In this document: positions 1 through 46,325 of the stretch, piece by piece
How positions within the stretch are numbered: position 1 is the stretch's first letter
Layout of the letters: each line of letters opens with the position of its first letter
Position numbers and translations under genes: made by a program
Notes under the pieces: generated by a model
What the model saw: the letters and a program-made list of their open reading frames with translations, nothing else
What the model was told of the DNA's origin: nothing
Database searches by the model: none
Assembly (NCBI GenBank): GCA_902772705.1
Contig: CACYBR010000151.1
Coordinates: 1-46,325 of the forward strand
Direction of reading: 5' to 3'
Origin: an uncultured Planctomycetota bacterium
Lineage (GTDB): Bacteria > Planctomycetota > Planctomycetia > Pirellulales > Thermoguttaceae
Length of the DNA: 46,325 nt

Positions 1-132
1 AACATTGTGAAAATTCGCTGGAACGTTCGGCTTCGGGTTTTTTTGTCAAATGGTTCGCAGTTGCTGGAGGAAACCCCTTTTTATTTGGGCGACCTCCCGG
101 ATATGCGGACGTTGAAGCTTTTTACCGGTTGA
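1..132 (+). CDS. C-terminal end of an unknown protein (5' end outside window)
   Basis: The first frame is open from base 1 to a TGA at 130-132 and gives 43 residues ending in LKLFTG. The segment mixes basic, hydrophobic and acidic residues like an ordinary soluble domain end. It shows no motif I recognise, so no function is given. It lies 104 bases upstream of the P-loop ATPase gene on the same strand and may share its transcript. The alternative is that this is chance open frame; 43 codons is too short to exclude that. Confidence 0.45.
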   Translation, partial: NIVKIRWNVRLRVFLSNGSQLLEETPFYLGDLPDMRTLKLFTG

Positions 133-175
133 AACAAACTGATTTTTTGACAAAAAACGGGGACAGAAGAGTTGG

Positions 176-207
176 GGACGCGTTTTTTCATATTGAATAA
201 CGCGTCC
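176..207. repeat. Inverted repeat upstream of the P-loop ATPase gene
   Basis: A perfect 9-base arm, GGACGCGTT (176-184), is repeated inverted at 199-207 around a 14-base AT-rich loop. It sits 29 bases before the ATG of the next gene. No T-run follows, so it does not look like an intrinsic terminator. It could be an operator or an mRNA hairpin. Confidence 0.5.
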
Positions 208-236
208 GGCGGGTTGACAACAGGAACAGTGTACGA

Positions 237-1568
237 ATGAACGAGAACTTTTCTCATTTATCTGAAAGCAACCCGTTTTCTACCTGTTTTACGGCTCCAG
301 GAAAGGCTCCCTTCTTTTTTGAATCCAACCTCCTCGAGTGGATCAAAAGCTCTCATCCTGCTAAATTTGAGGAATTCTTCAACAATTCTATTGGAACAGG
401 AGAAGAACTCCGCTTCTCCGTGTGCACCCGTTATCTCGTCGATAAATTTGAAAAACACTCCTGCCGCGGTCAGATTGTCGGAAATCATGGAAGTGGGAAA
501 ACGGCCCTTCTTTATGTGCTAAAAGAAGCGCTTGTCAGGCAGGGATATGAAATTTTCTCATGGTCTTTACATGATCAGAGTCGTTTTCTTCCAGACGTTT
601 TCTGGCTTGAACTACAACGCTTTTTGCAGGCGGCCCCGGTTCTCTTGCCGACCAAATATTTGTTACCTCCTCCAGTGATGTCTCGAGAGGAGTATCTGGC
701 GCAGCAACGCGATTTTTTGAGGGAAGTTTTTCCCGATGAGTTTCTTGCCCCTGCCGGGCTGGAAAATGACGTTGCAACGCCTGAAGAAGAGTTCAGGGTT
801 AGCGAAACTAATTCTGTTTCCACGGACGATGGAGAAGACAAAGCCGAAAGTTCTAGCGAAGACACGAAGGTTTCCGGGCCTTTTTCTGATTCAGAGCAGA
901 AGTCGGACGCTCGCCCTTCCAGAATATTTGGTTTTAACGCCGCTGGTAATTTTGGTTTGAAGTCAGATCGTTTGGAGGATTCAGACGAGATAACGTTCAG
1001 AAAGACGGATTCGCCGGTTAAATTTGCGCCATTTCCTGAGCTCCCCATTGTGGGAGAAAACGCAGATTCTTCTCAGGAGGAATTTGACGATGTGGAACTT
1101 GCCCCCGAAGAACATTTAATGGCAGACTCCTCTGATTCTTTTTCCGACGTTGAACAAAAGACTCTTGAAATACCCCTGGCCTACGGAGCCGAGGAAAAAC
1201 GTTCCTTCTTTGACAGGAAGGTTCTTGTCTTTGACGGTTTCGAGCAACTTTCGTTTGCTAACAGGATTATCATCCGCACATTTTGTCGTATGAACCGACT
1301 GGGGCTTTTGCTCACGACTCATTCGCCGATGATTGGCGTCCCTGTTCTTTTTAGAACAATTCCGACGGTAGACCCAATTCATCAGCTCCTGGAATATTTA
1401 CTCGAGGATTACGATTTTAAAATCAGCGATTCTGAAGTGGAGATTCTCCTTAAGAACTTCAACTATGACGTGAGAGAAATGCTTTTTTCTCTGTACGACG
1501 CTTTTGAAAGTTATCGTCTGGCGCCGCAAAATTTGCGTGAGAAGATTGTCCGACGTTATCCTCGCTGA
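237..1568 (+). CDS. P-loop ATPase with a long acidic insert between Walker A and Walker B
   Basis: This 443-residue protein has a clear Walker A motif, GNHGSGKT (residues 82-89), a Walker B-like strand KVLVFDGFEQL (about 328-338) and a sensor-like LLLTTH (about 367-372). This is the plan of AAA/STAND-type ATPases. Between the two motifs lies roughly 145 residues (about 176-322) rich in Asp, Glu and Ser, probably disordered. The C-terminal 80 residues look helical. There is no signal peptide or membrane segment, so it is probably cytoplasmic. It lies 45 bases before pyrD, which suggests co-transcription but not a shared pathway. The substrate or partner is unknown. The ATPase call is firm; nothing narrower can be supported. 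Confidence 0.75.
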   Translation: MNENFSHLSESNPFSTCFTAPGKAPFFFESNLLEWIKSSHPAKFEEFFNNSIGTGEELRFSVCTRYLVDKFEKHSCRGQIVGNHGSGKTALLYVLKEALVRQGYEIFSWSLHDQSRFLPDVFWLELQRFLQAAPVLLPTKYLLPPPVMSREEYLAQQRDFLREVFPDEFLAPAGLENDVATPEEEFRVSETNSVSTDDGEDKAESSSEDTKVSGPFSDSEQKSDARPSRIFGFNAAGNFGLKSDRLEDSDEITFRKTDSPVKFAPFPELPIVGENADSSQEEFDDVELAPEEHLMADSSDSFSDVEQKTLEIPLAYGAEEKRSFFDRKVLVFDGFEQLSFANRIIIRTFCRMNRLGLLLTTHSPMIGVPVLFRTIPTVDPIHQLLEYLLEDYDFKISDSEVEILLKNFNYDVREMLFSLYDAFESYRLAPQNLREKIVRRYPR

Positions 1569-1613
1569 GTTTTAATATGTTTCGCTCCATGAATTTAACG
1601 CCTGAGGTTTAGA

Positions 1614-2519
1614 ATGTCCCTTTCCGTTGCCCTGGGGAAGATCGTTTTACCTAATCCTATTCTGGTTGCTTCCGGAACTTTTGGATATGCAAAAGAAGCC
1701 GCTCGATTGCTGGAGCTATCGCGCCTTGGAGGAATTGTGCCGAAAACAATTACCGTTGCTCCGCGGTCAGGCAACAAGCCTCCCCGAACGGCGGAAACGA
1801 CGGCAGGACTCCTTAATGCGATTGGACTTGATAACGACGGTCTTGACGAATTTGTGGAAAAGAAACTTCCGTACCTGCGAACCGTGGGAAGTCCGATTAT
1901 TGTAAGTATTGCCGCTAAAAAACTTGAAGAGTGTAAAATTTTTGCGGAACGCCTTAATGACGAGCCCGGGATCACAGCGATCGAACTCAATGTGAGCTGT
2001 CCAAACGTATCCGGCGGCGTCGATTTTGGAATCGATCCCGTTTTGTGTGAAAAGATGACCGGCGAGTTGCGTAAGTTTCTGACTCTGCCTTTTTCTGTAA
2101 AGCTTTCTCCTAACGTTACTAAAATTGCCGATATCGCTAAAGCGGCGGAAGCGGGCGGCGCCGACATGATTTCGGCTATTAATACCTGTTATGGGTTAGC
2201 CGTCGACTGGCGAAAACGGAAACCTCGCTTAGGAAACGGTTGCGGGGGATTTAGCGGACCGGCCATTAAGCCAATTGCATTGCGTTGCGTGTGGCAGATC
2301 GCCAAGGCTGTCAAACTGCCGATTATCGGAATTGGCGGGATTTCATGCGTGGACGACGTTATGGATTTTCTTGTTGCCGGAGCAAGCGCTGTTCAGATTG
2401 GTACTGCAAATTTCTTCAATCCCAACGTTACGACGGAGATTCTCAACGATCTTCCGAACGTAATGGAGCAGGAGGGAATCAAAGACCTGTCTGAAATAAT
2501 CGGGACGCTTGAACTTTAG
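1614..2519 (+). CDS. pyrD: Dihydroorotate dehydrogenase, class 1B catalytic subunit
   Basis: PyrD oxidises dihydroorotate to orotate, the fourth step of UMP synthesis, in the cytoplasm. The 301 residues match the class 1 TIM-barrel enzyme: an N-terminal NPILVASGTFGY stretch, then NVSCPN at 126-131 with the class 1 catalytic Cys129, and FMN phosphate-binding segments in GIGGIS and VQIGTA near the C-terminus. The catalytic Cys rather than Ser, and the length near 300, fit class 1B, which normally works with an iron-sulfur partner PyrK; no pyrK lies in this window. A GAGG sits just upstream of the ATG. The gene follows the P-loop ATPase by 45 bases. Confidence 0.95.
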   Translation: MSLSVALGKIVLPNPILVASGTFGYAKEAARLLELSRLGGIVPKTITVAPRSGNKPPRTAETTAGLLNAIGLDNDGLDEFVEKKLPYLRTVGSPIIVSIAAKKLEECKIFAERLNDEPGITAIELNVSCPNVSGGVDFGIDPVLCEKMTGELRKFLTLPFSVKLSPNVTKIADIAKAAEAGGADMISAINTCYGLAVDWRKRKPRLGNGCGGFSGPAIKPIALRCVWQIAKAVKLPIIGIGGISCVDDVMDFLVAGASAVQIGTANFFNPNVTTEILNDLPNVMEQEGIKDLSEIIGTLEL

Positions 2520-2541
2520 TTTTGCCCGACTTTTTTGCGCC

Positions 2542-2569
2542 TTGACCAATGCGTATGGAACGGGATAAT
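2542..2569 (+). promoter_or_regulatory. Predicted sigma70-type promoter of thiC
   Basis: TTGACC (2542-2547) and GATAAT (2564-2569) are separated by 16 bases in the pyrD-thiC gap. Transcription would begin near 2576, giving a leader of about 107 bases before thiC. An 8-base imperfect hairpin (2580-2587 with 2614-2621) and a 5-base hairpin (2644-2648 with 2654-2658, followed by GTTTT) lie in this leader. I do not see the conserved TPP riboswitch core. Confidence 0.5.
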
Positions 2570-2682
2570 TACGATATTCACGCCTGCTTTTCTGTTCCTT
2601 CGTAATTCGTGGGGCGGGCGTCTCTGTTGAGGTTCACGCGTCGGCTCCTTGTCGGAGCGTTTTGATATGAAAGGCGGTAGAC

Positions 2683-4125
2683 ATGACTCAGCTTACCGAA
2701 GCGCGCACAGGCGTTATAACTCCTGAAATGGAGGTCGTCGCGAAAAAGGAGAGGCTTGATCCTGAAACGGTGCGAGCTGAGATCGCCGCTGGCAGGATGA
2801 TCATACCCGCGAACAGAGTTCATCTTTCTCGTGGGCTTTCTCCGATTGCGATCGGTCGTAAAGCTTCGACCAAGATCAACGCCAACCTTGGCGTTTCGTC
2901 TCTGGCCGGCGACGTGAATCGTGAGCTTGCAAAGATAGAGTGCGCGGTGAAATATGGCGCGGACACGGTCATGGATCTTTCGACTGGAACAGACGACCTT
3001 GATTCCCTTCGCGTTCGTATGATCAACGCCGTCTCTGTTCCTCTCGGCACGGTCCCGATATATCAGATCTGCGAAGAACTTGACGATATCCTCGACATGA
3101 CCAGGAACGACATTCTTGACGTTGTTGAACGTCAAGCGAAGCAGGGCGTTGATTACATGACGATACATTGCGCGCTCCTCCAGCGGCACATCCCGTTGGT
3201 TGATTCCCGTCTCATGGGGATTGTCAGTCGTGGAGGTTCGCTGACGGCAAAGTGGATGGTCGCTCACAACGCAGAGAATCCGTTCTACGAATGCTTTGAC
3301 GAATTGTGCGAGATCATGAAGGCGTACGATGTTTCATGGAGTCTTGGCGATGGATTGCGCCCTGGTTGTATCCATGACGCGAGCGACGCCGCCCAGTTTG
3401 GTGAACTTTCTGTCATGGGCGAACTGACGAAGCGTGCATGGGAGCATGGGACGCAGGTCATGATTGAAGGTCCTGGGCACGTGCCGCTCGATCAGGTTGC
3501 TGAGAATATGAAACGTCAACAGCAGGAATGCTTTGAGGCTCCCTTCTATGTGCTCGGTCCTGTCGTTTGCGATATTGCTCCTGGTTACGACCATATTACG
3601 AGCGCTATTGGCGCGGCAATCGCTGCGTTCAGCGGCGCTTCAATGTTGTGTTACGTCACTCCGAAGGAACATCTTGGCTTGCCTAATATCGAAGACGTTC
3701 GTAACGGATGCGTTGCGTATAAGATTGCCGCTCACGCAGCCGATATTGCGCTTCATCGACCAGGCGCTCAGGAACGCGACGACGAAATGGCGAGGGCTCG
3801 TTGGGCGTTCGATTGGGAGAAACAGTTTGCGCTTTCTCTTGATCCGGAACGAGCGCGACAGTACTACGAAGAAGCTCGTTCCAATCCTGACGATCAGGAG
3901 TTTGCTTCTAAAACGAAAGCTGAAGACGCCGCTAAGTACGGCGTTCAAGGGGATAGGCTCCCCAATGGGTGCCCTCGTGGCCTCCATCCGATCCTTAATC
4001 CCGACGGGACGATCGCAAATGAAAATTACTGTACAATGTGTGGACCAAAGTTTTGCGCTTTAAGAACGACCGCCGATCTGATTCGTTTGCGACGAGAGCG
4101 CGAAGAGAAGGAAAAGGAACGATAA
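2683..4125 (+). CDS. thiC: Phosphomethylpyrimidine synthase ThiC
   Basis: ThiC is the radical-SAM enzyme that converts aminoimidazole ribotide to HMP-phosphate, the pyrimidine half of thiamine. The 480 residues cover the whole family core, including [17 protein letters not shown] and IEGPGHVPL. The C-terminal cluster motif C-x2-C-x4-C is intact at Cys450, Cys453 and Cys458. The N-terminal extension of long proteobacterial forms is missing, as in many bacteria. The ATG at 2683 follows a purine-rich AAAGGCGG. The gene has its own predicted promoter and ends in a hairpin that overlaps the stop codon. No other thi gene is present in the window. Confidence 0.97.
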
Positions 4126-4139
4126 TATAGCGTTCCTTT
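4113..4139 (+). terminator. Hairpin overlapping the thiC stop codon
   Basis: A perfect 9-base stem (AAAGGAACG at 4113-4121 with its complement at 4131-4139) spans the end of thiC with a 9-base loop. It has no T-run, so it may be a weak terminator or an mRNA 3'-end stabiliser. Confidence 0.5.
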
Positions 4140-4271
4140 GAAACTTGACGAGCGCTCTTACGACAACCTGCTGGTTGGCGGAGCGTAGGTTCAAGTGGGG
4201 AAACGAACGCTCAGACGTCTTTCGTTTCGTGACAAACCAGTCAGCCTTACAGGGGGATTGGTTAATACGCC

Positions 4272-4300
4272 TTGTTTTTAGAAGTCTTATCGACTATAAT
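4272..4300 (+). promoter_or_regulatory. Predicted sigma70-type promoter of ribD
   Basis: TTGTTT (4272-4277) and a perfect TATAAT (4295-4300) are spaced by 17 bases. The expected start is 4306 or 4307, about 122 bases before the ribD ATG. That start coincides with the first base of the interleaved inverted repeats described next. Confidence 0.65.
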
Positions 4301-4305
4301 CAGCA

Positions 4306-4376
4306 GAGCCTTGCGCGCTTCTGGTTTATTATGATTGACTGAGATATAGACGCGAGCAAGGCTCGTTCCAGAAGCG
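4306..4376 (+). ncRNA. Candidate structured 5' leader of ribD: two interleaved inverted repeats
   Basis: Two perfect 9-base complementary pairs are interleaved: GAGCCTTGC (4306-4314) with GCAAGGCTC (4356-4364), and CGCTTCTGG (4316-4324) with CCAGAAGCG (4368-4376). The order A-B-A'-B' means they form either a pseudoknot or two mutually exclusive hairpins. A small hairpin TAGTTG-TTAT-CAACTA followed by CTTTTG lies downstream (about 4388-4408), before the ATG at 4429. The rest of the 303-base thiC-ribD gap contains a weaker nested fold near 4141-4198 and no open frame I trust. The conserved blocks of the FMN riboswitch are not visible. Confidence 0.5.
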
Positions 4377-4428
4377 TCTAAGCTCTTTAGTTGTTATCAA
4401 CTACTTTTGAAAGGTCGGTTACGAAAAA

Positions 4429-5634
4429 ATGAGTTCGAACCTCGATCAATTCTACATGCAACGCGCACTACGACTTGCCGTTCGCGGTCAAGGGCTTGTT
4501 GAGCCCAATCCGATGGTCGGTTGCGTGATCGTGCGAGAAGACTATACGTATAACGTTGAGTCCGGACTAGACAAGTCTGGCGCCTTCAGGGACGACTATG
4601 TTGTCGATCCCGAGGTCGAAGATAAAGCGGCGACGCTTATCGTTGGCGAAGGATGGCATCAGAAGTATGGCGAGCCTCACGCCGAAGTTAACGCGCTCAA
4701 AATGGCGGGCGACCTTGCCAAAGGCGCTACGATGTATGTGACGCTTGAGCCGTGCACGCATCAGGGTAAGACCCCTCCATGCGTCGACGCTGTAATCGCC
4801 GCCGGCATTAAGCGCGTTGTCGTGGCAATGTTGGATCCTTTTCCTGCGGTCAATGGTTCCGGAATCGAGGCGTTAAGAGCCGCTGGCGTCGAAGTTGAAG
4901 TTGGCGTCTGTGAAGAAGAAGCTCAGGAACTCAACTCCCCCTTCGTGACCCGACTGACGAAGAACCGCCCTTGGATTATCGGCAAATGGGCGATGACCCT
5001 TGACGGTAAGATCGCTACGCGCATCGGTTCAAGCTATTGGATTTCCTCAGACGAAGCTCGATTACGCGTTCATGAGTGGCGCGAGACCGTCGACGCCATT
5101 CTCATCGGAAGTCGTACAGCTATGGAAGACGATCCGCAACTGACAGTGCGTCTTCCTGAGGGACGTACGCCAAAGAGGATTCCTACGCGCATCGTCGTGG
5201 ACTCTGGCGGGACGTTATCCGTTTTTTCCGAGCTGGCCCTGACCGCTCGTGACGTTCCTCTTCTGCTCGTCTTTGGTCCGAATACCCCCAAGGGTAAGAA
5301 AGAGTTTTGGGAATCGAAGGGCGCTGAAGTTATGGTTATTGACGCGCCTACTCATGAGCAGAGACTTCTTCTGCTTCTCACGAATCTTGCCGAGCGCGGC
5401 ATGACGAACATTCTGGTTGAAGGCGGCGGCGAGCTGCTCGGGCACTTCTTCGATCTTGAACTGATTGACGAAGCTCGCGTTTTCGTCTCCCCGAAGATTA
5501 TTGGCGGTAGCGAAGCGGTCGTGGCGGTTGGCGGCGTTGGGCGTGAGCTTATGCGTAAGGCCGCGACGCTTCGTAATAAGAAGATTGAAGTCATTGGAAC
5601 AGACGTGCTCATTAGCGGTCGTATTAACTACTGA
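4429..5634 (+). CDS. ribD: Bifunctional riboflavin biosynthesis deaminase/reductase RibD
   Basis: RibD deaminates the pyrimidine made by GTP cyclohydrolase II and then reduces its ribosyl group, two early steps of riboflavin synthesis. The N-terminal cytidine-deaminase fold carries the zinc and proton-shuttle residues: His84 and Glu86 in HAEV, and Cys109 and Cys118 in the PCTHQGKTPPC block. The C-terminal reductase domain starts near 165 (WAMTLDGKIA) and contains LVEGGGELLG. An insert of about 30 acidic and polar residues (about 38-68) separates VGCVIVR from GEGWHQK, which are nearly adjacent in typical RibD. This makes it 401 residues rather than about 365. It has its own promoter and leader and ends at a strong bidirectional terminator. 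Confidence 0.96.
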   Translation: MSSNLDQFYMQRALRLAVRGQGLVEPNPMVGCVIVREDYTYNVESGLDKSGAFRDDYVVDPEVEDKAATLIVGEGWHQKYGEPHAEVNALKMAGDLAKGATMYVTLEPCTHQGKTPPCVDAVIAAGIKRVVVAMLDPFPAVNGSGIEALRAAGVEVEVGVCEEEAQELNSPFVTRLTKNRPWIIGKWAMTLDGKIATRIGSSYWISSDEARLRVHEWRETVDAILIGSRTAMEDDPQLTVRLPEGRTPKRIPTRIVVDSGGTLSVFSELALTARDVPLLLVFGPNTPKGKKEFWESKGAEVMVIDAPTHEQRLLLLLTNLAERGMTNILVEGGGELLGHFFDLELIDEARVFVSPKIIGGSEAVVAVGGVGRELMRKAATLRNKKIEVIGTDVLISGRINY

Positions 5635-5657
5635 TTTCTTCGCTATTGGCGCGCGCT

Positions 5658-5703
5658 TACTGAAAAAGAGGACGTTCTTAATAGAGCGTCCTCTTTTTCA
5701 GTA
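5658..5703. terminator. Strong bidirectional terminator between ribD and the isochorismatase-like gene
   Basis: A 17-base perfect stem (5658-5674 with 5687-5703) continues inward with a G-T pair and three more pairs to a 4-base TAAT loop. The arms carry GAAAAAGAGG and CCTCTTTTTC, which provide T-rich tracts on both strands. It ends two convergent genes. Confidence 0.9.
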
Positions 5704-5733
5704 TTGGAACTGTAACTTTGAATCGTCTAAACG

Positions 5734-6282
5734 CTATCGTCCTGTCGCAAGCTTGCTGATTGACTTAAATTCGGGCGAGCCGGCAGCGTGGGCAATCTCA
5801 AAGAGCGCCGCTTCAGCCGTTGTTGGAACAACGCCAGCGCGGAACATTCGTTTAAAAGCGATCTTCATATCGAAAGGATTGCGTGAGGAAACGCAGTCGG
5901 CGACCAGATATACGTTTTTACCAAGTTCTATGAGATCAAGCGCCGTTTGAAGAACGCATATATGAGCCTCAATGCCGGCGATAACTACGTTAGCCCGAGA
6001 ATCTGCGTTAAAGTAGTTGCGGATTTCTGGGGAGTCCAGACAGCTGAAGGTTGTTTTATCGAAAGTCGTTTCGTTTTTCATAACCTCGCTGATTTCCGGA
6101 AGAGTATCGCCGAGCCCTTTGGGGTACTGACGCGTCGAGACGACTGGAATCGAGTAGATCGCCAGACCTGAAAGAAAAAAAATGGAACGTTCCAGCAGTC
6201 GTGGAACGTCGGACGTCGCAGGAACGATCTTTTGTTGAAGGTCAATAACAAGCGCCGTGGTGTTGTTTGGGGTCAGTTTCAT
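5734..6282 (-). CDS. Isochorismatase-family cysteine hydrolase
   Basis: This 182-residue protein has the Asp-Lys-Cys triad of the isochorismatase-like hydrolases: Asp in ALVIDLQQK, Lys in FDKTTFSC, and Cys in GIEAHICVLQTALDL. The Ile-Glu pair before that Cys is the usual cis-peptide site. Members include nicotinamidases and YcaC-like hydrolases; the true substrate cannot be read from sequence. I start at the ATG at 6282 because family homology begins at MKLTPNNTTALVID; an upstream ATG at 6345 would add 21 unlike residues. It lies 85 bases after the lipoprotein gene on the same strand and may be co-transcribed. Confidence 0.85.
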   Translation of the reverse strand: MKLTPNNTTALVIDLQQKIVPATSDVPRLLERSIFFLSGLAIYSIPVVSTRQYPKGLGDTLPEISEVMKNETTFDKTTFSCLDSPEIRNYFNADSRANVVIAGIEAHICVLQTALDLIELGKNVYLVADCVSSRNPFDMKIAFKRMFRAGVVPTTAEAALFEIAHAAGSPEFKSISKLATGR

Positions 6283-6367
6283 ACGGAACAATCCACTTTG
6301 TTGAAATGGTTGTTGGTGAAAGCGATACTTGAATGCTTCCCGCATATTACCGCTACTGTCGTCGCTG

Positions 6368-7258
6368 TCATTTGAAAATGCCCGTTGCGTTGTTCAGCTT
6401 CGGAAGTCTGGAATAAGCGGATTGTTCTTTAGGCGGAGTGGAGATTTCTCCGCGTTTGTATGCAAGATATTCAAGCCATGCGTCGCCGTCCAGACCGTAG
6501 TTCTTGTCTGTAACTTTGCCAAGAGATAGACAGGCCTGATTCTGAAGCGCCCCATCGTCAAGCTTTTCGCCGTTGAGTCCTAATTCCAGCGTTTCCAGAA
6601 GAAGCGGGGAGTCGTCTTCCTTGAAGGAGCCGAGCGCCCGCAGTATCGCCACACGAATATCCTTGCGCCGATCGTTTTCCTCTTCAGATCCTGCCGCGAT
6701 GGAGTAGGGGAGAGTCTTATAGCGCGTCGCCAGTATTTCGATCGCGAGACTGCGCTCCTTCTTATTGCTCTTGGCGATATCGCCTTCCGTACAGTAGGAA
6801 CCCCACGCATGGCAAGCTGAAAAGTTGAGACCCATATCGTCCGATTCCAACGCCGTTTTAAAGAGTCTTTCAGCCGCCGGATTGGAATAATTAACACAGA
6901 TCCTCGCGACCGCTTCGACAACGGCGCGTTTGACATATGGACTGTCGGCCTTTTCAAATTCTTCATCGAGTTGAACGAGAAGAACGTCTTTTTCGTCAGG
7001 GTTGGCTTTTGCGCCCTTTTTGCCTTTTTCCTCAATCAACTTGATTCGTTCCCAGGGACGGATATAACCTGGTATCTCGTCGCTACGTCGACCGGCTCCC
7101 GGAAGGTAGAGAAGAACTTTATTGTCTGTCCAGAATATAGGCGTGGCGCAACCAACGATAAGAACCGAAACGAAGCCCAGAAAAGCTGCTGAGACAAGGC
7201 TTTCCTTTAAGCTGTTACGGCAGAGTTCGCGACGTTTGCTGATCTTCATAAAAAACAT
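6368..7258 (-). CDS. Lipoprotein with HEAT-like helical repeats
   Basis: The 296-residue product begins with a basic n-region, a hydrophobic stretch (about 20-35) and a lipobox-like LIVGC with Cys37, so it is probably a lipid-anchored envelope protein. The rest is helical. Segments such as DSPYVKRAVVEAVARI and RRKDIRVAILRALGSF look like HEAT repeats, which usually bind proteins. No catalytic motif is seen. A second ATG, three codons in, is possible as the start. The gene has a predicted promoter at 7395-7423 and a hairpin-containing leader. Function is unknown beyond a likely scaffold role. Confidence 0.75.
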   Translation of the reverse strand: MFFMKISKRRELCRNSLKESLVSAAFLGFVSVLIVGCATPIFWTDNKVLLYLPGAGRRSDEIPGYIRPWERIKLIEEKGKKGAKANPDEKDVLLVQLDEEFEKADSPYVKRAVVEAVARICVNYSNPAAERLFKTALESDDMGLNFSACHAWGSYCTEGDIAKSNKKERSLAIEILATRYKTLPYSIAAGSEEENDRRKDIRVAILRALGSFKEDDSPLLLETLELGLNGEKLDDGALQNQACLSLGKVTDKNYGLDGDAWLEYLAYKRGEISTPPKEQSAYSRLPKLNNATGIFK

Positions 7259-7294
7259 GGGAAACCAAATCCTGACGATGTGTTATTCGAGACG

Positions 7295-7360
7295 GTGTGA
7301 GAACGTTTAGCTGATTCTCACATGCCCGGTTGTCTGAGGGCTCCTCCCAGCAGACTCAAC
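7295..7360 (-). other. Two hairpins in the leader of the lipoprotein gene
   Basis: On the minus strand, a bulged 8-bp stem (7351-7360 with 7329-7336) is followed by a 7-8-bp stem (7315-7322 with 7296-7303, 11-base loop). Both fall within the predicted leader of about 130 bases. Read on the plus strand, the second hairpin loosely resembles a group II intron domain V, but with mismatches at key positions. Confidence 0.4.
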
Positions 7361-7394
7361 GGATAATTGACCGAATAAACCGGCGTCTTGGACG

Positions 7395-7423
7395 AATATA
7401 GATAATTTAACGCCATATGACAA
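7395..7423 (-). promoter_or_regulatory. Predicted promoter of the lipoprotein gene
   Basis: Read on the minus strand, TTGTCA (7423-7418) and TATATT (7400-7395) are 17 bases apart. Transcription would start near 7388. Confidence 0.5.
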
Positions 7424-7470
7424 GAGGAATTGTTAGCGAGAGAAAACTAATGGACAGACGTTCAAGAAAA

Positions 7471-7500
7471 CAAAAAGGTCGCTCAAGAAAGGAGCGACCT
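7471..7500 (-). terminator. Intrinsic terminator of rpsU
   Basis: A perfect 9-base stem (7492-7500 with 7476-7484) around a 7-base loop is followed on the minus strand by TTTTTG (7475-7471... read downward). It lies 61 bases after the rpsU stop codon. Confidence 0.85.
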
Positions 7501-7561
7501 TCAGGTCTTATACAGGTTCAATCTTGGCGCCAGAACGCACGCGAAGCAGACGAACAAGGGA

Positions 7562-7759
7562 TCAACGATTAGCCATCTTGGAAGCGCGGAAAGCGCGGCG
7601 CTCTGCTCGGAGACGAGCGCGGCGTTTGATTTCGCTTGGCTTCTCATAGAACTCACGGCGGCGCATTTCTTTCTTAATGCCGCTACGTTCAACAAGCTTA
7701 CGGAAACGACGCACGGCGTCCTGGATAGACTCTTTTTCACGAAGAGTAAGTTTGACCAC
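7562..7759 (-). CDS. rpsU: 30S ribosomal protein S21
   Basis: S21 is a small basic protein of the 30S subunit that helps initiation near the 3' end of 16S rRNA. The 65-residue product starts [18 protein letters not shown] and contains the family stretch [16 protein letters not shown], followed by an Arg-rich tail. The start is a GTG at 7759, seven bases after a perfect GGAGG (7767-7771), one of the strongest ribosome sites in this window. Longer in-frame extensions upstream are not S21-like. The gene is monocistronic, with a predicted promoter at 8008-8035 and a clear terminator. Confidence 0.95.
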
Positions 7760-8099
7760 TGTAAAACCTCCAATGAAAGGACGAGTAAACGAAAACCAAA
7801 AACAGCCAAATAGGGAGATCGACTCGCGACGCGCCGACCCATTGAGGCCCTGCGCTTGACCCAACGAACGCTGAAGGCTTTCTTCAACTCAACTGACTAA
7901 ATTGCGGAATAAGACGACTACTCACGCACATGCTTTGCTCGCGTCATACGGGACAACACAAAATAAACGCCCGCTTGTCGACGCCTGTTAAAGGACAAAG
8001 CCCACTCATTGTAATCGTAAACTTTTTTCTGTCTAGGGACGACATGACCCTTTTAAGAAATAATATTTTTGAAAATAGCCCTTACAGGAGCGAGCGACT
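7760..8099 (-). other. rpsU leader and gap to the GxGYxYP gene
   Basis: This 340-base stretch holds the rpsU ribosome site, a long predicted leader of about 240 bases and the promoter at 8008-8035. AT-rich sequence at 8041-8080 lies just after the 3' end of the GxGYxYP gene. I see no convincing small gene, and no strong hairpin with a T-run for the end of the GxGYxYP gene. Confidence 0.5.
8008..8035 (-). promoter_or_regulatory. Possible promoter of rpsU
   Basis: On the minus strand, TAGACA (8035-8030) and TACAAT (8013-8008) are separated by 16 bases. Both boxes are near consensus, but the leader would be about 240 bases, so a closer promoter is possible. Confidence 0.4.
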
Positions 8100-10076
8100 T
8101 CAAAGCCGACAATCAAATTCGTCTTTGCCCAAAAATTTTGCTTCAAGCTTTAACAAGAGCCAGAATGTATACATGTCGACAAATTCGACACGAGAGCCAC
8201 GATCCGGGTCGCTCTTGACGAGTTCGACGAGTTCTTTGAGTTTCGTCGGAGACCACAAAATCACACGATAGACGTTAAACTGAGGTCCACGATCAAAACG
8301 AACGTCGCCAAGTACGATCTGCTTGCCATGTTCTGGATTGGCCAGATCGCTATTCATGGGACGAAAAGGCGTCTTATCTCCAAAAGGATTATCGACAACG
8401 CCGACGACAGCGCCTCGGTGAGTTACGATTCCATCGGGGGCGCATTGGGCGAGGCGACTGAGCGTTTTGCGGTCGCAATCTGGCGCGTCGCCGTCGATGA
8501 CGAAGCCAATTCCTGAAATATCCCATTGCTTAAAATATTGGGCGCAGTGTTCAATCCAGACGTTAAGACCGTCAGGGAGTCCTGAAAAACGCCGTGGCTT
8601 CACGTAACTCATTGGATTGACATAGCCTGCGCCAGAGTCGCCAGAGATGAAGAAATCGTTGGGCGTTTGGGTTCGTCTGAAATAATCAAATGCAGGAGCA
8701 AAGCGATCGGCGAGATTTGGATTGAACGCCCAGTTGATAGGTACGGAGCCACGATTGGGGTCGTTCCAGAAACTTGGTTCTGCTTGACAGACCCAAGCTG
8801 CGGAGTCGTAATCTCCAAAGTAGATGGCAACGAAAGTTTTGTCAATGGGACGATCGTTTTCATCAAGTAATCCGACTTCACGTAAATTTTCGACGGTCGG
8901 TTTTTTTTGTGGGTACGCGTCTTCGAGCGGAAAGTGCTGATAGAAGGACGCGTTGGCCATTGCTCCCAGTCCGAGCGCGTCAGCGTCGAGATAGCCGTTG
9001 TAATTCGAAAGAATCTCGGCGTGGCGCCACTCTGTCGAGACTCCGCTATGCTTGCAATTGACGTTGCCGTGGTCGGTATATTTCGTGTCCCAGGGGGTAA
9101 AACCAGCGACACGAATAATCTTTTGACCGTTGGTTCCCTCATAGGCTGCGCGCATAATTGCATTAAAAGCGTTAAAATCGGCCCCAAGCGGTTGTTCCGG
9201 GTCGTCGTTGGGCGCCTCGTCGTCCCATGGAGAAAGATCGAAAAAGAAGCCTTTTCGTGCGACGATAAAATCGCGATTGGTAAGGCAATGGTTCTGGGTT
9301 GCGCCGTTGGGACGCTTCAGCCAGAACGTGTCGAGATAATAACCTCCTTCGGTGAGATTGACTTTTCCCGTCTTAAAATACTTTTCGATCATCCAGTAAT
9401 ATGGATCGACTTTGACGGAACCTGTTGAATCGAGATCGGTTTCAGGTATTTTCCCCTTGCCGGTGAACATCGGCGAGCCGTTTTCATTGATTAGACGTGC
9501 AAGAGTTGGAAGACAACGCCCCTCGGGCGAGGCGACAAGTCGATCATACAGAGAACCTGGCGTGACGTCGTAACGGACAGGCAATAGATTTTCAACGCCA
9601 GCGATCGTGAGCGCTACGTTGACGGTGGAAGGAACCGTTTCATCGTACAAAACGACGCCTTTGTATGAATCAGCAAAGACGTCAAGGAGCTCGTCGAGCG
9701 ATTTTAGTTCGACACGTTTGCGGTGTTGGAGCCATCCGTCTCGAACAGAGCCGTCGCTACAATGGAGCTCTTTGGAGAAGGTTTCAAGCCAGAATTGATC
9801 GACGTCTTTCCCATACCCCTGAACGAAGTTGACGAAGAGCTTGGCAGAATCTCGATTGACCAGCCCCTGAAGCGTTGAAATCAAAAGCGTCTCGTCCCAC
9901 ACGCTACGAATATTGGCGAGATCGGAGCGATCAATTCCCCGAAGGTATGCCATATCGTAGTAGTAGAAGGGTTCCTGAACTGAAGAAGGGACGTTCTCTC
10001 CCGACTTAACAATAGGAACCGAGTATGATAGGAATAGAAACGCGAGTAAGATCGCTCGTTTGAAATAACTCGACAT
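8100..10076 (-). CDS. Secreted GxGYxYP-domain protein
   Basis: This 658-residue protein has a signal peptide (MSSYFKRAILLAFLFLSY, likely cleaved near KSG) and matches the GxGYxYP family, proposed to act on or bind carbohydrate. The signature is seen as GDSGAGYVNP near residue 480; the second Tyr of the name motif is Asn here. The ATG at 10076 is chosen because the signal peptide begins there; a start 78 bases further out would precede it with unrelated residues and lies in a terminator. It follows the glycan operon, from which it is separated by a strong terminator, and probably belongs to the same biology. The reaction is not established for the family. Confidence 0.8.
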   Translation of the reverse strand: MSSYFKRAILLAFLFLSYSVPIVKSGENVPSSVQEPFYYYDMAYLRGIDRSDLANIRSVWDETLLISTLQGLVNRDSAKLFVNFVQGYGKDVDQFWLETFSKELHCSDGSVRDGWLQHRKRVELKSLDELLDVFADSYKGVVLYDETVPSTVNVALTIAGVENLLPVRYDVTPGSLYDRLVASPEGRCLPTLARLINENGSPMFTGKGKIPETDLDSTGSVKVDPYYWMIEKYFKTGKVNLTEGGYYLDTFWLKRPNGATQNHCLTNRDFIVARKGFFFDLSPWDDEAPNDDPEQPLGADFNAFNAIMRAAYEGTNGQKIIRVAGFTPWDTKYTDHGNVNCKHSGVSTEWRHAEILSNYNGYLDADALGLGAMANASFYQHFPLEDAYPQKKPTVENLREVGLLDENDRPIDKTFVAIYFGDYDSAAWVCQAEPSFWNDPNRGSVPINWAFNPNLADRFAPAFDYFRRTQTPNDFFISGDSGAGYVNPMSYVKPRRFSGLPDGLNVWIEHCAQYFKQWDISGIGFVIDGDAPDCDRKTLSRLAQCAPDGIVTHRGAVVGVVDNPFGDKTPFRPMNSDLANPEHGKQIVLGDVRFDRGPQFNVYRVILWSPTKLKELVELVKSDPDRGSRVEFVDMYTFWLLLKLEAKFLGKDEFDCRL

Positions 10077-10118
10077 GTCGTTTTCTGCTGCTGACGAATT
10101 GAGAACGTGAACAATACC

Positions 10119-10158
10119 AAAAAGGCTTTGTCTCGTGAAGGAGCTCCGAGACAAAGCC
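10119..10158 (-). terminator. Terminator at the end of the glycan operon
   Basis: A perfect 12-base stem (10147-10158 with 10124-10135) with an 11-base loop is followed on the minus strand by TTTTT (10123-10119). It lies 58 bases past the GH99-like gene and 43 bases before the GxGYxYP start. Confidence 0.88.
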
Positions 10159-10216
10159 AGACGTTATGTTTCAAGCGTTACATAAATGGTTCGTAATGCT
10201 CTACAGCTTGCGCGTA

Positions 10217-12784
10217 TTATTCGCCCTTCGGATAGTCGTAAGGGCCAAGACCGATTTCCTTGGGCGTGTAATTGACAGGAAATCCACCTTCGGGTTCTTT
10301 GCACAAGACTTCACGAATTGCTTCGTACATGCCGAAACCGAATTCATTGTTCGGTTCGATGTAAGAACCTTCGCCCCATTCGTTAAGAGGACCAAGAACG
10401 GCGCGTTTGATTCCAGTCTTGTCCGCGAACGCCTTATAATCTTCGAGGAGACGTTTGAAGGAACTGACAGAGCGACCATAGACGACCGTGCTGCGGAATC
10501 CATGCCATGGGCGGGAATCCCAACCTGTGGAAATATTAGGCATGAACGGCAGAATGCCGGTCTTGTATCGTTCCTCCCAGTTTGGTTTTGAGGCGTCGAC
10601 GACCTGATCAAAAGAATACAGGTTCGGGTTGGCGACGTGATTGCCCGGATACATGAAGTGATAAATGGTAGTTTCGTCGAAACTGCAATTAGCTAGTTCC
10701 TGAATGATTCTGGCGTCGGTCGAAGATTCCGGCCACTTCATAGCGATGAAGTACACGCCTGGAAGACCTGCTTCACGACACATCTTGCGTGTAAGATCGA
10801 AGGCTCGCTTACATCCCTCGCCCTGTTTGAGCTCGAGTCCTTCCTTCTTTGCTTCTTCGATCATGTCATGATCGAGTATCTCCTGTTGCCAAATCATAAC
10901 GACGGGTTTGCCGTCAATCGTGTAGTATTCAGGAGTTTTGAAATAATTGTCGATCCAGTACTGAACGACGACCTTCCAGTCTTCCGTGGAATGCGTGCCA
11001 TATCCTGTGTGATTGGCCCACATCAACGCCCACTTTAAATGGGAACGGTATTTTGCCTGCTGGAACGCTTTAATCCAATGATCAAGGTGAATCTGCCCGT
11101 GACGCCAGTACCAATCAACGAGGAAGAAGCTGATTCCGTTTTCTGCCGCCCATTTAATCTGCCAATCGACGACTTCTGGATTGGATTCGTCGTAGTAGCC
11201 CAGAAGCGGTTTGCGTACTGGCGCGGCATTGTCAATTTTCTCCCAATTGACACGTTGGGACCATCCTGGAAAGTAGAAAGCGCCAATCTCGTAGTTGTTT
11301 TCAACGTCCTGTGGTTCAGGAACGTAGGAAACGTTTTCAGGTAGTTTGGCGGGGGGAAGAACGCTTAGCTCAACGGGAAGATCGACGGACCTGTTTTTAT
11401 CGGCTGTCGTGGAACTGAGCGAGAGGACAATGTTGAACGTGCCAGAAGCGCTGGTCTCGTATTTGGTGGTGATCTTAAAAGCCTCCCCTGGATTCAGCGA
11501 CAAATTTCTGGGAAAGACAACGGCGTTGGATTGAGCCTTCATCGAAACGGAGGTCGAATCGAGATTTGACGCGTCAATTTCATAGGTTGTGCTTCGGTCG
11601 CCCGTTGGATTGAAGCCGAGAAGTGGATCGACGGCGATTTTCTGGGTTTCAACTTCTGAAAGGACGACGCCGGAATTTTTTGACGAGACTGTCAAAGAGA
11701 AGTCCGAAAGTTCTTTACCTCCGCAGTTACGAACGATGGTTTCATATTGAACGGTCGCTGCGCCGGAATGAAGGCGCGCAAGCTCTGATTGACGTCCATC
11801 CTGCGTTTCGAGAACGCCCTCGCCAACAGGCTCTTTGGAGAATGCGACGCGTTTAAGTTCCATGTTGTTCGGGAGAGACAAATCCCATCGAAAGAACGGC
11901 GCGCCCCAGTTTCCAAACGCTGAAAGATCTGTGTTTTTCGAGAGAATCGCGCAGGAAGAACCGTCGCTTGATTCACACAGATTAAAAAGGGGAATCTCGA
12001 CAGATATCTGTCCTGTGCCAGAGCCCGTGAGACAACGTAAAGAAGCGCGAGGAAACGGCTCGTTGTCGGCAGTTTCTTCAGTCTTTTCCCATTCGAGGTA
12101 AAGATTAGAACCACATTCTTTAGGATCGAGCTTCCCTATCTTACTGATCCAATCGTTGCGATTTTCAGATATATCGGATTTTAGTTCAACGAGCGCGTTT
12201 TGATCCCAATCGGATCGATCCATAATCGCTGCGTCGTCGATACCAACGTCGACGATACGAACGTAGTCGATCTCAATCTCAGCTCCTTTTTCAACGTCTG
12301 CGCTGTCCGGACGTCCAACGTCGATGCGAATCTTAATAATCTGCGGTTCAGAAAGCCATGCGGGCATGATCTGATAGGTGTGGAACTCGCCGTCGTGACG
12401 AATAGACCATTGAGCGGTTTTATCCTGAGAAAAACCATGGTACTTGCCCTCGTCTGAAGACGCGTAGAAAACCTCTCCTAAGCCGACGCCGGTTGACCGC
12501 ATGCGAATTTCTATGTATTGTCCCTGGCAAGGCTTGAGCATGAAATGCGGACTGACGACGAAAGGATCCCAGGACGTGGCGGCAGCTTTAAGAGCGCCGT
12601 CTTTCAAAACAGGCGTCGACAGGTTGGAAGGGGCCCATTCGCGAACCTCCTGTTCTGTGTTAAAGTCCCAGGAAAACAAAGTTTTAGGTTCCGAGGCTAA
12701 GCAGACGTTTTGGACAAGGATTAGTCCGAAAAACGTTGCTGCCGGAAAAAATCTTTTGACAAACGATAAGAGTATATTGTTCAT
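10217..12784 (-). CDS. Secreted GH99-like (WbsX-like) glycan-active protein
   Basis: The 855-residue product has a signal peptide (MNNILLSFVKRFFPAATFFG, cleaved near CLA-SEP). Residues about 35-190 look like a beta-sandwich of carbohydrate-binding type, and about 320-480 like a second, immunoglobulin-like beta domain. The C-terminal 350 residues match the GH99-like/WbsX domain: GAFYFPGW, WAAENGISFFLVDWYW, WALMWANH and a late GPLNEWGEGSYIEPN. Family members include endo-acting alpha-mannosidases, but many planctomycete copies are uncharacterised. The ATG at 12784 is preferred to a TTG four codons upstream. It is the last gene of the five-gene operon; the substrate is unknown. Confidence 0.82.
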   Translation of the reverse strand: MNNILLSFVKRFFPAATFFGLILVQNVCLASEPKTLFSWDFNTEQEVREWAPSNLSTPVLKDGALKAAATSWDPFVVSPHFMLKPCQGQYIEIRMRSTGVGLGEVFYASSDEGKYHGFSQDKTAQWSIRHDGEFHTYQIMPAWLSEPQIIKIRIDVGRPDSADVEKGAEIEIDYVRIVDVGIDDAAIMDRSDWDQNALVELKSDISENRNDWISKIGKLDPKECGSNLYLEWEKTEETADNEPFPRASLRCLTGSGTGQISVEIPLFNLCESSDGSSCAILSKNTDLSAFGNWGAPFFRWDLSLPNNMELKRVAFSKEPVGEGVLETQDGRQSELARLHSGAATVQYETIVRNCGGKELSDFSLTVSSKNSGVVLSEVETQKIAVDPLLGFNPTGDRSTTYEIDASNLDSTSVSMKAQSNAVVFPRNLSLNPGEAFKITTKYETSASGTFNIVLSLSSTTADKNRSVDLPVELSVLPPAKLPENVSYVPEPQDVENNYEIGAFYFPGWSQRVNWEKIDNAAPVRKPLLGYYDESNPEVVDWQIKWAAENGISFFLVDWYWRHGQIHLDHWIKAFQQAKYRSHLKWALMWANHTGYGTHSTEDWKVVVQYWIDNYFKTPEYYTIDGKPVVMIWQQEILDHDMIEEAKKEGLELKQGEGCKRAFDLTRKMCREAGLPGVYFIAMKWPESSTDARIIQELANCSFDETTIYHFMYPGNHVANPNLYSFDQVVDASKPNWEERYKTGILPFMPNISTGWDSRPWHGFRSTVVYGRSVSSFKRLLEDYKAFADKTGIKRAVLGPLNEWGEGSYIEPNNEFGFGMYEAIREVLCKEPEGGFPVNYTPKEIGLGPYDYPKGE

Positions 12785-12840
12785 ATGTGCCGCCAATTTG
12801 GGTTAAAGTAACAAAACGACAAAAGTCGTTCCTTTGACTA

Positions 12841-15123
12841 TCATTCGTCGCCAAAGTCAAGCTCGACTTCTTCTTCGTCCGAATTCGCGTTTGAACTGGC
12901 TTTGGGTTTGAAAAGAAGTTCTGTAAGCGTCGAACCTCCGCTGAATGTGTCGACAAAGTTTTTCACCGTTTTGTGTGGGAGAACGAATCGTTGAATGTTA
13001 CGTTGTGAATAAACGCTTGATATGAGGAGAAGCTTGGGCGTGTCCAGTGGCAAGTCGGCGTTCGGAAGGGTCGGCGCCTGAGGAAAATAATACTGCTGAA
13101 GCCACTTGTAGTATGCTTGAGAATTTGCGGTATCGATTCGCGTTGAACCTATGATATTGGTGTTCTTCAAGTCTGGAATGAGCGTTCCCAGATGGGAAAG
13201 AGCTTCGAGAGTGTCAGTATCCTGAACGTTAGAAAGGTAATTGATATTGCGTTCCTTCGTGGAGCGATAGTTGTTGATAGCAAGCTTGAGAAGGTCCTGA
13301 TTGCCGAGGCTGTATAAGATTCTGTTCTTGTCAAGGATGACAAGGTAACCTTCCTTCGAGAAGAGAGGCGTTTGGTCGACCTTGGACGCTTCCTGGTTTG
13401 CCGATTGAAGAATGCTACGCTGCAACATTCCATCGTCCTGAATGATTGAGACGAGAGCCTCCACGGGAGAGAATGCTCCAGAAGCGAGCGGCGAACGTGA
13501 TTCAGGGGCGTAACGTCCCTCTTTTTCCGCCTTCATGAGGGCAGTTTGACGGGTAAACGTTTCAATATCGGAAACATACATTTTAAAGCCGTTGAGGCGG
13601 TGTTCTTCCATCGCGCTCTCTTCTCCGGCGCTTTCTCCGATAAGACCTCCGAGAGCCGAACCGATGGCGTTGCCTAGTTCTGCAGCGCGTTCAGGATCAG
13701 CAAGTCGACCGGCGAATGGACGACGCGAGTTGTTTTGTAGTTCACGACGACGTTCAGCGATGCTTCCGAAGACTTGCGACGCGGCGTTTCCTGCTTGCTT
13801 AGAACCTATATATCGACCGATTTCACGAGCGCGCGGCACAATCATTTCGCGCGCAAACAGATCTGAATCGTCGACTTCAAGGTAAAAAAGAAAAGAACTT
13901 GCCGCATATTCGTTGTCTTTGGGAAGTCCCAGACAGTATTCAACGAAACTGAGACGATTCAGCGGCTTGGGGAGAGCGTCGGTAAGCGAACCTGGCAGGT
14001 CGGCCTGTCCCGCAACGACAGAATAGTCGTCTGAAAGAATGTTGAAAAAACGATCGGCCGACACGTTGAGCGGAAAAGTATGACGATAGGACGCCAACTG
14101 TTTTGCAGCGTCTGAATTCGGCTTAGCCAACGTCTGAAGCGCAGCGTAGAGACCGTAATCGTCGATTGCCAAATCATAGCGGAAGCCCGCGAGGTTATCC
14201 GCCACGTATTGATGGACGTCCTCCAAATTGACGTCGGCAAGCACAGGAAGAGTCCTTTGCGCTTCAACAAGGGCTCGTTGAGCTTCTATCCAAAACGGTC
14301 GATCAGGTGCAGTCAACTGTCGCAGACCCGCCTCCGTAACGAACGCCGAAAGGATTGGCGAATTAAGCTCCTCTGGCGCGACGTTTAAATAAACGTTCGA
14401 GACGTTGTTGGTGGAGAAATAGGACAGGTCGTCTTCGTTTTCGGCGTTTGTGATCGCAATGTAACTGTCGGAAACCTGCCGTGCAACGAGATTTAGCGGA
14501 CCGTTAATAGTCAGAGTGAAACGAGCGGTATTGGACTTGGCGTCAATCGTCGGTTTCTCTGATTTGGACGCCTTAACCAGTCCTGTTACGAAAGGAACAA
14601 ACTGTTTTTTGGCAACCGGTAGAACAACTGAAATTTGAGGCGGTACGGAGTCGCAAAGGACAACGACTGCAACAGGCCTGTCAGGATTAATGCAGGCAAG
14701 AGCGCTCCGATACGCGGTGATACGCAGAGAAGCCAACAGGCTAAAACTGGCGTCGCTGGTCTGCTGGAAGAATTGTCCTACCGCCTTATCCAGTCTGGTC
14801 AGAGAAGGCGTTTGGAGAATAACGCCGGCGTTTCGGGGAACGGGCAGTCCCTGAACGGACGAAGAATCGTTTCCGGAAACGTCCAAGGCGACTTCCTCTG
14901 TCTCCGCGTCTTTCGTTTCTTTCTGTTGAGGAGATTTCATGAGCTTGGAGAAGCCCTTGGAGAAATTCATAAGGGTCGAAAGATCGCCTGAAGCGCGCTC
15001 CGTTTCCTGAGCGACTACTGGCGAAAAGCGACCAATTCCTGTAACAAACGCCAATACGACGGCGAAAAGGAGCAAGCTACCCTTGCGTATAAAGGGAGCG
15101 TCAATTTTAAAAAGTGAATTCAC
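12841..15123 (-). CDS. Unknown large secreted protein of the glycan operon
   Basis: I do not recognise the family. The 760-residue product has a clear signal peptide (hydrophobic segment about 14-30, cleavage near VVAQ-E). It is then mostly mixed alpha/beta sequence with very few Cys, and ends in the strongly acidic tail EEEVELDFGDE. An early segment (about 120-180) alternates Val-rich strands such as PVAVVVLCD and ISVVLPVAKK. A short Ser/Arg-rich stretch near 450-500 may be a linker. The start is a GTG at 15123 with GAGG eight bases upstream. It is fourth in the operon, 50-60 bases from each neighbour, so a role in glycan capture or cell-surface assembly is plausible but unproven. Confidence 0.75.
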   Translation of the reverse strand: MNSLFKIDAPFIRKGSLLLFAVVLAFVTGIGRFSPVVAQETERASGDLSTLMNFSKGFSKLMKSPQQKETKDAETEEVALDVSGNDSSSVQGLPVPRNAGVILQTPSLTRLDKAVGQFFQQTSDASFSLLASLRITAYRSALACINPDRPVAVVVLCDSVPPQISVVLPVAKKQFVPFVTGLVKASKSEKPTIDAKSNTARFTLTINGPLNLVARQVSDSYIAITNAENEDDLSYFSTNNVSNVYLNVAPEELNSPILSAFVTEAGLRQLTAPDRPFWIEAQRALVEAQRTLPVLADVNLEDVHQYVADNLAGFRYDLAIDDYGLYAALQTLAKPNSDAAKQLASYRHTFPLNVSADRFFNILSDDYSVVAGQADLPGSLTDALPKPLNRLSFVEYCLGLPKDNEYAASSFLFYLEVDDSDLFAREMIVPRAREIGRYIGSKQAGNAASQVFGSIAERRRELQNNSRRPFAGRLADPERAAELGNAIGSALGGLIGESAGEESAMEEHRLNGFKMYVSDIETFTRQTALMKAEKEGRYAPESRSPLASGAFSPVEALVSIIQDDGMLQRSILQSANQEASKVDQTPLFSKEGYLVILDKNRILYSLGNQDLLKLAINNYRSTKERNINYLSNVQDTDTLEALSHLGTLIPDLKNTNIIGSTRIDTANSQAYYKWLQQYYFPQAPTLPNADLPLDTPKLLLISSVYSQRNIQRFVLPHKTVKNFVDTFSGGSTLTELLFKPKASSNANSDEEEVELDFGDE

Positions 15124-15173
15124 TGTTATGCCTCGAATTAGTTGGTAGGGAGATTGACAGGATACGGAGCCGT

Positions 15174-16586
15174 TCAGAAACTGATAAGGAAAACGCTGGA
15201 TTTCTGAGGCATAAGCGTGAGGATTCCGTTGGAATAGGGAACCTTCGTTTCAAGATGGTCATGGTCGTAGTCGATCTGAACGACGTTAGCCTCGCCTTCT
15301 GACGGGAGCCCGATCAGCTTGATGTTGATCGCTTGAGGATCGTCAATCTTGTAACAAGAGACGAGCAGACGTTTGACAGTTCCTGATTCGTTGACAGAGC
15401 CCAGTAGAGAGACGTTTTCGCCTGGATCGTGGGTTTCGACTCGAAGCGGCGCGTTTGAAATCTGATCGCCGAAGAGAAGAAACGCGTAATAAGTGGGACG
15501 AAGTTTGCCGAAATTGTCAATAAGCCCCCATGTGTCCAGTCCGAAAGCATAGTAATTGGACATTGTAAGGGGACTGTCCTGCCAGCGTGTCAGAACATAG
15601 TCGACAAACGCGGCGGCTTCAGCGCCATGCAGACCCGTTGGGGACGTTGCCAACTCGCGCTTGGCGGCGTCTCCCCCGTTGGTTCCATGAACCACGTTCC
15701 AGTTGGTTGGGAAGTAGTGCCATTCGTTTAAGTGCAATTCAGCGTTGGGGAAACCTGCCTCGTCGAGCATTTTTCGCGCAGTATATGGAGGGTCGAGGAG
15801 TTCAGACGGCTTACGAGCGTAGCAGTGCCACGAGACAAAGTCGAGGGGCGCGCCTTCCTTTCGGCAAACATCAGCAAGGCGGCCGATCAAGTCCCAGGAC
15901 CAATGGGTCAAAGCGGGACCTCCGATTTTAATGTTTGGAAATTCGGCGCGTAGCCGCTTTGCCACGACGACATAGAACTGGCAATAGGAATCCCATTCAG
16001 CATCGTCCCACATTTGCGGCACAAGATTCGGCTCGTTCCAGATCTCCCAGTAAGGCAAATCCCATTCAAAGCCGTTAGCCCAGCCAGCGTTATAGTGACG
16101 GACTATGCCGGCGCAGATTTCCGCATAGCGCTCCATGTCTTCGGGCTTCTTCGCAAAGTAATGTTTGGCCGTGTGCTCTATGCTGGTTCCAAGACGATAT
16201 ATAGGAGTTGCTCCTCCTTTGCGAATGTTGGCGATATAGTCGTCTGTCGGTCCAAAGAAATAGTTGTTTGGATTTAGGGGATCGGCGCTCAGGTTTCCAA
16301 AGATTTGATGAACGTCGACAAGACGCATACCTTCGTTATCCCAGGGCGCGTCGTGCAAACGCACTGTCGAGAAATGACATGCTTCGGCAACGTTCTGATA
16401 ATCTTCAAGAGTAACTCTGGAAAATTTTGCCCAAAGATTAATCCCGTTGAGTGGTCTGATTTCTCCAATTTGATTCTTGAAGTCTACGGAATACGAAGCT
16501 TTCTGAGCTTGAGAAGCCGTAGAGCACACAAGAAAAGCTATGAATGCGCAAAGCGCTTGCAGAACGGTAAGACTTGCCGTTTTCAT
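15174..16586 (-). CDS. Secreted GH39-like glycoside hydrolase, copy 1
   Basis: This 470-residue protein has a signal peptide ending near SQAQ-K and a (beta/alpha)8 clan-A fold. The acid/base is probably Glu185 in WEIWNEPN and the nucleophile Glu288 in LHLNEWHY, the arrangement of GH39 and related families. A C-terminal beta domain (about 385-470) follows, as in GH39 beta-xylosidases. GH39 members cleave xylosides, iduronides or arabinosides; the exact linkage cannot be told. It is a close paralogue of the gene directly upstream in the operon, sharing many identical blocks around both catalytic Glu residues. The gap to that gene (16587-16695) contains small hairpins but no terminator. Confidence 0.85.
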   Translation of the reverse strand: MKTASLTVLQALCAFIAFLVCSTASQAQKASYSVDFKNQIGEIRPLNGINLWAKFSRVTLEDYQNVAEACHFSTVRLHDAPWDNEGMRLVDVHQIFGNLSADPLNPNNYFFGPTDDYIANIRKGGATPIYRLGTSIEHTAKHYFAKKPEDMERYAEICAGIVRHYNAGWANGFEWDLPYWEIWNEPNLVPQMWDDAEWDSYCQFYVVVAKRLRAEFPNIKIGGPALTHWSWDLIGRLADVCRKEGAPLDFVSWHCYARKPSELLDPPYTARKMLDEAGFPNAELHLNEWHYFPTNWNVVHGTNGGDAAKRELATSPTGLHGAEAAAFVDYVLTRWQDSPLTMSNYYAFGLDTWGLIDNFGKLRPTYYAFLLFGDQISNAPLRVETHDPGENVSLLGSVNESGTVKRLLVSCYKIDDPQAINIKLIGLPSEGEANVVQIDYDHDHLETKVPYSNGILTLMPQKSSVFLISF

Positions 16587-16695
16587 CCTCTGATTGTCCT
16601 GTCGTTAAACCCCTTCAAGCGGGGCGCGTTGAAAAAAGGGAAGGGCAAACGCCGATAAAACAAAGCTCTTGCCCGATCACAGTCCTCCGCTTGCT

Positions 16696-18123
16696 TCAAA
16701 AGCGAATGAAATATACCCCAGAGTCTTTGGAATCCAGTCGTAAGACGCTGTTTTGATACTGAATCTTTGTTTCAAGGAAACTGTGGTCAAAATCAACGAT
16801 ATCAACGCTGACTTCTCCTGATTCCGGGACGCCCGCAAGTTTGATTTCGATCGGATTGGTTTCGTCACGCTGAAAAATCGACACGAGTAGTCGCTTTGTT
16901 TTGCCGGATTCGTCAATTCCGGCCAACAGCGCTACATTGTCGTCGTCTTTGGTCTTTACACGAATTGGAGTTTGAGACGCTAATTCGCCAAACATGGCCA
17001 TCGTATAGTATGGCGTTCGATACTGTCCGTAGGGATCGACGAGCCCCCAGTTTGTTCCGGAATAGCTGTAGAAGTTGGCCATTGTGAGAGGACCGTCTTG
17101 CCAACGCGTCATGACGAACGTGTTGAAAGCGGCTGAAACATAGCCATTGAGCCCCTCAGGCGCGTTGACAACCCAATATACTTTATCCTCAACAGATCCC
17201 TGAACGCCTTTCCAGCCGCAAGGGAGGTAATGCCACTCGTTGAGGTGGAGCTCCGCGTTGGGAAACCCTGCTTCATCAAGAGTTTTGCGGACTTCGAACG
17301 GGGGATCGACGAGTTGTTCAGGAGTCTGAGGATAGCAATGCCATGAAACGAAATCGAGAGGAGCTCCTTCCTGTTTGCAAAGGTCAGCAAGTTGTTTGAT
17401 CATATTGCAATCGGCATGAGTGAGCGCCGGACCGCCGATTTTGATATTGGGGAACTCTTGGCGAAGCCTTTTCGCGACAACTACATAGAACTTGCAATAC
17501 GAGTCCCAGTTCTTGTCGTCCCACATCTGAGGGATAAGATTTGGCTCGTTCCAGATTTCCCAGTAGGGGAGATTCCAATCGTGTCCGTCAGCCCAGCCAG
17601 CGTTATAGTGTCGAACAATAGCGGCGCAGATTTCGGCGTACTTTGCCGCGTCTTTGGGGTTCCGTGCAAAATATTTATTGGCCGAATGTTCAATACTTGT
17701 GCCAAGTCGGTAGATTGGCACGGCGCCTGCGTCAAGTATGCTTTTGATATAGTCGTCAGTTTGTTCAAAGTAGTAATTTCTGGGATCGGCAGGGTCTGCG
17801 TCGGGGTTTCCAAAAATGAGGTGGACGTCGACCAGACGCATTCCGTGAGTAGTGAGAGGAACGTCATGGAGTCGAACTGTAGAGAAACGACATGCCTCGG
17901 CTTTTTGTTGAAACTCAGGGGAACTGCCTGAGTGAAAAGGAATCCAACAGTTGACTCCGTTGACCTGCTTGACGGGTCCAACCTTTTGCGTGAAATCGAC
18001 CGAAAAAGCAGGAGAATCTTTATGATCCTGAGCGAAAGTAGTCCGTATTGTGTCAGTTTGAACAAGCGCACAGACGCCGACAAACATGATGCAAACTATC
18101 CTGAAGAAAGGAGTTGTTTTCAT
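16696..18123 (-). CDS. Secreted GH39-like glycoside hydrolase, copy 2
   Basis: The 475-residue product parallels copy 1 along its length: a signal peptide cleaved near TFAQ-D, a catalytic barrel with Glu193 in WEIWNEPN and Glu296 in LHLNEWHY, and a C-terminal beta domain. Blocks such as FPNIKIGGPALTH and EGAPLDFVSWHCY are shared exactly, which points to a tandem duplication. The copies differ most between the second catalytic Glu and the start of the beta domain, and at the N-terminus, so they may have different specificities. The ATG at 18123 has GAGG about ten bases upstream. It follows the isomerase gene by 77 bases in the operon. Confidence 0.85.
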   Translation of the reverse strand: MKTTPFFRIVCIMFVGVCALVQTDTIRTTFAQDHKDSPAFSVDFTQKVGPVKQVNGVNCWIPFHSGSSPEFQQKAEACRFSTVRLHDVPLTTHGMRLVDVHLIFGNPDADPADPRNYYFEQTDDYIKSILDAGAVPIYRLGTSIEHSANKYFARNPKDAAKYAEICAAIVRHYNAGWADGHDWNLPYWEIWNEPNLIPQMWDDKNWDSYCKFYVVVAKRLRQEFPNIKIGGPALTHADCNMIKQLADLCKQEGAPLDFVSWHCYPQTPEQLVDPPFEVRKTLDEAGFPNAELHLNEWHYLPCGWKGVQGSVEDKVYWVVNAPEGLNGYVSAAFNTFVMTRWQDGPLTMANFYSYSGTNWGLVDPYGQYRTPYYTMAMFGELASQTPIRVKTKDDDNVALLAGIDESGKTKRLLVSIFQRDETNPIEIKLAGVPESGEVSVDIVDFDHSFLETKIQYQNSVLRLDSKDSGVYFIRF

Positions 18124-18200
18124 GCGTTACGCCTCTTTTACGAAAGGAACCGTTGGCGATAGCCAAAAAATGGAATTGAAGCAGTCAGATTCGGAAACAT

Positions 18201-19640
18201 TTAACAGACTCGGATGTATTCGATCCCGAGAATATTAGCCAAAATCTCAAGCTTTTTGGCGTTGTGACCGACGCTGATCGCGCAGTGATGGGACGGACCG
18301 CGCCGAGACCATGCGTCGACGAATTCGCGCGCGCCAACAGGGAAGCGATAGCGACTGTTCGTGTTGCCAATCTCAAGAATTGGACCCGCTTCTGAAACGC
18401 CTTCTGCAACGAGGAATTTGGCGTTGCCGTCTGGCGCGTCGATGACGGAAAGCAATGTTGCGGGACCATATTTGACGGACGTTTCGACGCTCAAACCCGA
18501 ACCGACCTTGCCGTGATAGACATAAAGGGGTTTGATTTTGGTCTTACCCTGGGCAATTCTCGGATGGCACGGACCGTCGTGTCCGAGTAGGACAATATCG
18601 TCGTCAAAATCAAGAGCGTAGAATTCAGAGAAAGCGCCGCCCACGCCGAATGTGTCCATGATTTTCATAGCGAGACAATTCTTGACCTCATATTCGCCCG
18701 CGACGGGAATGTTTCGAGCCGTAAGCATCGAGTTTCCAATGATGACCGACGCGATGAGGTCGGAATAACGTTCGTCGCCAAAACCATTGTAGAAATAGGC
18801 AAGGGCGTCGAGGTCGTTTTTGGCGACGAATCGATCGAGCGCGACCGAGGTCTTTGCGGCGCGTCGCAACTCGAAATCGGAACAGTCAGATTGAACGTCA
18901 AACTGTTCACGAATCTCCGCGACACGCATGTCGATCTCGTTTTCAGCGACTTTATCGCGTTCTTCAAGAATCTCGCCGAACTCTCGGATCTCAAAGTGAG
19001 GACCAAGTTGTGAGGAAAGACGTGTGACGTCGGAATAGACGTCGAGCATACCGTTGTAATAATGTCCGACAAGTCCGACTCGGCAGGAGCGCAACACAGA
19101 CGCGACACGAGTGGCCTCAAGCCAGTCCTTAAGGGCGTTGTCAACAAATGGATCGTTCTGAAGAACTCCTGTGATCTGGAAGAATTTGACGCCCGCTCGC
19201 AGGAACGCGTTGGCAATTTCCGGAACGCTACACGCCTGACAATGAGCGAGCCACTCGCCCGTCATTTTCGTTCTGTCCCCGAGCGCGTTAAAAGTTTTAT
19301 AGTCGATTTTTGACGCTGGTTGAAGGTTGAGAACGACGACTGGCTTCTTGAGCTTGTTCACAACGGGCAACACGGTAGAAGAGAGCGCATAGGTCGAAAC
19401 GTAGAGAAAGATGAGTTCGACGTCTTCCTGCTGAAAGGTCGCGGCTGCGTCGACTGCCTTTTGCGGAGAGTCGACGAGCCCTACGTTGACGACTTCGGCG
19501 CCAAGATTCTGGAGCTTTTGTTCCACTTGTGCCTGATATCCGACAAGCCTATCGTAAAGACCTTCAAATTGGGGCCAGTAAGTGTCGAGACCGACGCCGT
19601 AGAGGCCAACTTTGGCAGATTTTTTAATGTTTGCGTTCAT
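18201..19640 (-). CDS. L-fucose/L-arabinose isomerase-family protein
   Basis: The 479-residue cytoplasmic protein has the fold and metal site of the AraA/FucI isomerases. Likely Mn-binding residues are a Glu in GEYEVKN (316 or 318), Glu339 in FSEFYALDF, His354 in LGHDGPCH and a His in GPSHHC (451 or 452). These match the Glu-Glu-His-His set of arabinose isomerase in order and spacing. Such enzymes turn an aldose such as L-arabinose or L-fucose into the ketose. It is the first gene of the operon, under the predicted promoter and palindrome near 19783-19848. With two GH39-like enzymes downstream, it suggests the sugar released is arabinose, fucose or a similar aldose (inference). Confidence 0.85.
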   Translation of the reverse strand: MNANIKKSAKVGLYGVGLDTYWPQFEGLYDRLVGYQAQVEQKLQNLGAEVVNVGLVDSPQKAVDAAATFQQEDVELIFLYVSTYALSSTVLPVVNKLKKPVVVLNLQPASKIDYKTFNALGDRTKMTGEWLAHCQACSVPEIANAFLRAGVKFFQITGVLQNDPFVDNALKDWLEATRVASVLRSCRVGLVGHYYNGMLDVYSDVTRLSSQLGPHFEIREFGEILEERDKVAENEIDMRVAEIREQFDVQSDCSDFELRRAAKTSVALDRFVAKNDLDALAYFYNGFGDERYSDLIASVIIGNSMLTARNIPVAGEYEVKNCLAMKIMDTFGVGGAFSEFYALDFDDDIVLLGHDGPCHPRIAQGKTKIKPLYVYHGKVGSGLSVETSVKYGPATLLSVIDAPDGNAKFLVAEGVSEAGPILEIGNTNSRYRFPVGAREFVDAWSRRGPSHHCAISVGHNAKKLEILANILGIEYIRVC

Positions 19641-19782
19641 TGATTCTTCCGTCTAGGTAATGTGAATCGGAATACACGTCAATTGGATTCACGCAAAACT
19701 CCTCCGGATCGAAACATGCCGTTTGAGGCTCGTTGGATTCAGATTGCTGTTAACGCCTGATCCTGACACGCTTCTCCTAGTA

Positions 19783-19798
19783 GTTGTTCGAGAACAAC
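19783..19798. promoter_or_regulatory. Palindromic operator candidate for the glycan operon
   Basis: GTTGTTC-GA-GAACAAC is a perfect 7-base dyad. It lies just downstream of the predicted transcription start of the isomerase-led operon (about +15 to +30). That is a typical place for a repressor of the LacI or GntR kind. No regulator gene is present in the window. Confidence 0.5.
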
Positions 19799-19819
19799 CC
19801 GAGGCTACGAATCCTCCGG

Positions 19820-19848
19820 ATTATAACTTGGGTTGGAGTCCGATTCAA
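19820..19848 (-). promoter_or_regulatory. Predicted promoter of the glycan operon
   Basis: On the minus strand, TTGAAT (19848-19843) and a perfect TATAAT (19825-19820) are spaced by 17 bases. The transcript would start near 19813 and carry a leader of about 170 bases. Confidence 0.6.
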
Positions 19849-19982
19849 TGATTTCCTGGTTTTTTATCCCTTACATCAACAGATGAGCTTTTACGGATGT
19901 TGAAAGCCGTACAGAAATATCGTCAACTGGAACTCTATATTAACGCTTATAGTATGGCGTGAGGAAGAATGAGACCGGATAA

Positions 19983-20010
19983 TTGACAAACCGAACGCTG
20001 AACATATAAT
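19983..20010 (+). promoter_or_regulatory. Consensus promoter of asnS
   Basis: Perfect TTGACA (19983-19988) and perfect TATAAT (20005-20010) with a 16-base spacer. Start expected near 20017, leaving a leader of about 112 bases. Confidence 0.75.
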
Positions 20011-20128
20011 GCTTACCTTAGTTTGTGCGGCTTTGGGCCCCTGTTTGTTTTGTTCATAAACAGCGCGTAAGAGCGATCAGTCGTCCCGCTGTGACAACAC
20101 AAGTATTTTGTGAGAAAAGACAAAGACG

Positions 20129-21505
20129 ATGAAACACACTGATATCTACGACGTCCTCAACGACGCGTCTTATTTAAACGCTTCGACGACCGTTTGCGGT
20201 TGGGTCAGAACTTCTCGGGATTCCAAGAATGTGGCCTTCATTGAATTGAACGACGGGACCTCGCAAAAACACCTTCAGGTCGTTCTCGATAAGGAAAAGT
20301 TTGTTGATCCGTCTCCGTACCTCAAGCTTGGTTCTTCGCTTCGTGTCGTGGGCACGATTATTTCGTCTCAGGGACGTAATGGCGGCGTAGAGATGGCGCC
20401 AGAAACGATTGAGGTCCTTGGCGATTGTCCGGCTGATTATCCTCTCCAAAAGAAACGACATACTCTCGAGTTCCTTCGTACGATTCCGCATCTTCGCCTT
20501 CGTACGAATACGTTCAACGCCGTTTTTCACGTTCGTTCCGTTCTGGCGGCGGCGATTCATGAATATTTCCAAAGTCGCCGTTTCGTGTACGTTCATACGC
20601 CGCTCATAACAGCGAGCGACTGTGAAGGCGCGGGAGAAATGTTCCGCGTGACAACGCGTCCCTGGAACGCAAGCGCCAGTTCTGAAAAGGAGTATTATGA
20701 CGCGGACTTCTTCGGTCAGAAGGCGGGTTTGAGCGTCTCTGGCCAGCTGGAAGGTGAAATGTGCGCAATGGCGTTTGGCAAAATCTATACCTTTGGTCCG
20801 AGTTTTCGTGCCGAAGCAAGCAATACTCCGCGTCATGTCGCTGAATTTTGGCATGTTGAACCGGAAGTTGCTTTTGCCGAGTTGCCCGACGTCATTGAGC
20901 TCGTCGAAGACATGATCAAAAACGTGGTCTCAGCCGCCATGGAAAAGTGTCCGGCGGAGCTTGCGTTCTTCGAAAAGAACTTCGAAAGCGGTTTGCTCGA
21001 CAAACTTCATAATTTGGTCGGCGAGAAATTTGGCGTCGTTACTTACACCGAGGCGATCGAGATTCTTAAGAAAGCCGACGTTCATTTTCAGTATCCGGCA
21101 GAGTGGGGCGCCGATCTTCAGACAGAGCACGAACGATATCTCTCGGAAGTCGTTTTCCATAGGCCGGTGTTTGTTACCGACTATCCGAAGGAGATCAAGT
21201 CCTTCTATATGAAGCAGAACGCCGATGGCAAGACAGTTGCGGCGACGGATCTTCTGGCTCCCGGCGTTGGTGAAATCATCGGAGGAAGCGAACGCGAAGC
21301 CGATCTCGATAAGCTTCTGACTGCGATGAAGGAACGTAACATGACGACGGAAGAGTATGAAGACTACATCGATTTGCGCCGTTTTGGAAGCGTTCCTCAT
21401 GGTGGTTTCGGCCTTGGTTTCGAACGCCTGATTATGTATGTTACAGGCATAGACAATATCCGCGACGCGATCCTGTTTCCTCGCGTTGTTAACAAGATCT
21501 TTTGA
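20129..21505 (+). CDS. asnS: Asparaginyl-tRNA synthetase
   Basis: AsnRS charges tRNA-Asn with asparagine in the cytoplasm. The 458 residues show an N-terminal OB-fold anticodon domain (VCGWVRTSRDSKNVAFIELNDG) and a class II catalytic core: motif 2 within FRAEASNTPRHVAEFWHVEPE (from about 226) and motif 3 in GFGLGFERLIMY near the C-terminus. The sequence follows AsnRS rather than AspRS in the core, including PRHVAEFWHVEPE. The ATG at 20129 follows GAGAAAAGACAAAGACG. It has a consensus promoter and a terminator and stands as a single-gene unit. Confidence 0.96.
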   Translation: MKHTDIYDVLNDASYLNASTTVCGWVRTSRDSKNVAFIELNDGTSQKHLQVVLDKEKFVDPSPYLKLGSSLRVVGTIISSQGRNGGVEMAPETIEVLGDCPADYPLQKKRHTLEFLRTIPHLRLRTNTFNAVFHVRSVLAAAIHEYFQSRRFVYVHTPLITASDCEGAGEMFRVTTRPWNASASSEKEYYDADFFGQKAGLSVSGQLEGEMCAMAFGKIYTFGPSFRAEASNTPRHVAEFWHVEPEVAFAELPDVIELVEDMIKNVVSAAMEKCPAELAFFEKNFESGLLDKLHNLVGEKFGVVTYTEAIEILKKADVHFQYPAEWGADLQTEHERYLSEVVFHRPVFVTDYPKEIKSFYMKQNADGKTVAATDLLAPGVGEIIGGSEREADLDKLLTAMKERNMTTEEYEDYIDLRRFGSVPHGGFGLGFERLIMYVTGIDNIRDAILFPRVVNKIF

Positions 21506-21531
21506 TTTCTCCGAGGAGCCACTGAATGGAA

Positions 21532-21580
21532 AAGGCGACTGGCGGCGCGATTTGATCCGTGTTGTCAGTCGCCTTGCTTT
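21532..21580 (+). terminator. Terminator of asnS
   Basis: A perfect 10-base stem (AAGGCGACTG at 21532-21541 with 21566-21575) has a 24-base loop and is followed by GCTTTGTTTCTTCTT and more T-rich sequence. It lies 26 bases after the asnS stop. Confidence 0.8.
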
Positions 21581-21642
21581 GTTTCTTCTTCACTTTTTTG
21601 ACCCTGTTTCTCTGCTTTTTGGGCTTTATTTCTCCTCGGATA

Positions 21643-21670
21643 TTGAGATACGGAGTATTTTGTGGATAAT
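21643..21670 (+). promoter_or_regulatory. Predicted promoter of the MFS sugar porter gene
   Basis: TTGAGA (21643-21648) and GATAAT (21665-21670), 16 bases apart, lie between the asnS terminator and the porter start. Confidence 0.5.
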
Positions 21671-21738
21671 CTTTCGGGGACGACTCTTTGGTTCGGTTGG
21701 ATCACTGAGTTATCGTAATCATTAGCGAGGAATTTGAT

Positions 21739-23253
21739 ATGGCACGTGAAAAAACAACGTCTTTCGTTGTTCGGAGTTCGATAGTCGCTTCCCTCGGCGG
21801 TTTGCTTTTCGGGTTTGACACCGCCGTCATTTCGGGAACAACCGACGCGCTTAAACAGGTTTTCGAACTGAACGACTGGCAACTGGGGTTTACTGTCTCC
21901 AGCGCTCTTATCGGCACAATCCTTGGAGCTGCTACCATTCAGTTTCCAACGAACCGCTATGGACGTAAACCGACTCTCATTGCGATTGCTTTGCTGTATC
22001 TGATTTCTGCAATTGGTAGCGCTTTCCCTTGGAACTGGAGCTCTTTTCTGTTTTTCCGTTTCATAGGCGGCATTGGCGTTGGAGGCGCGTCCGTTGTCTC
22101 GCCGCTTTATACGGCAGAAATCGCTCCTCCCAAGCGCCGAGGGTTTCTTGTTGCTCTGACGCAGTTTAACATCGTTTTCGGCATCCTGGTCGCCTATGTC
22201 AGTAACTTTATTATAGCAGGGCTCAATCTTGGAGATTCCGAATGGAGATGGATGTTTGGAGTGGAAGCCATTCCTGCGTTCCTTTTTGGAGTAGCCCTTA
22301 TTCCAAATCCGGAGAGTCCGCGATGGCTTGTTACGAAGGAACGATTTGACGAGGCCAGGAAACTGTTCCAGAAACTCGTCGGGAACGACGAAGCTGCCGA
22401 CGCTGAGTTTAACGCCGTTAAGGAGGCTGTTGCCGAAGAGCATAACGCCGGTAGGGAGATACTGTTTTGCCGCCGATACGCTAAACTTATTTTCCTCGCG
22501 ATCTGTATCGCCGCGTTCAATCAGCTTTCCGGCATTAACGCGATCTTGTACTATGCTCCGAAAGTTTTCCAATTGGCGGGCGCCAGTGAAAACATGTCGA
22601 TGTTCTTCCCGACTATTATCGGCCTTACCAATTTCGTTGTGACGATGTTAGCTCTTCTCGTGATTGACAAGTTTGGGCGAAAGACGCTAATGCTGGTTGG
22701 TTCGATCGGTTATATTTCGAGTTTGTGCCTCGTTGGCATATTGTTTACCGTTTTTGCCGATCAGTTCAACGCTCAGATGGAAAAGCTTAGCGATTCATCG
22801 TCGGTTGAAATCGTTGAAGGAGACGTTACGACTCCTGTAGTAACCGCTGAAGACGCTTCGACGTCGACTCCGACCGAGGAAGGCGCCGTAACAGAGGAAG
22901 CCTCTGGAATCCCGAAAATATGCGTTTTTGGCGTGTTGTTCGGCCTTATGGTTTTCATTGCCTCTCATGGCTTTGGTCAGGGCGCTTGTATTTGGGTTTT
23001 CCTCAGCGAAATATTTCCGAACTCCGTCCGCGCTCAGGGACAAGCTCTTGGCTGCTTCACCCACTGGATCATGAACGCGGTCGTGTCTGGACTTTTCCCT
23101 CCTCTTCTTGCGATGCTTGGACCTTCATTGATCTTCTTTGGATTCGCGCTCTTTATGTGTCTCCAACTTTTGTGGGTTATTTTTTGTATGCCCGAGACGA
23201 AACAGGTGCCGCTCGAAGAAATGCAGAAACGTCTTGGCATTGCGAGCAAGTGA
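21739..23253 (+). CDS. MFS sugar porter (XylE/GLUT-like)
   Basis: This 504-residue inner-membrane protein has the twelve-helix sugar porter pattern. Signatures include GGLLFGFDTAVISG (20-33), RYGRK (73-77), PESPRW (191-196), QLSGINAILYYAP (about 262-274), DKFGRK (310-315) and PETKQVPLEE near the end. Members carry xylose, arabinose or glucose, usually with protons. Between helices 9 and 10 is an unusual hydrophilic insert of about 50 residues (343-391) rich in Glu, Thr, Ser and Val, where homologues have a short loop. GAGG lies nine bases before the ATG. Its position beside the glycan region suggests uptake of released sugar, but transcription is independent. Confidence 0.92.
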   Translation: MAREKTTSFVVRSSIVASLGGLLFGFDTAVISGTTDALKQVFELNDWQLGFTVSSALIGTILGAATIQFPTNRYGRKPTLIAIALLYLISAIGSAFPWNWSSFLFFRFIGGIGVGGASVVSPLYTAEIAPPKRRGFLVALTQFNIVFGILVAYVSNFIIAGLNLGDSEWRWMFGVEAIPAFLFGVALIPNPESPRWLVTKERFDEARKLFQKLVGNDEAADAEFNAVKEAVAEEHNAGREILFCRRYAKLIFLAICIAAFNQLSGINAILYYAPKVFQLAGASENMSMFFPTIIGLTNFVVTMLALLVIDKFGRKTLMLVGSIGYISSLCLVGILFTVFADQFNAQMEKLSDSSSVEIVEGDVTTPVVTAEDASTSTPTEEGAVTEEASGIPKICVFGVLFGLMVFIASHGFGQGACIWVFLSEIFPNSVRAQGQALGCFTHWIMNAVVSGLFPPLLAMLGPSLIFFGFALFMCLQLLWVIFCMPETKQVPLEEMQKRLGIASK

Positions 23254-23268
23254 ACCTTTCGTGATGAT

Positions 23269-23294
23269 GAGACCGTCTGCGATCTGACGGTCTC
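23269..23294 (+). terminator. Hairpin after the MFS porter gene
   Basis: GAGACCGTC (23269-23277) pairs perfectly with 23286-23294 around an 8-base loop. No T-run follows directly; the next hairpin supplies it. Confidence 0.5.
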
Positions 23295-23301
23295 GCATTA
23301 A

Positions 23302-23349
23302 ACAAAACGAATCTGAGCGAACTTTCAAGTTTGTTCAAATTCGTTTTGT
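23302..23349 (+). terminator. Second hairpin after the MFS porter gene, with T-rich tail
   Basis: An 11-base perfect stem (23302-23312 with 23339-23349) encloses a smaller AACTT/AAGTT hairpin. The 3' arm is T-rich (CGTTTTGTGTTTT). The two hairpins together probably end the porter transcript. Confidence 0.65.
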
Positions 23350-23403
23350 GTTTTATGACTTTTGGATGACGTTGAAGAAAAGACCTTTGGACGGATAAAA
23401 GAT

Positions 23404-24696
23404 ATGCGGTTATGGGGTAAAAAAGGGGATTGGCTAGTTAAAGTTTCGAGCGCAATCACGAGAACTGTTTTTTGTGGAATTCTGGCTTTAGGGTTATTCA
23501 TGGGCGTTCTTGGTGGTGGAAACGCCCATGTTCTGGCGCAAGACGATGAGATTGCCTTTGACGACGAACAGACGACGTCCGTCTCGGACATGAACGTCTG
23601 TGACGTCAGTGGACTGAGGCTGGTTTCAAAAACAGAGCATGGACTTCTGGCGATGCTCGACGACGTCAGATACGTTCTGGTCCTTGAAGGAACGCCAGAA
23701 GAGATGGGCGCGGCTCATGGCGAGCTCATGAAGGACCGCGTTTGGGCGATTAAGGAACGCCTATATGCGGCGGGAAGAGTTGCGTCGATTAAAGATGGGG
23801 CAGACTACTTCAAAAAGACGGACGAAGCGATTAGGAGAACGAGACCGTACACGCCTCAAAGGTTTTATGACGAAATCGACGCGCTTGCAAGCTCTGCGGG
23901 GCTTGAAGCGCTTGACGTGCGCCGTTTAAACAATTTTCCGGAACTTTTTCATTGCAGTGGGATTGGACTTCGTGGAAAGGCGACAAAAAACGGACAGGTC
24001 TTGCATGCTCGCGTCCTCGATTACATGCGCGACATTGGGCTTCAGGAGAACTCGACGATTATTGTCTACAAACCAAGGGGGCTTTATTCTTGGATCAGCG
24101 TTTCGTACTCTGGCTTTGTCGGAACCGTAACGGCTATGAATGAAAAGGGGCTGGCTATTGGGGAAATGGGGGGCGCAGGGGAAGGAAAGTGGGACGGACT
24201 ACCAATGGCGTTTATGATGCGGCGCGTTATGGAAGAATGTTCGACCGTTGACGAGGCGATCACGCTTATGAAGTCCGTGCCGCTGACTTGCGACTATTAC
24301 TATGTCCTTTCAGACGCCTCCGGGGCCCTTGTCGCAGTTGAAGCGATTGCTGAGTCAGAGACTCCGATCGTAACGCTTTTACCTGGCATGGAACATTCTC
24401 GATTGCCAGGCGCGTTGGACGATGTTGTTTACATCTCTGCGGGAGAGCGTGCGCAAAAGCTGTATGAACGGTTGCAGGAGAACTATGGAAGAATCGACGT
24501 AGAATTGCTTCAGGAGATTATTAAGAGACCCGTTTCGATGAAATCGAACCTTCACGACGTTATCTTTGCGCCTGAAACACTGGAACTTTGGCATGCTGAG
24601 GCGGGGACAACGACGTCGGCGTGCGACGAACCTTACATCCATGTTGATTTCCGCGAAATCATCGATTTTTACGAAAAAGAACAGGATAAGAATTGA
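23404..24696 (+). CDS. Secreted C45-type (acyl-CoA:6-APA acyltransferase-like) NTN hydrolase
   Basis: The protein matches the C45/AAT family of N-terminal-nucleophile hydrolases, which cleave or transfer amide-linked acyl groups. The likely nucleophile is Cys184 in LFHCSGIGLRGKATKNGQ, followed by LHARVLDYMRDIG and MNEKGLAIGEMGGAG, the usual landmarks. Upstream is a short alpha-helical domain with TPEEMGAAHGELMKDRV. The ATG at 23404 (430 residues) gives a proper signal peptide with a basic start and a cleavage site near HVLAQ; a TTG at 23362 would add 14 acidic residues and is unlikely. Substrate unknown; amino-acid amides, lactones or peptides are all possible. It stands alone between an upstream terminator and a downstream promoter. 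Confidence 0.85.
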   Translation: MRLWGKKGDWLVKVSSAITRTVFCGILALGLFMGVLGGGNAHVLAQDDEIAFDDEQTTSVSDMNVCDVSGLRLVSKTEHGLLAMLDDVRYVLVLEGTPEEMGAAHGELMKDRVWAIKERLYAAGRVASIKDGADYFKKTDEAIRRTRPYTPQRFYDEIDALASSAGLEALDVRRLNNFPELFHCSGIGLRGKATKNGQVLHARVLDYMRDIGLQENSTIIVYKPRGLYSWISVSYSGFVGTVTAMNEKGLAIGEMGGAGEGKWDGLPMAFMMRRVMEECSTVDEAITLMKSVPLTCDYYYVLSDASGALVAVEAIAESETPIVTLLPGMEHSRLPGALDDVVYISAGERAQKLYERLQENYGRIDVELLQEIIKRPVSMKSNLHDVIFAPETLELWHAEAGTTTSACDEPYIHVDFREIIDFYEKEQDKN

Positions 24697-24720
24697 TTTT
24701 GGGAAAATTGAGATAAAGTA

Positions 24721-24749
24721 TTGATTTTTGACCTTGCCTCCTATATAAC
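24721..24749 (+). promoter_or_regulatory. Possible promoter of the Tat-exported TIM-barrel gene
   Basis: TTGATT (24721-24726) and TATAAC (24744-24749) are separated by 17 bases. The leader would be about 130 bases and includes a GGCGC/GCGCC hairpin. Confidence 0.45.
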
Positions 24750-24888
24750 AGGGGGGCTGGCGGCGTGAGTTATGTGAGTGAGATTCTGGCGCTTATTCGT
24801 TTTTTGCGCCGCTTCGCAACACTGGTCGTTAATGATTTCGTCTCCCAGAGACGGTGTTTTCGTAGATAGTTTTTTAGGAGAACTTCAT

Positions 24889-25818
24889 ATGAATAGACGC
24901 GATTTCTTTGGCGCTGGCGCGGCTCTTGGACTTGCTGGAGTTTCCGCTCTTAACGCTTCTTCAGCTCTTGCAACCCAGACGACGGAAGAAACCGACAAGC
25001 GCGCCGAGGCGAAGCTTCGTATTTCCTGTCAAGTTGGCCCTGCTCCGGGCGACTCTTTCGAGAAGAAGTTGGAAAATATGAAGAAGTACGGCTGCGAAGC
25101 GGTCGAATATGGCGGAGAATGCGTCGGCAAGGGAAAGGAATATCGACAGAAGGCCGCGGACGCAGGTCTGGAGGTTTCCGCTATTTGCTGGGGCTCCCAC
25201 TCTGGCGATCTGTGCTCCGAGGACGTGTCCAAGCGACAGCCGGGTATTGACGATCTCAAACGCGCTCTTGAAACCGCAGGCGAAATGGGCGCAAGCGGCG
25301 TCATCTACGTTCCGGCGTTCAATGGTCAGACGAAGTTGACAAATCCTGAAATTCGTTCGCTTCTTCTCGAATTCATGCCGGATCTTGCGAAATTTGCGCA
25401 CGACTGCAATACGAATATCATTTTTGAACCGCTTTGCCGTATGGAAGCCTATTTCCTCCGTCAGGTTGCCGACGGCGCCTCGATCGCGCGCGACATTCTC
25501 CGCACGGCTGGCGTCGACTCTGGTATTGGCGTGATGGGCGACTTCTATCACATGGACACAGAAGAGACGAGTCAGATGGGCGCCTTTATCTCCGCCGGCA
25601 GTCTTCTGAAGCACGTTCATCTCGCGGGCGGCGTCGAAAATCCGCGCCGTACGTTCCCCGGCGAAAATTCGATGACGTTTGTCGACGGCTTCCGCGGATT
25701 GAAGTATATCGGCTATCAGAGATTCTGTTCCTTTGAATGTGGATGCGCTTCAGACGACAGGGAAGAAGCGTTCAAAAAGACGATTGAATTCCTGCGTTCT
25801 CAGTGGGACGAGGCGTGA
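24889..25818 (+). CDS. Tat-exported sugar isomerase/epimerase-like TIM-barrel protein
   Basis: This 309-residue protein begins MNRRDFFGAGAALGLAG, a twin-arginine signal, with likely cleavage after SSALA. The rest is the xylose-isomerase-like TIM barrel seen in hydroxypyruvate isomerase and many sugar-phosphate isomerase/epimerase annotations. Four metal-binding residues of that barrel can be placed: Glu180 in FEPLCR, Asp218 in GDFYHM, His244 in HVHLAG and Glu283 in SFECG. The ATG at 24889 is fixed by a perfect AGGAG eight bases upstream. Export of such enzymes is common in planctomycetes. The natural substrate is unknown; a keto-sugar or hydroxypyruvate-like compound is likely. Confidence 0.88.
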   Translation: MNRRDFFGAGAALGLAGVSALNASSALATQTTEETDKRAEAKLRISCQVGPAPGDSFEKKLENMKKYGCEAVEYGGECVGKGKEYRQKAADAGLEVSAICWGSHSGDLCSEDVSKRQPGIDDLKRALETAGEMGASGVIYVPAFNGQTKLTNPEIRSLLLEFMPDLAKFAHDCNTNIIFEPLCRMEAYFLRQVADGASIARDILRTAGVDSGIGVMGDFYHMDTEETSQMGAFISAGSLLKHVHLAGGVENPRRTFPGENSMTFVDGFRGLKYIGYQRFCSFECGCASDDREEAFKKTIEFLRSQWDEA

Positions 25819-26181
25819 TTTCAGCATAGGACTCCGTATTAGTCCCTAACTTGTATTCTGCGCTCAGCAACGTTAAAAAAGACCCGACTGCGAGTAAAAT
25901 GCTTCTCGTGTTCGGGTCTTTTCTTCTGTATATGAACTCTTCGCTGAAAAGAGATAATACTCACGGTTCTGTTTTGCGTCATACTGTTGTTTCTAGCGTA
26001 GAGTTTTTATGAGTCGTGCGTAGGTTATGTATGGAATAGTTCATTGAGGTTTTGACTAATTTATCTTGTTTAACCAAGTTTGCGTCTTTACAAAAACTTG
26101 ATTTTGAGGATAATGCGCGTAACCTTAGCGCGTGGTGTTTGCGCTTTGGTTCAAGGGCTTTGCCAGACGCAGACCGTTATT
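25819..26181 (+). other. Gap between the TIM-barrel gene and the atp locus
   Basis: The first part holds the terminator at 25877-25922. The rest (25923-26181) is AT-rich and should contain the atp promoter, but I find no pair of boxes good enough to call. An in-frame ATG at 26113, two bases after GAGGA, is an alternative start for the next gene. Confidence 0.5.
25877..25922 (+). terminator. Terminator after the TIM-barrel gene
   Basis: AAAAGACCCGA (25877-25887) pairs perfectly with TCGGGTCTTTT (25912-25922). A CGAG/CTCG inner stem sits in the loop and the T-run is part of the 3' arm. Confidence 0.85.
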
Positions 26182-26568
26182 ATGCTGTACGGAGCGAGCG
26201 ACCAGATCTACACAGACGCAGTGGAGACACGTTTGAAGGATAGCTTGGGCGAAATTCAGGGTTGCAGTCTTTGTTCAGAAGATGCTGATACAGAGGCCAA
26301 CGACGTTGACGGAAGAAGTGAAGAGCTTTCGTCTATTGTGGTCGGATACGTCTGGGTTGCTCGGATAACAGCTTTCTCCGTCGAATTTGCCGTGCTTGTG
26401 TGGTTTGGGTGGTTCCTTGATAAGACATATTCCTGGTCGCCCTGGGGTATTCTGGTTGGCGCTTTGATTGGCACGCTCGCTTTTATTGGCGGGCTTTTTG
26501 CGACGATTAAGCGTCTGGAAGACGAGGAGGTTCGCGAGAGGTTGCGCCAGTTTAAAATGAAGAAATGA
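26182..26568 (+). CDS. AtpZ/AtpI-like small membrane protein of the ATP synthase locus
   Basis: The C-terminal half matches the AtpZ group of ATP synthase accessory proteins: two membrane helices (FSVEFAVLVWFGWFLDK and WGILVGALIGTLAFIGGLF) joined by a short loop with WSPW, then a charged helix. Such proteins help assemble the c-ring or assist Mg/Ca handling. The N-terminal 60 residues are acidic and not conserved. The start is uncertain: the ATG at 26182 gives 128 residues, and an ATG at 26113 gives 151. Its place at the head of the atp genes supports the call. Confidence 0.7.
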   Translation: MLYGASDQIYTDAVETRLKDSLGEIQGCSLCSEDADTEANDVDGRSEELSSIVVGYVWVARITAFSVEFAVLVWFGWFLDKTYSWSPWGILVGALIGTLAFIGGLFATIKRLEDEEVRERLRQFKMKK

Positions 26569-26599
26569 CGGTTTGCGTTGTTCAGACGCGGAGACATGC

Positions 26600-27031
26600 A
26601 TGCTGAACCTGATTTGTCGCACGATTGTGTATACCGCGTACGCGGCGGCGGTCTGGGGCGTCATATTGTTTCTCAATTCAGAACCAGAAGTTGAGCGGGT
26701 TTTGAACTATGGAGCGATTGCGTGTGTTTCAGGAGCCGTCTCGTCGTTTGCCGTTCTGGCTCTATGCAGGCGGTTTCGCCTGATTGGCTTGCCGGAATTT
26801 TTAGGAGCTGCGATTGGACGCACCTGCGTTCCCTGTTGTTTTGTTCTCGCCTGCCTCGCGAATTTGGACGAGCAAATTGTGAGAACGGCGTCATTCCGGA
26901 TTCTGGCGGCGTACTTTTTGACCGCGCCTGTCCACGTTTGGTTGACAATACCTCGTGAAAGTGAATTCCAGAGGCGTTATTTAGCGCTGGACGAGAAGCG
27001 TCAGTCTCATGCGACAGAAGCGGGAGATTAA
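26600..27031 (+). CDS. AtpI-like membrane protein of the ATP synthase locus
   Basis: This 143-residue protein has four predicted membrane segments (about 6-26, 34-56, 66-92, 98-118) and a polar C-terminal tail. It has no signature I can name with confidence, but its size, topology and position between the AtpZ-like gene and atpB are those of ATP synthase protein I (AtpI), an assembly factor for the c-ring. The ATG at 26600 is chosen over a TTG at 26573 because GGAG lies six bases upstream. It has several Cys in the membrane part, which is unusual. Confidence 0.6.
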   Translation: MLNLICRTIVYTAYAAAVWGVILFLNSEPEVERVLNYGAIACVSGAVSSFAVLALCRRFRLIGLPEFLGAAIGRTCVPCCFVLACLANLDEQIVRTASFRILAAYFLTAPVHVWLTIPRESEFQRRYLALDEKRQSHATEAGD

Positions 27032-27209
27032 CGACGACTCGTTTGACAATGCTGGATCGATTAAGTTTTTTGAAGTAAATGTTCCGGAAGACGCGGCGTG
27101 GCGCTTCGTTTTCCATGCTGATTTGAGGACTTCCTGATTTGCAGGTTTTGTACGGCATGCTTTTTTAGGAACGTTTTTCGCGTCGGTTTTTTCTTCAGGA
27201 AAGAACAAT

Positions 27210-28037
27210 ATGAGCGGTGAACTTGTAAATATGGGAGAGTTGGCGGAACACGTTTCAGACGGAACCGCTTATCATCTTCCAGAATTTTTGGGTATTCGTC
27301 TCGAGTTGCCGACGATCTGTGGTTTTCAGGTTACTCGTTTCATGGTCGTCGAGGTTGTCGTTGCGCTTCTGATGATCCTGTTCTTCGTGCCGCTCGCAGT
27401 CAAGATGAAGTCAGGCAGACCCGTTCGTGGTCGTTTTTGGAATCTGTTGGAAGTCTTTCTCCTCTACTTGAGGAATGAGGTGATCGTCCCATCGATCGGG
27501 AAGAAAGACGCCGATCGTTTTACGCCGTTCCTCTGGACCGTTTTTTTCTTCGTTCTTTTCTGCAATCTGGCTGGTCTTGTTCCGTGGTTTGGAGCTTCTC
27601 CGACAGGAGCGTTGGCGACGACTGCCGTTCTGGCGCTGGCTACGTTTGTTGTTTTGATCGGTTCAGGTATGAGGAAATTTGGAGTTGTAGGGTTCTGGGT
27701 CGGTCAGGTCCCGCAGATGGATTTGCCTCTCGTGCTTGCGATCTTCCTTAAGCCGATGCTCTTCCTGATCGAGGTCCTTGGTTTATTCATTAAACATGTT
27801 GTTTTGGCCGTTCGTCTCCTTGCGAATATGTTTGCCGGGCATCTGGTCCTTGCCGTTATGCTCGGGTTTATTGCCGCGACGGCGGATAAACTTGTTTTGT
27901 GGATCGGCGTGACCTTTGCGAGCGTTCTTATGAGCGTTTGCTTGAATTTGTTGGAATTGTTTGTCGCATTTCTGCAGGCTTACATTTTTATGTTCCTGTC
28001 TTCCATTTTCATCGGAATGGCGCAACACCAACACTGA
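27210..28037 (+). CDS. atpB: ATP synthase subunit a
   Basis: Subunit a forms the two half-channels through which protons reach the c-ring. The 275 residues have five to six membrane helices. The essential arginine is Arg202 in HVVLAVRLLANMFAGHLVL, and the last helix ends LFVAFLQAYIFMFLSSIF as usual. AGGAAAG precedes the ATG. A 178-base gap separates it from the AtpI-like gene and 243 bases separate it from atpE, both wider than in most atp operons. Confidence 0.95.
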   Translation: MSGELVNMGELAEHVSDGTAYHLPEFLGIRLELPTICGFQVTRFMVVEVVVALLMILFFVPLAVKMKSGRPVRGRFWNLLEVFLLYLRNEVIVPSIGKKDADRFTPFLWTVFFFVLFCNLAGLVPWFGASPTGALATTAVLALATFVVLIGSGMRKFGVVGFWVGQVPQMDLPLVLAIFLKPMLFLIEVLGLFIKHVVLAVRLLANMFAGHLVLAVMLGFIAATADKLVLWIGVTFASVLMSVCLNLLELFVAFLQAYIFMFLSSIFIGMAQHQH

Positions 28038-28280
28038 TTTGAAATTATAATTATCGCAAACATGCGTTCTTTCGGACGTTCGTTTGTGTTTAAAAACGGA
28101 TGCAGTCGGTTTAATCTGTCGACGAATGGCAGGTTCCGATCTGACGTATAAACAATACAGCCCTTTCTCGGCGACGTTTGTTTGGCGGTCATGGGTAATT
28201 TTGCCCGTCCGCTGAGGCTCGCTTTTGGGTTCGAATTTTGCCGTGTAAAGACTAAACCCCTGATACTAGGAGAATTTTCC

Positions 28281-28598
28281 GTGAACAAGCTCGCTAAAAT
28301 CGTCGCGTTACTGTTTGTCGCAGCTTTTGTTTTTGCTCCGGCCGCCGTCTTTGCTCAGGACGCCGCCGCTGCTGAAACCGCCGCCGCTTCCGTAGATCTT
28401 ACGTCTCTTTACGGTATTGGCGCTGGTCTGGTTCTTCTTGGCGCCGCTTTGGGTATCGGTCGTATCGGTTCCTCAAGCGTTGAGAGTATGGCCCGTCAGC
28501 CTGAAGTTGCCGGTAAGATTAATACTGCGATGATTATTTCTGCGGCTCTTATCGAAGGCGTTACGTTCTTCGCGCTGATCATCTGCATGTTGAAGTGA
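28281..28598 (+). CDS. atpE: ATP synthase subunit c with signal-peptide-like N-terminus
   Basis: The 105-residue product has a two-helix c-subunit hairpin (about 42-104). The ion-binding carboxylate is Glu92 in AALIEGVTFF, and the polar loop is ESMARQPE. The positions that bind sodium in Na-type rings are not Gln and Ser here (Ile and Gly instead), so proton coupling is likely. Ahead of the hairpin are about 40 residues: a signal-like segment MNKLAKIVALLFVAAFVF ending AVFAQD, then an Ala-rich spacer. Standard c-subunits are 70-85 residues and lack this. The GTG at 28281 has AGGAGA upstream. Confidence 0.93.
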   Translation: MNKLAKIVALLFVAAFVFAPAAVFAQDAAAAETAAASVDLTSLYGIGAGLVLLGAALGIGRIGSSSVESMARQPEVAGKINTAMIISAALIEGVTFFALIICMLK

Positions 28599-28680
28599 TT
28601 TGCGTTGACGCGTGAAGGTCTTTGCGCTTCGTCAATCTGGGCGCAGGGTGTTACTAACGCTTAACGCATGGGGAACCGGC

Positions 28681-29313
28681 ATGAATCGTAAAGAGTTCAA
28701 TTTGAAAGCCCTTTTTCACAGACTTTGGGGAGGGGCGGCCGTTTTTTCGGTTAGCTCCGTCGTTTTCTTGACGAACGCGTCTCCTCTTCTTGCAGTCGAA
28801 GGAGAAGAAGGAGAGAAGGCCCTCGAGCCTCTTGCCTGGCAGACTGATCTGGCGATCTGGACCGCTGTTGTCTTTGTCCTCCTCCTCGCCGTTCTTTGGA
28901 TTTTCGCGTTTGGTCCGATTGTTAAGGCGTTGGATCAACGTGAGCGTAACGAGTTGGATCGCCTTGCGGCGGCTGAAAAGAATAACGCCGACGCCAGAGA
29001 ACTGCTTGAACAGTACCGTCAAAAGCTGGCAGATTCCGAAGAGGAAGTCCGCAGGATTCTGGACGAAGCAAAATCAGACGCCAGAAAACAGGCTGACGCG
29101 GTCGTTGCCGAAGCTAAGCGATCTGCCGCTGAAGAACGTGAGCGAGCTCTGAAGGACATTCAGAACGCTTCCGACGTCGCTTTGCGTGAGATAGCGGTCA
29201 AAAGCGCAGAAATGGCGACTTCTCTGGCTGGTAAGATCATCAGGGAAGAGGTTGATCCTGCGAAGCATGCGCGTCTCATTGAGAGCGCTGTCGCCAGCGT
29301 TACAAAACAATGA
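28681..29313 (+). CDS. atpF: ATP synthase subunit b with signal-peptide-like N-terminus
   Basis: Subunit b is the peripheral stalk. The 210-residue protein has a membrane helix (about 56-77, WTAVVFVLLLAVLWIFAFGP), followed by a long charged helix with the heptad-like pattern of the b dimer. Before the helix are about 50 residues: a hydrophobic signal-like stretch (about 16-38, ending PLLAVEG) and an acidic linker. This mirrors atpE. The ATG at 28681 is chosen because the signal-like segment starts there; an upstream ATG-like codon at 28612 has no better ribosome site. The gap to atpH contains a stable hairpin. Confidence 0.92.
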   Translation: MNRKEFNLKALFHRLWGGAAVFSVSSVVFLTNASPLLAVEGEEGEKALEPLAWQTDLAIWTAVVFVLLLAVLWIFAFGPIVKALDQRERNELDRLAAAEKNNADARELLEQYRQKLADSEEEVRRILDEAKSDARKQADAVVAEAKRSAAEERERALKDIQNASDVALREIAVKSAEMATSLAGKIIREEVDPAKHARLIESAVASVTKQ

Positions 29314-29342
29314 CCAATCCGATCCTTAAAACTTGTCGTCGT

Positions 29343-29375
29343 CCGATTTTGAAGGACTTCGTCCTCCTGAATCGG
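29343..29375 (+). other. Hairpin in the atpF-atpH gap
   Basis: CCGATT (29343-29348) pairs with AATCGG (29370-29375), and inside it AGGAC pairs with GTCCT around a 3-base loop, separated by a symmetric 4-by-4 internal loop. No T-run follows, so it probably acts in RNA processing, stability or translation rather than full termination. Confidence 0.5.
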
Positions 29376-29441
29376 CTCGTTGTTCAACAGGGAAACGATC
29401 GGGGTCTGTATGTCCGTGTGAAAAAGATTTAACGTTGCGCT

Positions 29442-30092
29442 ATGAAGAAAAATGTTGAACAAGACGCCCAGTATGCGGCGCGACTTGACGCTGATGCGAC
29501 GCGCGAAAAGCTCGCGGAAATTTACGCTACTGCTCTTCTGGGCGCTTGTGAATCCACAAATGTGGCTTTTGACGTCGTATGCGAGGATTATGACTCGTTC
29601 GTCAAACACATATGCGACGCGCATCCGAAGTTCGAAGATATTTTGGCTTCTCTCAACGTGGCTGTAGATGAGAAGTTGCGTATCATAGACGAACTCTTCG
29701 CCGACGGCGAGCCCATTTTCAGGAATTTTTTGAAAACGCTCGCTCGGCGCGGACGCATGGATTTGATTCGCGAGATTCGCGTTGCGTGTCGCAAGCTCGA
29801 CGATAAGAGAAAGGGTCGCGTTCCCGTCAAAATCTCGACGGCCGCGCCTCTTGATGATACGACGAGGGATAATCTTGTCGCCAATCTTCGTAAACTTGTC
29901 GACGGCGAGCCTGAGCTTTTAGTTGAAGTCGATCCTGAAATGATCGGCGGAATAATCGTACGCGTCGGAGATGTTGTCTACGACGCTTCCATTGCTACCC
30001 AGCTGAATAAAGTGCGCCAAGATATGATTGACAGGAGCGCCCATGAAATTCAAAGCCGACGAGATTGCTTCCGTAATCCAGAAGGAAATTGA
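29442..30092 (+). CDS. atpH: ATP synthase subunit delta
   Basis: Delta joins the peripheral stalk to the top of F1. The 216-residue protein has the helical N-domain ([13 protein letters not shown]) and the C-terminal domain signature [24 protein letters not shown]. It overlaps the start of atpA by 50 bases, so the last 16 or so residues are encoded in DNA shared with atpA in another frame. The C-terminal tail past NKVRQDMI is longer than usual. The N-terminal 20 residues are an extension relative to most delta subunits. Confidence 0.93.
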
Positions 30093-31566
30093 GCAGTTCG
30101 AATCGAGCGTCGACGTCCGAGAGGTTGGACGTGTGATCGAGGTAGGCGACGGAATTGCCCAGGTTTACGGGCTTTCCGGCGTTATGTCCGGCGAGATGCT
30201 CGAATTCCCGAACAACGTTATCGGGTTGGCGTTCAATCTCGAAGAAACCAGCGTAGGCGTTATTATTTTAGGCGACTACCTCAAGATTCAGGAAGGGGAC
30301 GAAGTCCGCGCTACCGGTAAGCTTTTGCAAACGCCGGTTGGCGACGCCGTTCTGGGGCGCGTTCTCGACCCACTTGGAAATCCCCTCGACGGAAAAGGTC
30401 CGATCCCGACTTCAGAACGTCGTTTTGTCGAGAGTCCGGCGCCTGGAGTCTCCGACCGTCAGCCCGTTCGTGAGGCGCTCCAGACTGGTATCAAGGCGAT
30501 CGACGCAATGACGCCAATCGGTCGCGGACAGCGCGAGCTCATCATTGGCGACCGTAAGACAGGCAAGACGCAGATTGGCGTCGACGCGATTATTAACCAG
30601 AAGGGGAAGGACGTCAAATGCTTTTACGTTGCGATTGGTCAGAAGGACTCTACCGTCGCGGGCGTTATTGAGACGTTGCGTAAGCACGGCGCGATGGATT
30701 ATACGACGGTCGTTGTCGCAGGCGCAAGCTCTCCCGCGCCGCTGCAGTATATTGCGCCGTATGCGGGAACCGCGATGGCTGAATACTTCATGTACAAAGG
30801 CCAGCATGCGCTGATTGTTTACGACGACTTGTCTAAGCAAGCCGTTGCGTATCGTCAGCTTTCCCTGCTGATGCGTCGTCCCCCGGGGCGCGAGGCGTAT
30901 CCTGGCGACGTATTTTACTGCCACAGTCGTTTGCTTGAGCGTAGCGCTAAGCTTTCGGACGACCTTGGCGGGGGTTCGCTCACGTCTCTTCCAATCGTTG
31001 AAACTCAGGAAGGCGAGGTTTCGGCATATATTCCGACGAACGTAATCTCGATTACGGACGGACAGATCTATCTCCAGCCGGACCTCTTTTTCCGCGGTCA
31101 ACGTCCTGCGATGAACGTTGGAATTTCAGTCTCCCGAGTCGGTGGTTCTGCCCAAATTCCTGCGATGAAACAGGTTGCTGGCGGGCTACGTCTTGACCTT
31201 GCGGCGTTTCGTGAACTCGAAGCGTTTGCACAGCTCGGTTCCGACCTTGACGCCGCGACTCAACAACGATTGGAGCGTGGTTATCGTATGAATCAGCTTC
31301 TGATTCAGGGCGTCTGCGAACCGCTCGACGCGATTGATCAGGTCCTTGTCATTTACGCCGGAACCAAAGGGTTCCTCGACGTTGTCCCCGTCAATCGCGT
31401 TCGGGAGTGGGAGAGAGACTTCCTCCAGTGGTTCCACCACGAGTATCAACCTCTCTGGGATGAGATTAAGGCGTTGCCCGGTAAAATGAGCGACGAGATT
31501 TCCGCCAAGGTTGACATGGCGCTCAACGATTTCAACGAGTCGTACTTCGGCGACGTTTCGAAGTAA
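30043..31566 (+). CDS. atpA: ATP synthase subunit alpha
   Basis: Alpha is the non-catalytic nucleotide-binding subunit of F1. The 507 residues include the Walker A motif GDRKTGKT (169-176), IYDDLSKQA-type Walker B ([11 protein letters not shown]) and the arginine finger in [10 protein letters not shown]. The ATG at 30043 has AGGAG seven bases upstream within the end of atpH; another codon at 30028 lacks a site. The gap to atpG is 175 bases and contains a 12-base perfect hairpin. Confidence 0.97.
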
Positions 31567-31631
31567 TCAAACAGGGAGAGTTGAGACGCAGATTTCGTCA
31601 GCGCGCTTTAAACGCGTTTTTCTGCCAGACG

Positions 31632-31665
31632 CCATGAAGGTCGAAAGGTTTGACGACCTTCATGG
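31632..31665 (+). other. Stable hairpin in the atpA-atpG gap
   Basis: A perfect 12-base stem (31632-31643 with 31654-31665) has a 10-base loop AAAGGTTTGA. There is no T-run afterwards. Its place inside the operon suggests an mRNA processing or stability element that sets subunit ratios, rather than a full stop. Confidence 0.6.
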
Positions 31666-31741
31666 TTCCGCAGAATCTCAGGATCCGAGAGGACCTCTTG
31701 GAACTCAATAGGACGTAATAACCCAATAATCGACTGATTCT

Positions 31742-32623
31742 ATGGCAAAAGCTAGAGCGCTCGACAAACGTCGAAAATCGATTAAGAATATTCGTAAAAT
31801 CACGCGTACGATGGAGCTGGTTGCGACTGCTCAGTTTCGTCGCGCGATGGAACGCTCCGTGGCCGCAGATTCCTATACGAAGAGGATTGTTCGTTTGGTC
31901 AGCGATCTTGCGAAAGCCGGCCTTAAGGCGGAACATCCACTTCTGGACGAACGTGATTCAAAGAGGAAGGCCGTTCTTTTCATTCTTACCGCAAATCGCG
32001 GTATGTGCGGCGGTTATAATTCAAACGTTCTTCGTGCTGGAATTGCCAGACTTAAAGAACTCCGTCGCGAGTATGAAGAAGTCGAGCTCTTTGTATCAGG
32101 AAAACGCGGCGTTTCTTATCTGAAATATCATGGGTACGAAATTGTCCGCGTTTATACTCAGTTCGACGACAAGCCGACCTATGAGGAAGTTCTCGTGATG
32201 GCCGAGGAGCTTCTTAATCGCTACAAAACGTGCGAGGTCGATCGAGTTGACGTGGCCTATTCGAAGTTCTTAACTCTGTCGAGACAAGTTCCGACTGCGG
32301 AAACGTTGCTTCCTCTTTCGGCGATGACGACGGAGGTTGCGGAATCCGACGGAGCTGTTTCCGGACTCGATTATGAATTCCTGCCGTCTCCTGAGAGTAT
32401 ACTTGAAGAGGTTGTTCCCTACGCGTTCAAGGTTAAGTTTTTCAAGACGTTCCTTGACGCGGCTGTCAGTGAACAAATTGCTCGCATGATGGCGATGAAG
32501 GCGGCTACCGATAATGCCGACCAGATGATTTCGACTTTGACGACCACTTACAACCGTGCCCGGCAGTCGCAGATTACCAACGAGATCATCGAGGTCATCA
32601 GCGGCGCAAGCGCGTTGCAGTAA
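31742..32623 (+). CDS. atpG: ATP synthase subunit gamma
   Basis: Gamma is the rotating shaft of F1. The 293-residue protein starts with the conserved N-terminal helix KSIKNIRKITRTMELVAT and ends with the equally conserved helix MKAATDNADQMISTLTTTYN RARQ region, which together form the coiled coil. The central part has LTANRGMCGGYNSNVLR. The ATG at 31742 is the natural family start. Confidence 0.96.
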   Translation: MAKARALDKRRKSIKNIRKITRTMELVATAQFRRAMERSVAADSYTKRIVRLVSDLAKAGLKAEHPLLDERDSKRKAVLFILTANRGMCGGYNSNVLRAGIARLKELRREYEEVELFVSGKRGVSYLKYHGYEIVRVYTQFDDKPTYEEVLVMAEELLNRYKTCEVDRVDVAYSKFLTLSRQVPTAETLLPLSAMTTEVAESDGAVSGLDYEFLPSPESILEEVVPYAFKVKFFKTFLDAAVSEQIARMMAMKAATDNADQMISTLTTTYNRARQSQITNEIIEVISGASALQ

Positions 32624-32666
32624 GAGGGGTGCGGTTTTTGCTTGGAGTCGGGGACCGCTCGTTTAG

Positions 32667-34202
<1,536 letters not shown>

Positions 34203-34298
34203 CGCTTCTCCTGTAGAAAATAGACATAGACGGAAAGCGCGCGTTGTTTCTCAGCGTGCGCTTCGATAAGCCTGACGTTCCCTCTAAGGAAGAGAAAC

Positions 34299-34706
34299 AT
34301 GAAGTTCGTGGCAGTAACGCCTGAAAAGACCGTCTTAGATCAGGAAGTGGAATTTGTCGTCCTTCCTCTTTATGACGGCGAATATGGGGTCGCCGAGGAT
34401 CATTCTCCCGTTATCGGCAGAATTGGGGCTGGTGAGCTTCGTTTGACGCTTGAAGATAAGTCCATTCAGCATTGGTATGTTGAAGGCGGTTTTGTCGAGG
34501 TTGCCAACAACGTGGTTTCTCTCCTTACGAATCGAGCGTACAAGCTAGAGGAACTTGACGTCAGCGCCGTACGCGAAGAGTTTGACAGGGCTCAAACGCT
34601 CCCGTCTAATTCCCCTGAACTAATGGAGATCAAGACGGAAGCTGTTAACCGAGCACGCGCTAAGTTACGACTGGCGGAGAAGGACGGGCCTGTTTCCCGA
34701 CAGTAA
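34299..34706 (+). CDS. atpC: ATP synthase subunit epsilon
   Basis: Epsilon connects gamma to the c-ring and can inhibit ATP hydrolysis. The 135-residue protein has the N-terminal beta-sandwich (FVVLPLYDGEYGVAEDHSPVIGRIGAGELR) and a C-terminal helical pair with RARAKLRLAEK. The ATG follows AAGGAAGAG. It is the last atp gene and is followed within 40 bases by a terminator. Confidence 0.93.
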   Translation: MKFVAVTPEKTVLDQEVEFVVLPLYDGEYGVAEDHSPVIGRIGAGELRLTLEDKSIQHWYVEGGFVEVANNVVSLLTNRAYKLEELDVSAVREEFDRAQTLPSNSPELMEIKTEAVNRARAKLRLAEKDGPVSRQ

Positions 34707-34743
34707 AGTTACGGACGTCTTGGTTTCGTTTTTCGATATTCGG

Positions 34744-34791
34744 CTCCCACGTTTTCTCGAGCGCTCGCGTCTCGACGACGTGGGAGTTTTT
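34744..34791 (+). terminator. Terminator of the ATP synthase locus
   Basis: CTCCCACG (34744-34751) pairs perfectly with CGTGGGAG (34779-34786), with further pairing in the loop, and is followed by TTTTT (34787-34791). Confidence 0.85.
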
Positions 34792-34821
34792 AATGCTTAT
34801 ATTCATTTCGGACTTGACCGG

Positions 34822-36000
34822 ATGGATCAGACAGATATTCAGACCCGAAGTTTGGAAATCTTTGGCGAAGAAGTTTCTTCGGGCTCCAACGTACGGCAGA
34901 TTCGTTTCCCCAGTAGCGTTGGCTATCAGATCAGAGTTCGTGTGCTTCCATATCTTTACGGCTCTGTCTATGTGGTTCCGTTGGACGCTTCCAGCTGGGT
35001 TATGATCGATTCCGGATGTGGTGACGCCGATTCTAACGCAGACATTGAGAACGGTTTTAGAACAATCCATGACGAATTTGATTCGTCGTTTGCCCCTGAA
35101 AAGATTCGTTTTATTTTTCTGACTCATGCTCACTTCGATCATTTTGGCGGCGTGCATGAACTCAATCGGCGTACGAACGCCAAGATAGTAGTTCATTCCT
35201 TCGAGGGTCGTCTTGTAGACAGTTACAACGACGTTGCAAACGTGGAGAATAGCCGCTATACGCACTTTTTGTTGGAATCAGGCGTTCCATCAGAAATGGT
35301 CGAGCCTATTCTTGACGGCTTTGGTTTTCGTCCGGGTCGAGTAAAGTCCACGCCTGTCGAGTTGCGACTTTTTGGCGGCGAAAAAATAGGGGCTCTGCAA
35401 TCAGTTTATCTACCAGGACATAGTTCCGGACATCTGGGATTTCTTTTCGGCGGCGTGATCTTTTCTGGCGACTTATTGCTCTCCAGAACGCTCGCTCAAA
35501 TATGGCCCGCAAGAATGACGCCTCAAACGGGAATACTGAACTATGTTCGTTCTCTATTGAGACTTAAAAAACTTGCTTGCGAGTATGAGAGACTTCACGG
35601 AAAAAAGCTTGTCGCGCTTCCTGCCCATGAGGACCCTGTTTTTGATATTCCTGCGCGGGTGGATAAAGCGCTACTTTCGATGGAACGTCGAAATGGCAGA
35701 CTTCTTCGCTTGTTTGGGGAGGAAGAGACTCCCTCGACTCTCTGGGAGATCCTGCCTAAAATGTACTGGAGTGGTCGTCCAAATCGTGAATTTTTTGGAC
35801 TTAGCGATATTGGGGCGCGAACTGAGTTTTTTTTGCAACTCAATCTACTGAAGATTGCGAATTCGGAACGCCTGAGCTATGGAAAGCCAGCTATTCGTTA
35901 CCAGTTTTCACTTGCCAATACAGAAGCGGCTAAAGATGCGATCAAGAAGATCGTCAGTATGCACCTGACCGGTGATCAGCCCGATTTGGTTCAAAGCTAA
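34822..36000 (+). CDS. Metallo-beta-lactamase-fold hydrolase
   Basis: The 392-residue protein has the zinc-binding signature THAHFDHFGG (101-110), His200 in LPGHSSGH, Asp217 in FSGDLL and a late His in LPAHEDPV. This is the glyoxalase II/RNase Z-like branch of the fold. The C-terminal 110 residues (from about 280) look like a helical and winged-helix-like domain, as in LACTB2-type proteins. I choose the ATG at 34822 because an upstream TTG at 34720 would run through the atpC terminator. The gene's last 93 bases are also the end of mnmE on the other strand. Substrate unknown; thioesters or RNA are possible. Confidence 0.82.
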   Translation: MDQTDIQTRSLEIFGEEVSSGSNVRQIRFPSSVGYQIRVRVLPYLYGSVYVVPLDASSWVMIDSGCGDADSNADIENGFRTIHDEFDSSFAPEKIRFIFLTHAHFDHFGGVHELNRRTNAKIVVHSFEGRLVDSYNDVANVENSRYTHFLLESGVPSEMVEPILDGFGFRPGRVKSTPVELRLFGGEKIGALQSVYLPGHSSGHLGFLFGGVIFSGDLLLSRTLAQIWPARMTPQTGILNYVRSLLRLKKLACEYERLHGKKLVALPAHEDPVFDIPARVDKALLSMERRNGRLLRLFGEEETPSTLWEILPKMYWSGRPNREFFGLSDIGARTEFFLQLNLLKIANSERLSYGKPAIRYQFSLANTEAAKDAIKKIVSMHLTGDQPDLVQS

Positions 36001-37404
36001 TCGAAGTTCAGACGCGACGAGCGATTCGTCGCACAGAGCTTCGTTTTCCAGAAGGTTCAGGGCGTTCTGTAAAGATTGCTTTGCATTGCGCAACGCTTCC
36101 TGACAACGCAAGGCCGTTGACGGAACGATATCGCTGTTTTCATTCACAGAACACAGTTTTACTGCGATTTGCTTTCCGAGTTTTTCAATCCCTTTATTGG
36201 CAGTTGCAGACGTTTCAATCGTTGAGACGTCCGTGTTTGCGCGCTCAGGCGATCCAGCGTTTTTCAAATCTTGTTTGGTGAAAACGTCAATTCTGGCTTG
36301 GACGGAAAGTCCCTCAATTTCTTCTTCCAGTTTCGTTCTGGACTTTGCCGAGTCAAAACAGCAAACGACGAGCGAAGCTCCGTTGAGCGCCTTGCGTAGC
36401 GCGCCTTGTGCAAGCTCACGGTGGGAAGGCATTGAAGGGGCGTTTCTTTGGGATACAGGAGGTTCGTTTATATCCCCCGAAGCTGAAAGAACTTCCTTTT
36501 CAAATCCTGCCGTGTCGACGAGAGTGAATTGAACTCCGTCGATCAAGAGTTCGGCTTCAAGGTAGTCGCGCGTCGTCCCTGCGACGCCAGAAACGAGCGC
36601 TTTCCCTGACGCCTTTCCATCGAATTTGTCGATAAGCGCGTTAAATAATGAACTTTTTCCGACATTGGGACGACCTACGAGGACAACCCTCGGAGCAGGA
36701 TTGCGGGAGAGTCGAGTCGACGACGCTTGAAGCGTTTCCTCTATCTCTTCGAGCGCATGTTCGAGTTTTTCATGCGCTTGAGAAAAAGAAATAAATTCAA
36801 TATCTTCATCTATAAAGTCAAAACCTGCTTCCATTTCACTTAGAACGTTAAGAAGAAGGTCTCTCAAATCGCTAAACTTTCGGGAAAGAGTTCCGGAAAG
36901 TTGTTTGAGCGCGTTATTAAGGTCGTTGTCTGAAGTTGCGTCGATTGCACCAAGGATTGCTTCCGCCTGAGTCAGGTCAAGACGTCCGTTCAAAAAGGCT
37001 CGAAGGGTGAACTCGCCGCGGTTGGCCAGACGGACTTTTCCGGTCGAGCAAAGCGTTCGAATTGACGCGTTAAGAATAGACGAAGAACCCGGAAGATGTA
37101 GTTCAACTGCCTGTTCTCCAGTAAATCCGCGTCCAGAAGGCCAGTAGAAAAGGATGACTTTGACCTGTCGAAACGGTGTTTCGTTTCCCCACGGTCTGAA
37201 CATGCCGCAGGTAATCTGCGGTATGGTCGTGTCTTTAGAGAGCGTTGGAACGATTTCTGACGTAGAGAGATTATTTTGCGACGCTTTCGGAGAAAAGAAA
37301 GGCAAAACCGCATCGAGCGATTCGTCGCCAGAGATTCGAATAATGCCTCTGGCGGCGCTTCCTTGTGCGGACGCTTGCGCGACAATTGTTCCGTCAACGA
37401 TCAT
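35908..37404 (-). CDS. mnmE: tRNA modification GTPase MnmE (TrmE)
   Basis: MnmE works with MnmG to place the carboxymethylaminomethyl group on the wobble uridine of several tRNAs. The 498-residue protein has the folate-binding N-domain, the GTPase G1 motif GRPNVGKSS (244-252), G3 DTAG (297-300), a G4-like TKQD (376-379, Thr in place of Asn) and the catalytic C-terminus FCIGK with Cys495. An insert of about 27 residues (302-328) follows DTAG, in the switch II region. The ATG at 37404 has GGGAGAGAG upstream. It follows the OleC-like gene by 36 bases, likely as one transcript. Confidence 0.93.
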   Translation of the reverse strand: MIVDGTIVAQASAQGSAARGIIRISGDESLDAVLPFFSPKASQNNLSTSEIVPTLSKDTTIPQITCGMFRPWGNETPFRQVKVILFYWPSGRGFTGEQAVELHLPGSSSILNASIRTLCSTGKVRLANRGEFTLRAFLNGRLDLTQAEAILGAIDATSDNDLNNALKQLSGTLSRKFSDLRDLLLNVLSEMEAGFDFIDEDIEFISFSQAHEKLEHALEEIEETLQASSTRLSRNPAPRVVLVGRPNVGKSSLFNALIDKFDGKASGKALVSGVAGTTRDYLEAELLIDGVQFTLVDTAGFEKEVLSASGDINEPPVSQRNAPSMPSHRELAQGALRKALNGASLVVCCFDSAKSRTKLEEEIEGLSVQARIDVFTKQDLKNAGSPERANTDVSTIETSATANKGIEKLGKQIAVKLCSVNENSDIVPSTALRCQEALRNAKQSLQNALNLLENEALCDESLVASELRLALNQIGLITGQVHTDDLLDRIFSRFCIGK

Positions 37405-37440
37405 TAACAACTCTCTCCCAATGAATTCCAAAAGGTTAAG

Positions 37441-39216
37441 TCACCCCTTGATTGGCGTGTTGACAAGAGGAATATTTTTGCCATTGAGTTGAGCCGTTGC
37501 CCATTCGCAGAGTAATTCCCTGTTGATCTTGGCGTTGTGACGAACGTCGACTGGAAGACTTTTGCAAATGAACACTTTGTCAATGGACGAGGTGAGCGGC
37601 GATTTTTTCAGGAGTTCTAAAACCTCATTCTTGAGCTGTTCCGCTTCAACCTCGTTCCGGGGAAGAGCTTCTGGAACAGGTTCAACGACCATTCCCGGCT
37701 CTTTCCATACGGAACGGAACTTTTGAGCGCGAACGTCGAGTTTTTCTGGTTCTCTAAAGTTTGCGGACAAGGGTACACCGACGAGCGCCGAACGGAAAAC
37801 CTTCGGCGAATTATTGGAGATTGCTTCGCAAGGGATCGAAAACATAGGACCATATGGCGTTTCAACTCGGTGTGATTTACGTCCGCAAAACCAAAAACGG
37901 TCTTGCTCGTCAAAGTATCCGACGTCGCCTACGCGTCGCCACATTTGACCGTTTTCTCCCTCTACGAGTGCAAGCGTGTTTGCTTCTGGGCGTGTAACGT
38001 AACGGGGAGAACATTGAGGCCCTGAGACGAGAAGCTCTCCAATCTTTCCGTTAGGATACGTCTCAACGTCGGCCAGACGTTGAATAGGGGCGTCTGTAAC
38101 GGGAATAATCTTATGTTCAAGAGGCGGATCAAAGAATTTACCGACGCAAACGCCGCCTCCCTGACATGTTTTGATCCAGGTTTCTTCGAGAACTTCTCGT
38201 GATTCAATCGCCGCCAGGGGCAACGATTCTGTCGCGCCATATGGAGTTACAATATTCGCGTCGTCCGGGAGAATCATGCGAAGTTTTTTGAGCAACTCGA
38301 AGGAAACAGGCGCTCCGGCGATCGCAATACTCTTGAGCGTATCGAGTTGGACGCCGTTTTTCAGACAATGACGAACGACGCGAGTCCAGAGCGCGGGAGA
38401 ACCAAACGCCTGATTAATCTTCCAGTCCCGAATTGCCTCCAACAGCAGTTCAGGATTGCAGGACGCGGGCTTTGTCGTGTCCATATCGGGAATGATCGCC
38501 GTTGTGCCCATTCCTGCGTCAAAGAGTCCGAAGAAGGGAAAGCCGACCAGGTCGACAGCGCCAGGGGTAATGTTAAGACGCTTGCTGATTTCCTCAACCT
38601 GCGTTTTAAACATGCGGTACGTATAGAGGACTCCCTTGGCGACTCCTGTACTGCCACTGGTAAAAATGATCGCGGCGGGATCGTCGAGCGTCGTTTGTGG
38701 ATCTTTCGGTTTAAGTCGCGGACCCTTTCGAAGTTGATCCAACGAAAGGCCAAAAAGGAACGGGCCTTTGCCAACGTTCAGGTTGTGTTTAGCGTTAGGG
38801 AACCATCGTTTGTAAAGAATTCGTGCGTATTGAGCCGCTGGAATACCCACAAATCCGTCGGGATTGGCCTCTTTCAGGCAGACGAGCATGCGCTTTAATC
38901 CCATGCCCGGATCGATGAGAACAAGCGTCGCGCCCGTCTTGTACAGCGCGAAGACGAGAGATATGAAGTCGATCCCCTGTCTGACCATCAGGACAAGACG
39001 CATTCCCGGCTTTATACCAGCGGCCTGAAGACCAGCGGCAATTTGATCCGTGTCGCGATCTAACTCCGCAAATGTAATAGTTTTATATTCGCGCTTGCCG
39101 TTGGCGTCGCGTTTAGCCTTTTTTCCTTGAAATGAAGGTTCCGCTATTGCAATTGCGTTGGGAATCAGTTGAGCCATCTGAGTTAAACGTTCCGCAATAT
39201 TGTAATATGGGGACAC
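37441..39216 (-). CDS. OleC-like AMP-dependent ligase
   Basis: This 591-residue adenylate-forming enzyme has the P-loop-like FTSGSTGVAKG (185-195), YGATES, and the C-terminal DVRHNAKINRE with the catalytic Lys563. The DVRHNAKI block and overall length match OleC, which forms beta-lactones from beta-hydroxy fatty acids, better than ordinary acyl-CoA ligases. Start is a GTG at 39216 with GGAG seven bases upstream. No oleA, oleB or oleD is in the window, so the function in olefin or beta-lactone synthesis is an inference from family resemblance; a plain fatty-acid ligase is the alternative. Confidence 0.8.
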   Translation of the reverse strand: MSPYYNIAERLTQMAQLIPNAIAIAEPSFQGKKAKRDANGKREYKTITFAELDRDTDQIAAGLQAAGIKPGMRLVLMVRQGIDFISLVFALYKTGATLVLIDPGMGLKRMLVCLKEANPDGFVGIPAAQYARILYKRWFPNAKHNLNVGKGPFLFGLSLDQLRKGPRLKPKDPQTTLDDPAAIIFTSGSTGVAKGVLYTYRMFKTQVEEISKRLNITPGAVDLVGFPFFGLFDAGMGTTAIIPDMDTTKPASCNPELLLEAIRDWKINQAFGSPALWTRVVRHCLKNGVQLDTLKSIAIAGAPVSFELLKKLRMILPDDANIVTPYGATESLPLAAIESREVLEETWIKTCQGGGVCVGKFFDPPLEHKIIPVTDAPIQRLADVETYPNGKIGELLVSGPQCSPRYVTRPEANTLALVEGENGQMWRRVGDVGYFDEQDRFWFCGRKSHRVETPYGPMFSIPCEAISNNSPKVFRSALVGVPLSANFREPEKLDVRAQKFRSVWKEPGMVVEPVPEALPRNEVEAEQLKNEVLELLKKSPLTSSIDKVFICKSLPVDVRHNAKINRELLCEWATAQLNGKNIPLVNTPIKG

Positions 39217-39265
39217 TGTATTCTCCGGAAAAACACTTGAAACTGATTAGGATAGGGGGCTATTG

Positions 39266-39303
39266 AAAAAGAACGTCCCAGATCGGCGTAACGATCTCGG
39301 ACG
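39266..39303 (-). terminator. Terminator of the ThuA-domain gene
   Basis: On the minus strand, GGACG-x-AGATCG-type arms (39303-39292 with 39285-39274) form 11 base pairs with one mismatch and are followed by TTTTT at 39270-39266 after GTTC. Confidence 0.7.
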
Positions 39304-39348
39304 CTCCATAGTTTTAAAATCGTACAGGACTTTTGCGTGACGCTGACG

Positions 39349-40275
39349 TCAGTCGGACGAGTTCACGAGACCCTTGACCCAGGAGTTCTGAAGCATGTTG
39401 GCTCCAGGGCAGGAACGGGTCAGGTTCGGTTCTGAAGAAACCTCGATCTGTCCGACAACAACTTTGACAAGGTCGCTGATGAGGTCGTCGTAATCGCCGT
39501 CAGTCCAGAACCAGTCGTTGTGTCCAAGCGCGCAATAGACGGCCGTTCCTTTCTTTTCCTTACGGGTCCAGATGCAGGGAAACGCAGGACGATCATAACA
39601 CTGGTTGTGTCCTTCGTGTTTCATATCGGCAGTCTGGAGAGAAACGAGAACGTGAAGGTCAGGCGCAAAGTTCTTGTTGGTATACCATTCCTCAAGCATA
39701 CGCCACGAAGGACTGCGCTTTTTAAGGGAAGGAAGAACATCGTCGACAACTTCCGCAGTCGCCTCTTGTTGTTCGCCATGGACGATAAATTCACCGCCAA
39801 TCATACGGACATATTCGTGCGTTTCGTAATATGGGTCGACCTTAAAACCCGTGTGACGAATCCACGTGTCTGTAGCGCTGTGGAAACCGAGAAAACCGGC
39901 GCCCTTACGTACCGAGGTCAGGAAATTTTGAAGTCCCTGCGCCGTCATTGGATTTTCACCGTCGCCGCCTTCCTTATCGAGTTCGCCGCTTGTATAGAAA
40001 ATGAACGCGGCATATTGACTCAAATCGCCGTCAAAAACGGTTCCGTCCTTAGTGACGTCAATATCGTAACCAATCTCTTTTGAGAGCCGAGCCAACGTTT
40101 TGCCTGCGAGACATTCTCCGTTTTCATCGTTCTTGATTGGGGAGTGTTCAAATCCCTGTGATCGAGTGAAGAACAAGATCCTTTTTGATTTATTTTCCTC
40201 CGCGAACAGGACTGGCGTTAAGGGAAGCGCAGCTGCGGTAAGAGCCGCGTAAGATAAAAAATCTCGACGATGCAT
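39349..40275 (-). CDS. Tat-exported ThuA-domain protein
   Basis: The 308-residue protein starts MHRRDFLSYAALTAAALPL, a twin-arginine signal with cleavage near VLFA-E. The remainder is the ThuA/trehalose-utilisation domain: RILFFTRSQGFEHSPI at the start, AFIFYTSGELDKEGGDG in the middle and CALGHNDWFWTDGDYDDL near the end. The family has a glutamine-amidotransferase-like fold, and many planctomycete copies are secreted. Its reaction is not established. The ATG at 40275 has GAGGA about eight bases upstream; longer starts would hide the Tat signal. Confidence 0.88.
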   Translation of the reverse strand: MHRRDFLSYAALTAAALPLTPVLFAEENKSKRILFFTRSQGFEHSPIKNDENGECLAGKTLARLSKEIGYDIDVTKDGTVFDGDLSQYAAFIFYTSGELDKEGGDGENPMTAQGLQNFLTSVRKGAGFLGFHSATDTWIRHTGFKVDPYYETHEYVRMIGGEFIVHGEQQEATAEVVDDVLPSLKKRSPSWRMLEEWYTNKNFAPDLHVLVSLQTADMKHEGHNQCYDRPAFPCIWTRKEKKGTAVYCALGHNDWFWTDGDYDDLISDLVKVVVGQIEVSSEPNLTRSCPGANMLQNSWVKGLVNSSD

Positions 40276-40408
40276 TTCGATATTCCTCAACGATTGCTTT
40301 CTTGTGGCATAAATGGACGCCGAAAAGACGAAGACGCCGTCCGCAGGAAAGCAGATTCCGTGAATGAAGCCTTTCTGCGAAGAACGTCGGCTCTCGTTCG
40401 ACCGCTGT

Positions 40409-40437
40409 ATTATATGAGAGTCGAGACGAGTATGCAA
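40409..40437 (-). promoter_or_regulatory. Predicted promoter of the ThuA-domain gene
   Basis: On the minus strand, TTGCAT (40437-40432) and a perfect TATAAT (40414-40409) are 17 bases apart. Transcription would begin near 40402, with a leader of about 127 bases. Confidence 0.6.
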
Positions 40438-40599
40438 TCATTTTTGGTCGCCTAATGTCTTTTTTTCGGCAGACGAAGCGATAAGTATCTTTGCCGTTCA
40501 GAAAGGAACGTCCGGTTTGTCTTTTTTCTGCGGAAGGTCTAACATACTTCATATTTGAGTAAGAAAGACGCCTGCGACGTCCATAAATCTGGTCCATAA

Positions 40600-40627
40600 T
40601 TGACGGTTTGGAGACTCCGTTTATAAT
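40600..40627 (+). promoter_or_regulatory. Predicted promoter of tyrA-purL-purQ
   Basis: TTGACG (40600-40605) and a perfect TATAAT (40622-40627) are spaced by 16 bases. Start expected near 40634. The leader of about 70 bases opens with a hairpin: CCCC (40636-40639) with GGGG (40666-40669), and GCATT with AATGC around an 8-base loop. Confidence 0.65.
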
Positions 40628-40703
40628 ACATGGTACCCCGCGCGTGCATTTGGGTCTGAATGCGAGGGGGCGTCTTCAGCAAACAATAATTGGTTGGTTC
40701 CAA

Positions 40704-41801
40704 ATGTCAGAAATCTTTTCACAAACGATTGTTCTGGGCGTAGGGCTTTTGGGCGGATCGCTTGGGCTGGCGGCTAAAAAGGCGAACGTTGGCGGAAAGA
40801 TCATAGGTTTGGGACGTAATTCCACGAAATTAGTTCGCGCCGTTGAGCTTGGAGCGATTGACGACTGGGCGACTAACTGGCGTGACGCTTTGTCTTTTGC
40901 CGAACCTTCTCCTGAAATGGCTCCCGTTCAGATTGTTCTCGCCGCGCCTGTAGAGGTCAACCTGAAACTTTTGAGTGAATTCTGGGCGTTGCGTAATGAA
41001 CCATGGTTTGCCGGTAGACGATATGTGGTTTCCGACGTTGGCAGTGTGAAGGGCGGATTCGCCGAATCTGCTACGAAACTACTTCATTCAAGCGATCAGC
41101 CGAAGAACGTTCGGATTTCTTTTGTGCCTGCGCATCCGATTGCTGGAAGTGATAAATCAGGCGTAGAACATGCTTCTTCAGGGCTTTTCTATGGAAAATT
41201 GACGATCCTGACCCCCTGGTCAAAATCAAGCGAGCGTAGCGACGCTCTTGCTTGCGGAAATGCAATTCCCTTTGAGAAAGCCGTCGATGTTAAGAACGAT
41301 CCGAGCTTCGACACGATTGGAAAGAAGTTTGTTCTTGCCTTTAGCGAGGATGAGAAGATTGACGATTCTGAACCCTCGCTTTCGACGAAGATGTCGATAT
41401 GCGTGGGCGGTCCTCAAGGAGAAGACGTTGCGCGAGTTCGAGCATTTTGGCGAGCTCTTGGCAGTTGCGTCGTTGAGACGTCCGCAGAAGAGCATGATCA
41501 AATCCTTGCTCGCACCAGCCATTTGCCGAATCTGGTTTCGGTGTTGACAACAAGCGTCGTGCCTCGGAATGAGTTTCTCTTTACGGGCACCGGCTTTCGT
41601 GACGTAACGCGTCTTGCCGGCGGCAGTCCGGACGTTTGGACAGAAATATACCTGACCAATCGTGTGGCGGTTCTTGAAGCGCTTCAGCGATTGGAAGAAA
41701 ATATCCTTTGTTGGAAAGCCTTTTTACAAGAGGGCGATCGGGAATCCATCTTAACCTTTTTGAACGGAACAAAGAAGAAACGAGATGCTTTGGGAAGTTG
41801 A
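40704..41801 (+). CDS. tyrA: Prephenate dehydrogenase
   Basis: TyrA converts prephenate to 4-hydroxyphenylpyruvate for tyrosine synthesis. The 366-residue protein begins with the NAD(P)-binding LGVGLLGGSLGLAAK (11-25) and carries SDVGSVKGG, the catalytic-site stretch PAHPIAGSDKSG with His144, TSHLPNLV (about 271-278) and GTGFRDVTRLAGGSPDVW. It lacks chorismate mutase. An extra segment of about 55 hydrophilic residues (about 173-230) lengthens it beyond the usual 280-310. The ATG at 40704 is chosen because an upstream ATG at 40608 would lie inside the promoter. It overlaps purL by 17 bases. Confidence 0.9.
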   Translation: MSEIFSQTIVLGVGLLGGSLGLAAKKANVGGKIIGLGRNSTKLVRAVELGAIDDWATNWRDALSFAEPSPEMAPVQIVLAAPVEVNLKLLSEFWALRNEPWFAGRRYVVSDVGSVKGGFAESATKLLHSSDQPKNVRISFVPAHPIAGSDKSGVEHASSGLFYGKLTILTPWSKSSERSDALACGNAIPFEKAVDVKNDPSFDTIGKKFVLAFSEDEKIDDSEPSLSTKMSICVGGPQGEDVARVRAFWRALGSCVVETSAEEHDQILARTSHLPNLVSVLTTSVVPRNEFLFTGTGFRDVTRLAGGSPDVWTEIYLTNRVAVLEALQRLEENILCWKAFLQEGDRESILTFLNGTKKKRDALGS

Positions 41802-44800
41802 CATTTTTGCCGCGCCGGGATTGCCAGACGTTATAGGAACAGAAACAGCCGCAGAAGCCGCTGATTTAGGATTTTCATCGGTTCTTGCGATTGGCGGCGC
41901 GCGCGGATATCTGATACAGGGCGATCTGGAACGCGAACAAGTAGAGCTTCTCGTATCGAGTCTTCTGTCGGATTCCGTTGTTGAACGTGCGACAGTTGGA
42001 AGAGTCGGCGACGCAGAACTTGAGCGATCCCTTTCCGGCGCGCAGGGAAGAATCGTTTACGTTCTTCCGAAACCTGGCGTGACCGACGTTGTTGCCGACG
42101 CGGCCCGAAAATCTGCCGCAGACTATGGAGTTTTTCCAGAGGCTGTTCGAACCTTTAAGAAGTACTGGATCGACGGAGTCGACGACGACGAGATCAAGAG
42201 GCTTGCTCGTAAGTTGCTCTCCAACGACGCAATCGAGCAGGTCGCGTACGATAAGCTCGGTTTTGACTCATTGCAGGTTGGCTCATCCTACAAGTTCGAG
42301 CTTACGACGGTTCCGATTCGTGCGATGAACGACGAAGCGTTGACGACGCTCAGCAAAAAGGGACAGCTTTATCTGTCTCTTGTTGAAATGCAAACGATCA
42401 AAGCGCATTTCTGCGAACTTGGTCGCGATCCGACAGACGTTGAACTTGAAACGATCGCCCAGACCTGGAGCGAACACTGTAGTCACAAGACGCTTGCCGG
42501 ACGCATTGCTTACGACGGTCCCGAAGGTAAATTCCAGTTCGAGAATATGCTCAAGGAAACGATCTTTGCGTCGACGGTAAAGATTCGTGAAGAACTTGGC
42601 GACGACGATTTCTGCGTCAGCGTTTTCTCTGATAACGCTGGGGTCGTAAAATTTGACGACGAGTACAACGTGTGTTTCAAGGTTGAAACCCATAACCACC
42701 CGAGCGCGCTTGAGCCCTACGGCGGGGCTAATACTGGTATCGGCGGCGTGATCCGCGACCCGATGGGGACGGGAATGGGCGCGAAACCTGTCTGCAATAC
42801 AGACGTTTTCTGCTTTGCTCCGCCTCAGATTGATCCTGACGAAGTTCCAAACGGCGTTCTTCATCCACGTCGCGTCATCAAGGGCGTTGTCGCTGGAGTT
42901 CGCGACTATGGCAACCGTATGGGGATTCCGACTGTCAACGGCGCCGTTTATTTTGACAAGCGATACCTCGGCAACCCTCTCGTTTATTGTGGCGACGTTG
43001 GACTCATTCCCGTAGATAAGTCCTTCAAGGAGCCTAAGCCCAACGATCTCATCGTTGCCATGGGAGGACGTACTGGACGGGACGGAATCCATGGCGCGAC
43101 TTTTAGTAGCGCGGAGCTTACGAGTGAGAGCGAAACGATTTCCGGCGGAGCCGTTCAAATCGGAAACGCCATCATAGAGAAAGTCGTTCTTGACGTTATG
43201 CTTGAAGCGCGCGACCGCGGGCTTTATGACGCAGTGACCGACTGTGGCGCGGGCGGTTTTTCCAGCGCTGTCGGCGAAATGGGCGAAGATATTGGGGCGG
43301 AAGTCGATCTTAATGCCGCTCTTCTGAAATATGAAGGTCTGTCTTATTCGGAGATCTGGATTAGCGAAGCGCAGGAACGAATGGTTTTTGCTGTTCCGAA
43401 GGACAAATGGCCAGAATTCAAGGCGCTTGCTGACAGCGAGGACGTGGAAACGTTTGTTTTTGGCGAATTCAAGCCTACGGGACGTCTCGTGTTGAAGTAT
43501 GACGGGCAGGTTGTCGCCGACCTTGATATGAAGTTCATGCATAAGGGACGGCCACGGGTCGTCCGTCAGGCTGTCTATAAGGCTCCTGAAATCGCCCCAG
43601 TTACCGTCAAACCTGCGAACGAGGAGCTTTGGGCTCAAACGATTGTCTCCAAATCTCTCGGTTCATGCCCATGTTGCAAAGGCGATAAGACCGACGCGAC
43701 GCTTGATCTCGAAGCGATTCTTTCCTGTTTGAACGTAGCCAGCAAACACTGGGTTATTCGTCAGTACGATCACGAAGTTCAGGGGGGAAGCGTTCTCAAG
43801 CCGCTCGTTGGCGTTGCCAACGACGGTCCTGGCGACGCAGCTGTCTTGCGTCCCCGCGTTCAGTCTCGTCGTGGTCTCGTGATTTCCAACGGTATGAATC
43901 CGAACTATGGCGATTACGACGCCTACTGCATGGCTGCAAGCGCGATTGACGAGGCGATCCGTAACGCGGTTGCCGTTGGCGCCAATCCCGCAACGATCAC
44001 ACTTCTGGACAATTTCTGCTGGGGCAACGCGGAGAAGCCGGAGGTTCTCGGTTCTCTTGTTCGTTCTGCGCTTGCCTGCTACGACGTCTCCATTGCGATG
44101 GGGACGCCGTTCATTAGCGGTAAAGATTCGCTCAATAACGAATTTCGCCCAGAAGGAAAAGAGCCGATTGCAATTCCACCGTCGCTCCTTATTAGTGCGA
44201 TGGGGCAGGTTGATAACGTCGAGACTTGTGTTTCGATGGATCTCAAAGAAGCCGGCAACGCTCTGTACCTCGTCGGCGCGACGAAGAACGAACTCGGCGG
44301 TTCGCACCTTTCTCTTGTGCGTAACTGGGTTGGCGGTCAGGTTCCGACGCTTGACGTTGAACTCGCCAAGCGCGAGTATAATGTGGTCTATCGCGCGATT
44401 CTTGATGGTCAGATTCGTTCAGTCCACGATCTGAGCGAAGGCGGTCTTGCGGTTGCGGTCGCGGAAAGCGCTTTTTCTGGCGGGCTGGGCGCGGAAGTCT
44501 CGCTTGCCGCTATTCCGTCGGCAAAGTCCGCTAACGACGCTCTGAATACTTTGCCTGGAATCTGCGACTCTCAGGTCGACGATTTCGTGAAACTCTTCTC
44601 CGAGTCGAACACTCGTTTCCTGGTTGAAGTCCCGGTTGAGAAAACCTGTGCTTTTGAAGCCGCTTTTGCCGCTTCGGACGTTCCGTTCTCTCAGATCGGT
44701 AAAGTTGTTGAAACACCGCGTTTGAAGATCTTGGCCGGCGATAATTCTGTTATCGTCGACGCTGATCTCGCCGATCTTAAACGAATTTGGCAGAAGCCGT

Positions 44801-44829
44801 TTGACCTTGGCGGGGAATATGCCGAGTAA
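41785..44829 (+). CDS. purL: Phosphoribosylformylglycinamidine synthase, large subunit with PurS-like N-terminus
   Basis: PurL turns FGAR into FGAM in purine synthesis, using ammonia from PurQ. The 1014 residues are longer than small PurL (about 740) and shorter than fused PurL (about 1300). The N-terminal 170 residues resemble tandem PurS-like domains (for example [20 protein letters not shown]), so PurS seems to be fused. The core shows [50 protein letters not shown] and [17 protein letters not shown]. PurQ is encoded separately 71 bases downstream. Its ATG is inside the end of tyrA, suggesting translational coupling. Confidence 0.95.
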   Translation: [1014 protein letters not shown]

Positions 44830-44900
44830 GCGAAGACGCGATAATCAGCCGACTTGGAAATCAAGCTAACTTAGAGTATCACTATAACGGAACGATAAAA

Positions 44901-45659
44901 ATGAGACCGAACGTATTAGTTTTAAGAGCGCCAGGGACGAATTGCGATCTGGAAACGTCCTACGCTTTCGAGGTTGCGGGCGCGACGACGGAACGGATTC
45001 ACGTTAATCGAATTTTGGAAGATCCTTCGATAATCGCTCGTTTCCAGATCATGTGTTTTCCCGGCGGCTTCAGTTACGGCGACGATATCGCCGCAGGCCG
45101 AGTTCTTGCGACAAAGGTTCGTAGCCGTCTTTTTGACGCGATCCGACAGTTTCGCGACGCCGGCAAACTCATCCTTGGTATTTGCAACGGCTTCCAGATC
45201 CTTATCAAGTCCGGTATCCTCGTCGCAGACGACGAACAGGGCGCCCCAGTTACGCTGACTTGGAATAAGTCTGGCGTTTATACCGACCGCTGGACTCGCC
45301 TTGTCGTTAAGAGCGACAAATGCGTTTTCCTCAAAGGCGTGGAAGAAATGTACCTGCCGATTGCTCATGCGGAGGGTAAATTCATGGCGCGTGACGAAGC
45401 GGTTTTGGATAAGCTTGAAGGAGAGGGACGCCTTGTTCTTCGTTATGTCCACGAAGATAATCCAAACGGGGCCATGCGCGACGTCGCGGGCGTCTGTGAC
45501 GAAACTGGTCATGTCTTTGGCCTGATGCCGCATCCGGAACGTCATATTGATAGGACCCAGCGTCCCAACTGGACTCGCTGTCAGAACGAGCCCGGTTTTT
45601 CCAACAAGGTAGGCGACGGTCTTGTAATCTTCAAGAACGCTGTTGATTATTTTGCTTGA
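44901..45659 (+). CDS. purQ: Phosphoribosylformylglycinamidine synthase, glutaminase subunit
   Basis: PurQ hydrolyses glutamine and passes ammonia to PurL. The 252-residue protein is a class I glutamine amidotransferase with the nucleophile Cys95 in GICNGFQIL, the early FPGGFSYGDDIAAGR and the C-terminal His and Glu in MPHPERH. It starts with VLVLRAPGTNCDLE, typical of the stand-alone subunit. It is the last gene of tyrA-purL-purQ and is followed by a clear terminator. Confidence 0.95.
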   Translation: MRPNVLVLRAPGTNCDLETSYAFEVAGATTERIHVNRILEDPSIIARFQIMCFPGGFSYGDDIAAGRVLATKVRSRLFDAIRQFRDAGKLILGICNGFQILIKSGILVADDEQGAPVTLTWNKSGVYTDRWTRLVVKSDKCVFLKGVEEMYLPIAHAEGKFMARDEAVLDKLEGEGRLVLRYVHEDNPNGAMRDVAGVCDETGHVFGLMPHPERHIDRTQRPNWTRCQNEPGFSNKVGDGLVIFKNAVDYFA

Positions 45660-45680
45660 TTTGACTCTGGGCGGGCGTTT

Positions 45681-45730
45681 AAAAAAGAAGCCGAGCGCTT
45701 CCGAAAGGAGAGCGTTCGGCTTTCGTTTTT
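45681..45730. terminator. Bidirectional terminator after purQ
   Basis: A 12-base stem with one G-T pair (45688-45699 with 45711-45722) has an 11-base loop. On the plus strand it is followed by CGTTTTT. On the minus strand the A-run at 45681-45686 supplies the T-run for the convergent polyferredoxin gene. Confidence 0.85.
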
Positions 45731-45739
45731 AGGGCGTTG

Positions 45740-46325
45740 TCACGCTCTTTTTACGATGGAAAGCGCCTTGATTCTTTCCTCGGAACCTGCTTCGACGTAT
45801 TCTCCCAATTCCTGTAAGACCGGTTCTCCCGGACACATTGCGACGCAACGTCCACAGCCAACACATAGTTTTTCGTCAATCGTTGGAAGACTGAGGTATT
45901 CTTCGTCTGACCATACGAAATCGATGGCCTCATAAGGACATTCGCGTCGGCAAATCGAGCATTCCTGATCGAAGTAGAGCATACAATGCTCCGCCTTAAA
46001 ACGAGCCACCGCGATAGGCTTCTTAGCCTTTTCTTCAAATGTTAAAAGCGATATTGCGCCTGTCGGACAGGCTCTTCCACATGCGTTGCATTTCTTTTCG
46101 CAAAAACGCTCGCCTGATTGAAAATCGATCTGAGGAGTATTGCGAAGGAGAACTTTTGTTAAGTATGACGCGTCGCCGTTCTTATTGTAGTCCGATTCTG
46201 AACTTTCTGAACTTTCTGAACTGTTATCATTGAAATCAACCAATGTTAAAATATTATTGGGACATGATATAACACAGCGTCCGCAACGTGAGCAACGCGA
46301 CAGAAACTCTTCTTCAGGAAGTGCG
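45740..46325 (-). CDS. Polyferredoxin of the NapG/MauM type (5' end outside window)
   Basis: The frame is open to the right edge, and the visible 194 residues carry four cysteine sets for [4Fe-4S] clusters. The first, at the edge, is CSRCGRCVISCP. The second and third are CNACGRACPTGAI and CSICRRECPYEAI with their leading Cys. The fourth is CVGCGRCVAMCP. Such proteins pass electrons in nitrate-reductase accessory or quinol-oxidising systems (NapG, MauM). Between clusters 1 and 2 is a Ser/Glu/Asp-rich linker of about 35 residues. A TTG at 46243 is not the start, because the first cluster lies upstream of it. Partner genes lie outside the window. Confidence 0.85.
   Translation of the reverse strand, partial: ALPEEEFLSRCSRCGRCVISCPNNILTLVDFNDNSSESSESSESDYNKNGDASYLTKVLLRNTPQIDFQSGERFCEKKCNACGRACPTGAISLLTFEEKAKKPIAVARFKAEHCMLYFDQECSICRRECPYEAIDFVWSDEEYLSLPTIDEKLCVGCGRCVAMCPGEPVLQELGEYVEAGSEERIKALSIVKRA

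Follow-up and report, generated by a model that had tools for sequence, protein, structure and literature searches.

Interleaved inverted repeats in the ribD leader of an uncultured planctomycete: probably an ordinary, structured and rapidly diverging 5′-UTR

The leader of the riboflavin gene ribD in an uncultured gut planctomycete contains two perfect inverted repeats that are interleaved, and its RNA is predicted to adopt two alternative folds of nearly equal energy. The leader is best viewed as an ordinary, structured and rapidly diverging ribD 5′-UTR, perhaps with a stabilising 5′-terminal hairpin; the probability of this reading is put at about 0.6. It is favoured because the promoter is conserved, pairing of the 5′ end is raised, the interleaving is absent from 11 related leaders, and both predicted folds are alike downstream. 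Against it stand the local improbability of interleaved 9-bp pairs and fold energies that are almost exactly balanced, as in a switch. As it stands the arrangement is of little significance, since hairpin-bearing leaders are common.

The thiC-ribD locus and its promoter

The window, i.e. the whole stretch of 46,325 nucleotides that was analysed, comes from a metagenome-assembled planctomycete (assembly of 3.44 Mb, 84% complete), whose nearest named relatives are Planctomycetaceae/Thermoguttaceae metagenome-assembled genomes (MAGs), many of them from rumen or gut. The features discussed here, with the arms as read from the sequence, are the following.

2683–4125, + strand: thiC, the gene upstream of ribD (NCBIfam NF009895/TIGR00190)
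4272–4300, + strand: ribD promoter, with −35 TTGTTT at 4272–4277, a 17-nt spacer and −10 TATAAT at 4295–4300; CTTGTTTTT-N15-TATAAT recurs before ribD in the genus
4306–4314, + strand: arm A, GAGCCTTGC, where the RNA is predicted to start, 6 nt past the −10 box
4316–4324, + strand: arm B, CGCTTCTGG, interleaved with A:A′
4356–4364, + strand: arm A′, GCAAGGCTC, which pairs with A
4368–4376, + strand: arm B′, CCAGAAGCG, which pairs with B; B:B′ and A:A′ could form together only as a strained pseudoknot
4388–4403, + strand: third hairpin, TAGTTG-TTAT-CAACTA, before the ribosome-binding site and outside both alternative folds; two congeners (L004, L005) have hairpins of different sequence there
4409–4414, + strand: Shine-Dalgarno-like GAAAGG, 14 nt 5′ of the ATG, conserved in congeners; predicted to be largely unpaired and identical in both folds
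4429–5634, + strand: ribD (NCBIfam TIGR00326, E 1.2e-98)

The thiC-ribD intergenic region is 303 bases in length and contains the interleaved pairs. The ribD leader is single-copy in its own genome, which rules out a repeat or mobile element, and a search of the intergenic DNA in 60 genomes (its own and those of relatives) returned the self-match only. Directly 3′ of the thiC stop codon is an 83-nt nested hairpin (window 4129–4211; −36 kcal/mol for 4126–4215). L004 and L005 have a terminator-like hairpin with a T-run just after thiC, and the window counterpart has no T-run. The RibD protein of the window is 401 aa in length and matches TIGR00326 in two stretches, the best from residue 71; its deaminase part seems to hold an insertion of ~30 residues (window 4540–4640, residues about 38–66).

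An earlier note on this DNA described the promoter as a consensus one. This is correct for the −10 box, as TATAAT at 4295–4300 is perfect, but TTGTTT at 4272–4277 matches TTGACA at only 3/6 positions, and a generic promoter scan missed the site for that reason. The exact form CTTGTTTTT-N15-TATAAT is found before ribD in nine of 18 genus genomes, this one included, and variants of it in three more. The 20 genomes of the genus contain 51 matches to the pattern versus one for a reversed control pattern. The 51 sites include window 4271–4300, and a few identical spacer sequences recur between species; the recurrence of the same spacers suggests that these promoter sites are probably at orthologous genes. 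Conservation thus argues that the ribD promoter is real, and the recurrences indicate that the pattern is a general promoter form of the genus, used at other genes and not specific to ribD. From the promoter position, the RNA would start near 4306–4308. Arm A, 6 nt past the −10 box, thus has its first base where the RNA is predicted to start, as the earlier note had it.

The interleaved pairs and their predicted folds

The two perfect 9-bp pairs are as first described, with the order A-B-A′-B′, a span of 71 nt and spacers of 1 and 3 nt. The A:A′ pairing can be drawn longer, with 4306–4322 opposite 4348–4364, i.e. 17 positions that are 88% complementary and give 15 pairs and two 1×1 mismatches. 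No other two perfect helices of 8 bp or more (and hence none of 9 bp) are interleaved within 80 nt anywhere in the 46 kb of the window. A first-order Markov copy of the window is expected to contain 0.017 interleaved cases at 9 bp and 0.27 at 8 bp. The claim that the arrangement is unlikely by chance therefore stands for one given leader (0.017 per shuffled window), but it does not extend to the genome, since roughly one 9+9 case would be expected by chance in 3.44 Mb. A further 212 kb of DNA, most of it from congeners, holds several interleaved cases of 8+8 or 8+9 and none of 9+9.

Constrained folding with ViennaRNA gives −36.3 kcal/mol for the fold with A:A′ and −36.5 kcal/mol for that with B:B′, the latter being the minimum; the two are equal within error. 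The proposal of mutually exclusive hairpins is borne out to the extent that two near-isoenergetic alternative folds are predicted. The balance depends on where the RNA begins: mean pair probabilities for A:A′ and B:B′ are 0.55 and 0.43 with a start at 4306, 0.68 and 0.24 with 4307, and 0.30 and 0.66 with 4301. During transcription A:A′ would be fully formed when the RNA has grown to about 4366, and B:B′ would be able to compete only past about 4390. It should be pointed out that the leader is only modestly more stable than its shuffles (z of −2.2 for 4306–4428 and about −1.2 without the first G).

Neither predicted fold affects the third hairpin at 4388–4403 or the Shine-Dalgarno sequence, and the start codon is likewise predicted to be unaffected by the choice of A or B. 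The further hairpin that the earlier note placed before ribD is present at 4388–4403, but it is not terminator-like, and no terminator-like site was found in the leader. A terminator or attenuator was rejected on this ground; the hairpins of L004 and L005 at this place precede AAAAAC and ACTTC, with no T run. Thus no expression platform that depends on the alternative folds, whether a terminator or Shine-Dalgarno sequestration, was found in the leader.

Comparison with related leaders and with known RNA families

RibD is encoded in 18 of the 20 genus genomes, this one included, and the others are 73–86% identical to the window RibD. The comparison of leaders accordingly covers congeners up to about 86% RibD identity, in MAG assemblies that may be incomplete. 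TATAAT is present 130–177 nt before ribD in 12 leaders, the window's among them. None of the 11 other leaders has comparable interleaved perfect 9-bp pairs; L013, L014 and L018 have a few interleaved pairs of 7 to 9 bp, in which similar, CGTTTTCG-like arms recur. Comparison of related upstream-ribD regions, which the earlier note had suggested as a check, thus shows that neither A/A′ nor B/B′ is conserved in the 11 other leaders of the genus, an absence that the note itself had named as evidence against its proposal. Alignment of the five nearest leaders (the window and L004–L007) gave no common long-range fold, and the third hairpin is shared weakly. The hairpin before the Shine-Dalgarno sequence has 6 bp, of different sequence, in the window and in L005 (shuffle p 0.11 and 0.03), and four to five bp in L004 (shuffle p 0.41); a hairpin shared by these three at this place is suggestive only. 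Conserved structure with covariation, as is typical of riboswitches and other cis-regulatory RNAs, was not found across these relatives.

The TATAAT promoter is absent before ribD in six of the 18 genomes (L008, L009, L012, L015, L016, L020), so ribD does not invariably carry such a leader RNA in the genus. In five of the six the thiC-ribD gap is −4 to 84 nt, and in L008 it is 181 nt. The order thiC-ribD is retained in those five (L009, L012, L015, L016, L020), and the short gaps, together with the missing promoter, suggest possible co-transcription of thiC and ribD in this part of the genus.

What the leaders do appear to have in common is pairing of the 5′ end. Over the first 12 nt from +7 after TATAAT, the mean pairing probability is 0.75 in the 12 ribD leaders; shuffles give 0.52, and 23 control leaders with promoters of this type give 0.44. 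The difference between ribD and control leaders has a Mann-Whitney p of 0.0002, a value to be read with the relatedness of the sequences in mind, as the 12 ribD leaders represent few independent cases and the 23 controls include several orthologous groups. Mean fold z is about −1.5 for the ribD leaders and −0.5 for the control leaders. On these predictions, the ribD leaders of the genus share a paired 5′ end, but the sequence that pairs and its extent diverge rapidly. As in stabilising stem-loops, the A:A′ stem of the window leader would lie at, or a few nucleotides from, the RNA 5′ end, with the start site placed by the promoter.

The leaders of a sister clade (L010, L013, L014, L017, L018, L019) are alignable among themselves. 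They have a 10-bp hairpin near the RNA start, P1, which is paired in 98% of cells and shows one G-C to A-U change, and a third hairpin before the Shine-Dalgarno sequence that is paired in 82% of cells. Covariation support is slight, as sliding the structure along the alignment gives about as many double changes. The clade's covariance model, tried as a means of finding a regulon or the present leader, scores well only with its six members; the window leader is not among the next matches, which have E values of 0.002 and weaker and point to no convincing second gene. In L013, L014 and L018 the hairpin before ribD has TTTCGTT as its 5′ arm, and this arm could alternatively pair with AACGAAA, which overlaps the Shine-Dalgarno sequence. 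L017 has lost this complementarity but retains the hairpin with a changed sequence.

With respect to known families, the Rfam search that had also been suggested matched none in the leader, and the FMN riboswitch (RF00050) gave no hit at the gathering score in the window and none at E up to 10 in 4100–4500. At the cut-off, the riboswitch model matched seven of 14 control genomes, but none of the 20 genus genomes and none of the 118 that were sampled across the order. The earlier observation that the leader has no FMN riboswitch is therefore correct and extends to the sampled genomes of genus and order. Conservation of riboflavin synthesis without this riboswitch is already known from Bacteroidaceae, Cyanobacteria and Mycobacteriaceae (PMC3766115); a literature search on the FMN riboswitch together with Planctomycetes yielded nothing useful. 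ribD is present in the genus, while the 118 order genomes have no FMN riboswitch. Given that absence, riboflavin control could reasonably be sought in ribD leaders.

Interpretation and likeness to known leaders

The idea that prompted the analysis was that of a new regulatory RNA. In one form of this idea, the leader would be a species- or lineage-specific bistable switch in which A:A′ forms first and a ligand or condition then decides on rearrangement to B:B′, thereby controlling ribD. The near-equal energies and pair probabilities, the order in which the helices would close, the rarity of the arrangement in shuffles and the absence of the FMN riboswitch, the usual regulator, all speak for it. 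Yet the arrangement is kept in no other ribD leader of the genus, several congeners have no such leader at all, there is no terminator, the Shine-Dalgarno sequence and third hairpin are unchanged between folds, and the A/B balance depends on exactly where the RNA is taken to start (B from 0.24 to 0.66). A switch is thus highly improbable, and the general proposal of a regulatory RNA is not upheld, as the pairs are not maintained, the leader itself is dispensed with in part of the genus, and the folds have no visible output. About equally improbable is a newly evolved bistable ribD leader with A:A′ and B:B′ states selected by a metabolite or protein in a lineage without the FMN riboswitch. Should the leader prove to switch, it would represent a lineage-specific element of recent origin for the control of riboflavin synthesis.

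It is also conceivable, though on balance unlikely, that B:B′ is coincidental in an unconstrained leader and A:A′ just one of many hairpins, all of them functionless. Shuffling predicts about one such case per 3.4-Mb genome, congener DNA has 8+8 and 8+9 cases at other places, the leader z is modest and there is no conservation. This reading does not account for 5′-end pairing that is raised across the ribD leaders as a set. A further alternative is that the hairpins are a site for an RNA-binding protein, in autoregulation or under another regulator, that reads shape over sequence. Two clades have ribD leaders with hairpins near the RNA start and differing sequences, and sister-clade P1 is almost always paired and includes the G-C to A-U change. 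However, the clades have no loop or stem sequence motif in common, and the sister-clade model recognises neither the leaders of the present clade nor, convincingly, a second gene; a protein site is therefore highly improbable.

The ordinary-leader reading can be put as follows. ribD would have a promoter of its own, of the housekeeping type and located behind thiC. The 5′-terminal A:A′ hairpin, which begins where the RNA is predicted to start, would be the first structure to fold as the leader is transcribed. If it has an effect at all, this is most likely protection of the mRNA 5′ end against degradation, by analogy with known leaders. B:B′ would be a lineage-specific alternative pairing with no visible output on transcription termination or translation. 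The transcription start, the folding in vivo and the stabilising role are all inferred.

Several known systems can be compared with this leader. Like the FMN riboswitch (RF00050), it stands in front of a riboflavin gene, but it differs in having no covariance-model match. It resembles bistable leaders and attenuators in that its two helices are mutually exclusive and close in predicted energy, and differs from them in having no terminator, Shine-Dalgarno sequestration or conservation. The ompA leader is among the 5′-UTR stem-loops that stabilise bacterial mRNAs. Stem-loops in the 5′-UTR also confer mRNA stability on recA and vacA (PMC7509114). The window leader is unlike these three in that its start is placed by the promoter only, an alternative fold competes with the hairpin, and stabilisation is proposed by analogy. 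The likeness to ompA, recA and vacA lies in a hairpin at or near the 5′ end that is followed by a largely unstructured ribosome-binding region, and in a hairpin sequence that is not conserved between genes.
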